Assembly (NCBI RefSeq): GCF_015560805.1
Contig: NZ_JADMSO010000003.1
Location: 124,001 to 188,000, forward strand
Direction: 5' to 3'
Origin: Mediterraneibacter glycyrrhizinilyticus
GTDB lineage: Bacteria; Bacillota; Clostridia; Lachnospirales; Lachnospiraceae
Length of the DNA stretch: 64,000 nucleotides
In this document: piece by piece, positions 1 through 64,000 of the stretch
How positions within the stretch are numbered: the first letter of the stretch is position 1
How the letters are laid out: every line of letters starts with the position of its first letter
Program-made: the position numbers and the translations under genes
Notes under the pieces: model-generated
Told to the model about the DNA's origin: nothing
The model's database searches: none
What the model saw: the letters and a program-made list of their open reading frames with translations, nothing else

Positions 1-429
1 AAGCAGTCCCTTATCCAGTTTTTCAGTTACATCATAGGCATTTCCACTAAAAAGATGATAGCGGATGTTGGGATGATCGGCTTGCAGCTTTTGAGCGGTT
101 CTTGCAATGAAACGCATCGCATCTGTTTCACCGCCGCCGATATATACATTACCGCTGATCACTTCATCATGCATTGTAAATTCTGCTTTGGTCTTATCAA
201 CTAAAGTAATGATTTCTTCTGCTCGATTGCGAAGCAATATTCCCTCATTGGTCAGAGTGATTTTGTGATTTCTCTTTCCACGGTTCAATAATTTTCTTCC
301 CAACTGCTATTCTAATTCCATGATCTGCCTTGAAAGTGTAGGTTGTGTGATGTGTAAATATTCAGCAGCATTAGATATACTTTCTTCTCTTGCTACAGCA
401 AGAAAGTATCGTAAAACACGAATTTCCAT
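1..429 (-). pseudogene. LysR-family transcriptional regulator, 5' part, interrupted by an amber codon
   Basis: The minus-strand reading starts at an ATG (429-427) and gives a typical LysR winged HTH: MEIRVLRYFLAVAREES, then SNAAEYLHITQPTLSRQIME. After 40 codons there is an in-frame TAG (309-307) where the family has Glu. The same frame then continues open for 102 codons to the window edge (QLGRKLLNRGK, ITLTNEG, then the start of the effector domain VYIGGGETDAMRFIA). The break is therefore a single Glu-to-stop change rather than a frameshift. It lies divergent to the acetyltransferase at 586, which a LysR protein would commonly regulate. The rest of the gene is outside the window. A functional fragment or readthrough cannot be excluded. 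Confidence 0.8.
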
Positions 430-585
430 AGATATGTTCCCCTTTATTATCTTTGTCAGTAAAAATAATATGCCCAAACTATATGCCTGTCAAGCATATA
501 AATCTATTTTGTATAGGTATTTGATACTCCTATGAATAAACGATATACTGGAAATGGATCAAGAGAAGTAAGGAGAGAAATGTAA

Positions 586-1155
586 ATGGAACTAAACGAT
601 TTTTTAGCACATTTAAACAGTGGAGAAGCAGTGACGGGCGGTTCGGAACTACATCAGTTCATGCACAAGGTCAGTAATGAAGCTATGAAGATAACCGCCA
701 TATTAAACGAGGGGTACCATACACCGGAAGAAATCAGAGATTTATTTTCAGAATTGATTGGAAAACCGGTTGACGATTCTTTTGGATTATTTCCGCCGTT
801 CTACTCGGATTGTGGCAAAAACATTACGGTTGGTAAAAATGTTTTTATCAATTCCGGGTGTCACTTTCAGGATCAAGGCGGCATTACGATCGGTGATGGC
901 GCATTGATCGGACATAATGTTGTTCTGGCTACATTGAATCATGATTTTGCACCCCAAAAGCGAAGTACATTGCATCCCGCGCCTATTGTGATCGGGGAAA
1001 AGGTCTGGATTGGAGCAAATGCCACCATTGTTCCGGGGGTAACTGTTGGGAATGGAGCGATTATTGCCGCGGGTGCGGTCGTTACAAAAGATGTGCCGGA
1101 AAATGTAATTGTAGGCGGCGTACCGGCTAAGATCATAAAAGAAATAAATGATTGA
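586..1155 (+). CDS. Sugar O-acetyltransferase (maltose/galactoside acetyltransferase family)
   Basis: A 189-aa left-handed beta-helix acyltransferase. An N-terminal helical Mac-type region (about 1-60) is followed by hexapeptide repeats (about 75-185) with the motifs [13 protein letters not shown] and [16 protein letters not shown] and the C-terminal GVPAKIIKE. His in the LNHD segment (about residue 114) fits the catalytic His of LacA/Maa/NodL enzymes, which transfer acetyl from acetyl-CoA to a sugar hydroxyl. The length is usual for the family. The SD AGGAGAG lies a few bases before the ATG. It is divergent from the broken LysR gene and convergent with the next gene. The acceptor sugar cannot be read from sequence. 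Confidence 0.85.
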
Positions 1156-1158
1156 ATA

Positions 1159-1205
1159 AAAAGGGGAGATACACAGATTGATTTTGTGTGATCTCCCTCT
1201 ACCCT
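1159..1205. terminator. Bidirectional hairpin between convergent genes
   Basis: GGGGAGAT pairs with ATCTCCCT, with an inner ACA/TGT extension. It sits between the 3' ends of the acetyltransferase (+) and the kinase-like gene (-). An A-run precedes the left arm and so gives a U-tract for minus-strand transcripts. Confidence 0.6.
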
Positions 1206-1206
1206 A

Positions 1207-1692
1207 TTAAATATATTCAAGACGTTCAAAATACTGCATAAGGATATTTGCGCAGTTATCAACGCCCAGTTCGGAGGTGTCGAGGATCATGTGATAGTCG
1301 TTCACATCGCCCCAGGTTTTTCCGGTGTTCTCATAATAATATGCGGCACGTTCTTTGTCGGTATCTTCGACCTTTTTCTGCGCTGCCTCGCGGTCGAGTG
1401 ATTCCAGTTCCATGATACGTTTGATCCGGTCTTCTTTGTCGGCACATACAAAAATATTAAGGACATTCATGCGGTCTTTTAAAATATCGGAAGCGCACCG
1501 TCCGAGGATGATACAGGGAGATTCAGCAAGTTTGCGGATCGCTTCCGCTTCGTTATCGTAAGCGTTTTCTCCGAGTTTCTGTTCAATATATGCTTTGTCA
1601 TATACCGGAATATCCAGTCGTTTTGAAAGTTCGTTTGCAATGACACTGGCTCCGGTTCCAAAACGACGGCTCATTGTGATTACTAATTTCAT
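1207..1692 (-). CDS. Cytidylate kinase-like family protein
   Basis: A 161-aa P-loop-type protein of the cytidylate-kinase-like family (Cmk2-type). Its N-terminus MKLVITMSRRFGTGASVIA is the usual start, with a Gly-rich loop GTGAS in place of a full Walker A GxxGxGKT. A later CIILGRCASDIL segment and an Arg-rich DREAAQKKVEDTDKERAAYY lid are also typical. ATG at 1692 is preferred because AGGAGG lies 8 nt upstream; the TTG at 1698 would leave only 2 nt. Members are common in Clostridia and have no proven substrate, so true CMP kinase activity should not be assumed. It lies 92 nt downstream of the flavodiiron gene on the same strand and may be cotranscribed. Confidence 0.8.
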   Translation of the reverse strand: MKLVITMSRRFGTGASVIANELSKRLDIPVYDKAYIEQKLGENAYDNEAEAIRKLAESPCIILGRCASDILKDRMNVLNIFVCADKEDRIKRIMELESLDREAAQKKVEDTDKERAAYYYENTGKTWGDVNDYHMILDTSELGVDNCANILMQYFERLEYI

Positions 1693-1784
1693 CTTCAAAC
1701 CCTCCTATCTTTTGTGGGACGCCGACCGGACGATCACGATGCGGCAAAAGCAGACGGACCGTCCGGCTTGGATAGCATCAAAAA

Positions 1785-2990
1785 TTAATCGGCAAGTGTT
1801 TCTGCGATCTTAGCGCAAAGCTCGTCCAGATCCTCAAGCTGATCATCCTGCAGAGCTGATTTGACGGCAAAGTTTTCTGTGAGAAGCGTCATGCCTTTCA
1901 TCTCTGCGAGACGGGCTTCGATCAGTTTGGCGGATGTCGGAGCCCATGTGCCGTTTCCGAGAACTGCAACGGTGCGGTTCTTGATACCGAGAGCGTTCAT
2001 ATCTTCCAGAAGATTGGACATTGCAGGGTAGACGCCGCCGTTGTAAGTCGGGGAAGCCAGTACGATATGGCTGTATTTGAAACTGTCCGCGATCAGTTCG
2101 GAAACATCGGATCTGGATACATCATGAACCGTCAGATTTGTGATCCCCGCATCGGCAAGTTTACAAGCGAGAACATTGGCAAGATTTTCCGTATTGCCGT
2201 ACATGGAAGCGTAGGCGATCATCACGCCTTTGACTTCCGGACGGTAAGAACTCCAGATGTCATATTTCTCCAACAGATAAGCAAGATTGTTTCTCCAGAT
2301 CGGTCCGTGGAGCGGGCAGATAAACCGGATATCCAACGCAGAAGCTTTTTTGAGGACGTTCTGCACCTGCATGCCGTATTTGCCGACGATGTTTGTGTAA
2401 TAACGGCGGGCGTCATCCAGCCAGTCGCGGTCAAAATCTATTTCGTCATTGAAGATCGCGCCGTTTAAAGCTCCGAATGTTCCGAAAGCATCAGCGGAGA
2501 AGAGGACTTTGTCCGTCTCATCATAGGTCAGCATCACTTCCGGCCAGTGTACCATCGGAGCCATGAGGAACCGAAAAGTATGTGTGCCGGAAGAGAATGT
2601 ATCCCCCTCCTTGACTGCGATCGTCTTGCTATCCAGATTAAGGGCATAAAACTGGCGGATCATCGGAAATGTCTTGGCGTTGCCGATGATCTGCATATCG
2701 GGATAGCGGAGCATAAGGTCGGCGATCATGGAACAGTGATCCGGTTCCATATGGTTGACAACAAGGTAATCCAGTGCCCGGCCGTTTAAAAGTGCGGTAA
2801 TATTGTCGAGAAACTGTCTTCCGATGGAATTGTCCACCGTGTCAAACAGGACAGTTTTTTCATCCAGCAGAAGATAGGAATTATAAGAAACACCGCGCGG
2901 GATCGGGAACAGGTTCTCAAACAGTTCCAGACGGCGATCGCTGCCTCCTACCCAGTAAAGGTCATTTGTTACTTTTCTAAAGCAATGCAT
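1785..2990 (-). CDS. FprA-type flavodiiron protein (O2/NO reductase)
   Basis: 401 aa in two domains. The N-terminal metallo-beta-lactamase-like diiron domain (about 1-250) carries HMEPDH (H80, E82, D84, H85), a later His in MVHWPE, Asp in SADAFG and His in PLHGPIW: the full set of iron ligands. A flavodoxin domain follows (about 255-400) with the FMN loop YASMYGNTE. Flavodiiron proteins reduce O2 to water, or NO to N2O, and protect anaerobes; electrons usually come from rubredoxin, which is not in this window. Start chosen at ATG 2990 (MHCFRKV), with AAGGAAGG 9 nt upstream; an upstream in-frame ATG has no such site. Confidence 0.93.
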   Translation of the reverse strand: MHCFRKVTNDLYWVGGSDRRLELFENLFPIPRGVSYNSYLLLDEKTVLFDTVDNSIGRQFLDNITALLNGRALDYLVVNHMEPDHCSMIADLMLRYPDMQIIGNAKTFPMIRQFYALNLDSKTIAVKEGDTFSSGTHTFRFLMAPMVHWPEVMLTYDETDKVLFSADAFGTFGALNGAIFNDEIDFDRDWLDDARRYYTNIVGKYGMQVQNVLKKASALDIRFICPLHGPIWRNNLAYLLEKYDIWSSYRPEVKGVMIAYASMYGNTENLANVLACKLADAGITNLTVHDVSRSDVSELIADSFKYSHIVLASPTYNGGVYPAMSNLLEDMNALGIKNRTVAVLGNGTWAPTSAKLIEARLAEMKGMTLLTENFAVKSALQDDQLEDLDELCAKIAETLAD

Positions 2991-3199
2991 CGTTGAAATC
3001 CTTCCTTTCATGATAGCCTTTTTTCTTGGAATTTGTGTAAAAAAACAAAAAACGGCTAGAAATTTCAAGTATGATGCTATTTTAACACAAAAGCGGTAAA
3101 GTGAAAAGCAAGTATCGATTTTTATACAAGATTTTGTTATGATGGAAGCACCGGGAATATTACAGGTACTATATAATAGAAGAAAGAGAGGAATGGATC

Positions 3200-3550
3200 A
3201 TGTTATTTGTATGTTATCCAAAATGTACGACTTGCCAGAAAGCAAAGAAATGGCTGACAGAAAAAGGAATTTCATTTGAGGAGCGTGATATCAAAACGGA
3301 AAATCCGACGAAAGAGGAGCTTGAGGCATGGTATAAAAAAAGCGGGCTGCCGCTGAAACGTTTCTTTAATACGAGCGGCATCTTATATAAAGAGATGAAA
3401 TTGAAAGACCGTCTGCCTGAGATGACGGAAGACGAACAGCTTACGCTTCTTTCAACAGACGGCATGCTTGTGAAGCGACCGATTTTGATTTCAGATGAGC
3501 AGGTACTTGTCGGATTCAAAGAAAAAGAGTGGGAAACATTAAAAGCCTGA
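3200..3550 (+). CDS. ArsC/Spx-family thioredoxin-fold protein
   Basis: 116 aa with a CxxC pair (C9-T-T-C12) in YPKCTTCQKAKKWL, followed by the family segments FEERDIKTENPT, FFNTSG and KRPILI. The ArsC/Spx superfamily includes thiol arsenate reductases and redox-sensing RNA polymerase partners. The paired cysteines and RPI motif are shared by both branches, so neither arsenate reduction nor regulation can be asserted. It is a single gene with SD AGAGAGGA, its own hairpin terminator at 3555 and no ars genes nearby. Confidence 0.8.
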   Translation: MLFVCYPKCTTCQKAKKWLTEKGISFEERDIKTENPTKEELEAWYKKSGLPLKRFFNTSGILYKEMKLKDRLPEMTEDEQLTLLSTDGMLVKRPILISDEQVLVGFKEKEWETLKA

Positions 3551-3554
3551 CGGT

Positions 3555-3577
3555 GCCGGAGGAAAAACTCCGGTTTT
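3555..3577 (+). terminator. Intrinsic terminator after the ArsC-like gene
   Basis: CCGGAG-GAAAAA-CTCCGG followed by TTTT, directly after the stop codon. Confidence 0.65.
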
Positions 3578-3672
3578 ATGATCTGAGACTGCGCGGCAGA
3601 GATCCGGAAAACGGATAAAAAAATAATATGGATACATGTATACAATCGGAAAACAAAAACTTGGATTCCCCA

Positions 3673-3702
3673 TTGCAAGACGCTATGGAAAGATGTTATA
3701 AT
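3673..3702 (+). promoter_or_regulatory. Sigma-A-type promoter for the DUF5717 operon
   Basis: TTGCAA (3673-3678), 18 bp, TATAAT (3697-3702). It lies about 85 bp before the DUF5717 start. Confidence 0.55.
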
Positions 3703-3786
3703 CTCTTATATCATGTCCATCATCTGTACCGGGTATTGTGCGCTGTACGAAAACGATGGATCAGACACAGGATTGATTTGGAGTAG

Positions 3787-6700
3787 GTGACGAAGTTGAA
3801 AAATAAGATTAAGCGTCTGTCAAAAGGAGATTTTCATATTCCACAGCCGGAGATCATATTTCCGGAGACACATATTACAATGCGCGTAGGGGAAGGCGAG
3901 AAATACGAGGGTAGCTTTTCACTGCAGAATCAGGGGGAGGGAACCATCCGTGGACTGGTGTACCCTTCTTCTTTTCGTGTGCACTGCGAGGAACAGGGAT
4001 TTGACGGAAACCCTGTCAATATCTATTATACATATGACGGAACCGGATTAGTACCGGGACATGTGGAACACGGTAAATTTACGATCGTCTGCAACGGCGG
4101 AGAGTATGACATTGCATTTACCGCGATCATCGAGAAGCCATATGTGATGACACGGTACGGCAAGATCCAGAGTCTGGAAGATTTCAAAAAACTGGCGTTT
4201 CGTGATCCGGCGGAGGCGGAGAAGTTATTCCGGTCACGGGATTTTTATGAAATCCTGAAGTATGAGGACAAGCGGATCCAGGCGCTTTACGACAATATGA
4301 GAAAGTGGGAACTGGATCAGCAGGCATTGGAAGAATTTCTTGTGGGATGCAAGCAGAAAGAAAAAATCTTCCTTACACTTGAGGAGGAAAGCCGGGCGTT
4401 CACATCTCTGACGGAGCCGCGGAAAGAGATTTTTACGATTAAGAAGAATACCTGGGGATATCTTGCGATCGACGTACATACCGAGGGGGAGTTCTTAAAC
4501 GTAGAGCATACGAAGATCATCACCGAAGAGTTTATCGGCAATTCCTACCGATTGGAATATTTTATCGATACGGAGAAACTGCATCGGGGAAGCAATTTCG
4601 GGCAGATCATTCTGGAAACGCCGTATGAGACGATGCGCTATGAGATCATCGTGGAGAAAGACATTTGCCGGGACGAAGACCGGAGAGCGGAGGATCTGGA
4701 ATTTGCAAGCATCCTGAAAGGATATCTGCAGTATGAAGCAGGGAAAAAAGATCTTACGACCTGGACGGGCGAGGCGCTCAAACGGATCGAACATCTCCGG
4801 AAAGTTGACGAGCGCAATGAGATGTATCTGCTTGTGCATGCCCATATCTGTCTGATCGGAGGGCAGACGGATGAGGCGAAGACGCTTCTGGAGTCCTATA
4901 ACTATAATCGGTTTGCAATCGGAAAAAATGTGGAACTGAGTTCTTATTATCTGTATCTGACCACGCTTTTGAGCAACGATTCGATCGGACAGCGCAGGGT
5001 GGCGGAAGAATTGTCCAAGTCTTACATGAAGCATCCGGAGAGTTGGAAGATTCTCTGCATGCTGATCAATGTGGATTCGGAATACAAGATCTTAAGCGAA
5101 CGGCTCCGCGTGCTGGAGAAGCTGTTCGATGAGGAAAAAGTACACAGCCTGATCTTTTATCTGGAAGCATTTAAGTGCTACAGGGAGAAGAGCTCTTCGC
5201 TGAAAAAGCTTGGGATGTTTGAAGTGCGCGTACTTTCTTTTGCTGCGAAATATAAACTGATGACAAAAGAATTGGCGCTTTACACGGCGAACCTGGCAAG
5301 CCAGCTGAAACATTATGACCAGCATTTGTACGATACACTTGTGCTGGCATATGAAATGTATCCGGAGTCCATGATCCTGACTGCGATCTGCACGCTTCTG
5401 ATCAAGGGGAATGTGATCGACAGCAGCTGCTTTGCATGGTATGAAAAGGCAGTGGAGTCGGAACTGAAGATCGCGCAGCTTTACGAATATTATATGGCGG
5501 CTCTGGATGTGACAAAATTCCACAAAGCATTGCCGCGTTCGGTGTATCTGTATTTTATGCACGGAAATAATCTGGAATATAGGAAATGTTCGTTTCTGTA
5601 TTCCAACCTGATCTTGTATGTGGATGAAAGCAGCGAGATCTATGCACATTACCGGGACGAGATGGAGGCGTTTGCATGGAATCAGCTTGACCGCAGACAT
5701 ATCGATGAATATTTGCGTGTGATTTACAAGCGGTTTTTATCCGAAGAACAGCTGAATCCGGAACGGGTGAAAGCGTTGTATGATATTTGTCACGCGTATG
5801 ACATAACGACGAAAGTTCCGGGAATGAAATATATCCATGTGATCGAAGACGACGGGACGATCTCACAGAAAGTTCCGTGTACCGATAACCGCGCACAGGT
5901 ATTTTTATATTCCAAGACTGCGCGGCTTGTATGGGAGGGAAAGGATGGACGTCATTACACGGATTCCATCCCATATGAGAGCAAGCGTCTGTTTTATGAA
6001 CTGCGGTATATGGATATATGCCGGAAATATCTGAACAGCCTGCGCCTGAACCGGCAGGAAGACGAGGATGTGGAACTGACGTTGGAAGTCGTGCAGGAAA
6101 CCGGACTGGAAAAATATAACGAAAGCGAGATGCTGGCGCTTTGCAGCAAGACGATCCGCGAAAATAATTATGAGAACGATGATTTCCTGACGTATGTCTG
6201 CTTTGAATTGTTTAAGAAAAAACAGTACGATAAAGTGATCCTTACATATCTTGCCAAATATTACTGCGGTGCGACGACCGACATGAAACAGCTCTGGAGA
6301 GAGGCAAAAGAGTATGAGGTGCACACCCATAAATTAGGTGAGCGGATTCTGACACAGATGCTGTTTGCGGAGGAAGTGTTTGCCGAGGCGGCAATTTTTG
6401 AAGATTATTATGCGGAGGGAGCTTATTTCCGGCTGCAGCAGGCATATCTGGCATATATGTCCAGAGAGTATGTGACCGAGAACCGGAAGATCAGTAAAAG
6501 TGTGATCGACATCATCTGCAGGGAGTTTGAAAAAGGTGAGGAAGTAATCGACATCTGTAAGATCGCGGTGCTCAAATATTATTCGACGAGACCGTACAAC
6601 ACGACGCTTCGGAAGACTTTGAAGCAGTTTTTGCAGAATCTCTGCGGACGGCAGATCTACTTCCCGTTTTTCTTATCGTACGAGAAAGACTGGCTGATCG

Positions 6701-7083
6701 AACTGCAGTTGTGGGACAAGACGATCATTTCTTATAAAGGGCAGAAAGGAAGCCGTGTGATGCTCTACTATCAGCTTCAAAAAGGAAGCACCGAGAGCGT
6801 GGACTACTCAACGGAAGTGCTGACGCCGATGTATGAGAATATTTATGTGAAGAAATTTGTTTTGTTTGCGAATGAAAAACTGAAATATTACTTTAAAGAG
6901 ACGATCGACGGAAACTCTTACCGGAGCGACAAGCAAAGCTGTATCAAAGAGGTACAGAAAGGCGAGGACGGACGTTACGGTCGGCTGAACGATATTTTGC
7001 TTTCTTCGGATATGGAGAAAGAGACGCGAATGAAAGCGTATGCGCAGGAAGATATGATCGCCGCGCATATGTTTGAACAGTAA
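3787..7083 (+). CDS. DUF5717 family protein: beta-sandwich plus helical-repeat scaffold
   Basis: A very large soluble protein of 1098 aa with no signal peptide or membrane segment. Residues about 20-115 look like an Ig/MSP-like beta-sandwich (GEKYEGSFSLQNQGEGTIRG, later KFTIVCNGGEYDIAF). A second one is at about 210-290 (FTIKKNTWGYLAIDV, FGQIILETPYETMRYEI). From about 300 to 1000 the sequence is Leu/Tyr-rich helical hairpins of TPR-like character, then a beta-rich C-terminus. It starts an apparent three-gene operon with the DUF5716 and TPR genes (26-nt gap to the next). The start is uncertain: GTG 3787 has GGAG 3 nt upstream, while TTG 3796 has AGGTGA 5 nt upstream. Function is unknown; the layout suggests a scaffold. 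I recognise the family name, not a role. Confidence 0.8.
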   Translation: MTKLKNKIKRLSKGDFHIPQPEIIFPETHITMRVGEGEKYEGSFSLQNQGEGTIRGLVYPSSFRVHCEEQGFDGNPVNIYYTYDGTGLVPGHVEHGKFTIVCNGGEYDIAFTAIIEKPYVMTRYGKIQSLEDFKKLAFRDPAEAEKLFRSRDFYEILKYEDKRIQALYDNMRKWELDQQALEEFLVGCKQKEKIFLTLEEESRAFTSLTEPRKEIFTIKKNTWGYLAIDVHTEGEFLNVEHTKIITEEFIGNSYRLEYFIDTEKLHRGSNFGQIILETPYETMRYEIIVEKDICRDEDRRAEDLEFASILKGYLQYEAGKKDLTTWTGEALKRIEHLRKVDERNEMYLLVHAHICLIGGQTDEAKTLLESYNYNRFAIGKNVELSSYYLYLTTLLSNDSIGQRRVAEELSKSYMKHPESWKILCMLINVDSEYKILSERLRVLEKLFDEEKVHSLIFYLEAFKCYREKSSSLKKLGMFEVRVLSFAAKYKLMTKELALYTANLASQLKHYDQHLYDTLVLAYEMYPESMILTAICTLLIKGNVIDSSCFAWYEKAVESELKIAQLYEYYMAALDVTKFHKALPRSVYLYFMHGNNLEYRKCSFLYSNLILYVDESSEIYAHYRDEMEAFAWNQLDRRHIDEYLRVIYKRFLSEEQLNPERVKALYDICHAYDITTKVPGMKYIHVIEDDGTISQKVPCTDNRAQVFLYSKTARLVWEGKDGRHYTDSIPYESKRLFYELRYMDICRKYLNSLRLNRQEDEDVELTLEVVQETGLEKYNESEMLALCSKTIRENNYENDDFLTYVCFELFKKKQYDKVILTYLAKYYCGATTDMKQLWREAKEYEVHTHKLGERILTQMLFAEEVFAEAAIFEDYYAEGAYFRLQQAYLAYMSREYVTENRKISKSVIDIICREFEKGEEVIDICKIAVLKYYSTRPYNTTLRKTLKQFLQNLCGRQIYFPFFLSYEKDWLIELQLWDKTIISYKGQKGSRVMLYYQLQKGSTESVDYSTEVLTPMYENIYVKKFVLFANEKLKYYFKETIDGNSYRSDKQSCIKEVQKGEDGRYGRLNDILLSSDMEKETRMKAYAQEDMIAAHMFEQ

Positions 7084-7109
7084 CAAGGAGAAAAAGGAGG
7101 CTGGCTGCG

Positions 7110-8393
7110 ATGGGACAGGGCAATATAATAGGATATGAGATCAACGAGAAGACATGCCAGATCAGCTTTTATAATGAACAGCAGCTGGAACCGGAGACGC
7201 TGGAAGTCGATGCGGACAATTACCAGATCCCGCTGATCATCGGGAAACTCAGGGATACCTGGGCGTATGGAAAAGAAGCGAAACGTCTGGCGACGATCAA
7301 AGAGGGATTTGCCGTGACCAGACTTCTCGAGAGGAGTCTGAACGGGGAAAAGATCGAATTTGGGGAGGAGACATATGATGCAGTCTGGCTTCTTTCCAAG
7401 TTTGTGCAGATGTCGCTGCTCTCGTTTCCGCAGATCGACGGGATCGTGTTCACTGTGCCGGAGCTGACGGAAGAACTGGCACAGCTTCTGCGCGGGATCG
7501 CCGTGCGGATGAATATCGACAAACAGCATATTTTTATTCAGGATTACAAGGAAAGTTTCTGCAACTACTTGTTTTACCAGCCGAAAGAATTGTGGCAGTA
7601 TGACGCGGCGTTATTTTGCTGTGACCGAAATGAGATCAAGGCGTATATGCTCCGACGGCTGAAACCGGGGCTTGGCGGCGGCAGGACGACGTTTGTGACG
7701 GTGGATGAAGTGGCGAGCGCGCATATGAAAGAGCTGGCGGCGGTATATCCGGTCCTGAATGAAGACAAGGCGAAAGATGCGGACGCGCGTTTCTGTAAGT
7801 TTATCGAGGGCGTGTTCGATAAGCGGATCGTCTCTTCGGTCTTTCTGACCGGAGAGGGATTTGAGAATAACTGGTATCCGAAGTCGCTGCGCGTGCTTTG
7901 CAACGGGCGGAGAGCGTTTATCGGAAACAATCTGTACAGCAAGGGCGCATGTTATACGGCATACCGGAAGATGTTTATGCACATTGAGGATCCGGTCTAT
8001 TTATCGGAAAGTAAACTGACCGATCAGATCACGGTCAATATGCGGGTCGGCGGACAGGAGATGTGGTATCCGATCGTGTCATGGGGGGCGCAGTGGTATG
8101 AGTCGAACAATCAGTGGGAAGTTCTTCTGGAGGATGTGCAGGATATCGAATTGCATGTGGAATCGCTGATCCAGGGGACACTTCGCACCGAAGTGATCTC
8201 ACTGGATAAATTTCCGCGGCGCGGCGAATATTCGATGCGTCTGCAGATCGAGACATTATTCTTGGATGAGAAGACCTGTAAGATAACCGTGCGGGATGTG
8301 GGATTCGGAGAGTTTTTCCTTGCAACGGATTTTCAGGAGGAGAAGATTATACATTTAGGAGGCAACGATGGGAAGTTTGGTTCTTTGTCATGA
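7110..8393 (+). CDS. DUF5716 family protein, degenerate Hsp70/actin-like fold
   Basis: 427 aa, cytoplasmic. The order of segments follows Hsp70. Phosphate-1-like IIGYEINEKTCQISFY is at about 6-21. IDGIVFTVPELTEE and IAVRMNIDKQHIFIQDYKE match the VITVPA...IAGL...INEPTAA region. YDAALFCCDRNEIKAYML takes the phosphate-2 place. SSVFLTGEGFE takes the adenosine place, followed by GNNLYSKGACYTA. About 300-420 resembles the Hsp70 beta substrate domain, with LDKFPRRGEYSMRLQIE and CKITVRDVGFGE matching the IPPAPRG...V.AxDxxTG pattern. The Gly-rich loops are largely lost, so ATP hydrolysis is doubtful. SD AAGGAGG is 9 nt before ATG. The similarity is my reading and needs a profile or structure search. 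Confidence 0.75.
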   Translation: MGQGNIIGYEINEKTCQISFYNEQQLEPETLEVDADNYQIPLIIGKLRDTWAYGKEAKRLATIKEGFAVTRLLERSLNGEKIEFGEETYDAVWLLSKFVQMSLLSFPQIDGIVFTVPELTEELAQLLRGIAVRMNIDKQHIFIQDYKESFCNYLFYQPKELWQYDAALFCCDRNEIKAYMLRRLKPGLGGGRTTFVTVDEVASAHMKELAAVYPVLNEDKAKDADARFCKFIEGVFDKRIVSSVFLTGEGFENNWYPKSLRVLCNGRRAFIGNNLYSKGACYTAYRKMFMHIEDPVYLSESKLTDQITVNMRVGGQEMWYPIVSWGAQWYESNNQWEVLLEDVQDIELHVESLIQGTLRTEVISLDKFPRRGEYSMRLQIETLFLDEKTCKITVRDVGFGEFFLATDFQEEKIIHLGGNDGKFGSLS

Positions 8394-9135
8394 CAAACAT
8401 GCGGCGCATCCCTACGAGATCACAAGGATCCACTGCAAGATCTTTACAATAGAAGAATTATGTTATTATCTGTGCAACAATCTCTATCTGATCGATTATA
8501 CGATCATGAATGAGCAGCTCTGCGCATGGCTCGATGAAGAGCTGGGGATGCACGATCTGGCGGGAATGCTCCGGGATGTGATCCGGATGCACGGAACAGT
8601 GGAGAAATTCGTTCTGACGATCTTAAAATATTCGAAGATCTATCGTGATCCGGAGATGATCCGGATCCAGAACGTATTGGAACGTCTGAAAAACCAGAAA
8701 GACATTGAGCGGCAGAAATATAAGGCGGACAATCTTCTTGAGAGCGGCGAGATCGAGGAAGCGATCCTCGTCTATCAGGCGATCTTAAATCAGGAAAAAG
8801 ACGAGACGGTGGATGCAAAATTTTACGGACGGATCTATGCCGGGCTCGGCGCTGCATACGGCAAGCAGTTCTTGTATCAGGAATCGGCAAAGATGTATGA
8901 CCGGGCGTATCAGATCTGCGAGGACCGCGCGCTGTTAAAGCCGTATCTCTATGCTTCCTATAAATATATGTCGTTGGAGGAATATCATATCCTGTTGACG
9001 AAACATGACGAGTATGTGGAGATCAATGCACAGATGCGTCAGGAAATGGAAGACATCAAAGAGAATCTGCAGCTGGAATTGAATGATGTGATGCTGGAGA
9101 AATGGAAACGTCAGTACCGCCGAAGCCATATTTAG
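8368..9135 (+). CDS. TPR-like adaptor protein of the DUF5717/DUF5716 locus
   Basis: 255 aa, all-helical in character and without a signal peptide. An N-terminal conserved stretch (about 1-100) is followed by two TPR-like hairpins: ADNLLESGEIEEAILVYQAI and FYGRIYAGLGAAYGKQFLYQESAKMYDRAY (shown in parts; about residues 112-190). A charged helix ends the protein. Its ATG lies 26 nt inside the end of DUF5716, with AGGAGG placed in that gene, so translation is coupled. The tight overlap implies that its product works with the Hsp70-like protein. The specific role is unknown. Confidence 0.7.
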   Translation: MGSLVLCHDKHAAHPYEITRIHCKIFTIEELCYYLCNNLYLIDYTIMNEQLCAWLDEELGMHDLAGMLRDVIRMHGTVEKFVLTILKYSKIYRDPEMIRIQNVLERLKNQKDIERQKYKADNLLESGEIEEAILVYQAILNQEKDETVDAKFYGRIYAGLGAAYGKQFLYQESAKMYDRAYQICEDRALLKPYLYASYKYMSLEEYHILLTKHDEYVEINAQMRQEMEDIKENLQLELNDVMLEKWKRQYRRSHI

Positions 9136-9186
9136 CAGGCGGTGGACGTTTTATCGGTGAAGAAGTGCGAGATTATTATCTGCGAG

Positions 9187-9215
9187 TTGACATCAGCCAT
9201 AATGTGTGTTATTAT
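9187..9215 (+). promoter_or_regulatory. Sigma-A promoter for the amino-acid ABC importer
   Basis: TTGACA (9187-9192), 17 bp, TATTAT (9210-9215). Confidence 0.65.
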
Positions 9216-9289
9216 ATCCAAGTAATTTAGCGTGGTAAAGTGGTCAATTAGTAAAAGAATGACGTGCCACGGCAGGGAGGAGAATGACG

Positions 9290-10168
9290 ATGAAAAAGAA
9301 AATGGCATTGCTGCTTGCGGCGGCACTTACGATGACAACAATTTTGACCGGATGCGGCGGAGGAAACGAGGAGAACGCAGATAAGCAATCCGATGTGACT
9401 GCGGAAGATGCGAAAGAGGAAAACGCATCGGGGGATTCGGTTTCCGAGGGCGGAACCGTCTTTACCGTTGGATTTGATGCGGAATATCCGCCATACGGTT
9501 ATATGGATGAAAACGGAGAATATACCGGATTTGACTTGGAGCTTGCACAGGCAGTCTGTGATCTGGAGGGCTGGGAACTGGTGAAAAAACCGATCAACTG
9601 GGATTCCAAAGACATGGAACTGAATTCCGGATCCATCGACTGTATCTGGAATGGATTTACGATGAACGGGCGCGAAGATGATTATACATTTTCCGATTCC
9701 TATGTGGATAACAGCCAGGTGATCGTCGTTGCGGAAGACTCCGGAATCGATACGCTGGATGCACTGGCAGGAAAGGTTGTCGGCGTACAGGCGGCGTCGG
9801 CGGCGCTGGAACTTTTGCAGAGTGAAGAGGAGGGCGGTCAGAAAGCGTTGGCGGATACATTCGGATCGCTGAATGAATTTGCTGATTACAATACCGCATT
9901 TACCGAGCTGCAGGCAGGAGCGCTGGATGCGCTTGCGATCGACATCGGCGTGGCAAAATACCAGATCAAATCCAGAGGAGACGGATACAAGATCGTGGAT
10001 GAGACACTCAATACGGAACAATATGCAGTCGCATTTAAAAAGGGAAATCAGGAACTTTGCGATAAGATCAATGCGGATCTGCAGAAACTGACAGATGACG
10101 GTACGGTTGCCGAATTGGCAGAGAAATATGAGATTGCCGATATGGTCACACTGAAACCGGCAGAATAA
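9290..10168 (+). CDS. Polar amino-acid ABC transporter, substrate-binding lipoprotein
   Basis: A type II periplasmic-binding protein (SBP_bac_3) of 292 aa. The lipoprotein signal MKKKMALLLAAALTMTTILTG is followed by the lipobox Cys and an acidic, low-complexity tether (about 24-50). The ligand-binding core starts at FTVGFDAEYPPYGYMDENGE, with TGFDLELAQAV and the usual YTFSDSYVDNSQVIVV. ATG 9290 is preferred over 9284 because GGGAGG lies 9 nt upstream rather than 3 nt. It is followed by permease and ATPase genes, making a complete importer. The family handles cystine, glutamine, histidine and similar solutes; the substrate is not decidable here. Confidence 0.92.
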   Translation: MKKKMALLLAAALTMTTILTGCGGGNEENADKQSDVTAEDAKEENASGDSVSEGGTVFTVGFDAEYPPYGYMDENGEYTGFDLELAQAVCDLEGWELVKKPINWDSKDMELNSGSIDCIWNGFTMNGREDDYTFSDSYVDNSQVIVVAEDSGIDTLDALAGKVVGVQAASAALELLQSEEEGGQKALADTFGSLNEFADYNTAFTELQAGALDALAIDIGVAKYQIKSRGDGYKIVDETLNTEQYAVAFKKGNQELCDKINADLQKLTDDGTVAELAEKYEIADMVTLKPAE

Positions 10169-10187
10169 ACACAAGAGACAAGAACAA

Positions 10188-10217
10188 GTACCCCTCGGAA
10201 ACAGATTTCGGGGGGCA
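10188..10217 (+). promoter_or_regulatory. Intercistronic hairpin between binding protein and permease
   Basis: CCCCTCG...CGGGGGG arms with an AAA/TTT extension; no U-tract follows. Such hairpins often protect or attenuate so that binding protein exceeds membrane components. The role here is inferred. Confidence 0.5.
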
Positions 10218-10244
10218 CGCTTGTGTATGGAGGGAGCAGGATAA

Positions 10245-10892
10245 ATGAGTTTTGAAGTAATGCTGAGACAACTGACAGTCGGATTCGGACAGACTTGTCT
10301 GATTTTCTTTCTGACGTTGATTTTTTCGTTGCCTTTGGGGATGGTCGTATACTTCGGCAGGGTGTGCCGGATCAAGCCGGTCAGCTGGCTTGTGAAAATC
10401 TACATATCGATCATGCGCGGAACGCCGCTGATGCTGCAGCTCCTCGTATGGTATTTTGGTCCGTATTATTTGTGGGGGATGAATATCGGCGGATATAAAC
10501 TGACTGCGATCCTCCTGGGATGTTCGTTAAACTATGCGGCATATTTTGCGGAAATCTACCGCTCCGGAATCGAATCCATTTCGAAAGGGCAGTATGAGGC
10601 GGCGGCGCTTCTGGGCTATTCAAAAGGTCAGACTTTTTTTAAGATCGTCCTGCCGCAGGTTGTGAAGATCGTGCTTCCATCCGTGACAAATGAGGTGATC
10701 ACGCTCGTAAAAGATACGTCGCTTGTATATTCTCTTTCTTACATTGAAATGTTTGCGGTGGCGAAACAGATCGCGGCGTCCCAGACGACGGTCGTTCCGT
10801 TTTTCATCGCCGGCGTATTTTACTACATTTTCAATTATGCAGTGGCATGGGGAATGGAGCTGTTGGAAAAGAAACTGGATTATTATCGATAG
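10245..10892 (+). CDS. Polar amino-acid ABC transporter permease
   Basis: A 215-aa HisM/GlnP-type inner-membrane permease with about five hydrophobic segments. The EAA loop EAAALLGYSKGQTFFKIVLPQ contacts the ATPase. MRGTPLMLQLLVWYF near residue 60 is the usual family signature. SD GGGAGC precedes the ATG. It lies 76 nt after the binding-protein gene and 12 nt before the ATPase gene. As in many Gram-positive systems, one permease gene would form a homodimer. Confidence 0.93.
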   Translation: MSFEVMLRQLTVGFGQTCLIFFLTLIFSLPLGMVVYFGRVCRIKPVSWLVKIYISIMRGTPLMLQLLVWYFGPYYLWGMNIGGYKLTAILLGCSLNYAAYFAEIYRSGIESISKGQYEAAALLGYSKGQTFFKIVLPQVVKIVLPSVTNEVITLVKDTSLVYSLSYIEMFAVAKQIAASQTTVVPFFIAGVFYYIFNYAVAWGMELLEKKLDYYR

Positions 10893-10904
10893 GAGGCGGA
10901 TGGG

Positions 10905-11663
10905 ATGAGTCTGTTGGAAATGAATCATATCAGAAAATCGTTTGACGGGGTGGAAGTGATCAAAGACATTTCTCTTTCCGTGGAAAAAGGAGAGATCCTG
11001 GCGATCATCGGTCCGTCCGGTTCCGGGAAATCGACGCTGCTTCGGTGCGCGACGATGCTTGAGACGATCGGAGGAGGCGAGATCCGGTATCTCGGGAAAA
11101 GGGCGGCGTGGATGGAAGACGGGAAGCCGGTCTTTCCGAAAAAGCAGGAACTGCGGGAGATCCAGTCCTGTTTCGGGCTTGTATTCCAGAACTTCAATCT
11201 GTTCCCACATTTTTCGGTGATGAAAAATATTACGGATGCGCCGATCAAAGTGCAGAAGAGAAAGAAAGAAGAAGTGTATGCGGAGGCGAAAGTGCTGCTT
11301 GAAAAAATGGGACTTTCCGACCGTGCGGACGCTTATCCGTATCAGCTCTCCGGCGGGCAGCAGCAGAGAGTGTCGATCGCCCGTGCGCTTGCGATGAAAC
11401 CGCAGATGCTCTTTTTCGACGAGCCGACGTCCGCATTGGATCCGGAACTGACCGGCGAGATTTTAAAAGTGATCAAAAATCTGGCGGCGGAGCATATGAC
11501 GATGGTGATCGTGACGCATGAGATGAATTTTGCGAAAAATGTAGCGGATAAGATCATTTTCATGGATAAAGGTGTGATCGCGGAACAGGGAACGCCAAAG
11601 GAAGTGTTCTCTTCGGGAAATGCCCGGATGAAAGAGTTCCTCGGTAAGCTGGAAAATGATTAA
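10905..11663 (+). CDS. Polar amino-acid ABC transporter ATP-binding protein
   Basis: 252 aa with Walker A GPSGSGKST (about 35-43), ABC signature LSGGQQQRVS, Walker B MLFFDEPTSALD and the H-loop VTHEM. It is a GlnQ/HisP-type ATPase that powers the importer encoded just upstream. An insertion after the Walker A helix (RYLGKRAAWMEDGKPVFPKK) is longer than in GlnQ but still within family range. SD AGGAGGCGG precedes the ATG. It is the last gene of the operon. Confidence 0.94.
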   Translation: MSLLEMNHIRKSFDGVEVIKDISLSVEKGEILAIIGPSGSGKSTLLRCATMLETIGGGEIRYLGKRAAWMEDGKPVFPKKQELREIQSCFGLVFQNFNLFPHFSVMKNITDAPIKVQKRKKEEVYAEAKVLLEKMGLSDRADAYPYQLSGGQQQRVSIARALAMKPQMLFFDEPTSALDPELTGEILKVIKNLAAEHMTMVIVTHEMNFAKNVADKIIFMDKGVIAEQGTPKEVFSSGNARMKEFLGKLEND

Positions 11664-11735
11664 AATAATAAATAAGTATAGAATTATAAGAGATACTAAT
11701 ACATATGCGTCGAAATAAATAATGAGTGACAGTGC

Positions 11736-11784
11736 ATACAAGGCAGTTGGCAATATTGATTTTCCAACTGCCTTGTATTATAAT
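11736..11784 (+). promoter_or_regulatory. purC promoter overlapping a 15-bp inverted repeat
   Basis: TTGATT (11756-11761), 17 bp, TATAAT (11779-11784). The spacer is the right arm of a perfect inverted repeat, ATACAAGGCAGTTGG (11736-11750) with CCAACTGCCTTGTAT (11764-11778). The repeat may end transcripts from the ABC operon, or act as an operator on the pur promoter. The leader of about 140 nt to purC contains a small TTGTCC/GGACA hairpin but matches no riboswitch I know. Confidence 0.55.
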
Positions 11785-11930
11785 CATCGTGCGGATATTC
11801 TTTGAACAGCGTCGGCGCACAGTGGTGTGATCGTTTCTGATGCATTGACGCGAAAAGATCCTCTTGTCCGGCAAAGGACAGAAGTAAAAAAGAAATCGGA
11901 AAAGAAAAAGAAAAGGACAGGTGTAAACGT

Positions 11931-12638
11931 ATGAAAAAATTGGAACAGCTTTACGAAGGAAAAGCGAAAAAGGTTTTTGCAACGGAAGACCCGGATATCG
12001 TGATTGTAGATTATAAAGATGATGCGACAGCATTTAACGGAGAGAAGAAAGGAACAATCGTAGGAAAAGGTGTGATCAATAACCGCATGACTAACTATGT
12101 GTTCCAGGTATTGGAAAAAGAGGGCGTTCCGACTCATTTCGTAGAAGAACTGAGCGATCGTGAAACCGCGGTAAAGAAAGTGGAGATCGTACCGCTGGAA
12201 GTGATCGTGCGTAATGTGGCAGCAGGAAGTTTTTCTAAAAGACTCGGGATCGAAGAGGGAAGAAAGCTTCTGGCTCCGACTCTGGAATTCAGCTACAAAG
12301 ACGACGATCTCGGAGACCCGATGATCAACGACTATTTTGCGATCGCGATCGGAGCGGCTACAAGAGAAGAGATCGACAAGATTACGGAATACACCTTTAA
12401 AGTAAATGATGTGTTGAAGAAATTTTTTGACGAGGCGGGAATCGACCTGATCGACTTTAAGATCGAGTTCGGACGTTACCACGGAGAAATCATTCTTGCA
12501 GATGAGATTTCACCGGATACCTGCCGCCTGTGGGATAAAGAGACACACGAGAAATTGGATAAAGACCGTTTCCGCCGGGATATGGGCAATGTGGAAGACG
12601 CTTATCAGGAAGTGTTTAAACGAATCGGGATCCGATAG
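11931..12638 (+). CDS. purC: Phosphoribosylaminoimidazole-succinocarboxamide synthase (SAICAR synthetase)
   Basis: 235 aa, standard bacterial length. It joins CAIR and aspartate with ATP in de novo purine synthesis. The N-terminal [20 protein letters not shown], the [16 protein letters not shown] segment and [10 protein letters not shown] plus [13 protein letters not shown] are family hallmarks for nucleotide and substrate binding. It is followed after 45 nt by purB, which acts directly on its product SAICAR, so the pair forms a functional unit. No other pur genes are close by. Confidence 0.97.
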
Positions 12639-12683
12639 GAAATTCGGAAAAAATCCAGGAAGAAAAACAGGAGAAACAATTTT

Positions 12684-14117
12684 ATGAGTACAGACCGTTA
12701 TGTAAGTCCGCTCTCAGAGCGTTATGCGAGCAAGGAAATGCAGTATATTTTCTCGCCGGATAAGAAATTTAAGACATGGAGAAAGCTGTGGATCGCGCTG
12801 GCAGAGACCGAGAAAGAGTTGGGACTCAATATTACAGACGAGCAGATTGAAGAGTTAAAGGCACATGCGGAGGATATCAACTACGATGTGGCGAAAGAAC
12901 GTGAAAAAGTCGTGCGCCATGACGTTATGTCCCATGTATATGCTTATGGCGTACAGTGTCCGAAAGCAAAAGGGATCATCCATCTCGGAGCGACGTCCTG
13001 TTATGTGGGGGACAATACCGATGTGATCGTGATGGCAGAAGCATTGAAATTGGTTCGCAAGAAACTGATCAATGTGATCGCGGAACTGGCAAAATTTGCC
13101 GATACCTATAAAGAACAGCCGACATTGGCATTTACGCATTTTCAGCCGGCACAGCCGACAACTGTCGGAAAACGTGCCACACTGTGGATGCAGGAATTTG
13201 AGATGGATCTGGAAGATCTGGAATATGTGCTTGGAAGTCTGAAACTGCTTGGATCCAAAGGAACAACAGGAACACAGGCAAGTTTCCTGGAATTATTCGA
13301 CGGAGATCAGGAGACGATCGATAAGATCGATCCGATGATCGCAGAAAAGATGGGATTCAAAGCATGTTATCCGGTGTCCGGACAGACGTATTCGAGAAAG
13401 GTAGATACCCGTGTGCTGAACGTACTTGCCGGGATCGCGGCGAGCGCGCATAAGTTCTCCAATGACATCCGTCTGCTGCAGCATTTAAAAGAGATCGAGG
13501 AGCCGTTTGAGAAGAGTCAGATCGGATCTTCTGCGATGGCATATAAGAGAAATCCGATGCGGAGCGAGCGGATCGCTTCCCTGTCCCGTTATGTGATGAT
13601 CGATGCGCTGAATCCGGCGATCACGTCGGCAACACAGTGGTTCGAGCGTACATTGGATGATTCCGCCAACAAGCGTTTGAGCGTTCCGGAGGGATTCCTT
13701 GCGATCGACAGTATTTTAGACCTCTGTCTGAACGTAGTGGACGGTCTGGTCGTATATCCGAAAGTCATCGAAAAACGTCTGATGTCCGAACTGCCGTTTA
13801 TGGCGACGGAGAATATTATGATGGATGCCGTGAAAGCCGGCGGAGACCGTCAGGAACTGCATGAGCGAATCCGGGAACTCTCTATGGAAGCAGGAAGAAA
13901 TGTAAAAGAGAAAGGTCTCGACAACAATCTTCTGGAACTGATCGCGGAAGATCCGGCATTCAACCTGACTTTGGAAGATCTGAAAAAGACAATGGATCCG
14001 TCCCGCTATGTAGGGCGTGCGGCAGTGCAGGTAGACGCATATCTGAACAATGTGATCCGTCCGCTGCTTGAAAAGAATAAAGAATTACTTGGTGTGAAAG
14101 CGGAAATCAACGTCTGA
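12684..14117 (+). CDS. purB: Adenylosuccinate lyase
   Basis: 477 aa, fumarase/aspartase superfamily. It cleaves SAICAR to AICAR and adenylosuccinate to AMP. The signature GSSAMAYKRNPMRSE holds the mobile catalytic loop (about 280-295). HLGATSCYVGDN and THFQPAQPTTVGKR carry conserved His residues. The length matches the longer PurB type found in many Firmicutes and in eukaryotes rather than the 430-aa Bacillus form. SD AGGAGAAAC precedes the ATG. It is followed by a strong terminator. Confidence 0.96.
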   Translation: MSTDRYVSPLSERYASKEMQYIFSPDKKFKTWRKLWIALAETEKELGLNITDEQIEELKAHAEDINYDVAKEREKVVRHDVMSHVYAYGVQCPKAKGIIHLGATSCYVGDNTDVIVMAEALKLVRKKLINVIAELAKFADTYKEQPTLAFTHFQPAQPTTVGKRATLWMQEFEMDLEDLEYVLGSLKLLGSKGTTGTQASFLELFDGDQETIDKIDPMIAEKMGFKACYPVSGQTYSRKVDTRVLNVLAGIAASAHKFSNDIRLLQHLKEIEEPFEKSQIGSSAMAYKRNPMRSERIASLSRYVMIDALNPAITSATQWFERTLDDSANKRLSVPEGFLAIDSILDLCLNVVDGLVVYPKVIEKRLMSELPFMATENIMMDAVKAGGDRQELHERIRELSMEAGRNVKEKGLDNNLLELIAEDPAFNLTLEDLKKTMDPSRYVGRAAVQVDAYLNNVIRPLLEKNKELLGVKAEINV

Positions 14118-14143
14118 TTTCCATGCTTTTATCCGGGAAATGC

Positions 14144-14184
14144 AAAGGAATGTTGCATCTGATTGCGGCGTTCCTTTTTCTTTT
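14144..14184 (+). terminator. Intrinsic terminator after purB
   Basis: GGAATGTTGC pairs with GCGGCGTTCC (G-U pairs included), followed by TTTTTCTTTT. Confidence 0.8.
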
Positions 14185-14236
14185 GTACAATCCTAGCTGA
14201 ATTATACAAAAGAGAAGACCCGGAGGATGAAGAGGG

Positions 14237-15553
14237 ATGGAAGAATGTGTGAAACTGGAGTACGCCGAGACTGCGGTGCCGGTGAAAAGAAGAAAAATAA
14301 AAGGGATATTGCCGTTGCTGTTTGCGGGAAGTCTGGTGATCGTGGCGGCGGATCAGGGGATGAACGCTTTGAGAAAGCCTGACTTGTTTCGAAGAGAGCA
14401 TACGGTAGCCGAAGAGAAAGTGAAAGCGAATAGAACGTTAAAACATCTGTTCGATATGGAAGAGCCGGTCGGGAAGTGTGTGAGTCTGTCAGAAACATCA
14501 ACGGTAAAAATACCAATGGAAGTTTCGGAAGATTCCGAAGCCGCATTTTTGTTGGAGACAAGTATCGATTGGGATTCTTTCCCGACAGGAGAGACAGGCG
14601 GGATGTCCGGTCCGGACGAGGCCGGAGAAGATACAAAGACAGAGGAGGTCATTGTCGTTCCGGATCCGCTGATACCGGACAAAATTCCGACGGGAACAGA
14701 GAATCTGCCGACAACGGATATTCCGTTGACCGATCATCCGACCGTGGATCCGCCGCTGACCGACAATCCGGCAGTGGACCGTCCGACGACAGATGACCCG
14801 GCAGCGGATCGCCCGACAGCAGACGAAAATGACGGTTCCATATCCGGAGACACAGAGGAAGATACGGATCTGGGAGAAGGCGGAAGTTCCGATTCCGGTG
14901 TTCAAGATGGAAATACAGACGGAGATACTTCGGAAACACCGGGCGACGGAACAGCAGATGGAGATACAGCAGATGGAGATACAGCGGATGGCGGTGCAGA
15001 GAATCCTGCTGTTCCCGCGTCGCCATGGGTCGTGGATGAAAGCGGTATGTTATGCAAGATCACTCCGGAATTGCTGGAAATCGACGATGGCGTTTTATAT
15101 CTTCCGGAGGGGATTTTTACAGGAATACGGAAAGATGCGTTTTCCGGTCTTTCCGGAGGTGTTTACGAGATCGTGCTCCCGTCCGCATTGACCGTGATCG
15201 AGAAAGGCGCATTGGCAAAACTGACAGATCTGGAATGGATCGAGGCAGGAGGAAGTCCGGTATTTGCAAGTGAAGACGGCGTGTTGTTTGACGCGGAAAT
15301 GAAAGAAATCCTTGCATTTCCAAGTGGGAAGACCGGCGCATATATTGTGCCGCCTACGGTGCAGCGCATTGCCGCAGGCGCGTTTGAGAACAGCAGATTG
15401 GAACGGCTGGATCTTTGGGAGTGCAAAATGGTGGAGATGGATTCGGGAATGTTCGGGGCAGGAGACGGAAACGGAATGACGATCGCGGTTCCGGGAGGCA
15501 GCCTGGCACATTATGAACCGATTTTTGCCGGATGCGACGTCCAGCTGATCTAA
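14237..15553 (+). CDS. Membrane-anchored leucine-rich-repeat (BspA-like) protein
   Basis: 438 aa. A short basic cytoplasmic head (about 1-22) precedes one hydrophobic segment, GILPLLFAGSLVIVAA (about 23-38), which likely acts as an uncleaved anchor. A region rich in Thr, Asp and Pro follows, with imperfect repeats such as PLTDHPTVD, PLTDNPAVD and TTDDPAAD, then tandem TADGD units (about 165-265). The C-terminal 160 residues are LRR_5/BspA-like: ITPELLEIDDGVLYLPEGI, IRKDAFSGL, IVLPSALTVIEKGAL, IVPPTVQRIAAGAFENS. Such repeats usually face outside and bind proteins or glycans. No sortase motif is seen. The ligand is unknown. Confidence 0.75.
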   Translation: MEECVKLEYAETAVPVKRRKIKGILPLLFAGSLVIVAADQGMNALRKPDLFRREHTVAEEKVKANRTLKHLFDMEEPVGKCVSLSETSTVKIPMEVSEDSEAAFLLETSIDWDSFPTGETGGMSGPDEAGEDTKTEEVIVVPDPLIPDKIPTGTENLPTTDIPLTDHPTVDPPLTDNPAVDRPTTDDPAADRPTADENDGSISGDTEEDTDLGEGGSSDSGVQDGNTDGDTSETPGDGTADGDTADGDTADGGAENPAVPASPWVVDESGMLCKITPELLEIDDGVLYLPEGIFTGIRKDAFSGLSGGVYEIVLPSALTVIEKGALAKLTDLEWIEAGGSPVFASEDGVLFDAEMKEILAFPSGKTGAYIVPPTVQRIAAGAFENSRLERLDLWECKMVEMDSGMFGAGDGNGMTIAVPGGSLAHYEPIFAGCDVQLI

Positions 15554-15628
15554 GCCGACCGACCGGAACTGCAAAGACTGTAAAGCTGACCAAATCAAGA
15601 AGGATCGGGTCCTGGCTGTAATTGTTTG

Positions 15629-15657
15629 TTGAACATTTTTACGAGTTGGTCTATAAT
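15629..15657 (+). promoter_or_regulatory. Sigma-A promoter for gltX
   Basis: TTGAAC (15629-15634), 17 bp, TATAAT (15652-15657), 50 bp before the gltX start. Confidence 0.65.
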
Positions 15658-15706
15658 AAAAGGGCATTTGAAAGAATGAGAAGAAATAGAATTGGAGACG
15701 AATAAG

Positions 15707-17170
15707 ATGAAAAAGATCAGAACAAGATTTGCGCCAAGTCCGACCGGACGGATGCATGTGGGAAATCTGCGGACAGCGCTTTATGCATATTTGATTGCGA
15801 AGCATGAGGGCGGAGACTTTATCCTCCGTGTAGAAGATACCGATCAGGAGCGGTTTGTAGAGGGTGCGCTGGATATCATTTACCGGACGATGGAGAAAAC
15901 CGGTCTGATCCACGATGAGGGTCCGGATAAAGACAAAGGATACGGACCGTATGTACAGAGCGAGCGGAATGCGCAGGGACTGTATCTGAAGTATGCGAAG
16001 CAGCTTGTAGAGCAGGGAGATGCGTATTACTGTTTCTGTGACAAAGAGCGACTGAATTCTCTTCGGACATCCGTGTCGGAAGACGGAACCGATATTGTGG
16101 TATACGACAAGCATTGTCTGGGACTGAGCAAAGAAGAGGTGGAAGCAAACTTAGCGGCAGGCAAACCGTGGGTGATCCGCCTGAATATCCCGAGAGAGGG
16201 AACGACCACATTCCATGACGAGATTTACGGAGATATCACAGTTCCGAATAATGAGCTGGACGATATGATCCTGATCAAGTCGGATGGATTCCCGACCTAT
16301 AACTTTGCCAATGTGATCGACGATCATCTGATGGAGATCACACATGTTGTGCGCGGGAATGAATACCTTGCATCCGCGCCGAAGTACAATCGTCTGTATG
16401 AGGCATTTGGCTGGGAAATCCCGGTTTATGTACATTGTCCGCTGATCACAGATGAGAATCATAAGAAATTGAGCAAGCGGTGCGGGCATGCTTCCTATGA
16501 AGATCTGATCGAGCAGGGATTTGTGTCGGAAGCGGTAGTCAACTATGTGGCGCTGCTTGGATGGTGTCCGACTGACAATCGCGAGATCTTCTCGTTGGAA
16601 GAACTGGTAGAAGCCTTTGATTATACACATATGAGCAAATCTCCGGCTGTATTTGATACAGTGAAACTGAAATGGATGAACGGGGAATACTTGAAAGCGA
16701 TGGATTTTGACCGTTTTTATGAGATGGCAAGACCGTACATTGAAGAGGTTGTAACCCGTGACTGTGATACAAAGAAGATTGCAGCTCTGGTGAAGACGAG
16801 GATCGAGATCCTGCCGGATATCCGCGAGCAGATCGATTTCTTTGAGGCGGTACCGGAATATGATGTTGCGATGTATACGCACAAGAAGATGAAGACAGAT
16901 CCGCAGAAAGCGCTGGAAGTGTTGAAAGAGTTGCTTCCGATTCTGGAAAATCAGGGGGATTTCAGCAACGATGCATTGTTTGAGACGCTGAAAGCATTTG
17001 CCGGAGAAAAAGGTTATAAGATCGGATATGTGATGTGGCCGATCCGTACTGCGGTTTCCGGAAAGCAGAATACACCGGGAGGAGCAACAGAGATCATGGA
17101 AGTTCTCGGAAAAGAGGAATCTTTGAAGCGGATCCGCGCCGGTGTGGAAAAGTTAAGCGAACAGGCATAA
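15707..17170 (+). CDS. gltX: Glutamyl-tRNA synthetase
   Basis: 487 aa, class I synthetase charging tRNA-Glu. The HIGH-type motif is in [17 protein letters not shown] (HVGN) and the KMSKS-type motif is KLSKR near residue 250. [15 protein letters not shown] belongs to the catalytic Rossmann fold. The C-terminal helical domain reads anticodons. Start chosen at ATG 15707 with GGAG 9 nt upstream; a TTG at 15692 lacks support. In organisms without GlnRS the same enzyme may also charge tRNA-Gln for amidation; that cannot be judged here. The helicase gene follows after 13 nt. Confidence 0.95.
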
Positions 17171-17183
17171 GAAAGAGGAAGGT

Positions 17184-19019
17184 ATGGGGTTTAACCAGGC
17201 ACAAAAGCGTGCTGTTTTGCACAGAGAGGGTCCGTGTCTAGTGCTGGCGGGACCTGGGTCAGGAAAGACACTGACCATTGTAAATCGAATCAGGCACCTC
17301 ATCGAGGAATGTAAAGTAAGACCAGAAGAGATTCTGGTCATTACTTTTACTAAATATGCGGCGGCGGAGATGAAAGCGAGGCTGCTCAAGTTATGCGGCG
17401 GGAAAAAGCTTCCGGTGACGATGGGGACGTTTCACGGCATTTATTATGGCATCTTGAAATGGGCATATCGGTTCGGACCGGAAAATCTGCTCTCGGAAGA
17501 AGAGAAATATCGTCTGATCCGCCATATCGCGAGCCATGAGGAACTGGAGATTTTTGACGTGGAAGAATTTTTGCAGGATCTGACGGCGGAGATCGGACTG
17601 GTGAAGAATAACGGACTGGATATTCAGACGTATCAGAGTAAAAAATGTGCGCCGGATGCGTTTCGGCGGATCTACTGTGAATACGAACGGATGCGGAAGC
17701 AGGCGAGAAAGATCGACTTTGACGATATGCTCGTATTGTGCCGGGATCTGTTTTTGAAACGTCCGGATGTTTTGAAAATGTGGCAGCAGAAATTCCGATA
17801 TATTTTGATCGATGAGTTTCAGGACATCAATCAGGTACAGTATGATGTGATCCGGATGCTGGCGGCTCCGGAAGACAACCTGTTTGCGGTCGGGGATGAC
17901 GATCAGGCAATCTATGGATTCCGCGGAGCGGATTCTAAGTTAATGTTCCGCTTCAAGGAGGATTATCCGCAGGCAGATCAGATTCTTCTGGATGTGAATT
18001 ACCGGTCTACATCCAACATCGTGAGAAATGCACTGCGTGTGATCGGTCATAATGAGATCCGTTTTGAAAAAGAGATCAAAGCCAATCGCCCGGCGGGGGC
18101 AAGTCTTCATGTACAGGAACTGAAAGATTCCCAGGAAGAGGGGCAGTATGTGGCGGATGAGATCGAAAAAAGGATCCGGGAGGGCGTAAAAGCGGAGGAC
18201 ATTGCCGTTTTGTATCGGATCCATACCGACGCCAGAAGTGTTGTGGAGGGATTGCTGGAGAAGAAGATCCCGTTTCAGATGCGGGAACATATGGCGAATC
18301 TCTATGATCATTTTATCGCAAAAGATTTACAGGCATATTTCCGGATGGCGGACGGCGAATTTTCAAGGAGTGATTTTCTCCAGATCATGAACCGGCCGAA
18401 ACGGTATATCAGCCGAGAAAGCGTATCGGGAAGCCGGAAGATTTCGTTTGAGCAGATCCGGATTTTTTATGAAGAGAAAGAATGGATGCAGGATCGGATC
18501 GATCAGTTCGAGTGGGATATCCGTATGCTGAAAAAGATGGCGCCGTATGCGGCGATCCAGTATGTGAGAAGAAAGATCGGTTATGATGAATTTTTAAGAG
18601 AATATGCAGCCGGAAAACGGATGCCCGCAAGCGATTTGTTCGAGGCACTTTCGGAGATCGAGGAAGCCGCAAAACCATTTCAGACATTTGCGGAATGGTT
18701 TGCGCATATCGAGGAATATACGAACGCATTGAAAATGCGGCAGCAAAAACGGGAAATGGATGCTCCGGGAGTACGGCTGATGACGATGCACGCGGCAAAA
18801 GGGCTGGAATTTGATACGGTTTTTATCGTACAGGCGAACGAGGGGCGGATCCCTTACAAGAAATCATTGAAAGAAATGGGCGAAGAGGAAGAGCGCCGAT
18901 TGTTTTATGTGGCGATGACCCGTGCGAAAGACGTGCTGAAGATCACATATGTAAAAATAAAAAACGGAAAGGACGCAAAGCCTTCCCGTTTTGTCGATGA
19001 ATTATTCGAGGGAGTCTAA
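17184..19019 (+). CDS. UvrD/Rep-family ATP-dependent DNA helicase
   Basis: A 611-aa superfamily 1A helicase. The Q-motif FNQAQKRAV comes first, then Walker A AGPGSGKT (about 22-29), motif II DEFQDINQVQ, motif III GDDDQAIYGFRGA, motif IV LDVNYRST, motif V MTMHAAKGLEFDTVF and motif VI FYVAMTRAKD. It is shorter than PcrA/UvrD (about 720 aa), mainly through reduced 1B/2B inserts and C-tail. It is a common second UvrD-like helicase in Lachnospiraceae with no assigned pathway. It is probably cotranscribed with gltX. Its 3' end overlaps the convergent DUF1292 gene by 18 nt. Confidence 0.9.
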   Translation: MGFNQAQKRAVLHREGPCLVLAGPGSGKTLTIVNRIRHLIEECKVRPEEILVITFTKYAAAEMKARLLKLCGGKKLPVTMGTFHGIYYGILKWAYRFGPENLLSEEEKYRLIRHIASHEELEIFDVEEFLQDLTAEIGLVKNNGLDIQTYQSKKCAPDAFRRIYCEYERMRKQARKIDFDDMLVLCRDLFLKRPDVLKMWQQKFRYILIDEFQDINQVQYDVIRMLAAPEDNLFAVGDDDQAIYGFRGADSKLMFRFKEDYPQADQILLDVNYRSTSNIVRNALRVIGHNEIRFEKEIKANRPAGASLHVQELKDSQEEGQYVADEIEKRIREGVKAEDIAVLYRIHTDARSVVEGLLEKKIPFQMREHMANLYDHFIAKDLQAYFRMADGEFSRSDFLQIMNRPKRYISRESVSGSRKISFEQIRIFYEEKEWMQDRIDQFEWDIRMLKKMAPYAAIQYVRRKIGYDEFLREYAAGKRMPASDLFEALSEIEEAAKPFQTFAEWFAHIEEYTNALKMRQQKREMDAPGVRLMTMHAAKGLEFDTVFIVQANEGRIPYKKSLKEMGEEEERRLFYVAMTRAKDVLKITYVKIKNGKDAKPSRFVDELFEGV

Positions 19020-19322
19020 TCCGAGTGCGTCAAGATCCAGCGCCTCGTATTCCTGCGCGTCGAGCCATTCATCATAGGCGTCGGCAACAATCTCGAATTC
19101 TTCGTCATCGTCGATATTTTCCAACTGAGGTTCTTCTCCCTCTGTCTCAAGATAGCGGTAGAGGAATACACGGCTTTCCTCGTCGGTGTCACCCTCATCG
19201 TCGAGAGGAAGCAGTGCGATGTAATCTTTTCCCTGAACAGGGAGGATGCACAGGATCGCGCATTCCACAGATTCATCGTTGTCAAGAAGAAGTGTTACAG
19301 TGTCCATTGCTTGTTCGTTCAT
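19002..19322 (-). CDS. DUF1292 domain protein
   Basis: A 106-aa, very acidic small protein. The core VTLLLDNDESVECAILCI, KDYIALLPLDD and EFEIVADAYDEWL matches the DUF1292 (YrzB) family, short cytoplasmic beta-rich proteins of Firmicutes. In Bacillus yrzB lies with yrrL and yrzL; here it is alone. Function is unknown. SD AAGGAGA precedes the ATG. Its stop lies inside the convergent helicase gene, an 18-nt tail-to-tail overlap. Confidence 0.88.
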   Translation of the reverse strand: MNEQAMDTVTLLLDNDESVECAILCILPVQGKDYIALLPLDDEGDTDEESRVFLYRYLETEGEEPQLENIDDDEEFEIVADAYDEWLDAQEYEALDLDALGLDSLE

Positions 19323-19436
19323 GGCGTCTCCTTTCCAGAATCATAAATTCTTGTATACTAACGCTATCAAATTTAGAGAAAAAAAGCAAGTAAAAAAGGT
19401 AATGAAAAAGCGAAAAAGCAATTTAGAATGGCACTA

Positions 19437-19466
19437 TTGACATTCTGAGACGGAAAACGATAGAAT
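19437..19466 (+). promoter_or_regulatory. Promoter for the binding-protein/GlgX-like operon
   Basis: TTGACA (19437-19442), 18 bp, TAGAAT (19461-19466), 34 bp before the ATG. Confidence 0.6.
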
Positions 19467-19499
19467 GAATGAAAAGAACAAAACAGGAGAAAGCAGAAG

Positions 19500-20495
19500 A
19501 TGAAAAAAAGGATATTAAGTATCCTGCTTACAGCGGCATTGGCATGCATGGTGCTGGCAGGATGTAAGAAAAATGTAGGAACGCCGGAAGACAACGCGGT
19601 GGTTGAGACGGAAGAGGGCGCTGAAGAAGAGGAAGAAAGCGGATATCTGTTTGGATACAGCGGGATCGACATGGACAACCCTTATTTTGAAACACTGGAA
19701 CTTTCGATCAAAACGACGTTGGAGGAAAAAGGGCATCGGATCATGACAAAGAATCCGGGGGCAGATGCAGCGCTCCAAAATGAGCAGATCCGGGAACTGA
19801 TCGAAGCGGATGTGGATGCCGTATTTTTAAGTCCGGTGGATCAGGAGGAGATCACTCCAGCGCTGGAAGAACTTCAGGAGGCGGGCATCCCGGTAGTGAA
19901 TGTGGATACCAGAGTGAAAGCGGTAGATCTGGTGGATGCGTTTGTGGGATCGGATAACAAAAATGCAGGATATGTGTGTGGAAAAGATTTAAAAGAGCGC
20001 TGTCCGGAGGGAGGAAAAGTTGTGATCCTTGAGAGTCCGGCGACGAATTCTGTCAATGAACGGATTACCGGGTTCGAGGAAGCGATCGCAAACAGTGGAT
20101 TTGAAGTGCTGGAACGAGTGGATGTGGAGGCGGATTCGGAAAAAGCAAAAATCTCGATGCAGGCTTTTTTGCAGGAACATCCGGAAATCGATGCGGTGAT
20201 GTGCGGAAATGATCCGATCGCTCTGGGTGCGCTTCAGGCGATCCGGGAGGCGGATCGGACCGATATCCTTGTTTACGGCGTGGACGGTTCGCCGGCGGCA
20301 AAAGCCGAGATAGCAAAAGCAGGAAGTCAGTTTGTCGGAACCGGAGCACAGTCTCCGATCAACATCGGAAAGACCGCTGTTAAGACTGCGATCGCGATCC
20401 TGGAAGATAAAAAATATAAAGAAGAGACTTTGGAAGAAACATTTTTGATCACAAGTGAAAATGTAGAGTTGTATGGAACTGACGGCTGGCAGTAG
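19500..20495 (+). CDS. Ribose-type sugar-binding lipoprotein without transporter
   Basis: 331 aa, periplasmic-binding protein type 1 (RbsB/LacI-like). A lipoprotein signal with lipobox LAGC (Cys near 22) is followed by a very acidic tether (EEGAEEEEES) and the core GIDMDNPYFETLELSIKTTL. DAVFLSPVDQEEITPALEEL and PVVNVDTRV are the usual hinge and ligand segments. No ABC ATPase or permease gene is adjacent. Instead the stop codon overlaps the SD of a GlgX-like gene. It may feed a distant transporter, or act as a sensor. The ligand is not known. Confidence 0.85.
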   Translation: MKKRILSILLTAALACMVLAGCKKNVGTPEDNAVVETEEGAEEEEESGYLFGYSGIDMDNPYFETLELSIKTTLEEKGHRIMTKNPGADAALQNEQIRELIEADVDAVFLSPVDQEEITPALEELQEAGIPVVNVDTRVKAVDLVDAFVGSDNKNAGYVCGKDLKERCPEGGKVVILESPATNSVNERITGFEEAIANSGFEVLERVDVEADSEKAKISMQAFLQEHPEIDAVMCGNDPIALGALQAIREADRTDILVYGVDGSPAAKAEIAKAGSQFVGTGAQSPINIGKTAVKTAIAILEDKKYKEETLEETFLITSENVELYGTDGWQ

Positions 20496-20511
20496 GAGGT
20501 TGACTGGGAGT

Positions 20512-22293
20512 ATGAAGAAAACAAAGGGATGTCCGCAGCCGCTGGGGGCGGTGAGAATGGGAGAGCGGACGAATTTTGCGGTCGCTGTGCCGGTGGGGAA
20601 GAGTTGTGAGCTTTTGCTCTACCGGACAGGCGCGGTAAAACCGGAGGCAGTCTTCGAGATGCCGGAGGAAGAGGGACTTGGGGAAGTCCGTTTTCTGGCG
20701 GTCGAGGGGATGACTGGGGAAAACTATGAGTATAATTACCGGATCGACGGGCGGATCTGTGTGGATCCGTATGTGAAAGAATTGTCCCGTACCCGGAAGT
20801 TCGGAGAGAAACCAAAGCCGGAAAAAGACGAAGTGCGGGGGCGTTTTTCGGAGGAAGACTATGATTGGGAGGGCGATACATTTCCGAAGATCCCGTATCA
20901 TGAGGTGATCGCATATAGTCTTCATGTACGCGGGTTTACAAAACATAGTTCATCCAAAGTAAAACATAAAGGCACATTTGCCGGAGTGGCTGAAAAAATC
21001 CCCTATCTTCAGGAACTTGGGATCAATCAGATCCAGTGTATGCCGGTCTATGAATTTGAGGAAAAGATCGGCGCGAAAGTAAATTATTGGGGATATGGAA
21101 AAGGATATTATTTTGCGCCGAAAGCCGCTTACAGCGTGAGTGGACACGCCCGGCGGGAATTGAAAGATATGGTGAAAGCCTGTCATAAAGCGGGGATCGA
21201 GGTCGTTCTGCGAATGCCGTTCGTGCCGGAGCTGAAACCACAGATTTCGATCGAATGTCTGCGGTATTATATGCTGGAATACCATGTGGACGGATTTATC
21301 GTAAATCCATATAACGTTCCGATGGAAATGCTGATGCAGGATCCGCTTTTGAAAGGCGTCAAGCTGATGCAGACAGACGACCGTTTTCAGAATACGATGC
21401 GCCGTTTCTTAAAGGGAGATGAGGGCATGGTGGGCGATGTGATGTGGGCGATGCAGCATCATTCCCAAGAAGACGGAAAATGCAATTATATTACGGATCA
21501 TACCGGATTTACACTGAATGACCTCGTATCTTACGATGGGAAGCACAATGAAGAGAATGGGGAACAGAATCATGACGGTCCGGATTATAATTACAGCTGG
21601 AACTGCGGTGCGGAGGGGGCGACACGGAAAAAGGCGGTTCTGGAACTGCGGCGGCGTCAGATAAAAAATGCGTTCTTCCTGCTGATGTTTTCACAGGGGA
21701 CTCCGTGCATTCTTGCGGGGGATGAGTTCGGCAACACACAGAATGGAAATAACAATGTGTATTGTCAGGACAATGAGACTGCATGGCTGAACTGGAATTA
21801 TGGGAAAAACGGCGGCAGACTGCTTCAATTTGTACGTCAGCTGATCGCTTTTCGCAAAAAGCATCCGGCGCTTCATAAGGCGGCAGCGCTGCTGGGACAG
21901 GATAAGGCTGGGTGCGGAATGCCGGATGTATCGTTTCATGGCGAATATGCATGGCAGGCACAGGCAGAAGTATGGAGCAGACAGCTCGGTGTGCTGTACA
22001 GCGGGGCGGAAGTCGATGACGATGCCTGCTTTGTGGCATGCAATATGCACTGGCTGAAGCATGTGTATGCACTACCGACGCTTCCGAAGAACGGAATCTG
22101 GTATCTTGTGACCGATACCGGTCAGGAAGACGGATTTGCCGAGATCGAGATTGAAAACCAGAGACAGATCGAATTGGATGAGAGAAGCATCGCGTTTCTG
22201 ATCGGCAGGATACCGGCGATTTTGGAAGAAAAGCAAACGGTGGAAAACGGCAAGGCGGAAAACGGCAGAAAGAAACAGGTTGCAAAGATATGA
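20512..22293 (+). CDS. GlgX/isoamylase-like GH13 protein lacking catalytic acids (predicted pseudoenzyme)
   Basis: 593 aa. An N-terminal CBM48-like domain (about 10-85) is followed by a GH13_11-type barrel. The family segments NDLVSYDGKHNEENGEQNHD, YNYSWNCGAEG and GDEFGNTQNGNNNVYCQDNE are present. The three catalytic acids are not. The nucleophile motif GFRFD reads GFIVNP (about 260). The acid/base segment AEPWD is missing, with KLMQTDDRFQNTMRRF in its place. HDGFTL reads HTGFTL (about 329). It should not hydrolyse glucans but may bind them. ATG 20512 has AGGAGG 12 nt upstream, overlapping the previous stop. The next gene overlaps by 4 nt. Confidence 0.8.
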   Translation: MKKTKGCPQPLGAVRMGERTNFAVAVPVGKSCELLLYRTGAVKPEAVFEMPEEEGLGEVRFLAVEGMTGENYEYNYRIDGRICVDPYVKELSRTRKFGEKPKPEKDEVRGRFSEEDYDWEGDTFPKIPYHEVIAYSLHVRGFTKHSSSKVKHKGTFAGVAEKIPYLQELGINQIQCMPVYEFEEKIGAKVNYWGYGKGYYFAPKAAYSVSGHARRELKDMVKACHKAGIEVVLRMPFVPELKPQISIECLRYYMLEYHVDGFIVNPYNVPMEMLMQDPLLKGVKLMQTDDRFQNTMRRFLKGDEGMVGDVMWAMQHHSQEDGKCNYITDHTGFTLNDLVSYDGKHNEENGEQNHDGPDYNYSWNCGAEGATRKKAVLELRRRQIKNAFFLLMFSQGTPCILAGDEFGNTQNGNNNVYCQDNETAWLNWNYGKNGGRLLQFVRQLIAFRKKHPALHKAAALLGQDKAGCGMPDVSFHGEYAWQAQAEVWSRQLGVLYSGAEVDDDACFVACNMHWLKHVYALPTLPKNGIWYLVTDTGQEDGFAEIEIENQRQIELDERSIAFLIGRIPAILEEKQTVENGKAENGRKKQVAKI

Positions 22294-22826
22294 AAGCGAT
22301 AGGACATTTTTGCACGATCACGCGGCATAAACTGCTCGTAATGAAACATTGTTTCCGCGTGGGACTTTATAGGCAAGGGCTTCTGCATGATCTTTCCAAA
22401 TATAGCTGGACGGAATTCAAAGTCGGCTGTAAGTATTATCAGGGAGACCGAAGTCCGAATAATGCAGAACGTGAGACGACAGGCGTTTCCCTTGCATGGC
22501 TGCACCACAAAGGGAGAAATAAGCACCATTATGAATACTGGATCGATTATGGTCTGAATGGAACGAACCGGATGATCGGGATGAAGATGCCGGTACGGTA
22601 TGTGGTGGAGATGTTCCTTGACCGGATGGCGGCAAGCAAAATATACCGGGGCAAGGCTTATACGGACAGTGATCCGCTCCAATATTTCTTAAAAGGCGGC
22701 AGGGAAAATTATGTGATGCACCCGGAGACAAAGGCGCTTTTGGAACAGCTTCTTGTGATGCTGGAGGAAGAGGGCGAAGAGAAGACATATGATTATATCC
22801 GGGCGTATGTTTTAAAGGAAAAATAA
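22290..22826 (+). CDS. DUF5662 family protein
   Basis: 178 aa, cytoplasmic. It has a His-rich pattern reminiscent of HD-type metal hydrolases: RHKLLVMKHCF near the start, LLHDLSKYSW (an HD pair), LAWLHHKGRNKHHYEYW and FLDRMAASKIYRGKAY. Several spaced His/Asp residues could bind metal, but this is inference. ATGA overlap with the GlgX-like gene implies coupled translation. It ends in a bidirectional terminator shared with luxS. The family has no known activity. Confidence 0.8.
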   Translation: MKAIGHFCTITRHKLLVMKHCFRVGLYRQGLLHDLSKYSWTEFKVGCKYYQGDRSPNNAERETTGVSLAWLHHKGRNKHHYEYWIDYGLNGTNRMIGMKMPVRYVVEMFLDRMAASKIYRGKAYTDSDPLQYFLKGGRENYVMHPETKALLEQLLVMLEEEGEEKTYDYIRAYVLKEK

Positions 22827-22890
22827 ACAGCGGTCAGAATTCCGAAATACTGACGGAGGTCAGAGAAAAGGGATTCTGGCTGCTGTTTTT
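22825..22890. terminator. Bidirectional terminator between DUF5662 and luxS
   Basis: AAACAGCGGTCAGAATTC pairs over its length with GGATTCTGGCTGCTGTTT (G-U pairs included), followed by TTTT on the plus strand. Confidence 0.7.
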
Positions 22891-22899
22891 GTCTGTTGT

Positions 22900-23379
22900 T
22901 TAGTCCGGATAATAGAGCTGATGGTCCTGTGTGTCGGTGAGCACTTCTTTTATGAACTTTTTGGCGATATAGTTCGCCATCGGCAGGTTCATATCCAGAT
23001 AGTTGCCGCAGTCGCGCGCGCTTGCACCGGGAATATCTCCGGTATACCCGGCGATAAATGTGAACATTTCTTTGATCAGCGGGAGGATCTCGCGGGAAGA
23101 ATGATCGCCGGTCAGAAGAAGATAGAAACCGGTGCGGCATCCCATCGGTCCGAAATACAGGACATTCTGTTTGTAATCGTCATGATTTCTTAAAAAGGTA
23201 GCGCCCAAATGTTCGATGGTGTGGATCTCGGCGGTATTCATGACCGGCTCCTCATTCGGATTGGTGATACGGATGTCAAAGGTGGTGACGACGGTATCTC
23301 CGGCATTGTCTTTTCGGGAAACATAGATTCCCGGAACAAGTTTGTTGTGGTCAATGGTGAAACTTGTGATCTTTTCCAT
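22900..23379 (-). CDS. luxS: S-ribosylhomocysteine lyase (AI-2 synthase)
   Basis: 159 aa, standard LuxS length. It splits S-ribosylhomocysteine to homocysteine and DPD, the AI-2 precursor, in the activated methyl cycle. The metal motif HTIEH (H53, H57) and Cys124 in DCGNYLDMNL are present, with catalytic Cys81 in GPMGCRTG. Start at ATG 23379 with AAAGGA 9 nt upstream; longer readings in this frame lack support. It is monocistronic with its own promoter. No pfs/mtnN or AI-2 receptor gene lies in the window. Confidence 0.97.
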   Translation of the reverse strand: MEKITSFTIDHNKLVPGIYVSRKDNAGDTVVTTFDIRITNPNEEPVMNTAEIHTIEHLGATFLRNHDDYKQNVLYFGPMGCRTGFYLLLTGDHSSREILPLIKEMFTFIAGYTGDIPGASARDCGNYLDMNLPMANYIAKKFIKEVLTDTQDHQLYYPD

Positions 23380-23413
23380 AAAAATCGTCCTTTCCTGTCG
23401 TAGAATGTCTCTT

Positions 23414-23442
23414 ATTATAGCGGAAATCGGGTCAAATGGCAA
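23414..23442 (-). promoter_or_regulatory. Sigma-A promoter for luxS
   Basis: Read on the minus strand: TTGCCA (23442-23437), 17 bp, TATAAT (23419-23414). Confidence 0.6.
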
Positions 23443-23478
23443 GCGGAGAGAAAGCAAAGATCCTGGGGAGGAGAAGTG

Positions 23479-23507
23479 TTGACGACGACAGAGAGAATGC
23501 TTATACT
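23479..23507 (+). promoter_or_regulatory. Promoter for the histidine-phosphatase gene
   Basis: TTGACG (23479-23484), 17 bp, TATACT (23502-23507). Confidence 0.55.
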
Positions 23508-23561
23508 GGATATACGAAAGAACGAATTTTTGTTTGGAATAGAAACGGGAGGAGAGAACAG

Positions 23562-24206
23562 ATGAAATTATATATCGTACGGCATGGGGAGACTGACTGG
23601 AATAAATCAAGGCGGGTGCAGGGATTTTCCGATATTCCGCTGAATGACTACGGCATCTATCTGGCCGGGGAAACTGCAAAAGGGCTTCGGGACGTTGCGT
23701 TTGACCTCGCTTATACAAGTCCGTTGATCCGGGCGAAAAAGACGGCGGAAGTGATCCTGGGCAGCAGGGAAACGCCGCTTATAGAAGACGCCGCGATCAA
23801 AGAGATGGGATTTGGCGTTTATGAGGGAATGTGTATCAGTGGGGAAGCGAAAGCGCGGGAGAGCGCAGAATTTAATAAATTTTTTACCGACACTGCACAT
23901 TTTATACCTGCCAGAGGCGGAGAGAGCGTGGAGGGACTTCTGGCGCGTACAGGCGCATTTTTACAGGAATTGTGCGCCTCCGAAGAGAATAAGGAGAAGA
24001 CGATCTTGCTGTCCACACACGGCGCTGCGATGACGGCTCTGGTCAACCATGTCAAAGGGAATCTGGAGACGGCAGATTTCTGGAAAGAGGGCGTGCCGCC
24101 GAACTGCGCGGTGACACTGGTGGAAGTGGAGAATAAAAAGCCGGAGATCGTATTTGAGAACCGGGTGTATTATAAAGAAGCGGTCCGCGCATGGACGGTG
24201 GATTAA
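23562..24206 (+). CDS. Histidine phosphatase (phosphoglycerate-mutase-like) family protein
   Basis: 214 aa. The catalytic motif LYIVRHGETDWN is at the N-terminus. YTSPLIRAKKTAE holds the second Arg, and LLSTHGAAMTALV the second catalytic His. FGVYEGMC supplies the proton-donor Glu. Members dephosphorylate varied small molecules, e.g. alpha-ribazole-P, fructose bisphosphate or phosphoserine; glycolytic mutase here is more likely the separate gpmI gene. Start at ATG 23562, with GGGAGGAG upstream. The remnant gene array follows after 21 nt. Confidence 0.9.
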   Translation: MKLYIVRHGETDWNKSRRVQGFSDIPLNDYGIYLAGETAKGLRDVAFDLAYTSPLIRAKKTAEVILGSRETPLIEDAAIKEMGFGVYEGMCISGEAKARESAEFNKFFTDTAHFIPARGGESVEGLLARTGAFLQELCASEENKEKTILLSTHGAAMTALVNHVKGNLETADFWKEGVPPNCAVTLVEVENKKPEIVFENRVYYKEAVRAWTVD

Positions 24207-24227
24207 ATAAAAGGATGGGATTGGGTT

Positions 24228-24485
24228 ATGCTGCATATCGGAATCGTAGAAGACGAAAAAACATGTCAGGATCAGGGCGTGAAGCGGATGGATACAAGAA
24301 ATATCCGGTTCCTTGAAAGTCAGGGACACAATATCATCGTACATACACCGGAGGGAGAGTACAGATTCCGGAAGACGATGAAAGAGAAAAATACGGTGAG
24401 TGTAGGGGGAGAACAGCTTCAGATCAGCAGATCAAGAAGAAAAGGTCTGATGGAAGCGCTGACGAATTATCTGGGAGGCAAATAA
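24228..24485 (+). pseudogene. Shrunken LytTR response-regulator remnant
   Basis: 85 aa in an intact small frame. The first 13 residues, MLHIGIVEDEKTC, are the usual start of a receiver domain. Residues about 22-55 (DTRNIRFLESQGHNIIVHT) match the beginning of a LytTR DNA-binding domain, and GGEQLQISRSRRKGLMEAL matches its end. The receiver core with the phospho-Asp and the centre of LytTR are missing, about 150 residues in all, yet the frame is kept. It is followed 1 nt later by a truncated sensor gene. It could be a decayed response regulator or a maintained mini-protein. Identity is inferred from the two ends. Confidence 0.6.
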
Positions 24486-24486
24486 G

Positions 24487-24720
24487 ATGCAGGAGATATC
24501 GAAATTATTTACCGTGGTTGCGGAGTGGAGTTCATGCGTGGTCTTCGCTGTCGTATTGAAAAACAGATTTTCTCGTGGAAAAACGGCAGGGATCCTGGCG
24601 GGTTTTTTACTCGCTTTCTGTATGCTCCAGACGGGGATCGGCATCTGGTCGGTAGAATTGTGGATTCCGGCGATGGCGCTGATGTATCTGTGTATTTTTG
24701 TCAGTTGTGAGATTTGGTGA
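24487..24720 (+). pseudogene. Truncated sensor histidine kinase, membrane part only
   Basis: 77 aa with about three hydrophobic stretches: LFTVVAEWSSCVVFAVVL, TAGILAGFLLAFCM, and WIPAMALMYLCIFVS. The start MQEISKLFTVVAEW resembles the N-terminus of GHKL-type sensor kinases that pair with LytTR regulators. The rest of the sensor region and the whole kinase domain are absent. GGAGG 9 nt before the ATG lies in the preceding remnant. The GH43 gene follows 16 nt later. It could also be read as an unrelated small membrane protein. Confidence 0.5.
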
Positions 24721-24736
24721 AAAGGAGAGGATGTAA

Positions 24737-26182
24737 GTGAGACAACAGGTGTTGAACCCATGCCTGCCGGAAAATGAATATATACCAGATGTGGAACCAT
24801 ATATTTTTGGAAACCGGGTATATTTGTACGGCTCTCATGACAGATTCGGCGCACCGATGTTCTGCATGAATGATTATGTCTGTTGGTCTGCGCCGCTGGA
24901 TGATCTTGGAAACTGGAAATATGAAGGTGTGATATACCGGAAAAATCAGGATCCGAAAAACCGTCTGGGATTGAGATTGTTGTTTGCACCTGATGTGGTC
25001 AGAGGAACAGACGGACGTTATTATCTGTATTATGCATTTGATTTTATGGGGATCATGGGAGTGGCAGTCTGCGAAAGTCCGTGCGGTGTGTTCCGGTTTC
25101 TCGGACACATCCGCCATGCGGACGGAACCCTTTACGGGCGGAAAAAAGGAGACGGCTTCCCATTTGATCCGGCGGTTCTTGTAGACGATGACAAAAGGAT
25201 CTATCTTTACGCGGGATTCGGAACTGCGGTTCCTGCGATCGTGACAGGAGGGAAAAAACTGGAGTTTCAAGGCGGATATGCTATGGAACTGGAAGAAGAT
25301 ATGCTCACGATAAAAGGAGAACCCAAATTGCTTTTTCCGAATCATGGGGAAGATTCTTTTCAGGAACATGAGTTTTTTGAGGCAAGTTCGATCAGAAAAT
25401 ACGACGGGACATATTATTTCGTTTATTCTTCCAGGCACAATCATGAATTGTGCCTGGCGGTAAGCGATCGTCCGATGGAGGGATTTCGGTTTGCGGGAAC
25501 GTTGATCAGCAACGGCGATCTGTTCCTGAATGGCAATACGGATGAAGAACACGCGGCAAATTATATCGGGAACAATCATGGAGGTCTGTTGAAACTAAAA
25601 AATGAATATTATATCTTTTATCACAGACAAACCAACCGGAGTTCTTATTCCAGACAGGTTTGCGCGGAGCGTATCCCGGTTGACGAAAACGGAACGTTTC
25701 TGCAGGCGGAGATGACGAGCTGCGGATTGAACGGCGGACCGCTGGAGGGACGCGGAGTCTATGGCGCAAGGATTGCCTGCAATCTATGGTCCAGGGAGGG
25801 AACCGGTCGTTACGACTGTCAGCGGCCAAAACAACGGTATAAAAGTCACCCGTATTTTACACAGGAAGCAAAAGGGGATGGCGGAGCAAGACAGTATATT
25901 GCAAATATGCAGGACGGAAGCGTGGCAGGATTTAAGTATTTCAGAATAGACAGGGATGTGAAAATCAGTGTCAAAGTACGGGGGACTGCAAACGGGATGA
26001 TGCGTGTATATCAGGATGCAGACAGGAAGCAGGCTGCCGACTGTATTCCTCTGAACTGTACTTCCGATTACCGGTGGTATTCGGGACGGAAAAACATAGA
26101 ACAAGGGATACATCCGGTATATTTTGAGTATATCGGGGAGGGGGCGCTTGATTTTTTGGAATGGAAGTTTGAGGAGAGATAG
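24737..26182 (+). CDS. Glycoside hydrolase family 43 protein
   Basis: 481 aa, no signal peptide, so probably cytoplasmic. A five-bladed propeller (about 1-310) is followed by a CBM6-like beta-sandwich (about 360-480). Candidate acids are Asp in YIPDVEPYIF (general base), Asp in FAPDVVRG or FDPAVLVD (pKa modulator) and Glu in HEFFEASSIRK (general acid). It matches arabinofuranosidase/xylosidase-like GH43 members that act on imported oligosaccharides; the exact specificity is open. The start is a GTG with AAAGGAGAGG upstream. It lies between truncated genes and is the only intact gene of that small array. Confidence 0.88.
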   Translation: MRQQVLNPCLPENEYIPDVEPYIFGNRVYLYGSHDRFGAPMFCMNDYVCWSAPLDDLGNWKYEGVIYRKNQDPKNRLGLRLLFAPDVVRGTDGRYYLYYAFDFMGIMGVAVCESPCGVFRFLGHIRHADGTLYGRKKGDGFPFDPAVLVDDDKRIYLYAGFGTAVPAIVTGGKKLEFQGGYAMELEEDMLTIKGEPKLLFPNHGEDSFQEHEFFEASSIRKYDGTYYFVYSSRHNHELCLAVSDRPMEGFRFAGTLISNGDLFLNGNTDEEHAANYIGNNHGGLLKLKNEYYIFYHRQTNRSSYSRQVCAERIPVDENGTFLQAEMTSCGLNGGPLEGRGVYGARIACNLWSREGTGRYDCQRPKQRYKSHPYFTQEAKGDGGARQYIANMQDGSVAGFKYFRIDRDVKISVKVRGTANGMMRVYQDADRKQAADCIPLNCTSDYRWYSGRKNIEQGIHPVYFEYIGEGALDFLEWKFEER

Positions 26183-26200
26183 AAACGGAGGATGCAGGAG

Positions 26201-26380
26201 ATGGCAGAAAAAGGGAGAGCCGGTCATACGGTTCTGAAAGAACTCAGGGAAAAACATCCGGTTTTTATGCAGTTCCTTTTATTTTTCATTGTATGTAACG
26301 GTGTGACAGTGCTGCAGCTGATCTTGATGCCGGTACTGAAATATATATTTGGAATGACGGATCTGGATAGAATCCATTAA
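26201..26380 (+). pseudogene. Truncated GtrA-family membrane protein
   Basis: 59 aa. FMQFLLFFIVCNGVTVLQLI and LMPVLKYIFGMTDL match the first one to two helices of GtrA-like proteins of Clostridia (about 130-180 aa, four helices), then the frame ends. ATG 26201 has GGAGG 9 nt upstream. Full GtrA proteins help move lipid-linked sugars. This fragment lacks the other helices. It stands between GH43 and the ABC exporter promoter. Confidence 0.5.
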
Positions 26381-26387
26381 AAATCAG

Positions 26388-26451
26388 TTGACAAACAGAT
26401 GCCCCTCTTATATTATTGTACTAAAAGAATAGTACAGTAATGGAGGGGCAT
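26388..26451 (+). promoter_or_regulatory. ABC-exporter promoter with nested inverted repeats
   Basis: TTGACA (26388-26393), 17 bp, TATTAT (26411-26416). Just downstream is TGTACT-N8-AGTACA (26417-26436), similar to operators of YtrA-type GntR repressors. An outer repeat pairs ATGCCCCTC (26399-26407, in the spacer) with GAGGGGCAT (26443-26451), which contains the SD. Confidence 0.6.
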
Positions 26452-26453
26452 TT

Positions 26454-27152
26454 ATGTTAGAGATAAGAAATCTGAGAAAATCATATGGCAGGAATCTGGC
26501 AGTGGATGAAGTCAGTTTTTTTGTGCCTGACGGACAGATCGGAATCCTGTTGGGACCGAACGGAGCCGGGAAGTCGACGATCATCAAGAGTATTGCAGGA
26601 CTGCTCCGTTATCAGGGGCAGATCGGGATCCAGGAGATTCCGGCAAGACAGTTGGAGGCAAAGCGGATTTTCGGATATGTGCCGGAGATTCCGGCAATGT
26701 TTGAAGCACTGACGGTGCGGGAACATATCGAGTATATCCGGAAAGCATATGCCAGTTCGATCACAGACGAGGAAGTGGAAGCGCTTCTGGAACGTTTTGA
26801 ACTTAAAGACAAGCAGGACAAGCTCGGAAATGAACTTTCCAAAGGAATGATGCAGAAAGTCAGTATCTGCTGCGCGCTGGCGATCCGACCGAAAGTGATC
26901 CTGCTGGATGAACCGATGGTCGGTCTGGATCCGCGTGCGATCAAGGAATTAAAAGAGACCGTGCGCGAATTGCGGGATCAGGGAGTGACTGTGCTGATCA
27001 GTACCCATATGCTGGAGATGGTGGAAGATCTGTGGGATGTGATGTTTGTGATGGAAAAGGGGAAGATCATCGGTTCCTACCGCAAATCAGAAGCAGGCGA
27101 GAAAGATCTCGATGATCTGTTCTTTGAGATGACAGGCGGTGATGAGAAATGA
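26454..27152 (+). CDS. ABC exporter ATP-binding protein
   Basis: 232 aa. Walker A is GPNGAGKST (about 36-44), the signature ELSKGMMQKV, Walker B VILLDEPMVGLDPR, and the switch His ISTHMLE. This ABC-2-like subfamily drives export or self-protection systems. Its stop overlaps the permease ATG (ATGA). The promoter carries a YtrA-like operator although no YtrA regulator is encoded next to it. The substrate is unknown. Confidence 0.9.
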   Translation: MLEIRNLRKSYGRNLAVDEVSFFVPDGQIGILLGPNGAGKSTIIKSIAGLLRYQGQIGIQEIPARQLEAKRIFGYVPEIPAMFEALTVREHIEYIRKAYASSITDEEVEALLERFELKDKQDKLGNELSKGMMQKVSICCALAIRPKVILLDEPMVGLDPRAIKELKETVRELRDQGVTVLISTHMLEMVEDLWDVMFVMEKGKIIGSYRKSEAGEKDLDDLFFEMTGGDEK

Positions 27153-28726
27153 AAGCATTGTTGTATGTGACAAAACGAAGTCTGATGAATAACCTGAAGC
27201 GTGCGGTGAGAAAACCGGCAACATTATTTCTGATCCTGTTTTGTATCGGATATGCGATTTTTCTGATCCAGATCGGAATCACGGCGGCGAGAAAACTGCG
27301 GTTTGATTCAGCAAAAGGATTGGTTGTTCTTGTGACGATCTGGGCTCTTTATGTATTTTTTGCCGATTTTTTAAGTTATGCATCGAAAAAAGGGGTTTTG
27401 TTTAAAAAAGGACAGACACATTTTGTCTTCCCGGCTCCGATCAGTCCGAAACTGGTTCTCGTATACAGTGCCTGGATGAACTATATTTTTTCCGTTGGAG
27501 TGAACTTGCTGTTTGCGATCGCGGGCGCGACGGTATTTGGTGTGGCATGGTGGAAAATGGTACTGTTTTTCTTCCTGGGGTGCGGACTTGAGATCGTTCT
27601 GGAATGCAGTACGATGGTGATCCTTTACACAAACGAACAGATTCCGGCGAAAGTATTAAAGGGAATCTGTATAGGGATCAAAGTGTTTTTGATCGGGATC
27701 ACTCTGCTGATCGTATATTATTTTTGGAAAAATGGGATCACTCTGGAGACGGTGTTTGCATTTTTTGACTGGAAGATTCTTCAGATCATTCCGGTCGTTG
27801 GATGGAATATCGCATTGTACCGACTGCTTCTTTTAGGACCGACTATGCTGAATGCGATCTGCTCCGTGCTTTATATCGGATGCGCGGTAATTTTATTCGC
27901 GGCGGCATTTCGTATGAAATGCGGCGGCGGTTATTATGAGGAAGCGGCGAAATTTGCCGATGATTATGCCGAGATGCGCAAGCGCAGCAAAAACGGCGAA
28001 ATGGTCATGGGAATTGGAAAGAAAAAACGGAAATTCCGAAAAGTAGAGGGTGAATTTTCGGCTCATGGGGCAAGAGCCGTATTTTACCGCCAGCTTTTGG
28101 AATATAAAAAAGAAAAGTATTTTATTTTCTCGAAGATGACACTGACCAGTTTATTTCTGGCGGCGATCATGTCTTTTGTGATGCGGAGCGCTGCACAAAA
28201 GACCGGTCATCCGGAATTGTTTTTGCTTGGAGTACTTGCTTATGTGACGCTGTGTATGACCGGGTATCTCGGAAAATGGGAGACGGAATTGAAAAATCCA
28301 TATCTTTTCCTGATCCCGGACAGCCCGTTTAAGAAAATCTGGTATGCGACGTTGATGGAACATGTGAAAGCGCTGGCGGATGGGATCCTGATCTGTGTGC
28401 CGGTGGGATTCGTGTGGGGGATCCGGCCGGTCTATGTCGTGCAGTGTATTCTGATCTATACGGTGCTTCAGGCGAACAAACTGTATCTGAAAGTGATCGC
28501 ACAGTGGATGGTTGGCGAACTGCTCGGGAAAACCGGACAGGAACTGATCCGCGGTCTGATGCAGATGGTGATCCTTGGTCTGGGAGCAGGAATCGCGGTG
28601 CTTGTCGGACTTTTGATCGATCCGGATCTGGTCTTTCCGATTCTTCTTATATATAGTCTGATCGTGACAACTCTGGTCGGGCTTCTTGCGGCAATCCGAT
28701 TTGACTCGATGGAACAGATGGTGTAA
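27149..28726 (+). CDS. ABC exporter membrane protein
   Basis: 525 aa with about 12 hydrophobic segments in two halves, separated by a charged loop (about 270-310, RKRSKNGEMVMGIGKKKRK). It fits the family annotated as putative ABC exporter. Early helices include ATLFLILFCIGYAIFLIQIG; late ones include ILGLGAGIAVLVGLL and LIYSLIVTTLVGLLAAI. ATGA overlap with the ATPase gene shows a two-gene transporter. The cargo is unknown; lantibiotic or drug export are possible but unsupported. Confidence 0.85.
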   Translation: MKALLYVTKRSLMNNLKRAVRKPATLFLILFCIGYAIFLIQIGITAARKLRFDSAKGLVVLVTIWALYVFFADFLSYASKKGVLFKKGQTHFVFPAPISPKLVLVYSAWMNYIFSVGVNLLFAIAGATVFGVAWWKMVLFFFLGCGLEIVLECSTMVILYTNEQIPAKVLKGICIGIKVFLIGITLLIVYYFWKNGITLETVFAFFDWKILQIIPVVGWNIALYRLLLLGPTMLNAICSVLYIGCAVILFAAAFRMKCGGGYYEEAAKFADDYAEMRKRSKNGEMVMGIGKKKRKFRKVEGEFSAHGARAVFYRQLLEYKKEKYFIFSKMTLTSLFLAAIMSFVMRSAAQKTGHPELFLLGVLAYVTLCMTGYLGKWETELKNPYLFLIPDSPFKKIWYATLMEHVKALADGILICVPVGFVWGIRPVYVVQCILIYTVLQANKLYLKVIAQWMVGELLGKTGQELIRGLMQMVILGLGAGIAVLVGLLIDPDLVFPILLIYSLIVTTLVGLLAAIRFDSMEQMV

Positions 28727-28766
28727 AATATATTTCACCAGAGACAATCCGAGGAGGTAGAAGACA

Positions 28767-29243
28767 ATGCTGAATGAAGATTATGTAACCGTTGAAATAG
28801 GAAAAGCAAAACATATTGCACTGGTAGCACATGACGGGAAGAAAAAAGAACTGGTAGAGTGGTGTGACCGGAATAAAGAGATACTGAAAAGTCACTTCCT
28901 CTGCGGAACAGGAACGACAGCGCGGTTGATCTCAGAGAAGACCGGACTTCCGGTCAAAGGATACTGCAGCGGTCCGCTTGGCGGAGATCAGCAGATTGGT
29001 GCGAAGATCGTGGAGGGACAGATTGATTTTATGATCTTTTTGTGGGATCCGTTGGAAGCGCAGCCGCACGACCCCGATGTAAAAGCACTGCTTCGGATCG
29101 CAGTTGTTTATGACATTCCGATCGCAAATAATCTTGCAACTGCAGATTTTATGCTGAATTCAAGATTTATGTCCGAGGAATACAGCAGACGGATCCAGAA
29201 TTTTAACAAGACGGTGAACGACCGTGTGGAACAGATGAAATAG
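28767..29243 (+). CDS. mgsA: Methylglyoxal synthase
   Basis: 158 aa. It converts dihydroxyacetone phosphate to methylglyoxal plus phosphate, a bypass of lower glycolysis. The family core is visible: IALVAHDGKKKELV, then HFLCGTGTTARLI, GPLGGDQQIGAKI with the catalytic Asp, and FLWDPLEAQPHDPDVKALLR. SD GAGGAGGTAG precedes the ATG. It is a single gene with a strong terminator. The complete lower-glycolysis block occurs about 10 kb away. Confidence 0.96.
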   Translation: MLNEDYVTVEIGKAKHIALVAHDGKKKELVEWCDRNKEILKSHFLCGTGTTARLISEKTGLPVKGYCSGPLGGDQQIGAKIVEGQIDFMIFLWDPLEAQPHDPDVKALLRIAVVYDIPIANNLATADFMLNSRFMSEEYSRRIQNFNKTVNDRVEQMK

Positions 29244-29256
29244 CAGACAGGGAAAC

Positions 29257-29312
29257 AGCATCGCAGAAGATCGATCTGGAATGATTTTGATCGGTTCTGT
29301 GATGCTTTTTTC
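29257..29312 (+). terminator. Intrinsic terminator after mgsA
   Basis: AGCATCGCAGAAGATC pairs with GATCGGTTCTGTGATGCT, followed by TTTTTT. Confidence 0.85.
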
Positions 29313-29465
29313 TTGCGGAGCCGGAGGAGGTTATGATATGATATACATAACCCGCAAGGATCCGGCGGGGTCGGCATGGCGGTTCCGCCAGCATAACAAG
29401 TCAAAGTTTCTTAAGATTCCTGTTTGTCCGGGTTCCGGAACATTCCAGAATGAAAGAAAATAAGG

Positions 29466-29521
29466 TTGACATTTGCAGTGAAGTATAATACTATTACATT
29501 CAGGAAACGAACAACTGTTCG
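29466..29521 (+). promoter_or_regulatory. recA promoter and LexA (SOS) box
   Basis: TTGACA (29466-29471), 17 bp, TACTAT (29489-29494). CGAACAACTGTTCG (29508-29521) fits the Gram-positive LexA consensus CGAAC-N4-GTTCG perfectly and covers the likely start of transcription. Confidence 0.88.
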
Positions 29522-29539
29522 TGTAAAAGGAGAGCAATT

Positions 29540-30712
29540 ATGGCGAATACAAGTGAAGAAAAGAAGAAAACGCTGGGTGTAGCGAATACAAGTGAAGAGA
29601 AGAAGAAAGCGCTGGATGCAGCGATCGCAAAATTAGAGAAAGACTTCGGAAAGGGAGCCGTGATGAAGCTCGGGGAGTCGGGAGCACATGTGAATGTGGA
29701 GACTGTGCCGACCGGATGTCTGAGTCTGGATCTTGCGCTGGGATTGGGCGGTGTTCCGAAAGGACGTGTGATCGAAGTATACGGACCGGAATCCAGTGGT
29801 AAGACGACGATCGCCCTGCATATGATCGCGGAGGTACAGAAGCGCGGCGGTATTGCGGGATTTGTGGATGCAGAGCATGCGTTGGATCCTGTATATGCGA
29901 AGAATATCGGTGTGGATATCGACGAACTTTATATCTCACAGCCGGACAGTGGGGATCAGGCGCTTGAGATTGCAGAGACGATGGTGCGCTCCGGCGCGAT
30001 CGATATCATCGTGATCGACTCCGTTGCAGCGCTTGTGCCAAAGCAGGAGATCGAGGGGGATATGGGAGACAGCCATGTGGGTCTGCAGGCAAGACTGATG
30101 TCGCAGGCGCTCCGTAAACTGACGCCGGTCATCAGCAAGTCTAATTGTATTGTGATCTTTATCAACCAGCTTCGGGAGAAAGTCGGCGTAATGTTCGGAA
30201 GTCCGGAGACGACGACCGGAGGACGCGCGCTGAAGTTCTACGCTTCCGTGCGTATGGATGTGCGCAGGATCGAGACATTGAAACAGAGTGGCGAGATGGT
30301 TGGAAACCGTACAAGGATCAAGATCGTAAAGAACAAGATCGCGCCGCCGTTTAAAGAGGCGGAATTTGATATCATGTTCGGAAAAGGCGTTTCAAAATCC
30401 GGAGATATCCTGGATCTTGCATCAGGGATCGATGTAGTAAAGAAGAGTGGTTCCTGGTACGCATATGAGGGAGAAAAGATCGGACAGGGACGGGAGAATG
30501 CAAAGAGCTACCTCGAATCCCATCCGGAGATGATGGATGAGATCGAGCAGAAAGTTCGCGCACATTATCATCTCGGAGAAGAGTACCGGGAAAAAGAAAG
30601 TGCAGATGATCTGAAACTGACAGCAAAAGCAGATTCGAAATCAGCCGACAAATCATCGGATAAGGCAGACGCACAGAATGGAAAAACGGCAGATAAGACG
30701 GAGCAGGCATAA
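29540..30712 (+). CDS. recA: Recombinase RecA
   Basis: 390 aa. The ATPase core has Walker A GPESSGKT, Walker [13 protein letters not shown] and the DNA-binding loops ([16 protein letters not shown]). The C-terminus is a Lys/Asp/Ser-rich low-complexity tail. Unusually, the N-terminus carries a tandem duplication of 13 residues: [13 protein letters not shown] then [13 protein letters not shown], encoded by near-identical 39-bp repeats (29543-29581 and 29582-29620). RecA drives strand exchange and LexA self-cleavage. SD AAAGGAG precedes the ATG, and a LexA box controls it. recX follows after 1 nt. Confidence 0.97.
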
Positions 30713-30713
30713 G

Positions 30714-31328
30714 ATGCTTGTGACAAAAGTGGAGCCAGTGACAAAGACAAAGTACCGCGTGGAACTGGATCAGCAGTTTGCATTCGTTCTCTATAAAGGG
30801 GAATTGGCGAAATTTAGCATTCGGGAAATGGAAGAAATACCGGAAGAACAGTACGAGAAGATCCGGACTGAAGTGATCCTGAAACGTGCCAAGCTTCGTG
30901 CAATGCACCTTTTGACTGATATGGCGCGGACAGAGCGGGGACTGCGCGAAAAGCTGAAGCAGGGGATGTATCCGGAGGATCTGATCGATGCGGCGATCGA
31001 CTATGTGAAGTCCTTTGGATATCTGGATGACGACTGTTATGCGGAACAGTTTGTCGAGTCAAGAAAAGGAACCAAAAGTAAAAAAGAGATCCGTGCGCTT
31101 CTGCTTCAAAAAGGCATTTGCGCAGAGAAAATCGATCAGGCACTGGAAAAATGCTGGCAGGAAGAGGATTCGACAGAGGCGATCCGTGCACTGATCCGTA
31201 AAAAAAGAGTGGATCTTTCACAGGCGTCAGACCTGGAAATACAGCGTTTATACGGCTTTTTCGGGCGCAAAGGATTCCGTTTTGAGGACGTCCGTCAAGT
31301 AATACAAAATTATAATGAGAATGCTTGA
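30714..31328 (+). CDS. recX: Regulatory protein RecX
   Basis: A 204-aa helical protein that modulates RecA filaments. Typical segments: RAMHLLTDMARTERGLREKL, VKSFGYLDDDCYAEQFV, KKEIRALLLQKGI and the C-terminal LYGFFGRKGFRFEDVRQVI. ATG 30714 is 1 nt after the recA stop; an upstream in-frame reading overlaps recA and has no SD. The stop TGA lies within the -35 box of the rny promoter. Confidence 0.93.
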   Translation: MLVTKVEPVTKTKYRVELDQQFAFVLYKGELAKFSIREMEEIPEEQYEKIRTEVILKRAKLRAMHLLTDMARTERGLREKLKQGMYPEDLIDAAIDYVKSFGYLDDDCYAEQFVESRKGTKSKKEIRALLLQKGICAEKIDQALEKCWQEEDSTEAIRALIRKKRVDLSQASDLEIQRLYGFFGRKGFRFEDVRQVIQNYNENA

Positions 31329-31353
31329 CATCGTTGTGAAAACAGTATAAAAT
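31325..31353 (+). promoter_or_regulatory. rny promoter
   Basis: TTGACA (31325-31330), 17 bp, TAAAAT (31348-31353). The -35 overlaps the recX stop codon. Confidence 0.7.
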
Positions 31354-31410
31354 TTAACTGTTGTATTTATGTAAGAATGTACAATGAAAATTGAATAAGG
31401 AGGTGCTCCT

Positions 31411-32961
31411 GTGCCGATAATGTACATCGTTATTGCTGTGGCCCTCGCGTTGATCGTTGGTGTTGTTACTCGCTTTGTTACGATTTCCAATTTGAAGAAG
31501 AATGCGGAATCAAAGATCGGGAATGCGGAAGCAAAGGCAAGAGAGATTATTGATGATGCCGTAAAGACTGCTGAGACGACGAAAAAGGAAGCTCTGCTGG
31601 AAGTGAAAGAAGAGTCGATCAAGACGAAGAATGAACTTGAGCGGGAATCCAGAGAACGTCGTTCGGAATTGCAACGCTATGAAAAAAGAGTGCTGGCGAA
31701 AGAAGAGACTGTTGATAAACGGTCTGAGGCGATCGAGCAGCGTGAAGCTAAGTTCACAGCAAAGGAAGAGCAACTGAGACATCGCGAAGAAAAAGTGGAA
31801 GAGCTCAGTCAAAAAAGGTTACAGGAACTGGAACGAATCTCAGGTCTTACCTCCGAACAGGCAAAAGAATATCTGTTGAAAACTGTTGAAGATGATGTGA
31901 AGCATGACACAGCCAAGATGGTAAGAGAACTGGAAGCACAGGCAAAGGAAGAAGCGGACAAAAAAGCGAAAGAATACGTCGTGAACGCAATCCAGAGATG
32001 TGCTGCCGACCATGTGGCAGAGACTACGATTTCCGTAGTACAGCTTCCGAGCGACGAGATGAAAGGAAGAATCATCGGAAGAGAGGGACGGAATATCCGG
32101 ACCCTGGAGACACTGACAGGTGTAGAGTTGATCATTGACGATACGCCGGAAGCAGTTGTACTTTCCGGATTTGATCCGATCCGCAGGGAAGTTGCTAGGA
32201 TTGCCCTCGAGCGTCTGATCGTAGATGGAAGAATCCATCCGGCCAGAATCGAGGAGATGGTTGAGAAAGCGCAGAAAGAAGTCGAGACGATGATCCGGGA
32301 AGAGGGAGAAGCGGCAGCACTTGAAGTTGGTGTTCCGGGAATCCATCCGGAGTTGATCCGTCTGCTTGGACGTATGAAATTCAGAACAAGCTATGGGCAG
32401 AATGCATTGAAGCATTCTGTGGAAGTGGCGCAGCTTTCCGGTTTGCTTGCCGGAGAGATCGGGCTGGATGTCCGTATGGCGAAACGTGCGGGACTTCTCC
32501 ATGATATTGGAAAATCCATCGATCATGATGTAGAGGGATCCCATATTCAGATCGGATCGGATCTTTGCAGAAAATACAAAGAATCCCCGATCGTGATCAA
32601 TGCAGTAGAGTCGCATCACGGCGACGTGGAGCCGGAGACATTGATCGCCTGTGTTGTACAGGCAGCTGACACGATTTCGGCAGCGCGTCCGGGTGCGAGA
32701 AGAGAGACCATCGAAACATATACAAACAGATTAAAACAGTTAGAAGAGATCAGCAACCAGTTTAAGGGCGTTGATAAGTCTTTTGCTATTCAGGCAGGTA
32801 GAGAGATTCGAGTAATGGTAGTTCCGGAACAGGTATCTGATGATGATATGGTACTTATGGCGAGAAATATTGCAAAGCAGATCGAATTTGAGTTGGAATA
32901 TCCAGGACAGATCAAAGTCAATGTGATTCGTGAATCACGAGTTTCAGATTATGCCAAGTAA
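31411..32961 (+). CDS. rny: Ribonuclease Y
   Basis: 516 aa, membrane-bound endoribonuclease that starts mRNA decay. One N-terminal anchor (about 4-24) is followed by a long coiled coil (about 28-190), a KH domain (about 205-270, [15 protein letters not shown]) and an HD domain (about 330-425) with [17 protein letters not shown] and [10 protein letters not shown]. The start is GTG 31411. The SD AGGAG forms a possible small hairpin with CTCCT directly after it. It is monocistronic, with its own promoter and terminator. Confidence 0.96.
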
Positions 32962-32989
32962 GTAGATCAGACCGGTTTTTAAATGTATG

Positions 32990-33018
32990 ACCCTTGTCCG
33001 TTTCGGACAAGGGTTTTT
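32990..33018 (+). terminator. Intrinsic terminator after rny
   Basis: ACCCTTGTCC, short loop, GGACAAGGGT, then TTTT. Confidence 0.88.
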
Positions 33019-33049
33019 CTGTGGAAAAATGAGAAAAAGGAGAAGAGAC

Positions 33050-33589
33050 ATGAGTGAAAATATAAAGCGGATCAACCGTGAGCTGAAATTTAAAGGCTCT
33101 ATTTTGGAATTTTATCAGGATACGATGGAAATCAACGGGGATCACACCGCAGTATGGGATTTTATCCATCACAAGGGGGCTGCAGCGGTAGTTCCGGTAC
33201 TGGAAGACGGGCGGATCCTGATGGTGCGTCAGTACCGCAATGCACTGGAGCGCGAGACGTTAGAAATACCGGCCGGAGCGCTGGATGCGGCGGACGAGCC
33301 GGGGATTGTCTGTGCGATGCGGGAGCTGGAAGAGGAAACGGGATACCGTGACGACACATTGGAACATCTGATCACTTTGCGTACGACGGTGGCGTTCTGC
33401 GACGAGCGGATCGAAGTGTTTGTGGCGAGAAATCTGACACCGTCCAAACAGCATCTGGATGAAGATGAGTTTATTGAGCTGAAAGCATATACGATGGAGG
33501 AATTAAAACAGAAAATTTTCTCAAAGGAAATCGAGGATTCCAAGACTGTTGCGGCATTGATGGCATATGCCGTGAAATACGGCTGCTGA
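33050..33589 (+). CDS. NUDIX hydrolase, ADP-ribose pyrophosphatase type
   Basis: 179 aa. The Nudix box GALDAADEP...AMRELEEETGY (about 80-104) has the REUxEExGU core; the Gly-to-Glu spacing looks one residue longer than the strict consensus. ILMVRQYRNALERETLEIPA is typical of ADP-ribose pyrophosphatases, which cut ADP-ribose to AMP and ribose-5-phosphate. ATG 33050 has AAAGGAG upstream, and the start lies just after the rny terminator. The nudF-spoIIM order is also found in Bacillus, supporting an NudF-like assignment. Confidence 0.9.
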   Translation: MSENIKRINRELKFKGSILEFYQDTMEINGDHTAVWDFIHHKGAAAVVPVLEDGRILMVRQYRNALERETLEIPAGALDAADEPGIVCAMRELEEETGYRDDTLEHLITLRTTVAFCDERIEVFVARNLTPSKQHLDEDEFIELKAYTMEELKQKIFSKEIEDSKTVAALMAYAVKYGC

Positions 33590-33647
33590 TTCCGTATAAA
33601 TAGGAGTAAGCCGGCATATATTGAACTATCAGAGGGGAGGAATGCCG

Positions 33648-34181
33648 GTGAAGACATTTCGAACGAGAAAGCAGATGTTTGCTCTTTTTATGCCGGGCTT
33701 TCTGTGTGGGATCTTATATGTGAATTTTGCATTAAAACAATATATGACCGATATGGGAATCTTTAACCTGCAATTTCTGGAACAGTATACAGGGACAGAG
33801 TTTGTGGCAAAAGAATATTTACTATATCTGACGGGAATCCGGCTGCTTCCATTTGGAATACTGACCGGACTGGTGCTGACGCGTATGCGCAGGATCATCT
33901 CGTTTGTATTTCTTGCATGGACGGGCTTTTCTTTAGGGACTCTGCTGACGATGGCAGTATTCTATATGGGTTTGAAAGGGATTGTTTTTTGTATAGCTGG
34001 GATCTTTCCGCAGTTTTTGTTTTATATTCCGGCATATGTGGTCGTGCTGTGGTACGGGATGACTTATCCCCAGAGTCGGTGGAATCACCAGAAAACGATA
34101 TTTGTGATCGGAATGATGTTGACGGGACTGATTTTGGAAGCATACGTGAACCCGGTGTTTGTAAAGATGATTTTTTCATAA
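33648..34181 (+). CDS. spoIIM: Stage II sporulation protein M-like membrane protein
   Basis: 177 aa with about five membrane helices and the DUF95/SpoIIM pattern: early FMPGFLCGILYVNF, central GLVLTRMRRIISFVFLAWTG and GLKGIVFCIAGIFPQF, and last TIFVIGMMLTGLILEAYVNP. SpoIIM with SpoIID and SpoIIP remodels peptidoglycan during engulfment in spore formers. GTG 33648 is chosen because GGGGAGG lies 7 nt upstream; ATG 33642 would be only 1 nt from it. The position after nudix matches Bacillus synteny. Confidence 0.8.
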   Translation: MKTFRTRKQMFALFMPGFLCGILYVNFALKQYMTDMGIFNLQFLEQYTGTEFVAKEYLLYLTGIRLLPFGILTGLVLTRMRRIISFVFLAWTGFSLGTLLTMAVFYMGLKGIVFCIAGIFPQFLFYIPAYVVVLWYGMTYPQSRWNHQKTIFVIGMMLTGLILEAYVNPVFVKMIFS

Positions 34182-34195
34182 AGAGAGCGGAAAGC

Positions 34196-34262
34196 GGCAG
34201 AGTGCCGGAGAAAGAAGCGGGATAAAATCCCGGGACTTTACCGGCATTCTGCTATTTATTTT
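34196..34262. terminator. Bidirectional terminator between spoIIM and spoVB
   Basis: GCAGAGTGCCGG pairs with CCGGCATTCTGC around an inner CGGGAT/ATCCCG stem; T-rich sequence follows on the plus strand. Confidence 0.65.
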
Positions 34263-35602
34263 GTTTTGCAATGTGAAACGGAAGCGGATATGACGAACAC
34301 GGCAAACAGAGTGACGGTAAACTGGCTGAGAAGCAGACCCCATAAATAGCCGCGGATACCGAATCGCGGGATCCCATAAAAAACACTTCCGATCCGTAGC
34401 GCGAGACCGGCGGCGTTGATCAGGAATGTGGAGCCGGTCTTTCCGAAACCGTTGATCACGCTGAGCAGAGCGCTGTTGGTGTACAAAAACGGGCACATCC
34501 ATGCTAAAGTTACGATGAACTTTCCGGCTGTCCGGCTGTTGAAAAGCGTCATGCCGATGAAAGAACCCGTAAGCAGGAAAAACAGGCAGCACGAGAGACC
34601 GAGAATAAAACAAGCGGCAGTGACTTTTTTGATCAGGTCTGCGAGCTCTTTTTTCGTTTTTGACGTCTGTATTTCAGCGATGGTCGGCATGAGCATGACG
34701 GAGAGGGAATTGGTAATGGCGGATGGAAATAAAATACAGGGAAGCGCCATTCCGTTTAAAACTCCGTAGAGGCTCAAAGCTTCGGAAGTGCTGAGATGAT
34801 ATTGCCGGAGCTTTCCGGGGATCGAGATCGCTTCAATACTTTGGAGAAGATTGAGCAGTACCCGGTTTGCAGTTAAAGGCAGGGAAAGCGGCAGCAGTTC
34901 TTTGAGTCCGCAGAAGAGCCCGGAGAGCGAAAGGTGTGAGCGTGTAGCGTTCTTTTTTTCGGGGCGGGAAAAAGGGCGGAAAAATGTATGCAGTGTGTAG
35001 AGGGCGGAAACCATTTCACCAAGTACGAGTCCGCCGACCGCAACGGCAATCGAGGCGGTACCGCCTTGTTTTTGGATCATGAAACAGAAGAAAAATACCG
35101 AGGTGATCCGGGCGGTCTGCTCGATCAATTGTGAGAGCGCCGGGATTTTTGTCTGCTTCTTTCCGAAACTGTATCCGCAGATGCAGCTGTGGACTGCGGA
35201 GAATGGCATGGTGTATGAGAGGATTACAAGAAGCTGTTGACAGCGTGCATCTCCTAATAATTGATTGGCAATATATGCCGCATGGTCTTGAAGAAAGATC
35301 GTGCTGATACAGGAAAGGAAAAACGAGAAGAGAAGACCTGTATAAAGAACGTGATGGGCTTCCTGCTCTTTCCCAAGTGAAACCTTGCAGGCTACTGTCC
35401 GTGAAATGGCAGTTTCAATGCCGGCCGTTGTGAGAGAATAACAAAGTGCATAGACAGGGAATATAAGCTGATACAGCCCGACACCCTCTTCCCCGAAAGA
35501 ATGACTCATAAAAATACGATAAAAAAATCCCATAAACCGGCTTAAAAAACCGGTCATGGTAAGGATCAGTGTACCGCGGATGATGGAAGATTTTTTTGCC
35601 AT
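34256..35602 (-). CDS. SpoVB/MurJ-type polysaccharide flippase
   Basis: 448 aa, MATE-like MVF superfamily, about 12-14 membrane helices. The N-terminal TLILTMTGFLSRFMGFFYRI and EEGVGLYQLIFPVYALCYSL are very close to the SpoVB pattern. GFLSRxxGFxxRI is shared with lipid II flippases. SpoVB acts in spore cortex synthesis, most likely by flipping lipid-linked precursors; a vegetative flippase role is the alternative. It is convergent with spoIIM and divergent from the Rrf2 regulator. No clear promoter was read. Confidence 0.85.
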   Translation of the reverse strand: MAKKSSIIRGTLILTMTGFLSRFMGFFYRIFMSHSFGEEGVGLYQLIFPVYALCYSLTTAGIETAISRTVACKVSLGKEQEAHHVLYTGLLFSFFLSCISTIFLQDHAAYIANQLLGDARCQQLLVILSYTMPFSAVHSCICGYSFGKKQTKIPALSQLIEQTARITSVFFFCFMIQKQGGTASIAVAVGGLVLGEMVSALYTLHTFFRPFSRPEKKNATRSHLSLSGLFCGLKELLPLSLPLTANRVLLNLLQSIEAISIPGKLRQYHLSTSEALSLYGVLNGMALPCILFPSAITNSLSVMLMPTIAEIQTSKTKKELADLIKKVTAACFILGLSCCLFFLLTGSFIGMTLFNSRTAGKFIVTLAWMCPFLYTNSALLSVINGFGKTGSTFLINAAGLALRIGSVFYGIPRFGIRGYLWGLLLSQFTVTLFAVFVISASVSHCKTK

Positions 35603-35651
35603 AGACTGCTCCTGAAAGAAAGGATTTTTATAACATATTCTGAAAATAGAC

Positions 35652-35716
35652 TTGACAGAACACGGATAAGAATGCTATTCTACAAACGGATAAATCCTAG
35701 TAAAATAATAGGGATT
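35652..35716 (+). promoter_or_regulatory. Promoter and inverted-repeat operator of the Rrf2/isc operon
   Basis: TTGACA (35652-35657) with TATTCT (35676-35681) at 18 bp. Downstream AATCCTA (35693-35699) and TAGGGATT (35709-35716) form an inverted repeat like other Rrf2-type operators, suggesting autoregulation. Confidence 0.55.
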
Positions 35717-35730
35717 AAGAAGGTGATAAT

Positions 35731-36165
35731 TTGAAACTATCGACAAAAGGCAGATATGGTCTGCGCGCTTTGATCGATCTGGCACAGAACAGTACAGAAG
35801 AGCCGGTTTCGATCACGAGTATTGCAGAACGGCAGGAAATTTCCGAACGGTATTTGGAACAACTGATGTCCAAATTGAAAAAGAGCGGGATTGTGAAGAG
35901 TATCAGGGGAGCTGCCGGCGGCTATATTCTTGCCAGACCGATGGAAGAAATTTCAGTGGGAGATATACTGCGTGCGTTGGAGGGCAGTCTGGATCCGGTG
36001 GATTGTCCGGGACTTTTAGAAGAGGGATGCAAATCGGCGGACAGTTGTGTGACGAAATATGTCTGGAAACGGATCAATGACAGTATCAACAGGACCGTAG
36101 ATGAGATCAGGCTGGATCAGCTTGTTAAAGGAGGATTAGAAGATGGAAAGATTGATATATCTTGA
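35731..36165 (+). CDS. Rrf2/IscR-type Fe-S cluster regulator
   Basis: 144 aa. The N-terminal winged HTH MKLSTKGRYGLRALIDLAQ is the family start, with the recognition region ISERYLEQLMSKLKKSGIV. Cys92, Cys100 and Cys106 (CPGLLEEGC, then SADSC) fit [2Fe-2S] binding as in IscR; the ligand His is not conserved visibly. The start is TTG with AGGTGATAA upstream. The downstream cysteine desulfurase overlaps by 23 nt, so it probably senses Fe-S status and controls its own operon. A CymR-like role in cysteine metabolism is the alternative. Confidence 0.9.
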   Translation: MKLSTKGRYGLRALIDLAQNSTEEPVSITSIAERQEISERYLEQLMSKLKKSGIVKSIRGAAGGYILARPMEEISVGDILRALEGSLDPVDCPGLLEEGCKSADSCVTKYVWKRINDSINRTVDEIRLDQLVKGGLEDGKIDIS

Positions 36166-37324
36166 CAATGCGGCGACGACAAAGACCGCACCGGAAGTGG
36201 TGGAGGCGATGCTTCCATATTTTACGGAGCATTTTGGAAATCCATCCAGTGTGTATGGATTTGCAGCGGCAAACAAGGAAGTGATCACAAGACAGAGAGA
36301 GATCATTGCAGATACGCTTGGCGCGAAAAGCAATGAGATTTATTTTACGGCAGGAGGAAGTGAGTCGGATAACTGGGCGCTGATCGCGACAGCGGAGGCA
36401 TATGCATCCAAGGGGAAACATCTGATCACAAGTAAGATCGAGCATCATGCGATCCTGCATACATGCGAATATCTGGAAAAGAAAGGTTTTGAGGTCACTT
36501 ATCTGGATGTGGACGAAAACGGGATCGTCGATCTGGAACAGCTGAAATCTGCGATCCGGGAGGATACGATCTTGATTTCCATTATGTATGCGAACAATGA
36601 GATCGGAACAATCCAGCCGATCCGGGAAATTGGAGCGATCGCGCATGAACATGGCATTTTGTTCCATACCGATGCGGTGCAGGCGTTTGGACAGGTCCCG
36701 ATCAACGTAGACGAGGATCAGATCGATATGCTCAGCGCGAGCGGACATAAGCTGAACGGACCGAAAGGGATCGGATTTCTTTATATCCGCAAAGGCGTGA
36801 AAATCCGTTCGTTTATCCACGGAGGAGCGCAGGAGAGAAGAAGACGGGCGGGTACGGAAAATGTACCGGGGATCGTTGGATTCGGAAAGGCTGTGGAACG
36901 TGCGGTTTCCACAATGGAAGCACGCACAAAGAAAGAACGTGAACTGCGGGATTATCTGATCGAACGGATCGAAAAAGAAATCCCATATTGCAGATTGAAC
37001 GGCGATCGGACAAAACGTCTTCCGAACAATGTGAATTTCAGTTTCCGTTTTATCGAGGGAGAATCGTTGCTGATTATGCTGGATATGAAAGGAATCTGCG
37101 CGTCAAGCGGATCGGCCTGTACGTCAGGTTCTTTGGATCCGTCCCATGTGCTTTTGGCGATCGGCCTGCCGCATGAGATCGCACACGGATCTCTGCGGAT
37201 GACATTGAGCGAAGAGACGACAAAAGAGGATCTGGATTATGTAGTAGAGAATTTAAAAGAAATTGTGAGCAATCTGCGGAGCATGTCGCCGTTGTATGAG
37301 GATTTTGTAAAAAAACAGAAATAA
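36143..37324 (+). CDS. Cysteine desulfurase (IscS/NifS)
   Basis: 393 aa, class V aminotransferase fold with PLP. The PLP lysine is in SASGHKLNGPKGIGF (about 200). The sulfur-carrying Cys is in SSGSACTSGSLDPSHVL (about 325), the IscS-like long loop. It takes sulfur from cysteine for Fe-S clusters and tRNA thiolation; both partners, IscU and MnmA, are the next genes. AAAGGAGG before the ATG lies within the regulator gene. Confidence 0.95.
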   Translation: MERLIYLDNAATTKTAPEVVEAMLPYFTEHFGNPSSVYGFAAANKEVITRQREIIADTLGAKSNEIYFTAGGSESDNWALIATAEAYASKGKHLITSKIEHHAILHTCEYLEKKGFEVTYLDVDENGIVDLEQLKSAIREDTILISIMYANNEIGTIQPIREIGAIAHEHGILFHTDAVQAFGQVPINVDEDQIDMLSASGHKLNGPKGIGFLYIRKGVKIRSFIHGGAQERRRRAGTENVPGIVGFGKAVERAVSTMEARTKKERELRDYLIERIEKEIPYCRLNGDRTKRLPNNVNFSFRFIEGESLLIMLDMKGICASSGSACTSGSLDPSHVLLAIGLPHEIAHGSLRMTLSEETTKEDLDYVVENLKEIVSNLRSMSPLYEDFVKKQK

Positions 37325-37374
37325 AAAATAGAAATACGAAACGGAAATATCAAAAAGAGTTGGAGGTTACAGTT

Positions 37375-37818
37375 ATGTATACAGAGAAAGTTATGGATCA
37401 TTTTCAGCATCCGAGAAACGTAGGAGAAATCGAGAACGCCAGCGGAGTCGGCACAGTGGGAAACGCGAAGTGCGGCGATATCATGAGGATTTATCTGGAT
37501 ATCGATGAAAATGAGATCATCCGGGATGTGAAGTTTAAGACATTTGGATGCGGCGCGGCAGTTGCTACAAGCAGCATGGCGACCGAGCTTGTGAAAGGAA
37601 AGAATATCCGGGAAGCGATGCAGGTGACCAATAAAGCGGTAATGGAAGCGCTGGATGGACTTCCGCCGGTAAAGGTACATTGTTCCCTGCTTGCAGAAGA
37701 GGCGATCCATGCGGCGCTCTGGGATTATGCGGAGAAGCATGGAATTACGATCGAGGGGCTGGAGAAACCGAAATCAGATATTCATGAGGATGAAGAAGAG
37801 GAAGAAGAGGAATATTGA
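37375..37818 (+). CDS. Fe-S cluster scaffold protein (IscU/NifU N-terminal type)
   Basis: 147 aa. The three scaffold cysteines are present: GNAKCGDIM with the adjacent Asp, TFGCGAAVATSS and KVHCSLLAEEA. The C-terminus carries an extra run of acidic residues (DIHEDEEEEEEEY) that standard IscU lacks. ATG 37375 has GGAGG upstream; a TTG at 37360 is disfavoured. The stop TGA overlaps the mnmA ATG (TGATG). It builds clusters with the upstream desulfurase. Confidence 0.93.
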   Translation: MYTEKVMDHFQHPRNVGEIENASGVGTVGNAKCGDIMRIYLDIDENEIIRDVKFKTFGCGAAVATSSMATELVKGKNIREAMQVTNKAVMEALDGLPPVKVHCSLLAEEAIHAALWDYAEKHGITIEGLEKPKSDIHEDEEEEEEEY

Positions 37819-38888
37819 TGAAGAAAGTAGTGGTCGGAATGTCCGGCGGCGTGGATTCTTCGGTTGCGGCATATCTTCTGAAAGAGCAGGGATATGAAGT
37901 GATCGGAGTCACCATGCAGATCTGGCAGGATGAAGAGCAGGCGGTACAGGAAGAAAACGGCGGATGCTGCGGATTGAGCGCGGTGGATGACGCGCGGCGC
38001 GTTGCGGCACAGCTTGAGATCCCTTATTATGTTATGAATTTTAAAGAGGAATTTAAACATCATGTGATCGACTATTTTGTGGAAGAGTACCGTCAGGGAA
38101 GAACACCGAATCCATGTATCGCATGCAACAGATATGTAAAATGGGAATCTCTTTTGAACCGGAGCCTGGCGATTGGAGCGGACTATATCGCGACCGGACA
38201 TTATGCAAGGATCGTCTGTCTGGAAAATGGGCGTTATACATTGCAGCGCTCTGCAAATCTTGCAAAAGACCAGACGTATGCACTTTATAATCTGACACAG
38301 GAACAACTGAAGAGAACGTTGATGCCGGTAGGCGCGTATTCCAAAGAAGAAATTCGTGGAATCGCGGAAAAGATCGGGCTTATGGTGGCGTCGAAGCCGG
38401 ACAGTCAGGATATCTGTTTTGTACCGGACGGGGATTATGCTTCTTATATAGAAGAAACGGCGGGAGTGCATATGCCTGAGGGGAATTTTGTTCTGACAGA
38501 CGGGACCGTGATCGGAAGACATAAAGGGATCACGCATTATACGGTCGGACAGAGAAAAGGGCTGGGACTGGCGCTCGGCTATCCGGCGTTTGTGTTGGAG
38601 ATCCGACCGGATACAAATGAGGTCGTGATCGGAACGCATGCCGAATCTATGGCGGATTCCCTGCGTGCAAACCATCTGAACTTTATGTCGGTGGAAGAGC
38701 TGACGGAGCCGAAACGGGTTTTTACGAAGATCAGATATAATCATAAAGGTGTCTGGGCGACTGTTGAAAAGGTGGGAGAAGACGAGGTACTTTGTACGTT
38801 TGAGGAACCACAGCGTGCAGTGACGCCGGGACAGGCAGTTGTATTCTATGACGGCGATTATGTACTGGGAGGCGGAACGATCCTATGA
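37818..38888 (+). CDS. mnmA: tRNA-specific 2-thiouridylase MnmA
   Basis: 356 aa. PP-loop GMSGGVDSS at the N-terminus, catalytic Cys in GRTPNPCIACNRYVKW (about 100), second Cys in DSQDICFVPDGDY (about 198). It makes 2-thiouridine at U34 of Lys, Glu and Gln tRNAs using sulfur from the cysteine desulfurase encoded in the same operon. ATG 37818 overlaps the scaffold stop by one base; a TTG start 3 nt earlier is unlikely. The next gene overlaps by 4 nt. Confidence 0.96.
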   Translation: MKKVVVGMSGGVDSSVAAYLLKEQGYEVIGVTMQIWQDEEQAVQEENGGCCGLSAVDDARRVAAQLEIPYYVMNFKEEFKHHVIDYFVEEYRQGRTPNPCIACNRYVKWESLLNRSLAIGADYIATGHYARIVCLENGRYTLQRSANLAKDQTYALYNLTQEQLKRTLMPVGAYSKEEIRGIAEKIGLMVASKPDSQDICFVPDGDYASYIEETAGVHMPEGNFVLTDGTVIGRHKGITHYTVGQRKGLGLALGYPAFVLEIRPDTNEVVIGTHAESMADSLRANHLNFMSVEELTEPKRVFTKIRYNHKGVWATVEKVGEDEVLCTFEEPQRAVTPGQAVVFYDGDYVLGGGTIL

Positions 38889-39706
38889 TCAGGGCAGATT
38901 TTCATACACATACTTGTTTTTCCACAGACAGCGAAACTCCGGTGCGGGAGATGATCGAACAGGCAGCAGAATGTGGTTTGAAGACTCTTTGCATTACGGA
39001 TCACTGGGATGAAGATTATCCGAAAGGGCTGGAAGAAACTCCGGGGATACCGTTTCGGTTTGATCTGGATGCGTATGGGAAGACACTGGAAAAGCTCCGG
39101 GATGAATACCGGGATAAACTGGATCTCAGGATTGGAGTGGAAATCGGACTTCAGCCGCATCTCGGAACATTTTACAAAGAGTTCGTAAAACGGTATCCGT
39201 TTGATTTTGTGATCGGATCCGTACATCTTGTAAATGGAAGCGATCCTTATTTTGGAGAACTGTTCCGGGAACTTGGTGACGAAGAGGGATACCGGGAGAC
39301 TTGGAGACAGACCGTTCAGAATGTCCGGCAGATCGGGGATTTTGATGTGCTGGGACATCTGGATTATGTCGTACGCTATGGGATAGAGCAGGAAAAGGAA
39401 TATTCTTACCGGAAATTTGCGGATGAGATCGATGAGATCCTAAAGATTCTGATCGAAAGGGGAAAAGGTCTGGAAGTCAATACGGCGGGGTTAAAATACG
39501 GACTGCCGTTTGCACATCCGCATCCGGATATACTGAAGCGTTACCGGGAGCTGGGCGGGGAGATCATTACGGTCGGATCTGACGCGCATCGTCCGGAACA
39601 TATTGCTTATGAATTTGCAAAAATAGCGGAGATCCTGCAGGAATGCGGGTTCCGATATTATGCAGAATACCGGAATCGTCATCCTGAATTTTATCCGATT
39701 CTGTAA
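38885..39706 (+). CDS. PHP-domain histidinol-phosphatase family protein
   Basis: 273 aa. The metal motifs of the PHP fold are visible: ADFHTHTCFSTD near the start, CITDHWDED, IGVEIGLQPH, DFVIGSVHL, VLGHLDYV and ITVGSDAHRPEH. It matches HisJ-type histidinol-phosphate phosphatases, the penultimate step of histidine synthesis. There are no his genes nearby; it is joined to mnmA by an ATGA overlap, so another phosphoester substrate is possible. Confidence 0.85.
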   Translation: MIRADFHTHTCFSTDSETPVREMIEQAAECGLKTLCITDHWDEDYPKGLEETPGIPFRFDLDAYGKTLEKLRDEYRDKLDLRIGVEIGLQPHLGTFYKEFVKRYPFDFVIGSVHLVNGSDPYFGELFRELGDEEGYRETWRQTVQNVRQIGDFDVLGHLDYVVRYGIEQEKEYSYRKFADEIDEILKILIERGKGLEVNTAGLKYGLPFAHPHPDILKRYRELGGEIITVGSDAHRPEHIAYEFAKIAEILQECGFRYYAEYRNRHPEFYPIL

Positions 39707-39762
39707 AATAGACAGTTTTTGCCAAAAATGCGTCGGGAAGACGGAAAAAATGTATTTAGTAC

Positions 39763-39865
39763 TTGAATTTTTGTTCTTGATTTAGTACAATAATTTCTAG
39801 TTGATGAATCTTTAACAAACCATGTGTTTTGTGGGAAATTCACCATGTAAACTGCACAGCAGTTT
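39763..39865 (+). promoter_or_regulatory. gap promoter and leader hairpin
   Basis: TTGAAT (39763-39768), 17 bp, TACAAT (39786-39791). The leader holds AAACTGC-ACA-GCAGTTT (39849-39865), a small hairpin upstream of the SD AGGAGG. Confidence 0.6.
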
Positions 39866-39894
39866 CACAATTAAACTTTTAGGAGGAATTAATC

Positions 39895-40908
39895 ATGGCA
39901 GTAAAAGTAGCGATTAATGGATTTGGACGTATTGGACGTCTTGCATTCAGACAGATGTTCGGAGCAGAGGGATTTGAGATCGTAGCGATCAACGACCTTA
40001 CATCTCCGAAGATGCTGGCTCACCTGCTGAAGTATGACTCTTCACAGGGAAAATATGAACTGGCTGATAAAGTAGAAGCTGGAGAGGATTCCATTATTGT
40101 AGACGGAAAGGAAATCAAAATTTACGCAAAGGCGAATGCAGCTGAGCTTCCATGGGGAGAGATCGGTGTAGACGTAGTTCTGGAGTGTACAGGATTCTAC
40201 ACATCCAAAGAGAAAGCACAGGCTCATATCGATGCAGGCGCTAAATACGTTGTTATTTCCGCACCGGCTGGAAACGATCTGCCGACAATCGTATACAATG
40301 TAAACCACGAGAAACTGACAAAAGATGATCACATCATCTCCGCAGCTTCCTGTACAACAAACTGTCTGGCACCGATGGCTAAGGCTCTGAACGACCTGGC
40401 ACCGATCAAGACAGGTATCATGTGCACGATCCACGCTTACACAGGAGATCAGATGACTCTGGACGGACCGCAGAGAAAAGGCGATCTGAGAAGATCTCGT
40501 GCAGCAGCAGTTAATATCGTACCGAACAGCACAGGTGCAGCGAAAGCGATCGGTCTTGTTATTCCGGAACTGAACGGAAAACTGATCGGAGCTGCTCAGC
40601 GTGTTCCTACCCCGACTGGATCTACAACAATCCTGACAGCAGTTGTTGAAGGAAACGTAACAGTTGATCAGATCAACGAAGCTATGAAAGCTGCTTCCAA
40701 CGAGTCCTTCGGATACAACACAGACGAGATCGTATCCAGCGATATCGTAGGAATGAGATTCGGTTCTCTGTTCGATGCAACACAGACAATGGTTCTTCCG
40801 CTTGATAATGGAACAACACAGGTACAGGTTGTATCTTGGTATGACAATGAGAATTCTTACACAAGCCAGATGGTAAGAACGATCAAATACTTCGGAACAT
40901 TACTGTAA
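39895..40908 (+). CDS. gap: Glyceraldehyde-3-phosphate dehydrogenase, type I
   Basis: 337 aa. NAD-binding [13 protein letters not shown] at the N-terminus; catalytic SCTTNCLAP (Cys near 155) and substrate-binding [19 protein letters not shown]. It oxidises glyceraldehyde-3-phosphate with NAD and phosphate in glycolysis. AGGAGG precedes the ATG. Codons are biased toward GCT, ACA, GTA and CTG as in highly expressed genes, visibly unlike neighbours. Its own promoter and a strong terminator separate it partly from pgk. Confidence 0.98.
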
Positions 40909-40954
40909 ATCGAAGTCTTAGACAGACAATTACATTCTGAAATAGACTCAGGAA

Positions 40955-40988
40955 AGGGTCCGGTCTTATGTGGACCGGGCTCTTTTTT
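40955..40988 (+). terminator. Intrinsic terminator between gap and pgk
   Basis: AGGGTCCGGT, 9-nt loop, ACCGGGCTCT, then a T-run. Confidence 0.82.
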
Positions 40989-41050
40989 CATCTTGTCCCA
41001 CTGAAAATATTATATTTTAAGCGGGGTATATAAAAAGGAGATAAGTAGAT

Positions 41051-42244
41051 ATGCTGAATAAAAAATCTGTTGATGATATTAATGTAAAAGGAAAACGCGT
41101 ACTTGTAAGATGTGATTTCAACGTTCCGTTGATCGATGGAAAGATCACAGACGAGAACCGTCTTGTTGCAGCGCTTCCGACGATTAAAAAACTGGTAGCT
41201 GACGGCGGAAAGATCATTCTTTGTTCTCACCTTGGCAAACCGAAAGGAGAGCCGAAACCGGAATTGTCACTGGCACCGGTAGCAGTAAGACTTTCCGAAC
41301 TGCTCGGACAGGAAGTGAAATTTGCAGCGGATCCGGAAGTAGTAGGACCGAACGCAAAGGCAGCTGTTGAGGCAATGAATGACGGTGAGATCATCTTACT
41401 TGAGAACACACGTTACAGAGCAGAAGAGACAAAGAACGGCGAGGCATTCAGCAAAGACCTTGCATCTCTCTGCGACGTATTTGTAAACGACGCATTTGGT
41501 ACAGCACATAGAGCACACTGCTCCAACGTAGGAGTAACACAGTTTGTCGATACTGCAGTTGTAGGATACCTGATGCAGAAAGAAATCGATTTCCTCGGAA
41601 ACGCAGTAAACAATCCGGAGAGACCGTTTGTGGCAATCCTCGGAGGAGCAAAAGTATCCAGTAAGATTTCTGTAATCGAGAACCTGCTTGACAAAGTAGA
41701 CACACTGATCATCGGCGGTGGAATGTCCTACACATTCAGCAAAGCGTTGGGCGGAAGTGTTGGCGTTTCTCTTCTGGAAGAAGATTACTGCCAGTACGCG
41801 CTGGATATGCTTAAGAAAGCGGAAGAGAAAGGTGTGAAACTGCTTCTTCCGGTAGATAACGTAATTGCAGATGATTTCTCTAACGATGCAAATACAAAGG
41901 TTGTAAAACGTGGAGAGATTCCGGACGGTTGGGAAGGTCTGGATATCGGACCGGAAACAGCAGAGATTTTCTCAAAAGCTGTAAAAGAAGCGAAAACAGT
42001 TGTATGGAACGGACCGATGGGTGCATTCGAGATGCCGAAGTTCGCAGCAGGTACAGAGGCAGTTGCAAAAGCACTGGCTGAGACAGATGCTGTTACGATC
42101 ATCGGAGGCGGAGATTCCGCAGCAGCAGTAAACCAGCTTGGATACGGTGATAAGATGACACATATTTCCACAGGCGGCGGAGCTTCTCTGGAATTTCTGG
42201 AGGGAAAAGAACTGCCGGGTGTTGCAGCGGCAAACGATAAGTAA
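41051..42244 (+). CDS. pgk: Phosphoglycerate kinase
   Basis: 397 aa, two Rossmann-like domains. The N-terminal substrate motif [12 protein letters not shown] and SHLGKPKG are present, as are the hinge [13 protein letters not shown] and the nucleotide-binding [14 protein letters not shown] and GGGDSAAAV. It makes ATP from 1,3-bisphosphoglycerate. SD AAAGGAGAT precedes the ATG. tpiA follows after 68 nt on the same strand. Confidence 0.98.
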
Positions 42245-42312
42245 AAAGCTTGGCGAGGCAGTATTGAACTGAATATGCACAGAGACAAATAGGGTAAAGG
42301 GAGAACAAAATC

Positions 42313-43062
42313 ATGGCAAGAAAGAAAATTATCGCAGGTAACTGGAAAATGAACAAAACTCCGAGCGAGGCAGTAGCTCTTGTGGAAGAACTGAAACCGC
42401 TCGTAGCAAATGAAGAGGTAGACGTTGTATTCTGTGTTCCTGCAATCGACATCGTGCCGGTAGTAGAAGCAGTCAAAGGAAGCAATATCCAGGTTGGCGC
42501 TGAGAATATGTATTTTGAAGAGAGCGGAGCATACACAGGAGAGATCGCTCCGAACATGCTTGTTGATGCAGGCGTAAAATATGTGGTTCTCGGACATTCT
42601 GAGAGAAGAGATTACTTTGGCGAGACAAATGAAGACGTAAATAAAAAAGTGCTGAAAGCATTCGAGCACGGAATCACACCGATCATGTGCTGCGGAGAAA
42701 CTCTGGAGCAGAGAGAACAGGGCGTGACAATGGACTTTATCCGTCAGCAGGTAAAAGTCGGATTCCAGAACGTAACGGCAGATCAGGCAAAAACAGCAGT
42801 GATCGCTTATGAGCCGATCTGGGCGATCGGAACAGGAAAGACAGCTACCACAGAACAGGCAGAAGAAGTTTGTGCGGGAATCCGTGCATGCATCGCTGAA
42901 GTATACGATGAAGCAACAGCGGAAGCAATCCGTATCCAGTACGGCGGATCTGTCAATGCGGGAAATGCAGCAGAATTGTTTGCGCAGCCGGACATTGACG
43001 GAGGACTCGTAGGAGGCGCATCTTTGAAAGCTGATTTCGGAAAGATCGTAAACTACAAATAA
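42313..43062 (+). CDS. tpiA: Triosephosphate isomerase
   Basis: 249 aa, TIM barrel. [12 protein letters not shown] holds the catalytic Lys, [13 protein letters not shown] the catalytic His, [15 protein letters not shown] the catalytic Glu and mobile loop, and [10 protein letters not shown] the phosphate-binding loop. It interconverts dihydroxyacetone phosphate and glyceraldehyde-3-phosphate. It probably shares the pgk transcript and ends at a strong terminator. Confidence 0.98.
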
Positions 43063-43087
43063 TCCGACGGGATCATGAAGCAGATAT

Positions 43088-43118
43088 AGGGGAATCCGGA
43101 ATTTTCCGGATTCCTTTT
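43088..43118 (+). terminator. Intrinsic terminator after tpiA
   Basis: GGAATCCGGAA pairs with TTCCGGATTCC, followed by TTTTG. Confidence 0.82.
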
Positions 43119-43228
43119 GTGTATTGTGTGTCCGGCGATTATGCAATGACCTGCCGTGGCATTTCGGACTTTTGGAAATTTTTATTGGAGTATCCGGCGG
43201 AATTTTGAGGGGACTTTCCAATGGAATC

Positions 43229-43257
43229 TTGCAAAATCCCATCAAAACGAGTACAAT
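43229..43257 (+). promoter_or_regulatory. gpmI promoter
   Basis: TTGCAA (43229-43234), 17 bp, TACAAT (43252-43257). Confidence 0.6.
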
Positions 43258-43317
43258 AGGAACGGATATAGTTCATGTAGGATTACATGAAAAAAGCGAA
43301 ATAAAAGGAGAAAAAAG

Positions 43318-44856
43318 ATGAGCAAAAAACCAACCGTTTTAATGATTTTAGATGGATATGGATTGAATGATCATAAAGAGGGCAACGCCGTTTTAGAGGG
43401 AAAGACTCCGGTTATGGACAAGCTGATGGCTGAGTGTCCGTTTGTAAAAGGAAACGCGAGCGGAATGGCAGTCGGTCTTCCGGACGGACAGATGGGAAAC
43501 TCTGAAGTCGGACATTTGAATATGGGAGCCGGAAGAATTGTATATCAGGATCTGACAAAGATCACGAAAGCGATCCAAGACGGCGACTTTTTTGAAAATA
43601 AAGCGCTTCTTGCAGCGTGTGAAAATGCAAAAGCGAATGATTCCGCACTTCATATGTTCGGACTTGTTTCCGACGGCGGCGTGCACAGTCATATCGAGCA
43701 TATTTTCGGACTTCTGGAACTGGCAAAAAAACAGGGACTTACAAAAGTATATGTACACTGCTTCCTGGACGGACGTGACACACCTCCGGCATCCGGAAAA
43801 GAATATGTGGAGAAGCTGGAAGCGAAGATGAAAGAACTTGGCGTCGGCGAAGTAGCAAGCGTGATGGGGCGTTATTATGCAATGGATCGTGACAATCGTT
43901 GGGATCGTGTGGAGAAAGCATATCAGGCGCTTGTGAACGGAGTCGGAGAAACGGCAGAATCCGGACCGGCGGGAATCCAGGCTTCTTACGATGCGGATAC
44001 AACGGACGAATTTGTTCTTCCGACAGTTGTAGTGAAAGACGGAGCTCCGGTTGCAACGATCAAAGATGACGACTCTGTGATCTTCTTTAACTTCCGCCCG
44101 GACCGTGCAAGAGAGATCACAAGAACATTCTGTGACGACGCATTTGACGGGTTTGAAAGAGGAGAGCGTGTAAAAACTACATTTGTCTGCTTCACAGAGT
44201 ATGACGTGACGATTCCGAACAAACAGGTTGCATTTGTAAAAGAGGAGATCACCAACACATTCGGAGAGTTCCTCGCAGCAAACGGACTGAAACAGGCTCG
44301 TATTGCCGAGACAGAGAAATATGCGCATGTAACATTCTTCTTCAACGGCGGCGTGGAAGAGCCGAATGAGGGGGAAGACAGAATCCTTGTGAAATCTCCG
44401 AAAGTTGCAACATACGATCTGAAACCGGAGATGAGCGCTTACGAAGTATGTGACAAACTGACAGATGCGATCCGTTCCGGTAAATATGATGTGATCATCA
44501 TCAACTTTGCAAATCCGGACATGGTAGGACATACCGGTGTGGAAGCGGCAGCGATCAAAGCAATCGAGGCGGTGGACGAGTGTGTCGGAAAGACCGTGGA
44601 AGCGATCAAAGAAGTGGACGGACAGATGTTCATCTGTGCGGACCATGGAAATGCGGAACAGCTGATCGACGATGTGACCGGAGATGCATTTACCGCACAT
44701 ACGACTAATCCGGTTCCGTTTATCCTTGTCAATGCAGATCCGGCTTACAAATTGAGAGAGGGCGGCTGCCTTGCAGATATCGCTCCGACTCTGATCGAAC
44801 TGATGGGAATGGAACAGCCGAAAGAGATGACGGGAACATCCCTGCTTGTCAAATAA
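43318..44856 (+). CDS. gpmI: Cofactor-independent phosphoglycerate mutase
   Basis: 512 aa, alkaline-phosphatase fold with two Mn ions. The phospho-serine is in PDGQMGNSEVGHLNMGAGR (Ser near 62; shown in part). Metal ligands are in MILDGYGLN, NFANPDMVGHTG and CADHGNAEQL. It turns 3-phosphoglycerate into 2-phosphoglycerate. In spore formers its pH and Mn dependence help halt glycolysis in spores. SD AAAGGAG precedes the ATG. It has its own promoter and terminator. Confidence 0.98.
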   Translation: MSKKPTVLMILDGYGLNDHKEGNAVLEGKTPVMDKLMAECPFVKGNASGMAVGLPDGQMGNSEVGHLNMGAGRIVYQDLTKITKAIQDGDFFENKALLAACENAKANDSALHMFGLVSDGGVHSHIEHIFGLLELAKKQGLTKVYVHCFLDGRDTPPASGKEYVEKLEAKMKELGVGEVASVMGRYYAMDRDNRWDRVEKAYQALVNGVGETAESGPAGIQASYDADTTDEFVLPTVVVKDGAPVATIKDDDSVIFFNFRPDRAREITRTFCDDAFDGFERGERVKTTFVCFTEYDVTIPNKQVAFVKEEITNTFGEFLAANGLKQARIAETEKYAHVTFFFNGGVEEPNEGEDRILVKSPKVATYDLKPEMSAYEVCDKLTDAIRSGKYDVIIINFANPDMVGHTGVEAAAIKAIEAVDECVGKTVEAIKEVDGQMFICADHGNAEQLIDDVTGDAFTAHTTNPVPFILVNADPAYKLREGGCLADIAPTLIELMGMEQPKEMTGTSLLVK

Positions 44857-44905
44857 GGAAAATGTTTTTGCACTTTTTAAATGACATATCGTTATAAATG
44901 AAAAG

Positions 44906-44942
44906 AAAAAGGTCTTGCTGAATGAACAGCAAGACCTTTTTT
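44906..44942 (+). terminator. Intrinsic terminator after gpmI
   Basis: AAAAAGGTCTTGCTG, 6-nt loop, CAGCAAGACCTTTTTT. It marks the left edge of the AT-rich island. Confidence 0.9.
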
Positions 44943-45012
44943 ATTGGGAAAACTCGCGAAATTTGCATGGTCTTTTATGAAACAAATTATCAATATTTCC
45001 GAAAAAAGAGTA

Positions 45013-45043
45013 TTGCTATCACGTTAACGTGATAGATTATACT
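45013..45043 (+). promoter_or_regulatory. MerR-type promoter with 19-bp spacer and perfect palindrome
   Basis: TTGCTA (45013-45018), 19 bp, TATACT (45038-45043). The 20-bp perfect palindrome CTATCACGTTAACGTGATAG (45016-45035) fills the spacer, the classic MerR-activated layout. Confidence 0.8.
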
Positions 45044-45072
45044 CTTTATACGGGGAAAGGGAAGACCGTGTG

Positions 45073-45480
45073 ATGAAAACAAGCGAGATAAGTAAAATTG
45101 TGGGCATAAGCAAACGTACATTGCAATTTTATGACGATGAGGGGATGATTAAAGTGGAAAGATCTGAAAACAACTATCGATTATATGACGAAAGAACCTT
45201 AGAAACTTTATGGGAAATTATAATCTACAAGGAAATGGGGATGAAAATCGGAGAAATCAAACAATTGTTAGAGATGAATGAAAACGAAAAGAAAGAATTC
45301 TATAGAGCGTATATAGAACTGATCGAAGAAAAAATTAAAAAATTAAAGAGCCATAAAAAATTTATTTCTTTAATTATAGAGAAAGGATTGCCGCAAATGC
45401 CGGATAAAAACTCCGAGGGTACATATAAAAGCAGGCTTGCTGAGCTTTGTGGAAAGAGTAATGATTTATTTATAAATTGA
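45073..45480 (+). CDS. MerR-family transcriptional regulator
   Basis: 135 aa. The N-terminal MerR HTH reads MKTSEISKIVGISKRTLQFY, then DDEGMIKVERSENNYRLYDE. A dimerisation coiled coil follows (about 75-105, EKKEFYRAYIELIEEKIKKL). The short C-terminal tail holds one Cys in LAELCGKSN, so neither a clear metal site nor a drug-binding domain is present. ATG 45073 is preferred to GTG 45070. Its own promoter has the 19-bp spacer and palindrome expected for MerR control. No obvious target gene is adjacent, and codons are AT-rich. Confidence 0.88.
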   Translation: MKTSEISKIVGISKRTLQFYDDEGMIKVERSENNYRLYDERTLETLWEIIIYKEMGMKIGEIKQLLEMNENEKKEFYRAYIELIEEKIKKLKSHKKFISLIIEKGLPQMPDKNSEGTYKSRLAELCGKSNDLFIN

Positions 45481-45487
45481 GGTAAGA

Positions 45488-45521
45488 GGAATAGGCGGGA
45501 AAGTGTATTCCCGACTATTCC
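45488..45521. terminator. Bidirectional hairpin between MerR and XRE genes
   Basis: GGAATAG-G-CGGGAA, 6-nt loop, TTCCCG-A-CTATTCC between convergent 3' ends. Confidence 0.65.
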
Positions 45522-45527
45522 GTAAAA

Positions 45528-45794
45528 TTATTTTATTGTTTTGAAATTAAATATTGTATTCATGTCACATTCGAGAATATGACAACAGGTAAATAAAAAA
45601 GATACGGTAGGGTTTTGCGTGCCTTTTTCGATACGGTTGTATGAGTAAATAGAGATCTCTATTCCGTTAATCTGCAGTCTTGCGACCATGTCTGTTTGCT
45701 TTATATTCATAGACTTACGCAGTTTTGCGATGTTTTTTCCTATATCTATATTATTTACTTGGATAATACGGTCAATGCTCTCGCAGTTCTTCAT
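45528..45794 (-). CDS. Small XRE-family HTH regulator
   Basis: 88 aa. The helix-turn-helix is IGKNIAKLRKSMNIKQTDMV, then ISIYSYNRIEKGTQNPTVSF, as in Cro/CI-type DNA-binding proteins; there is little else, so it is a DNA-binding domain alone. SD GGAGGTG before ATG 45794 sits in the 6-nt middle of a palindrome (45796-45817). It is divergent from the zinc-ribbon gene, with two matching operator-like palindromes between them, so it probably represses both genes. Confidence 0.85.
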   Translation of the reverse strand: MKNCESIDRIIQVNNIDIGKNIAKLRKSMNIKQTDMVARLQINGIEISIYSYNRIEKGTQNPTVSFLFTCCHILECDMNTIFNFKTIK

Positions 45795-45795
45795 T

Positions 45796-45871
45796 ATATT
45801 GCACCTCCATGCAATATTTTATGTTGATTTTAGAAAAAATAATTGCACGAGAATGCAATAAATGATATGAT
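45796..45871. promoter_or_regulatory. Divergent control region with twin TTGCA palindromes
   Basis: Operator 1 is ATATTGCA-N6-TGCAATAT (45796-45817), overlapping the XRE SD. Operator 2 is ATTGCA-N6-TGCAAT (45842-45859), covering the -35 TTGCAC (45843-45848). That -35 is followed by 17 bp and TATGAT (45866-45871), the promoter for the zinc-ribbon gene. Confidence 0.75.
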
Positions 45872-45891
45872 GAGAAAAAGGAGGAGAGAAG

Positions 45892-47010
45892 ATGTTAATG
45901 AAATCAAAAACGACAATATGTAGGAACTGTAATGCTCAAATAGCAAAGGATGCAAAAAATTGTCCGTCATGCGGAGCAAAAAATAAAAAACCATTCTATA
46001 AGAGAACAGGGTTTATTTTGCTTATGATTATATTAGTAATTGGAGTAATCAGTTTTATCGGAAAAAATAAAAGGGAAAAATTTGATTGGAATGAAGTGGA
46101 ATTTTGTGAGAGGTTGCCAAAACCAAAATCAAATGTTGGAACAATATACAGCAACGATAATGATACATTAAGCATACAGGTAGAGAAAACATCCAAAAGT
46201 GACTATAAAGCATATGTAGAAGAGTGTAAATTTATGGGATATACTGTTGAAAGTGAAAATGATGGAGAATGCTATGATGCTTTTGATGTTGATGGGTATG
46301 CTTTGTCTTTGGATTATATTGGGGGAACAATGTATATTGAACTGGAAGCACCGACAGAAATGGGAACCTTGAATTGGCCGAAGAGCGAAATTGCAGGCTT
46401 GTTGCCAATGCCCAAATCTACAGTTGGAAAAATTTCTACTGATACTGCCGAGGGATGTTGTATCTATGTTGGGGAAACGTCAATAGATGATTTTAATATT
46501 TATGCGGATGAATGTTCCCAAATTGGTTTTTCTGTCGATTATGAAAGAGGAGATAAATTCTACAATGCAGAAGATGAGAATGGAAATCAACTTTCGCTGT
46601 CTTATCAGGGAAATAATGTAATGATTGTTCAGATTAGAAAAATCGAAGAAACTGAAGTAGAAGAAACAAATGCAGGTACAGAAACGTCTGCAGAACCGAA
46701 GCAGGAAGAGGGGGAGGAAAAATTAAGTACGGAGACACAATTAATAGATGGCATGCATCCAGAATTTAAGGAAGCAATGGACAGCTATGAGATGTTTATG
46801 AATGAATATTGTGATTTCATGAAGAAATATGCAGAATCAAATGGAACAGATTTAGATTTACTTGCTGATTACACTGAGTATATGAGTAAATACACAGATG
46901 TAATGGGAGATTTTGAGGCTTTGGGGAACGAAGAAATGAATACAGCGGAAATGGCATACTATTTGGAAGTTCAGACACGCATCAATGAGAAATTATTGGA
47001 AATAGAATAA
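45892..47010 (+). CDS. Zinc-ribbon membrane protein with duplicated extracellular domain (DUF6591-like)
   Basis: 372 aa. An N-terminal zinc ribbon has paired cysteines ICRNCNAQ and NCPSCGAKN (about 8-30). One membrane helix follows (about 38-55, GFILLMIILVIGVISFIG). The outer part carries two similar domains: FCERLPKPKSNVGTIYSND (about 65-155) and LLPMPKSTVGKISTD (about 165-255), each with Y-V/A-EEC-...-G-Y/F. An acidic linker precedes a helical C-terminus rich in Tyr and Met (about 295-372). Clostridial proteins with this layout have unknown function. SD AAAGGAGGAG precedes the ATG. XRE control is likely. Confidence 0.75.
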   Translation: MLMKSKTTICRNCNAQIAKDAKNCPSCGAKNKKPFYKRTGFILLMIILVIGVISFIGKNKREKFDWNEVEFCERLPKPKSNVGTIYSNDNDTLSIQVEKTSKSDYKAYVEECKFMGYTVESENDGECYDAFDVDGYALSLDYIGGTMYIELEAPTEMGTLNWPKSEIAGLLPMPKSTVGKISTDTAEGCCIYVGETSIDDFNIYADECSQIGFSVDYERGDKFYNAEDENGNQLSLSYQGNNVMIVQIRKIEETEVEETNAGTETSAEPKQEEGEEKLSTETQLIDGMHPEFKEAMDSYEMFMNEYCDFMKKYAESNGTDLDLLADYTEYMSKYTDVMGDFEALGNEEMNTAEMAYYLEVQTRINEKLLEIE

Positions 47011-47029
47011 GTTGAATGGGGACTATAAT

Positions 47030-47770
47030 ATGATAAAAAAGAGATTTTTTTTACTGTTGGGGATAATGACTTTACTATTAGCTGGTTGTGGATCAAATGG
47101 AAGTAATACAGATATCAGCAATGAAACGAGTGAAATTAAGGATGAAAGTAAAGAGATAGATATTGTAGGTGACTGGTATGGAGTGGCAGAAGTTCATTCT
47201 GAATATAATGATGGACTTTTTGAAGCTGTATTATCAATTAATTCTGATGGACGGTGGGCATCCTGTGTTAATGGAGATGTGAATCAAGGGACCTGGGAGA
47301 TTGTAACTGAATCAAAGAAGCGTATTGCCTTGACTGTTGAATATGAAGGGAGTGGTGTAACTAATACATGGTCATTTGAAAAGAAAGCAGATGGGAAATT
47401 TTATTACGATTATGTATTCTTGGAAACTATACCGATTGAAATGACAAAGATGGAGAAAGAATCTAAGGATCAAATGTTAGGTGATTGGCAAGGGGCTACT
47501 GTTTATACTTATAAGTCGGGGGAAGAAAAACAATTTGCTGCTTCCTTATCTATAAATGCTGATAATAGTTGGTCATCTTCCGTTAGCGGAGATAACAATG
47601 CCGGAAAATGGAGTTATATTTCAGAAAGTGGTCATCTTGTGGTTTTGATAGTGGAATATGATGGGACTGATGCGACCAATACGTGGGCTCTTGTAAAAAA
47701 TGCAGATGATGAGTATTATTATGAATATGTATACATGGAGAATATCAGTATTCCAGTCGTTAAATTATGA
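47030..47770 (+). CDS. Lipoprotein with two lipocalin-like repeats
   Basis: 246 aa. The signal MIKKRFFLLLGIMTLLLAGC ends in a lipobox Cys. Two copies of a beta-rich domain follow: IVGDWYGVAEVHSEYNDGLF...LSINSDGRW (about 48-145) and MLGDWQGATVYTYKSGEE...LSINADNSW (about 150-246). Each has a GDW start, a GxW centre and EYxGxxxTNTW. The pattern resembles small bacterial lipocalin-like domains; the ligand is unknown. ATG 47030 is preferred over TTG 47012. It follows the zinc-ribbon gene after 19 nt and is probably cotranscribed, placing both products at the envelope. Confidence 0.75.
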   Translation: MIKKRFFLLLGIMTLLLAGCGSNGSNTDISNETSEIKDESKEIDIVGDWYGVAEVHSEYNDGLFEAVLSINSDGRWASCVNGDVNQGTWEIVTESKKRIALTVEYEGSGVTNTWSFEKKADGKFYYDYVFLETIPIEMTKMEKESKDQMLGDWQGATVYTYKSGEEKQFAASLSINADNSWSSSVSGDNNAGKWSYISESGHLVVLIVEYDGTDATNTWALVKNADDEYYYEYVYMENISIPVVKL

Positions 47771-48134
47771 AAGGATTCTAAGCCGTCGGATAAAGATCAT
47801 TTTTAGGAAAGAACAATTAAAAAATATATTTCAGTGTAAATTTTATATTCAATTTTCGATTATCCGCATAGACACTATATTTTCAAGCATTTTGAAGTAT
47901 AGAAAACCATTCGTTTTACCACGGATTTACTACGATTGAATGAGCCTTGATATGACATAAAGTAGCATTAAAAAGACACCCTTAATACCTAAGTGGTATC
48001 TTTCGTAAAAAGCACTCAATCCAAAAACTATCTTAAAACGCACTGAACAGGCTTCAAAATTTTATTGACAAAATAAAAATGTATTGTTACTATCATAATA
48101 TGGTAATACTTTTAGAAAGGTATGGATCGAGCTC
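47771..48134. other. AT-rich noncoding stretch before the GntR gene
   Basis: 364 bp without a convincing gene. Short open frames here have no SD and no family look. A weak AAAGACACC/GGTATCTTT inverted repeat occurs near 47972-48005. The last 70 bp hold the GntR promoter. It may be the right-hand scar of the AT-rich island. Confidence 0.5.
48065..48114 (+). promoter_or_regulatory. GntR promoter and operator copy 1
   Basis: TTGACA (48065-48070), 17 bp, TACTAT (48088-48093). ATAATATGGTAATAC (about 48095-48109) recurs, inverted and with one change, before the purine permease gene. Confidence 0.65.
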
Positions 48135-48890
48135 ATGAGTATGGATATTTGTCCGATGTCTAAAGTGAATCTAAGCAGTTCCGTGAAAAACTACCTGTAT
48201 CAATATATCCGCAGTCTTGAACAGACCGGTAATATGAAGCTTCCGCCGGAAAGTGAACTTTCGTTAAAACTGGGTGTGAGCAGAGTGACGGTACGCCGCG
48301 CATTGGATGAACTGGAAAACGAAGGCATCATATTGCGCATACAAGGCAGAGGAACTTTCGTGAATCCGGAAGCGCTGACTATTCAGGTAAATTTAATGCC
48401 GGGTGAAGAATTTTCACGTTTGATCGAGAATTGCGGGTATCATGCATCGGTAGAGGTGAAAGCGGTTCGGCGTAAAGAAGCGGATTTGGAGACAGGAAAA
48501 CTTTTGGGACTGGAACCAGGAGAAGAAATATACGAAGTAGAAAAAGTATATTTTGCAGATGGACATCCTGCGATTATCAGTGTGGATTGTTTTGCGTGTG
48601 ATCTGATAGGAATTGATCTGACATGTGAGTTTATGGCAGGTCGATCGATTTTTGAAGTGCTTCATCAATATGGCGGTTGTTTTATTGCGAGAGATAAGAT
48701 AAGCATGGAGACGATGAACCGCGAGGAGATGGAAAAAAGCGTAGTTTCCGGAAAAGAGATGGAATGTGACAGTGTTCTGGTTTTTCGGGGAAAGAATTAC
48801 AATCAGGAGAACAAACTGGTCATGCTGGATCGGGAGTTCTACGATACAAGATATATTCAATTCAGTCTTTTACGTGTAAAGAATGTCTAG
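48135..48890 (+). CDS. GntR-family regulator with UTRA domain
   Basis: 251 aa. A GntR winged HTH (about 12-78) has MKLPPESELSLKLGVSRVTV and GIILRIQGRGTFVN. The UTRA effector domain (about 95-245) has GLEPGEEIYEVEKVYFADGH, HQYGGCFIARDKISME and MLDREFYDTRYIQF. UTRA domains bind small metabolites. The next two genes are a purine permease and adenine deaminase, and both promoter regions share an operator-like sequence, so a purine-linked effector is the natural inference. The SD is weak. Confidence 0.9.
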   Translation: MSMDICPMSKVNLSSSVKNYLYQYIRSLEQTGNMKLPPESELSLKLGVSRVTVRRALDELENEGIILRIQGRGTFVNPEALTIQVNLMPGEEFSRLIENCGYHASVEVKAVRRKEADLETGKLLGLEPGEEIYEVEKVYFADGHPAIISVDCFACDLIGIDLTCEFMAGRSIFEVLHQYGGCFIARDKISMETMNREEMEKSVVSGKEMECDSVLVFRGKNYNQENKLVMLDREFYDTRYIQFSLLRVKNV

Positions 48891-48938
48891 CGTCAATGTA
48901 CAAGGGTCGACCGTTTTCCCCCTTGTACACCGACGCTA
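48888..48938. repeat. Dispersed hairpin repeat, copy A
   Basis: TAGCGTC-AA-TGTACAAGGG, loop, CCCTTGTACA-CC-GACGCTA. It contains the GntR stop codon and may double as a terminator. It is related to copies at 54743 and 63113. Confidence 0.65.
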
Positions 48939-49048
48939 ACCAGATTGAATAAAAAAGGGAGATTGTGCAGAAAGCAGACCGGACCGGAAAGACAGACCGG
49001 ATGGGAACGATGTTCTGCATAATTACCTTTTTTTATAAAAAATAAAAA

Positions 49049-49069
49049 GGTAATACCATATTATCATTA
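49049..49069 (+). promoter_or_regulatory. Operator copy 2 before the purine permease
   Basis: GGTAATACCATATTAT reads on the minus strand as ATAATATGGTATTACC, matching the GntR promoter site at 14 of 15 positions. A poly-T/A tract precedes it, but no clear -35/-10 pair was read. Confidence 0.5.
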
Positions 49070-49089
49070 AAAGAAAGGAAGAGAATGAA

Positions 49090-50451
49090 ATGGGGAACAA
49101 ATTAAATCAGTTTTTCCACATGAAAGAACGGGGCACGAATGTAAAAACAGAGATTTTAGCGGGATTGACGACTTTTTTGACATGTGTTTATATCGTGGCC
49201 GTAAATCCGGGGATTTTAGCGGCAGCAGGAATGGACACAAAGGCGGTGTTTTGGGCAACTGCACTTTCCGCTGCGATTGCCTGTATCTGGATCGGCGTCT
49301 GGGCAAATCTTCCGTTTGCATTGGCACCGGCGATGGGACTAAACGCTTATTTTGCATTCTATGTCTGTAATACATTAGGACTTTCCTGGCAGAATGCATT
49401 GGCATGTGTTGCGATTTCGGGAATTTTGTTTATGTTTTTAAGTATTTTCAGAGTTCAGCAAAAGATCGTAGATGCTATGCCGGAATGTATTAAACATTCG
49501 GTCGGAGCGGGAATCGGATTTTTCATTGCATTTACCGGTTTTATGCAGGCCGGGATCATCCAGGAATCACCGGATACTCTTCTCACATTAGGGGATTTGT
49601 CAAATCCGGGAGCGTTGTTAGCGTTATTTGGTATCTTTTTTACAGCAGTTCTTGTGATAAAAAAAGTACGCGGAGCGTTGTTGATCGGAATACTTGTAGT
49701 AACGGCACTCGGGATTGTGGTGAAAAATCCGGAGACAGGATTGGCATACACCGTGATACCGGAAACGATTTTTTCTTTTGAAAATCCGGTATCGGCTATG
49801 GCGCCGACTTTTGGTCAGCTGACTTTAAAGGGAATGTTTTCCGGAAGTCCGGAGATGGTATTGGGTGTTATATTTGCGATCATCAGTTTCTTATTTGTCG
49901 ATCTGTTTGACAGTATCGGTGTTTTGTTAGGTGTGGCATCGAAAGCGGGATTGGTAGACGAAAAAGGAAATATTCCATGTGCAGGAAAAGCATTGTTTGT
50001 TTCAGCAGGAGGAGCTGCGGTTGGAGCGGTACTTGGAACAAATACCGTAACGATCTATGGTGCGGAGAGCGCAACCGGAATCAATGAGGGCGGCAGAACA
50101 GGAATGACTGCCTGTGTAACCGGAATTTTATTTATCCTGACATTATTCTTCTCCCCGTTGTTCTTGATGATCCCATCGATCGCAACTGCGCCTGCATTGG
50201 TCATGGTGGGAATTTTTATGATCGAACCGCTTCGCAAAATGGAGCTGAACGACATCTCCATAGCGCTTCCGGTCTTTTTGACCGTAGCTTTGATGCCGTT
50301 TACATATAATATCGCTTACGGTATTTTATTTGGATTGATCGGATATACAGTCGGACAGATCGCGGCAGGAAAGACGAAGCAGATTACAAAGACTGTCTGG
50401 GTATTAACCGCGGTATTCTTACTTTATATGATTTTAGATATTGTGTTATAG
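49090..50451 (+). CDS. NCS2-family purine permease (adenine/hypoxanthine/guanine)
   Basis: 453 aa with about 12-14 membrane helices. LAGLTTFLTCVYIVAVNPGI, ALAPAMGLNAYFAFYV and DLFDSIGVLLGVASKAGLVD, followed by GTNTVTIYGAESATG, are signatures of AzgA/PbuG-type proton-coupled purine importers. Adenine deaminase is encoded 13 nt downstream, which points to adenine as a main substrate, converted to hypoxanthine inside the cell. SD GAAAGGAAGAG precedes the ATG. Confidence 0.93.
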   Translation: MGNKLNQFFHMKERGTNVKTEILAGLTTFLTCVYIVAVNPGILAAAGMDTKAVFWATALSAAIACIWIGVWANLPFALAPAMGLNAYFAFYVCNTLGLSWQNALACVAISGILFMFLSIFRVQQKIVDAMPECIKHSVGAGIGFFIAFTGFMQAGIIQESPDTLLTLGDLSNPGALLALFGIFFTAVLVIKKVRGALLIGILVVTALGIVVKNPETGLAYTVIPETIFSFENPVSAMAPTFGQLTLKGMFSGSPEMVLGVIFAIISFLFVDLFDSIGVLLGVASKAGLVDEKGNIPCAGKALFVSAGGAAVGAVLGTNTVTIYGAESATGINEGGRTGMTACVTGILFILTLFFSPLFLMIPSIATAPALVMVGIFMIEPLRKMELNDISIALPVFLTVALMPFTYNIAYGILFGLIGYTVGQIAAGKTKQITKTVWVLTAVFLLYMILDIVL

Positions 50452-50464
50452 GAGCGTGTTGAAT

Positions 50465-52231
50465 ATGAGAACATTTGAAGAAATAAAAAATACGATTGAA
50501 ACAGGTCTCGGGATGCATGTATGTGATTTGAAGATCGAAAATGTCAAACTTGTGAATGTATTTTCGGGAGAAGTATATCCAACGAACATTTACATCAAAA
50601 ACAAGCGGATTGTTTCGATCGATCCGTCAGCAGATCTTGAGGCAAAAAAAGTGCTGGACGGAAACGGGCAATATGCCCTTCCGGGACTGATCGATGCGCA
50701 CATGCATTTTGAGTCTACGATGCTTTCTCCGGAAGCGCTTGCATCGGTAGTTGTACCGCAGGGAACGACAACGATGTGCGCGGATCTGATGGAAATCGCA
50801 AATGTAGCAGGAGAAGAGGGATTGCGTGCAATGCTCCAATCTATGAACCGTCTTCCGTACCGTATGCTGATCGAAGTGTCTTCACGGGTGCCGACTGCTC
50901 CGGGACTGGAAACAACAGGAGCGGTTCTTGGCGCGGAAGAAGTGGCGAATATTATGGAATGGGAAGAAAGCGTCAGTCTGGGTGAGCTGGATCCGTCGAA
51001 AATTCTTTTTGTGAAAGATGAATATATTAAAAAGGTTGCAGATACGCTTGCGAAAAGAAAACTGGTGAATGGGCATGCGATTGGCCGGCTTGGTCAGGAA
51101 TTGAATGTGTATGCATCATCAGGGATTTCTGATGATCATGAGTGTGTAAATACAAACGAGATGATCGAGCGTCTTAAAGTTGGAATGAAAGTGTTTATTC
51201 GGGAGGGAAGCAGCGAGCGGAATGTGGATGAATTGATCCGAGGTGTGATCGAACATGAGTTAGATACGTCAAACCTGATGTTTTGTACAGATGATAAACA
51301 TGCGAGAGAAATCCAGGTAGAAGGACATATCAACTATAATGTGTCAAGAGCGGTTGAACTGGGACTGGATCCGATGAAAGCGATACAGATCGCAACCGTG
51401 AACAGTGCAAAACATTTCCGGATGGAGGATGAGATCGGAAGTATCACACCGGGACGTCTGGCAGATATCATTCTTGTAGAAGACTGGCGCGAGGTAAAAC
51501 CTACCGTTGTCATTTTTGAAGGAAATGTGGTAGCTGAAAACGGAAATCTTTTAGAAGAATGTAAGGTGGAAGAATATCCGGACTGGCTGAAACATACCGT
51601 GACATTGAAAAATCCGATCACGGCAGAATCGTTTGCCGCTTTGTCCAAGAAGCAGGACGGCAGTACAAAAATCCATTTGATCGATATGATCCCGCGCCAG
51701 ATCATCAATCATCATGTGCTGGAAGAAATGCAAGTGAAAAATGGAAAGATCCAGGTCAATATCGAGAAAGATATTTTGAAACTTGCAGTTGTGGAACGAT
51801 ACGGAAAGAATGGAAATGTAGGCGTAGGGTTTGTCCGAGGATTTGAGTTGAAAAAAGGCGCTCTTGCATATTCGATGTCTCACGATCATCACAATATTGT
51901 CGTTGTCGGAACAAATGATGAGGATATGGCATTGGCTGTAAATGAGGTGGCGCGCTTGAACGGCGGTCTTTCTGTCGCATGCGACGGAAAAATATTAAAC
52001 AGCATGGAACTTCCGATCGGCGGTCTGATGAGTGAAAAGCCGGCAGAAGAAGTGATGGCACAGCTGGATATTTTGAATGCGGACGCAAAAGCATTAGGAT
52101 GTGGAATGGATGCTCCTTTTATGTCCTTGAGCTTTATCTCTCTTCCGACAGTTCCCGATTTAGGGTTGACAGATCTTGGACTTGTAGATGTGTTGGAACA
52201 TAAATTGATCCCGCTGGAAGCAGAGGAATAG
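50465..52231 (+). CDS. ade: Adenine deaminase
   Basis: 588 aa, amidohydrolase superfamily. GLIDAHMHFESTMLSPE holds the first metal His pair, followed by CADLMEIANVAGEEG, SDDHECVN and the late Asp in CTDDKHAREI. The C-terminal Ade domain includes MSHDHHNIVVVGTNDEDM and GGLSVACDGKI. It converts adenine to hypoxanthine and ammonia. ATG 50465 (MRTFEEIKN) has GGAG upstream; a longer reading from 50441 runs back into the permease gene and lacks an SD. Confidence 0.96.
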   Translation: MRTFEEIKNTIETGLGMHVCDLKIENVKLVNVFSGEVYPTNIYIKNKRIVSIDPSADLEAKKVLDGNGQYALPGLIDAHMHFESTMLSPEALASVVVPQGTTTMCADLMEIANVAGEEGLRAMLQSMNRLPYRMLIEVSSRVPTAPGLETTGAVLGAEEVANIMEWEESVSLGELDPSKILFVKDEYIKKVADTLAKRKLVNGHAIGRLGQELNVYASSGISDDHECVNTNEMIERLKVGMKVFIREGSSERNVDELIRGVIEHELDTSNLMFCTDDKHAREIQVEGHINYNVSRAVELGLDPMKAIQIATVNSAKHFRMEDEIGSITPGRLADIILVEDWREVKPTVVIFEGNVVAENGNLLEECKVEEYPDWLKHTVTLKNPITAESFAALSKKQDGSTKIHLIDMIPRQIINHHVLEEMQVKNGKIQVNIEKDILKLAVVERYGKNGNVGVGFVRGFELKKGALAYSMSHDHHNIVVVGTNDEDMALAVNEVARLNGGLSVACDGKILNSMELPIGGLMSEKPAEEVMAQLDILNADAKALGCGMDAPFMSLSFISLPTVPDLGLTDLGLVDVLEHKLIPLEAEE

Positions 52232-52252
52232 GAAAAAGGCAGAAAATCAGAA

Positions 52253-52291
52253 AAAAAGACGTTGGTTCTTCTTAAAGGATCGGCGTCTTTT
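52253..52291 (+). terminator. Intrinsic terminator after ade
   Basis: AAAAGACGTTGGTTCTT pairs with AAGGATCGGCGTCTTTT (with G-U pairs). Confidence 0.75.
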
Positions 52292-52335
52292 CATATTTTG
52301 AACATTTTAAACCAGTGTATTTTGCGTCAGAGAGA

Positions 52336-52386
52336 TTGACATTTTCTATAAAAGGCAGTATAGTAGTTCTGTAAAGGACTACTATA
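52336..52386 (+). promoter_or_regulatory. TrmB-lysA promoter with 9-bp inverted repeat
   Basis: TTGACA (52336-52341), 17 bp, TATAGT (52359-52364). TATAGTAGT (52359-52367) and ACTACTATA (52378-52386) form a perfect inverted repeat with a 10-bp centre that begins on the -10 box and spans the start site. Confidence 0.75.
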
Positions 52387-52422
52387 AAACAAATGGAACC
52401 GCGGATGAAAGGCGCGAAAAGA

Positions 52423-53175
52423 ATGGAGAATGGAGCGTTTGCGGCATATCTGCAGCACTTCGGATTGAGCAGACAGGAGGCGCTTGTATACCAGAATCTC
52501 TTACTATACGGAAAGCGGACAGGGTATGAGATCGCGAAAGAGACCGGGATTTCCCGTTCCAACGTATACGGTGCGTTGTCGGTTCTGGCGGAAAAAGGCG
52601 CGGCATATGTGCTGGAGGAGAGTGCGAAAAAATATATACCGGTGAAGCTGGAGGAGTTTTGCGGGAACTGGATCCGGAAACTCAAGGAAGAAGAACAGTG
52701 GATGCGGGAGAATCTTCCGGATATAAAAGAAGCGGAAGAGGGATATATCACAATAGAGGGAGATGCGAATATCCGGGATAAACTGCACAATCTGATCCGG
52801 AATGCGGCGGAGCGTGTTTATATTTCCGGTACGGGGGCGCATATTCAAGAATTTGCAGAAGATTTGGAACTTCTTGTGGAAAAGAAGCGGAAAGTTGTGA
52901 TCATCACAGATGAGGATGGGGCATTTCCGGGGACGAGCGTATATTTGACCGGGGATAAGGGGAATCAGATCGGTGTGATCGTGGATTCGAAATATGCATT
53001 ATCCGGTGAGTACGGAGGCGGGAACACGAATACCTGCCTGTACTCCGGTCAGAAAAATTTTGTGGAATTATTTAAAAATGCGCTTGCAAATGAGATCCGG
53101 CTGATCCGGATCGGGCAGGAGAGTCTGGAAAGACAGAAGAGACAGAAAAGAGAAGGAGAACAGGGAGATGAATAA
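52423..53175 (+). CDS. TrmB-family transcriptional regulator
   Basis: 250 aa from the chosen ATG. The N-terminal TrmB winged HTH reads AAYLQHFGLSRQEALVYQNL, then YEIAKETGISRSNVYGALSV. A short coiled coil (about 85-110) precedes a PLD-like effector half with VYISGTGAHIQEFAEDLELL and VDSKYALSGEYGG. ATG 52423 gives the usual family start and has AAAGG 10 nt upstream; ATG 52393 would add ten residues. It overlaps lysA by 8 nt and sits behind a palindromic promoter, suggesting control of itself and lysA. Confidence 0.85.
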   Translation: MENGAFAAYLQHFGLSRQEALVYQNLLLYGKRTGYEIAKETGISRSNVYGALSVLAEKGAAYVLEESAKKYIPVKLEEFCGNWIRKLKEEEQWMRENLPDIKEAEEGYITIEGDANIRDKLHNLIRNAAERVYISGTGAHIQEFAEDLELLVEKKRKVVIITDEDGAFPGTSVYLTGDKGNQIGVIVDSKYALSGEYGGGNTNTCLYSGQKNFVELFKNALANEIRLIRIGQESLERQKRQKREGEQGDE

Positions 53176-54439
53176 AGTACCTTTTGTGACAAAAGAACAG
53201 GTTGAAGAGATGGTAAAGACATATCCGACCCCGTTTCATTTATATGATGAAAGAGGAATCCGGGAAAATGTAAAAGCGTTAAAAGAAGCTTTTTCATGGA
53301 ATCCGGGATTCAAAGAATATTTTGCGGTGAAAGCGACGCCGAATCCGTTTTTGATGCAGATTCTTCGGGAATATGGCTGCGGCTGCGACTGTTCGTCTTA
53401 TACGGAACTGATGCTTTCCGAGGCGATCGGTGCAAAAGGCGCGGATATTATGTTTTCTTCCAATGATACGCCGGCAGAAGACTTTGCTTATGCCGATAAG
53501 CTGGGAGCGATCATCAATCTGGATGATATTACGCATATTGATTTTCTGGAGAAGACGATCGGACATATTCCGGAGACGATCAGCTGCCGCTATAATCCGG
53601 GCGGGTTATTTAAGATCAGTAATGACATTATGGATAATCCGGGAGATTCCAAATATGGCATGACGACGGAACAGATCAAAGACGCATTTCAGATCCTGAA
53701 AGAAAAGGGAGCGAAAGAATTCGGGATCCATGCATTTCTGGCAAGCAATACGGTGACCAACGATTACTATCCGATGCTTGCGAAAGTGTTGTTTGAACAG
53801 GCGGTGAGACTGCAGAAAGAGACCGGAGTGCATATTAAATTTATCAATTTGTCCGGCGGGATCGGCATTCCGTATACACCGGATCAGGAACCGAATAACA
53901 TCCGTGCGATCGGTGACGGTGTGCGCCGCGTGTATGAGGAAGTGCTCGTTCCGGCGGGAATGGGCGATGTGGCAATTTATACCGAGCTTGGGCGTTATAT
54001 GATGGGGCCATACGGATGTCTTGTGACAAAGGCGATCCACGAAAAACATACGCACAAAGAGTATATTGGTGTGGATGCCTGCGCAGTGAACCTGATGCGT
54101 CCGGCTATGTATGGCGCATATCACCATATTACCGTGCTTGGTAAAGAAGAAGCGCCATGTGATCACAAGTATGATGTGACCGGTTCTCTTTGCGAGAATA
54201 ATGACAAATTTGCGATTGACCGGATGCTGCCGAAGATTGACAAAGGGGACTATCTCGTGATCCATGATACCGGAGCGCACGGTTTTTCCATGGGATATAA
54301 TTACAATGGAAAGTTAAAATCTGCGGAATTACTTCTGAAAGAGGACGGAAGTGTACAACTGATCCGCCGGGCGGAGACTCCGGCAGACTACTTTGCCACA
54401 TTCGATTGTTTTGAGATCGGAAAAACATTAATTTCATAA
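53168..54439 (+). CDS. lysA: Diaminopimelate decarboxylase
   Basis: 423 aa, PLP fold type III. The PLP lysine is in YFAVKATPNPFLMQIL, the Gly-rich phosphate loop in NLSGGIGIPYTPD, and the C-terminal barrel has DVTGSLCENNDKFAIDR with the active-site Cys and DTGAHGFSMGYNYNG. It makes lysine from meso-diaminopimelate. This branch differs from Bacillus LysA (HAFLASNTVTNDYY replaces the usual HIGSQ segment), so a related decarboxylase substrate cannot be ruled out. AAGGAGA before its ATG lies within the TrmB gene. Confidence 0.88.
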   Translation: MNKVPFVTKEQVEEMVKTYPTPFHLYDERGIRENVKALKEAFSWNPGFKEYFAVKATPNPFLMQILREYGCGCDCSSYTELMLSEAIGAKGADIMFSSNDTPAEDFAYADKLGAIINLDDITHIDFLEKTIGHIPETISCRYNPGGLFKISNDIMDNPGDSKYGMTTEQIKDAFQILKEKGAKEFGIHAFLASNTVTNDYYPMLAKVLFEQAVRLQKETGVHIKFINLSGGIGIPYTPDQEPNNIRAIGDGVRRVYEEVLVPAGMGDVAIYTELGRYMMGPYGCLVTKAIHEKHTHKEYIGVDACAVNLMRPAMYGAYHHITVLGKEEAPCDHKYDVTGSLCENNDKFAIDRMLPKIDKGDYLVIHDTGAHGFSMGYNYNGKLKSAELLLKEDGSVQLIRRAETPADYFATFDCFEIGKTLIS

Positions 54440-54491
54440 ACAGTAATTAGAAACAGTAATCAGAAAACTATAATTTGATGATAAAAAAAGC

Positions 54492-54520
54492 TTGCATTAT
54501 CCAATGGACTATGCTATGAT
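54492..54520 (+). promoter_or_regulatory. tRNA-Leu promoter
   Basis: TTGCAT (54492-54497), 17 bp, TATGAT (54515-54520). Confidence 0.65.
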
Positions 54521-54556
54521 ATAAAACGGTTTGAGGAGCAAGTGTTCAGACCGTGA

Positions 54557-54639
54557 GCGGATGTGGCGGAATGGCAGACGCACAAGACTCAAAATCTTGC
54601 GGGGGCAACCTCGTGTGGGTTCAAGTCCCACCATCCGCA
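54557..54639 (+). tRNA. tRNA-Leu (anticodon CAA)
   Basis: Acceptor arms GCGGATG and CATCCGC pair fully, with discriminator A. The anticodon stem CAAGA/TCTTG encloses loop CTCAAAA, giving CAA, which reads UUG. The variable arm is long, as in class II tRNAs, and the T-loop is GGTTCAAGTCC. CCA is not encoded. A terminator follows. Confidence 0.95.
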
Positions 54640-54648
54640 GTGAATGAA

Positions 54649-54690
54649 GAGCATTGGATACCGTAGAAAAGCGGTTTCCGGTGCTTTTTT
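54649..54690 (+). terminator. Terminator after tRNA-Leu
   Basis: AGCATTGGATACCG pairs with CGGTTTCCGGTGCT (one mismatch), followed by TTTTT. Confidence 0.8.
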
Positions 54691-54742
54691 CTTTTTGGCG
54701 ATCAGAAATCAGCAGGAACAAGACAAGATATAAAAGAAAATG

Positions 54743-54786
54743 CAGCGTCGGTATACAAGGCGTATTTCCCCTTGTACACTGACGTT
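54743..54786. repeat. Dispersed hairpin repeat, copy B
   Basis: CAGCGTC-GG-TATACAAGG, loop CGTATTT, CCCCTTGTACA-CT-GACGTT. It shares arms and the loop AGGCGTATTT with copy C. Confidence 0.65.
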
Positions 54787-54821
54787 AAAAAAACGTATAA
54801 AAGAAAACGGGGGATCGAGTT

Positions 54822-55688
54822 ATGACAGAGCGGATTACAGGAAAAACAAGATTGACAGGGCTTCTCGGAAGTCCCGTGACACACAGTATTTCGCCGATGA
54901 TGCACAATGAAGCGTTTAAAGAATTGGGGCTGGACTATGCGTATCTTGCATTTGATGTGGGGACGGACAAATTAGAAGCGGCGGTAGAAGGGCTGAAAGT
55001 GTTGAATGTGCGGGGATTTAATGTGACGATGCCGGATAAGAACCTGATGTGCAGTCTCTGCGATCATTTATCTCCGGCTGCGGAAATCATTGGCGCGGTG
55101 AATACGGTTGTGAATGAGGATGGCGTTCTGACCGGATATACGACCGACGGAATCGGATATATGATGTCGGTAAAGGATGCAGGATATGATGTGATCGGAA
55201 AGAAAATGACGATTTTCGGGGCGGGCGGAGCCGGGACTTCGATCCTTGTACAGGCGGCGCTGGACGGTGTGGCGGAGATCACGGTATTCAATCGACGAAC
55301 TCCTTTTTTTGAACGTGCAGAGCGGATCATCGGCAGGTTAAAGGAGCAGACCGGATGCAGGATCCGTTTATACGATTATGACGATGAATCGATTTTACGC
55401 AGGGAGATCGGAGAGAGCGCGCTTCTTACAAACGCAACGTCGCTTGGGATGGCGCCGAATGTGGAGACTTGTATTTTAAAAGACGCTTCGATGCTGCATC
55501 CCGGCGTAGTCGTATCGGATATGATCTATAATCCAAAAGAAACCCGGCTTCTCAGAATGGTCAGAGAAGCCGGATGCCGTACGTTTAACGGGATGTATAT
55601 GTTGTTGTACCAGGGGGCGGAAGCGTTCCGGATCTGGACCGGACAGCAGATGCCGGTGGAACATATCAAAGAAAAATATTTTCGGTAG
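54822..55688 (+). CDS. aroE: Shikimate dehydrogenase
   Basis: 288 aa. Substrate-binding LLGSPVTHSISPMMHNEAF, catalytic Lys in GFNVTMPDKNLM, NADP/NAD loop IFGAGGAGTSI and NATSLGM are all present. It reduces 3-dehydroshikimate to shikimate. The motif VTMPDK has Asp where AroE usually has His or Phe and YdiB has Asn, so a quinate/shikimate (YdiB-like) enzyme is possible. It is a lone gene with no other aro genes, convergent with the HAD phosphatase at a 3-nt gap. Confidence 0.92.
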   Translation: MTERITGKTRLTGLLGSPVTHSISPMMHNEAFKELGLDYAYLAFDVGTDKLEAAVEGLKVLNVRGFNVTMPDKNLMCSLCDHLSPAAEIIGAVNTVVNEDGVLTGYTTDGIGYMMSVKDAGYDVIGKKMTIFGAGGAGTSILVQAALDGVAEITVFNRRTPFFERAERIIGRLKEQTGCRIRLYDYDDESILRREIGESALLTNATSLGMAPNVETCILKDASMLHPGVVVSDMIYNPKETRLLRMVREAGCRTFNGMYMLLYQGAEAFRIWTGQQMPVEHIKEKYFR

Positions 55689-55691
55689 GAT

Positions 55692-56315
55692 TCAGGAAAA
55701 GTCAAAATCCAGCAGTTCCGGAAAGGAATCGATCGTCTGCTTGGCGTCCGGTACGTCGCCGAAACCGTAAGAGGCGAAGATGAACGGAATGTCTGCTTCT
55801 TTACAGGCATCGGAGTCGCCTTTTGTATCTCCCACATAGACGGCAGTATCCATATGATTTCGTTCCATCAGAGTGCGGATCGTCTTTCCTTTGGATGTCT
55901 GTGTCTGCCCGTAGCAAAGTGTGTCTTTGACGTATGGTTTCAGATGACATGTTTCCAGCAGGATCTCGATATATCCGCACTGACAGTTGCTGACAATATA
56001 GAGATCGTAGTTTTCAGAGAGCTTTTGGAGCGTTTCTGCGACACCCGGATAGAGCGTGCCGGGTTTTTCAAGAAGCAGTTTGTTCTCATATTCAAAGCAT
56101 AAGGTCCCGAGCCGGGTCCGTTCTTCGTCGGAAAGCTGTGGAAACAGTGCGCGGTAAAGATCTTCCATTGTCTTTCCGAACAGTCCGCTTAAAACCTGAC
56201 GGTTCACGACAAGATCCAGAGAAGAATGTTCACGGATCGCATTGTTCCATGATTCGGCGACCGTATCTGTGGAATCCCAGAGTGTGCCGTCCACATCAAA
56301 AATAATTCCATCCAT
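55692..56315 (-). CDS. HAD-superfamily phosphatase (phosphoglycolate phosphatase-like)
   Basis: 207 aa, HAD subfamily IA. Motif I is IIFDVDGTLWDS with both Asp, motif II IVSNCQ, motif III the Lys in QTSKGKTIR, motif IV VYVGDTKGDSDAC. The helical cap lies at about 15-80. It matches Gph/YcsE-like enzymes that act on small phosphoesters; the substrate is unknown. It is divergent from polA with a short GCAGCGTC hairpin between them. SD AGGAGG precedes the ATG. Confidence 0.9.
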   Translation of the reverse strand: MDGIIFDVDGTLWDSTDTVAESWNNAIREHSSLDLVVNRQVLSGLFGKTMEDLYRALFPQLSDEERTRLGTLCFEYENKLLLEKPGTLYPGVAETLQKLSENYDLYIVSNCQCGYIEILLETCHLKPYVKDTLCYGQTQTSKGKTIRTLMERNHMDTAVYVGDTKGDSDACKEADIPFIFASYGFGDVPDAKQTIDSFPELLDFDFS

Positions 56316-56354
56316 ATAAATATCCTCCTTTATGTAAGTTCAGATAAAATGCAG

Positions 56355-56380
56355 GCAGCGTCAGAATCCCCCGACGCTGC
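56355..56380. repeat. Short hairpin with GCAGCGTC/GACGCTGC arms
   Basis: GCAGCGTC (56355-56362), 10-nt loop, GACGCTGC (56373-56380). The outer arms match those of the dispersed repeats A-C but the TGTACAAG part is missing. Confidence 0.45.
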
Positions 56381-56488
56381 TATCACTATATCACAAAAAT
56401 CTGCTTTTAAAAAGAATCTTTTTAGTGTATACTAAATTATTAGGATAAAAAGGAGTGTTGCTGTTTACAGCGGCAAAGGAGAAGCGGT

Positions 56489-59104
56489 ATGAGCGAAAAG
56501 ATTGTTTTAATAGACGGACACAGCATTTTAAACCGGGCGTTTTACGGCGTGCCGGATCTGACCAATGCGGAGGGTCTGCATACGAATGCGGTGTATGGAT
56601 TTCTAAATATTATGTTTAAAATCCTGGATGAGGAGAAACCGGAATATCTGACGGTGACATTTGACGTGCATGCGCCGACATTTCGGCATGAGATGTATGC
56701 GGAATATAAGGGAACGAGAAAGCCGATGGCAGAGGAACTGAGGCAGCAGGTACCGGTGATCAAAGAAGTGCTTCAGGCAATGCGGATCGCCACGATCGAG
56801 AAAGCGGGACTGGAAGCAGACGATCTGCTCGGAACGATTTCCCGGATCTGTGAGGAAAAAGGGATGGATGTTGCGATCATTTCCGGAGATCGGGATACCC
56901 TGCAGCTTGCCACCGGAAAAGTGAAGATCCGGATCCCGAAGACGAAGCAGGGGCGGACCGAGGTGGAAGACTATTATGCGGCGGACGTCAAAGAAAAATT
57001 AGGCGTTACTCCGACAGAATTTATTGATGTGAAAGCTTTGATGGGCGATACGTCCGACAATATTCCGGGAGTTCCGGGGATCGGGGAGAAGACGGCGACC
57101 AAACTGATCACGGAATACAAGACGATTGAAAATGTCTATGCCCATGCGGAGGAAGTAAAGCCTCCCAGAGCGAGCAAAAATATCCGGGAATTCTGGGAAC
57201 AGGCGTGTATGAGCAAGACGCTGGCGACGATCGACACTCATGCGGAGATCGCATTTGATCCGGAAAAGGCTAAATACGGCAACCCATATACAAAAGAAGC
57301 GTATGAATTGTTTCAGAGACTGCAGTTCAAGAATCTTCTTGGACGGTTTGATGTGGAAGCGACGGCAAACCGTGTGGAAGAGCGGTTTTGTGAAGTGACG
57401 GACCGGCAGGAAATAGAGACGGTGTTTGCGAAAGCGTGTCAGGCAGAACGGGTGGGTGTTTCCATCTGGAAAGAGGATGGGAATGTACTTCCGCTGTTTG
57501 TACATGCTTCCGGATACGGACGGATTTCCATTGCATGCGATGAAGAAAAAGTGTATTCGATCCCATGCAGTATGGAGACGGATATGGATGCGTTATTTGA
57601 AAAGTTAGGGGAGGTTCAGGCGGCAGCAGGAGAGTTTGTGATGTTTGATCTCAAACAGTATCTTTCCCTTTTTCAGGCAGAGCGGCATGAACGTTGTTTT
57701 GATGCGACGGTAGCCGCGTATCTGCTGAATCCTTTGAAAAATGATTATATGTATGAGGATGTGGCGAGAGAACAGCTGGGGCTTTTGATCGATGAAAAAG
57801 CGGACGGAATGTGCAGATCCTGCTATGAGGCATATACGGCATGGAAAGCGGCGCCGCTTTTGAAAGAAAAATTAGCAGAGAGCGGAATGTATGAGTTGTT
57901 CCGGGATATTGAAATGCCGCTGTTATTTACATTGTATGGTATGGAACAGGCGGGGATCCATGTAGAGGGGGAAGCGCTGAAAAGTTATGGAGACCAGCTC
58001 GGCGGACGGATCACGGAACTGGAACAGGAGATCTGCGAGGAAGCCGGAGAGACGTTTAACATCAACTCTCCGAAACAGCTCGGTGTGATCTTATTTGAAA
58101 AGCTCGGACTTCCGGGGGGAAAGAAGACAAAGACCGGATATTCGACGGCTGCGGATGTGTTGGATAAACTGGCGCCGGATCATCCGATCGTCAGTAAGAT
58201 CTTGGAATATCGTCAGCTTACAAAACTGAAATCCACATATGCGGACGGACTGGCAAATTACATCGGTGAAGACGGGCGGATCCACGGAAAATTCAACCAG
58301 ACGATCACGGCGACCGGACGGATCAGCAGTACCGAACCGAACTTGCAGAATATTCCGGTGCGGATGGAACTGGGGCGCCTGATCCGGAAAGTATTCGTTC
58401 CGGAGGAGGGATATGTTTTTCTGGATGCGGACTATTCACAGATCGAACTTCGGATCCTGGCGCATTGTTCCGGAGACGAGCAGTTGATCCAGGCATACCG
58501 GGAGGCGCAGGATATTCATCGGATGACGGCGTCACAGGTATTCCATATTCCGTTTGATGAGGTGACGGATCTGCAGAGGAGAAATGCGAAAGCGGTCAAT
58601 TTCGGGATCGTCTATGGGATCAGTTCATTCGGGCTGAGTCAGGACTTGAGCATTACACGAAAAGAGGCGGCACAATATATCGAAAGTTATTTTGAAACAT
58701 ACCCGGGGATCAAACGTTTTCTGGATGAGCAGGTGGAACACGCAAAAGAAAACGGCTATGTTGTAACGTTGTTCGGACGCCGCCGTCCGGTACCGGAATT
58801 GAAGTCCAGCAACTTTATGCAGCGGAATTTCGGGGAACGTGTGGCGATGAACGCGCCGATCCAGGGAACTGCGGCGGACGTGATCAAGATCGCAATGATC
58901 GGTGTGGACCGGGAATTAAAAGAACGGGGATTGAGATCCAGGTTGATCCTGCAGGTGCACGATGAACTTTTGATCGAGACGGCGGTGGAAGAACTGGAGG
59001 AAGTAAAAGGCATTTTAAAAGAACAGATGGAACATGCCGCCCGGTTAAAAGTACCGTTGATCGTCGATATGCATACGGGAAACAGCTGGTATGAGGCAAA
59101 ATAG
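56489..59104 (+). CDS. polA: DNA polymerase I
   Basis: 871 aa. The N-terminal 5' nuclease (about 1-290) has LIDGHSILNRAFYG, EADDLLGTIS and GVPGIGEKTATKLI. The 3'-5' exonuclease region (about 300-470) lacks the DxE start (VSIWKEDGN instead), so proofreading is probably lost, as in Bacillus PolA. The polymerase has motif A FLDADYSQIELRILAH, motif B RRNAKAVNFGIVYG and motif C QVHDELLIE. It acts in Okazaki fragment processing and repair. coaE follows after 19 nt, an order widespread in Firmicutes. Confidence 0.97.
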   Translation: MSEKIVLIDGHSILNRAFYGVPDLTNAEGLHTNAVYGFLNIMFKILDEEKPEYLTVTFDVHAPTFRHEMYAEYKGTRKPMAEELRQQVPVIKEVLQAMRIATIEKAGLEADDLLGTISRICEEKGMDVAIISGDRDTLQLATGKVKIRIPKTKQGRTEVEDYYAADVKEKLGVTPTEFIDVKALMGDTSDNIPGVPGIGEKTATKLITEYKTIENVYAHAEEVKPPRASKNIREFWEQACMSKTLATIDTHAEIAFDPEKAKYGNPYTKEAYELFQRLQFKNLLGRFDVEATANRVEERFCEVTDRQEIETVFAKACQAERVGVSIWKEDGNVLPLFVHASGYGRISIACDEEKVYSIPCSMETDMDALFEKLGEVQAAAGEFVMFDLKQYLSLFQAERHERCFDATVAAYLLNPLKNDYMYEDVAREQLGLLIDEKADGMCRSCYEAYTAWKAAPLLKEKLAESGMYELFRDIEMPLLFTLYGMEQAGIHVEGEALKSYGDQLGGRITELEQEICEEAGETFNINSPKQLGVILFEKLGLPGGKKTKTGYSTAADVLDKLAPDHPIVSKILEYRQLTKLKSTYADGLANYIGEDGRIHGKFNQTITATGRISSTEPNLQNIPVRMELGRLIRKVFVPEEGYVFLDADYSQIELRILAHCSGDEQLIQAYREAQDIHRMTASQVFHIPFDEVTDLQRRNAKAVNFGIVYGISSFGLSQDLSITRKEAAQYIESYFETYPGIKRFLDEQVEHAKENGYVVTLFGRRRPVPELKSSNFMQRNFGERVAMNAPIQGTAADVIKIAMIGVDRELKERGLRSRLILQVHDELLIETAVEELEEVKGILKEQMEHAARLKVPLIVDMHTGNSWYEAK

Positions 59105-59123
59105 CGGGGGGCAGAAAAAGGAT

Positions 59124-59705
59124 ATGAAAGTAATAGGAATTACCGGCGGCGTCGGCTGCGGAAAAAGCGCGGTGCTCGCATATCTGGAATCGGAGTACGC
59201 CGCGGTGGTCACAGAGCTGGACGAGGTGGCAAAGAATCTGCAGAAAAGCGGACAGGAATGCTTTGGACAGATCGTTGCACAATTTGGCGTCGAGATTCTG
59301 GGGGATGACGGAGAGCTGGATCGGAGCCGGCTTGCGGAAATTGTGTTCCGGGATCCGGAAAAACTTGCAAAGTTAAATACGATCGTGCATCCGAAAGTAA
59401 AAGAATGGGTGCGGGAGGACATTGCGCGGAAGCGAAAGGACGGCGTCGGGCTGTATGTGATCGAGGCGGCGCTTCTTCCGACTGCGGGATACGAGTCGAT
59501 CTGTGATGAAATGTGGTATATTTATGCGGAAGAACCGGTGAGGAGACGCAGACTGAAAGAATCGCGCGGCTATACGGACGAGAAGATCACGCAGATGATC
59601 GCATCACAGCCGACGGAACGGATGTTCCGGGAAAGCTGCGGTCACATGATCGACAACAGCGGAACATTGGAAAATACAAAGAAACAGATAGGAGAATTAT
59701 TATGA
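59124..59705 (+). CDS. coaE: Dephospho-CoA kinase
   Basis: 193 aa. Walker A GITGGVGCGKS at the N-terminus, ELDEVAKNL with the catalytic Asp region, and LNTIVHPKVKEWV are family features. It adds the 3' phosphate in the last step of CoA synthesis. ATG 59124 has AAAAAGG upstream; a longer reading inside polA's end is unlikely. Its stop overlaps the next ATG (ATGA). Confidence 0.95.
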   Translation: MKVIGITGGVGCGKSAVLAYLESEYAAVVTELDEVAKNLQKSGQECFGQIVAQFGVEILGDDGELDRSRLAEIVFRDPEKLAKLNTIVHPKVKEWVREDIARKRKDGVGLYVIEAALLPTAGYESICDEMWYIYAEEPVRRRRLKESRGYTDEKITQMIASQPTERMFRESCGHMIDNSGTLENTKKQIGELL

Positions 59706-60499
59706 GAATGTGCAGTATTGCCAGCGGAAGCAGCGGCAACTGTATTTATGTGGGAAGCGACGATACGCACCTGCTTGTGGATGCGGGCATCAGCAAAAAA
59801 AGGATCGAAGCCGGACTGGAAAAGCTGGAGATCAAAGGGGATGAACTGGACGGGATCCTTGTGACCCATGAACATTCAGACCATATTCAGGGGCTGGGGG
59901 TGTTCAGCAGGAAGTATGGAGTCCCGATCTATGCGACGCCGGGAACGATCGAGGGGATCAAATCCAGTTCCAGTCTCGGAAAACTGCCGGATGGGATCCT
60001 GCATCCGATCACGGTCGACGAGAAATTTACGCTGGGAGATATTACGGTCGATCCGTTTGCGATTTCTCATGATGCCAACGAGCCGTCCGGCTATCGGATG
60101 GAGTGCGGCGGGAAAGCGGCGGCGGTGGCGACGGATCTGGGGATCTATAACGACTATATCGTGAAGAAACTGGAAAATCTGGATGCAGTGCTTCTGGAAG
60201 CAAATCACGATGTACATATGCTGGAAGTCGGCGGATATCCGTATCATCTGAAGCGAAGGATTCTGGGAGACAGGGGGCATTTGTCCAACGAATTGTCAGG
60301 CAGACTTCTTTGTGATATACTACATGATAATTTGAAACATATTGTTTTGGGGCATTTGAGCAAGGAGAATAATTATGCAAAACTTGCGTATGAGACTGTG
60401 AAGCTGGAAGTAACGCTCGGGGACAATCCTTATAAAGGAGAGGAACTGAATATGCAGGTCGCAAACCGCGACAGCGTATCGGAGATCCTTATGTTTTAA
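59702..60499 (+). CDS. YycJ/WalJ-type metallo-beta-lactamase-fold hydrolase
   Basis: 265 aa. The start MRMCSIASGSSGNCIYVG is characteristic. The metal motif THEHSDHIQGL (about 60) and later FAISHDANEPSGY and LLEANHD follow the YycJ pattern. In Bacillus and streptococci this protein belongs to the walRK locus and may be a 5'-to-3' nuclease in mismatch repair or wall homeostasis; here it follows polA-coaE, away from walRK. Translation is coupled to coaE. Confidence 0.88.
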   Translation: MRMCSIASGSSGNCIYVGSDDTHLLVDAGISKKRIEAGLEKLEIKGDELDGILVTHEHSDHIQGLGVFSRKYGVPIYATPGTIEGIKSSSSLGKLPDGILHPITVDEKFTLGDITVDPFAISHDANEPSGYRMECGGKAAAVATDLGIYNDYIVKKLENLDAVLLEANHDVHMLEVGGYPYHLKRRILGDRGHLSNELSGRLLCDILHDNLKHIVLGHLSKENNYAKLAYETVKLEVTLGDNPYKGEELNMQVANRDSVSEILMF

Positions 60500-60532
60500 G
60501 CAGAAAATAGAATGTGCAGGAGGACAAACAGG

Positions 60533-60805
60533 ATGAAAAAATGTATCGTATCAGTATTGGGAAAAGACACCGTAGGGATCATTGCAAAGGTATGTACTTA
60601 TCTTGCAGAGCATCAGATCAATATTCTGGATATTTCACAGACGATCATTCAGGGATACTTCAATATGATGATGATCGTGGACATATCGGATCTGGAACAG
60701 GATTTTACGGCGGTCTGTGACGAGATGGCGACGCTCGGTGAGGAGATCGGCGTGACGATCCACTGCCAGAGAGAAGAGATTTTTGAAAAAATGCACAGAC
60801 TGTAA
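60533..60805 (+). CDS. ACT-domain protein (UPF0237)
   Basis: 90 aa, a single ACT domain: [20 protein letters not shown] then [23 protein letters not shown] domains bind amino acids. It is paired with the DUF711 gene, a widespread tandem in Firmicutes. ATG 60533 has AGGAGG 9 nt upstream. It may regulate, or form a complex with, the DUF711 protein; no function is proven. Confidence 0.9.
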
Positions 60806-60839
60806 GCGGAAAACGAAAAACGAATGCGAGGAACCAGAC

Positions 60840-62204
60840 ATGATTAATATGTATGAAGTATCAGAGACAAATAAGATGATCGAACACGAAAATCTGGATG
60901 TGCGTACGATCACACTTGGAATCAGCCTGTTGGACTGTGTGGACTCCAATCTGGAAGAATTGAACCGGAAGATTTATGATAAGATCACAACCATTGCAAA
61001 AGATCTGGTCAGCACGGGGCAGGATATTGAAAAAGAATTCGGGATTCCGATCGTGAATAAACGGATTTCCATTACGCCGATCGCCCTGGTCGGCGCTGCG
61101 GCATGCAAATGTCCGGAAGATTTTGTGGAGGTGGCAAAGACGCTGGATCGCGCGGCGAAAGAAGTCGGCGTGAACTTTATCGGCGGTTATTCGGCACTTG
61201 TCTCCAAAGCGATGACAAAGAGTGATGAGAATCTGATCCGTTCGATCCCGCAGGCGCTGGCAGTAACCGAGCGGATCTGCAGTTCTGTCAATGTCGGCTC
61301 GACGAAAACCGGCATCAATATGGACGCGGTCCGTCTCTGCGGCGAGATTGTAAAAGCAACTGCCGAGGCGACGAAAGAGAATGACTCTCTTGGCTGTGCG
61401 AAACTGGTGATCTTCTGTAACGCACCGGATGACAACCCGTTTATGGCAGGCGCATTTTTAGGCGTGACGGAAGCGGACGCTGTGATCAATGTCGGTGTCA
61501 GCGGTCCGGGAGTTGTGAAAAAAGCGTTGGAAAACGTGCGGGGAAAAGGATTTGAAGAACTTTGCGAGACGATCAAAAAGACAGCGTTTAAGGTAACCCG
61601 TGTGGGACAGCTTGTCGCAGGGGAAGCGTCAAAACGCCTCGGTGTTCCGTTCGGGATCGTAGATCTTTCGCTGGCCCCGACACCGGCGATCGGCGACAGC
61701 GTGGCGGAGATCCTTGAGGAAATCGGACTGGAGCGGGTCGGCGCACCGGGAACGACGGCGGCGCTGGCAATGCTGAACGATCAGGTAAAAAAAGGCGGCG
61801 TGATGGCGTCTTCTTATGTAGGAGGACTCAGCGGCGCGTTTATTCCGGTCAGCGAAGATCAGGGAATGATCGACGCGGTCAATGCGGGAAGCCTGACACT
61901 GGAGAAACTGGAGGCGATGACTTGTGTCTGCTCGGTGGGACTGGATATGATCGCCATTCCGGGAAAGACCGAGGCAAGTACGATCTCCGGGATCATCGCG
62001 GACGAGATGGCGATCGGTATGGTCAACCAGAAAACGACAGCAGTCCGTCTGATCCCGGTGATCGGAAAAGATGTAGGAGAAATCGCGGAGTTTGGAGGAC
62101 TTCTCGGATATGCGCCGATCATGCCGGTCAATGAATTCGGCTGTGATGCATTTATCAGCAGAAAAGGAAGAATACCGGCTCCGATCCATAGTTTCAAAAA
62201 TTAG
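60840..62204 (+). CDS. PFL-like UPF0210/DUF711 family protein
   Basis: 454 aa. [20 protein letters not shown] at the start, then [43 protein letters not shown] and [13 protein letters not shown] are typical. The fold relates to pyruvate-formate-lyase-like barrels but no glycyl-radical motif is seen. ATG 60840 has GAGG 8 nt upstream. Its function is unknown and it always travels with the ACT partner found upstream. Confidence 0.9.
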
Positions 62205-62221
62205 CACAGAAAGGAAGCGAC

Positions 62222-63085
62222 ATGAAAAAAATAGCGATCATGACAGACAGCAACAGTGGGATCACACAGGAAAAGGGCAAAGAACTGGGAATCTGTGTTC
62301 TGCCGATGCCGTTCTTTATCAATGAGAAGCTGTATTTTGAAGATATTACACTGACACAGGAAGAATTTTACAAATATCTGGAAGCGGATGCGGACATTTC
62401 CACTTCCCAGCCGTCTCCGGGAGATGTGATGGAACGCTGGGATCAGCTGCTGGAAGAATATGATGAGGTCGTACATATCCCGATGTCCAGCGGTTTGAGC
62501 GGATCTTGTGAAACCGCGATGACATTGGCGCAGGATTATGACGGGAAAGTGCAGGTGGTGAACAACCAGCGGATTTCCGTGACGCAGGAGCAGGCGGTTT
62601 ATGATGCGATGCTTTTGCGGGATGCAGGAAAAGACGCCTCGCAGATCAAAGAGATCCTGGAGGCGGAAAAGTTTGAGTCTACGATCTACATTACCGTAGA
62701 TACGCTGAAATATTTAAAGAAAGGCGGTCGGATCACTCCGGCAGCGGCAGCGCTCGGAACGGTATTGAATCTGAAGCCGGTTTTGCAGATCCAGGGAGAA
62801 AAGCTGGATGCGTTTGCAAAAGTACGCGGATGGAAAGCGGCAAAGCGTACGATGCTCAAGGCAATTGAGGCGGATCTGAAAGAACGTTTCAAAGGAAAAG
62901 AAGATCAGCTTGTATTGGGCGTTGTGTGCACATGCAGCAAGGAAGACGCAGCGGAATGGAAAGAAGAGATCCATACGATGTTTCCACAGTTTGAGATCAT
63001 GGAAGCTCCGCTGTCTTTGAGCGTTGCATGCCATATCGGTCCGGGAGCGATGGCGGTGACTTGTACGAAGAAAGTGAAGATCTGA
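62222..63085 (+). CDS. DegV family protein (fatty-acid-binding)
   Basis: 287 aa. The N-terminal IAIMTDSNSGIT, STSQPSPGDVMERWDQL, HIPMSSGLSGSCETAM and VDTLKYLKKGGRIT are the DegV pattern. DegV/FakB proteins hold a fatty acid for phosphorylation by FakA; no FakA is nearby. The length is standard. Hairpin repeat C and a terminator follow. Confidence 0.93.
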   Translation: MKKIAIMTDSNSGITQEKGKELGICVLPMPFFINEKLYFEDITLTQEEFYKYLEADADISTSQPSPGDVMERWDQLLEEYDEVVHIPMSSGLSGSCETAMTLAQDYDGKVQVVNNQRISVTQEQAVYDAMLLRDAGKDASQIKEILEAEKFESTIYITVDTLKYLKKGGRITPAAAALGTVLNLKPVLQIQGEKLDAFAKVRGWKAAKRTMLKAIEADLKERFKGKEDQLVLGVVCTCSKEDAAEWKEEIHTMFPQFEIMEAPLSLSVACHIGPGAMAVTCTKKVKI

Positions 63086-63112
63086 CGATACGCGTGTGCG
63101 CTTAAAAGATTG

Positions 63113-63158
63113 CAGCGTCCGTGTACAAAAGGCGTATTTTTCTTGTACACGGATGCTG
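63113..63158. repeat. Dispersed hairpin repeat, copy C
   Basis: CAGCGTCCGTGTACAA pairs with TTGTACACGGATGCTG over 16 bp (one G-U), loop AAGGCGTATTTTTC. Confidence 0.7.
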
Positions 63159-63172
63159 TTGACAGGAAAGAG

Positions 63173-63213
63173 ATAACCAGAGGAACCTTATATTTTAAGG
63201 ATCCCCTGGTTAT
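63173..63213. terminator. Bidirectional terminator between degV and tmcAL
   Basis: ATAACCAG (63173-63180) pairs with CTGGTTAT (63206-63213) around an inner CCTT/AAGG stem; ATTTTT follows on the plus strand. The tmcAL stop codon is inside. Confidence 0.65.
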
Positions 63214-64000
63214 ACTCATTTTTAAAAGCTGTTTTATACTTGTCTGTCACAACGGACGTGTAAAGATTAGAAGCTAAAACATCCTGCGTCAGCATTTTCT
63301 GTCCGGATTCCGGGAGATGTCCGGCGTCATACAGGCGGGTGAGCAGCGGAAGCTTTCCGTGCCTGGCGGCTGCGGAGATCACTTTTTCCGAGTCTTTCCG
63401 AAAGCCAAGAAGATGGGCATAATAATGAAAATGATCGGAAGTATAGGCGGCGACATTTTTCTTTTTGATCCCCAGCATAATATGCAGCAGCGCCCGGTTG
63501 ACACGGGTCTGCGTGAGCTCCCGTGTTTTCAGAAGTTCGCAGAACTGCTGGTAGTGAAAATAATGATTGAGCTGCGCGCAGATCCGGTTGGCAAGTTCCT
63601 GAGAAACATCCATGTATCGGATCAGGGAATCCGGTTTTTTGTTGAGCAGTTTATACTTTAAAATGAGAGAAAAATCATTCTGGCAGATCGGATACTGGAT
63701 CCTGTGATGATCTTTTAATAATTCCAGACAGGATTCCGGAACCTGATGTTCCAACTCACCGAGGATATGGTGTATCCCGGAAGATTCCGGCTGACCGGCA
63801 TGGTCGATATGAACCGCGGAACCGGAGTAGGCGAGCAAGGAACGGATCGCGGAAGCGGAGCTGTAGGAATCGTGCAGATCCGGATCGTGATAATGTGCTC
63901 CGCGCCGGGCGATCGTGTACGGTATGATCCGGCTTTTCTGACGCTTCAGGGCTTTTAAATATTCGATCCCGAGAATATTGTTCGGATCGTTTAAGAGGAA
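63188..64000 (-). CDS. tmcAL: tRNA(Met) cytidine acetate ligase-like nucleotidyltransferase, C-terminal part
   Basis: 270 residues of a gene that continues beyond the window edge; the frame is open to base 64000, and the N-terminal HxGH catalytic motif is outside. The visible start NDPNNILGIEYLKALKRQ, then IIPYTIARRGAHYHD and SASAIRSLL match the YlbM/TmcAL (COG1323) family. TmcAL acetylates the wobble C34 of elongator tRNA-Met using acetate and ATP. The helical C-terminal part includes ELANRICAQLNHYFHYQQF. Identification relies on the middle and C-terminal parts alone. Confidence 0.82.
   Translation of the reverse strand, partial: FLLNDPNNILGIEYLKALKRQKSRIIPYTIARRGAHYHDPDLHDSYSSASAIRSLLAYSGSAVHIDHAGQPESSGIHHILGELEHQVPESCLELLKDHHRIQYPICQNDFSLILKYKLLNKKPDSLIRYMDVSQELANRICAQLNHYFHYQQFCELLKTRELTQTRVNRALLHIMLGIKKKNVAAYTSDHFHYYAHLLGFRKDSEKVISAAARHGKLPLLTRLYDAGHLPESGQKMLTQDVLASNLYTSVVTDKYKTAFKNEYNQGILKI

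Follow-up and report, generated by a model that had tools for sequence, protein, structure and literature searches.

A pseudo-Hsp70 encoded with two scaffold-like proteins in Lachnospiraceae resembles what remains of a larger Hsp70 machine

What can be built from an Hsp70-like protein that is encoded between a giant scaffold-like protein and a small TPR protein? This question is raised by three adjacent genes within a 64,000-nucleotide stretch of Mediterraneibacter glycyrrhizinilyticus DNA, herein called the window. The NCBIfam search returned no name for any of the three proteins. No function for DUF5716 or DUF5717, the families of the first two proteins, was found in the open-licence literature; in the accessible text of that literature, DUF5717 was not named and DUF5716 was mentioned once, in a cancer-titled paper.

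The three open reading frames are all on the + strand, at 3787-7083 (1098 aa), 7110-8393 (427 aa) and 8368-9135 (255 aa). The DUF5717 and DUF5716 genes are separated by a gap of 26 nt, and the DUF5716 and TPR genes overlap by 26 nt, which reproduces the gene order and spacing given in a first-pass annotation. By Pfam, the first protein matched DUF5717_N (9.1e-215) and DUF5717 (2.6e-100), and the second matched DUF5716_C (4.8e-100, residues 112-416). Scores with the DUF5716 and DUF5717 models were 334.8, 715.7 and 336 bits, above the gathering thresholds of 34.7, 25 and 25. The maximum 19-residue hydropathy in the three proteins was 1.37, below the membrane-helix level, and the absence of membrane helices noted earlier was thus verified. 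From its sequence context, the DUF5717 start is probably TTG 3796, three codons downstream of the previously assigned GTG 3787. This start is preferred because TTG-AA(A/G)-AATAA is common to the six DUF5717 homologs compared, and because the upstream GTG cannot serve as the start in two of them: it is out of frame in L072, and in L077 a stop comes after it. The features of the locus are listed below.

3785..3790, + strand: AGGTGA, probable ribosome-binding site for TTG 3796 (sequence; AGGTG kept in six homologs)
3796..7083, + strand: DUF5717 protein, putative scaffold (Pfam PF18984 and PF18983; start context in six homologs)
3856..4659, + strand: N-terminal pair of beta-sandwich domains, separated by helices, aa 24-291 of the 1098-aa frame (AlphaFold model)
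4672..5790, + strand: TPR-like helical repeats, aa 296-668 (model; Foldseek)
5794..5988, + strand: inserted beta domain, aa 670-734 (model)
6001..6702, + strand: second helical stretch, aa 739-972 (model)
6718..6945, + strand: C-terminal beta domain, aa 978-1053 (model)
7094..7100, + strand: AAGGAGG, DUF5716 ribosome-binding site (sequence)
7110..8393, + strand: DUF5716 protein, degenerate lid-less Hsp70 (Pfam, ortholog sequence, structure model, residue checks)
7110..7985, + strand: nucleotide-domain-like part, aa 1-292, with ATP-site residues lost and a lobe IIB remnant at about aa 206-236 (structure match, alignment)
8025..8357, + strand: SBD-beta-like part, aa 306-416, with no helical lid after it (structure match, alignment)
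8357..8362, + strand: AGGAGG, TPR-gene ribosome-binding site, within the DUF5716 frame (sequence)
8368..9135, + strand: putative TPR adaptor, with a conserved N-terminal part at aa 1 to about 110 and TPRs at about aa 117-186 (profile)

The AlphaFold model of DUF5716 was matched by Foldseek to Hsp70-family chains, with DnaK at 3.4e-16. The best 50 rows of Foldseek and the best 50 of VIA-align were all Hsp70-family or Hsp70-complex chains, 7sqc_Z0 and 5mb9_B presumably being the Hsp70 chains of their complexes. Ssz1/RAC chains were within the tied best structural matches. An actin/MreB-type filament was rejected, as these best 50 rows of each search were all Hsp70-type chains. The model is of middling quality (pLDDT 67, pTM 0.57; below 50 at residues 184-199, 208-220 and 290-332). 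The window protein alone gave no match to PF00012 (Pfam, E up to 1) and only chance matches to PDB sequences, and a Lachnospiraceae-only DUF5716 profile gave four weak PDB matches, all DnaK, with a best value of 0.085. The DUF5716 orthologs from other families of the order matched DnaK by sequence at 7e-25, and the ortholog in L139 matched PF00012 at 1.9e-16. The Hsp70 kinship was reached through the orthologs and the model. The first-pass annotation had read the segment order of an Hsp70, a nucleotide domain followed by a beta substrate domain, and had named beforehand, as a refuter, a structure model of DUF5716 lacking an actin/Hsp70 fold; the Hsp70 fold was found, and the segment order was upheld by the orthologs, Foldseek and VIA-align. 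The DUF5716-position proteins overall do not form a single clean clade (3 changes on the tree, with long branches).

DUF5716 has lost ATP-site residues. Residue names such as K70, E171 and D201 are E. coli DnaK numbers, placed by motif. The set examined comprised the phosphate loops, K70, E171 and D194-D201: 10 of 11 checked letters are changed in the window protein (P0002). Both K70, the catalytic lysine, and E171 are absent from all members of a set of 123 DUF5716 proteins from Lachnospiraceae, which is weighted towards close relatives of the window. The phosphate-side and catalytic positions are mostly E, K, L, Y, C or D instead. Lobe IIB was placed with a numbering shift, the reference DnaK being 24 residues short of the E. 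coli numbering; 23 of its 78 DnaK positions are filled in P0002 and 2-23 across the 123 proteins, an alignment-based count over a region where the model is poor. About 10 residues of the protein follow the SBD-beta alignment, and the helical lid is absent. Compared with DnaK/Hsp70 (PF00012), DUF5716 shares the nucleotide domain followed by SBD-beta and, via its orthologs, the sequence kinship, but the lid is gone, as are most of lobe IIB and the residues of the ATP site. Judged by its model and these comparisons, DUF5716 is a degenerate Hsp70 without a lid. Given these losses in the ATP site and in lobe IIB, an active Hsp70 is not supported. The glycine opposite the adenosine-side glycine of DnaK is retained in 123 of 123 proteins, and the stretch around it is the best conserved part of DUF5716 (mean 0.60), so some ligand may still bind.

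The AlphaFold model of the DUF5717 protein (m81b571ef6a5d) has a mean pLDDT of 81 and consists of beta-sandwiches and helical repeats, as had been predicted; the first beta-sandwich is poorly modelled, with pLDDT 48-68 over aa 21-120. By Foldseek, the repeats matched TPR superhelices at low TM-scores. Pfam gave only sub-threshold TPR matches for the third protein, and its TPRs were detected when it was searched as a profile, in agreement with its earlier description as TPR-like. In two genomes, DUF5716 and the TPR protein form a single frame.

Elsewhere in the order, in families other than Lachnospiraceae, the DUF5716/DUF5717 genes stand next to genuine Hsp70s and a GrpE domain. This longer operon has the order DUF5717 - Hsp70 - GrpE fusion - DUF5716 - Hsp70 - Hsp70/VWA, with up to four Hsp70-like genes, and its DUF5716-position protein is kin to that of the window. 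All 18 loci compared are collinear over the extent that each covers; the set leaves out L152, which has no operon, and L153, which belongs to the window's own family. L138 breaks off at the GrpE fusion and L146 past H1, so that DUF5716 is reached in 16 of the 18 loci and H4 in 13. Only two loci (L135 and L139) extend to the terminal TPR gene, and the VWA domain is shown by Pfam in these two only. All 11 checked ATP-site letters are kept in the other Hsp70s of the operon (15 of 15 sequences). The long N-terminal part of the GrpE fusion gave nothing convincing against the PDB. The GrpE fusion is absent in the 60 Lachnospiraceae genomes examined. Another set of 60 genomes carries the fusion; it was obtained from 64 by removing four with a GrpE domain match only, and the DUF5717_N match of one of its genomes (G600) is sub-threshold. 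The window locus is read as a reduced form, since it has a pseudo-Hsp70 and two scaffolds without the ATPases or GrpE of the longer operon; the direction of change would be reduction, not growth. The earlier attribution of the system to Lachnospiraceae fits the three-gene form only; a longer form exists in further families belonging to the order.

A divergent class I/II aminotransferase adjoins nine of the 18 longer-operon loci (five of the nine were checked by Pfam). It is also a neighbour of the locus in 15 of 28 stretches from Lachnospiraceae, once with an intervening gene, and there is none in the window. This neighbour supports a shared genomic place of both forms and suggests no function.

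DUF5716 was found in 195 and DUF5717 in 196 of 200 sampled Lachnospiraceae genomes, and DUF5716 was a single match in 193 of the 195. The linkage survey covered 60 genomes, with 50 DUF5716, 58 TPR and 48 DUF5717 positions used, and it supports the linkage of the genes. DUF5717 lies apart from DUF5716 in 3 of 41 genomes with both positions; two of these are contig ends, and one (G337) is a real separation of DUF5717 from both DUF5716 and the TPR gene. Unlinked genes had been named in advance as evidence against the system, and G337 is the one such case. In L153, the DUF5717 frame begins at profile position 306, and the upstream gene has no DUF5717 match. When the 3 genes were each compared with 4 relatives (12 comparisons), pN was 0.04-0.18 against a near-saturated pS of 0.70-0.85. 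This indicates that the three-gene reading is not due to chance, and a functionless relic was rejected on the same values. A mobile or defence origin was also rejected: no plasmid matched, and five phage-labelled records did. Two of the five were examined; they have the DUF5717, DUF5716 and TPR genes in this order and bear the label UNVERIFIED, and so they are read as bacterial DNA.

We consider it probable that a cytosolic assembly of three proteins, the remnant of a reduced multi-Hsp70 operon, is encoded in the window, and that it is an ATP-independent client-binding or assembly complex. After the reduction, the pseudo-Hsp70, the beta-sandwich/TPR scaffold and the TPR adaptor would remain. 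The beta domain of DUF5716 would bind a client or the tail of a partner without an ATP cycle, the small TPR protein would be its obligate adaptor, and the large DUF5717 protein would unite client and complex. We infer the physical complex of the three proteins, above all with DUF5717, as well as its ATP independence and client binding. Counted against this reading are the middling DUF5716 model, the weak sequence match, the kept glycine, the unclean clade, G337, L153 and the few longer-operon loci in which the terminal TPR gene is reached.

Other readings were weighed against the same data. It is rather unlikely that the pseudo-Hsp70 works as a switch that takes up a nucleotide or other small ligand but does not hydrolyse it, by analogy with Ssz1 of the yeast ribosome-associated complex (RAC), in which ATP is bound and not hydrolysed. 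The invariant glycine in its well conserved stretch and the Ssz1/RAC structural matches would fit such a switch, but the phosphate-side and catalytic residues are mostly replaced. Ssz1 has a J-domain protein as its partner on ribosomes, whereas Pfam found no J domain in the three window proteins, and the ATP site is more decayed here. Slightly less likely still is a co-chaperone of the housekeeping DnaK, comparable to Hsp110, an Hsp70-related protein that serves Hsp70; DUF5716 would pair with DnaK, and the TPR proteins would tether it. Most of lobe IIB, a part contacted by Hsp70 exchange factors, is however missing from DUF5716, and dnaK is on a different contig in the draft genome of the window.

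A role in biological conflict (defence), like that of the GAP1-N2 neighbourhoods, is improbable. In the accessible part of PMC7159879, these neighbourhoods are centred on GTPases and GAP1 and contain HSP70, GrpE and FNIII-TPR proteins; the relevant theme combines HSP70 and GrpE, at times joined by another HSP70, with an FNIII protein fused to DnaJ or TPR, and vWA proteins occur in other themes. The likeness is to the longer operon (HSP70, GrpE, second HSP70, beta-sandwich with TPR), in which HSP70 and GrpE stand beside a beta-sandwich/TPR protein, and not to the window. However, a search of 18 genomes, the window's own and 17 that have the longer operon, found no GAP1-M (PF20014), and up to four Hsp70-like genes per operon occur here. 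PADLOC gave no match for the three window proteins, and three operon Hsp70s matched one model weakly, over the Hsp70 part. The near-universal presence in the family, with DUF5716 mostly a single match and no plasmid match, also argues against defence. Another comparison is MxDnaK2 of Myxococcus, described in the accessible part of PMC11019930 as a working chaperone, a specialised paralog of DnaK that shares an operon with a GrpE of its own. It resembles the longer operon in these respects, whereas no pseudo-Hsp70 with TPR scaffolds is described in that part. The version of the first-pass annotation, an ATP-driven Hsp70 with TPR co-chaperones, is the least probable: the Hsp70 fold and the TPR partners are present, but the ATP-site changes in the window protein, the loss of K70 and E171 throughout the 123 proteins and the missing GrpE fusion in Lachnospiraceae speak against it.

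The reduced, ATP-independent assembly remains our preferred reading. DUF5716 is named here as a pseudo-Hsp70, and the three-gene form resembles what remains of a larger Hsp70 machine. Lachnospiraceae are a major family of the human gut. The chances are about even that they lost the three intact Hsp70s and the GrpE fusion of the ancestral operon and fixed a pseudo-Hsp70 with two scaffolds that bind clients without ATP. The function of DUF5716 becomes testable through its pseudo-Hsp70 identity and its relatives beside three ATP-intact Hsp70s and a GrpE fusion. The longer form raises the question of what other families of the order assemble with the operon, and the locus itself is a natural experiment on the role of an Hsp70 fold after its ATP cycle is gone. 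If true, a whole bacterial family would have made an Hsp70 machine motor-less, and the pseudo-Hsp70 and its scaffolds would have become core proteins.

The three genes lie on the forward strand of the window as follows:
3787 (more likely 3796) to 7083, +, DUF5717 protein (Pfam)
7110-8393, +, DUF5716 protein (Pfam)
8368-9135, +, TPR protein (TPR by profile)

The first two genes are separated by 26 nt, and the last two overlap by 26 nt. Each gene has a ribosome-binding site ahead of it, and the one for the TPR gene falls within the DUF5716 frame. Hydropathy suggested no membrane helix or signal peptide in the three proteins. Comparison of the three genes with four relatives gave pN of 0.04-0.18 and pS of 0.70-0.85. 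As a single sequence the TPR protein gave only sub-threshold TPR matches in Pfam; as a profile it gave clear TPR matches. Elsewhere in the window, a 438-aa frame (14237-15553) shows, by eye, a hydrophobic N-terminal stretch and a repetitive Thr/Pro/Asp-rich region.

The DUF5716 protein is almost certainly a degenerate Hsp70. Among 123 distinct Lachnospiraceae DUF5716 proteins, none kept K70 or E171 (E. coli DnaK numbering). Of nine ATP sites, 74 proteins kept none, 19 kept one, 24 kept two and six kept three. Lobe IIB is the part of Hsp70 gripped by GrpE. In the window protein, 23 of its 78 DnaK positions are filled, with a range of 2-23 over the 123 proteins, and the C-terminus lies about 10 residues beyond the SBD-beta alignment.

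The DUF5717 protein was modelled with pLDDT 81 but pTM 0.42. In order, the model has a pair of beta-sandwiches, of which the first is poorly modelled, then TPR-like helices, a beta insert, further helices and a C-terminal beta domain. Structurally it matched beta-sandwich proteins of cilia as well as TPR superhelices, at TM-scores (by query) of 0.07-0.17, and its sequence profile found no solid match in the PDB. The predicted structure is of a general scaffold shape, and no kinship is claimed.

A longer operon was found in other families of the order. Its genes are the DUF5717 N-part, the DUF5717 repeat part (a single gene with the N-part in some loci), H1, a fusion protein with a C-terminal GrpE domain, H2, H3, H4 and a TPR protein akin to the third gene of the window. 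H1 (about 558 aa), H3 and H4 are Hsp70s, H2 is the DUF5716 ortholog, and Pfam places a VWA domain in H4 of loci L139 and L135. This order was identical in 18/18 loci over the extent covered by each contig or retrieved sequence; the GrpE fusion was reached in 17, DUF5716 in 16, H4 in 13 and the terminal TPR gene in two, the remaining loci stopping short of it. In six loci (L138, L141, L143, L145, L148 and L149) a related gene of 375-482 aa comes first, 5' of the N-part, with sub-threshold coiled-coil-type Pfam matches only, in three of five scanned. The H4 gene of L135 (1339-3383) is in two overlapping frames, which may be genuine or may reflect an error of the draft.

H1, H3 and H4 kept every one of the 11 ATP-site letters checked, in 15/15 sequences. 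H2 lacked K70 in all ten longer-operon sequences, as did the protein of L153, a Lachnospiraceae locus. Of the 78 lobe IIB positions, 70 and 72 are filled in the two orthologs measured from longer operons, compared with 29 in L153. Since H2 of the longer operons is already without the lysine, its job there is probably not ATP-driven either.

The GrpE fusion served as a proxy for H1, H3 and H4 across Lachnospiraceae. It was present in 58/60 non-Lachnospiraceae genomes of the order having a DUF5717_N match. Five of 60 Lachnospiraceae genomes gave matches, all limited to the GrpE domain in frames 206-245 aa long, so the fusion was counted in 0/60. In the genome of the window a single frame is of DnaK size, and the other matches lie in frames 335 and 372 aa long. 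Further Hsp70s exist in other Lachnospiraceae; the two classified (loci L191 and L192) score best with DnaK, not H1-H4. These two loci (L191:5201-10236, L192:7684-9372) each carry an additional Hsp70 (562-567 aa, strong PF00012), and in L191 its neighbor is a TPR-rich protein of 1104 aa whose DnaJ match falls slightly under the cut-off.

In the tree of Hsp70-like proteins, 13 Lachnospiraceae DUF5716 proteins group with L153 and with H2 of L135, whose operon retains the other Hsp70s (support 100/100). Taken together, the H2 proteins do not form a clean single clade, given three changes, long branches and odd composition. The claim is therefore limited to two points: H2 separates from the other Hsp70s (100/100), and Lachnospiraceae DUF5716 is tied to L135. 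Several outgroup families have the longer form, and together with L135 this suggests that the three-gene form is probably derived.

DUF5716 was found in 195/200 and DUF5717_N in 196/200 Lachnospiraceae genomes, and 193 of those 195 carry a single DUF5716 match. Of 60 genomes, 59 had the TPR gene, one by a weak general TPR match (G327). Wider sampling gave matches in 4/299 genomes across the phylum, all Lachnospiraceae (DUF5716 gives the same figure), and in 11/291 across the class, being ten Lachnospiraceae and one sub-threshold match. Within the sampling used, the system therefore seems restricted to the order. DUF5716 adjoins the TPR gene in all 50 genomes with both places printed, and the two form a single frame in G341 (684 aa, without profile positions 28-92) and G323 (713 aa). 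DUF5717 is directly upstream of DUF5716 in 38/41; the exceptions are two contig ends and genome G337 (L185, L186), where the separation is real; among the genomes checked, no other clearly has DUF5717 apart from the DUF5716-TPR pair. A divergent aminotransferase, absent beside the locus in the window, adjoins it in 9/18 longer-operon loci and 15/28 Lachnospiraceae stretches. The two forms, short and long, thus appear to sit at a single ancestral location in the genome. Two UNVERIFIED Bacteriophage sp. records (MT835719.1 and MT835486.1) with the triad are probably bacterial DNA. In a Ruminococcus faecis draft record (L055:5677-8985), DUF5717 is broken into shorter frames.

No description of these proteins was found in the open-licence papers searched. 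The nearest printed system is the GAP1-N2 neighborhoods with HSP70 and GrpE (PMC7159879); parts are in common, but the GAP1 core is not shared here as far as tested.

We lean towards an ATP-independent client or assembly complex. The rival explanations are that the set acts as a ligand switch, as a co-chaperone of DnaK or in defence. Under the favored ATP-independent complex, the set retained in Lachnospiraceae would be a non-catalytic core of pseudo-Hsp70, adaptor and scaffold, and the job of H2 in the longer operon seems to be what Lachnospiraceae kept.
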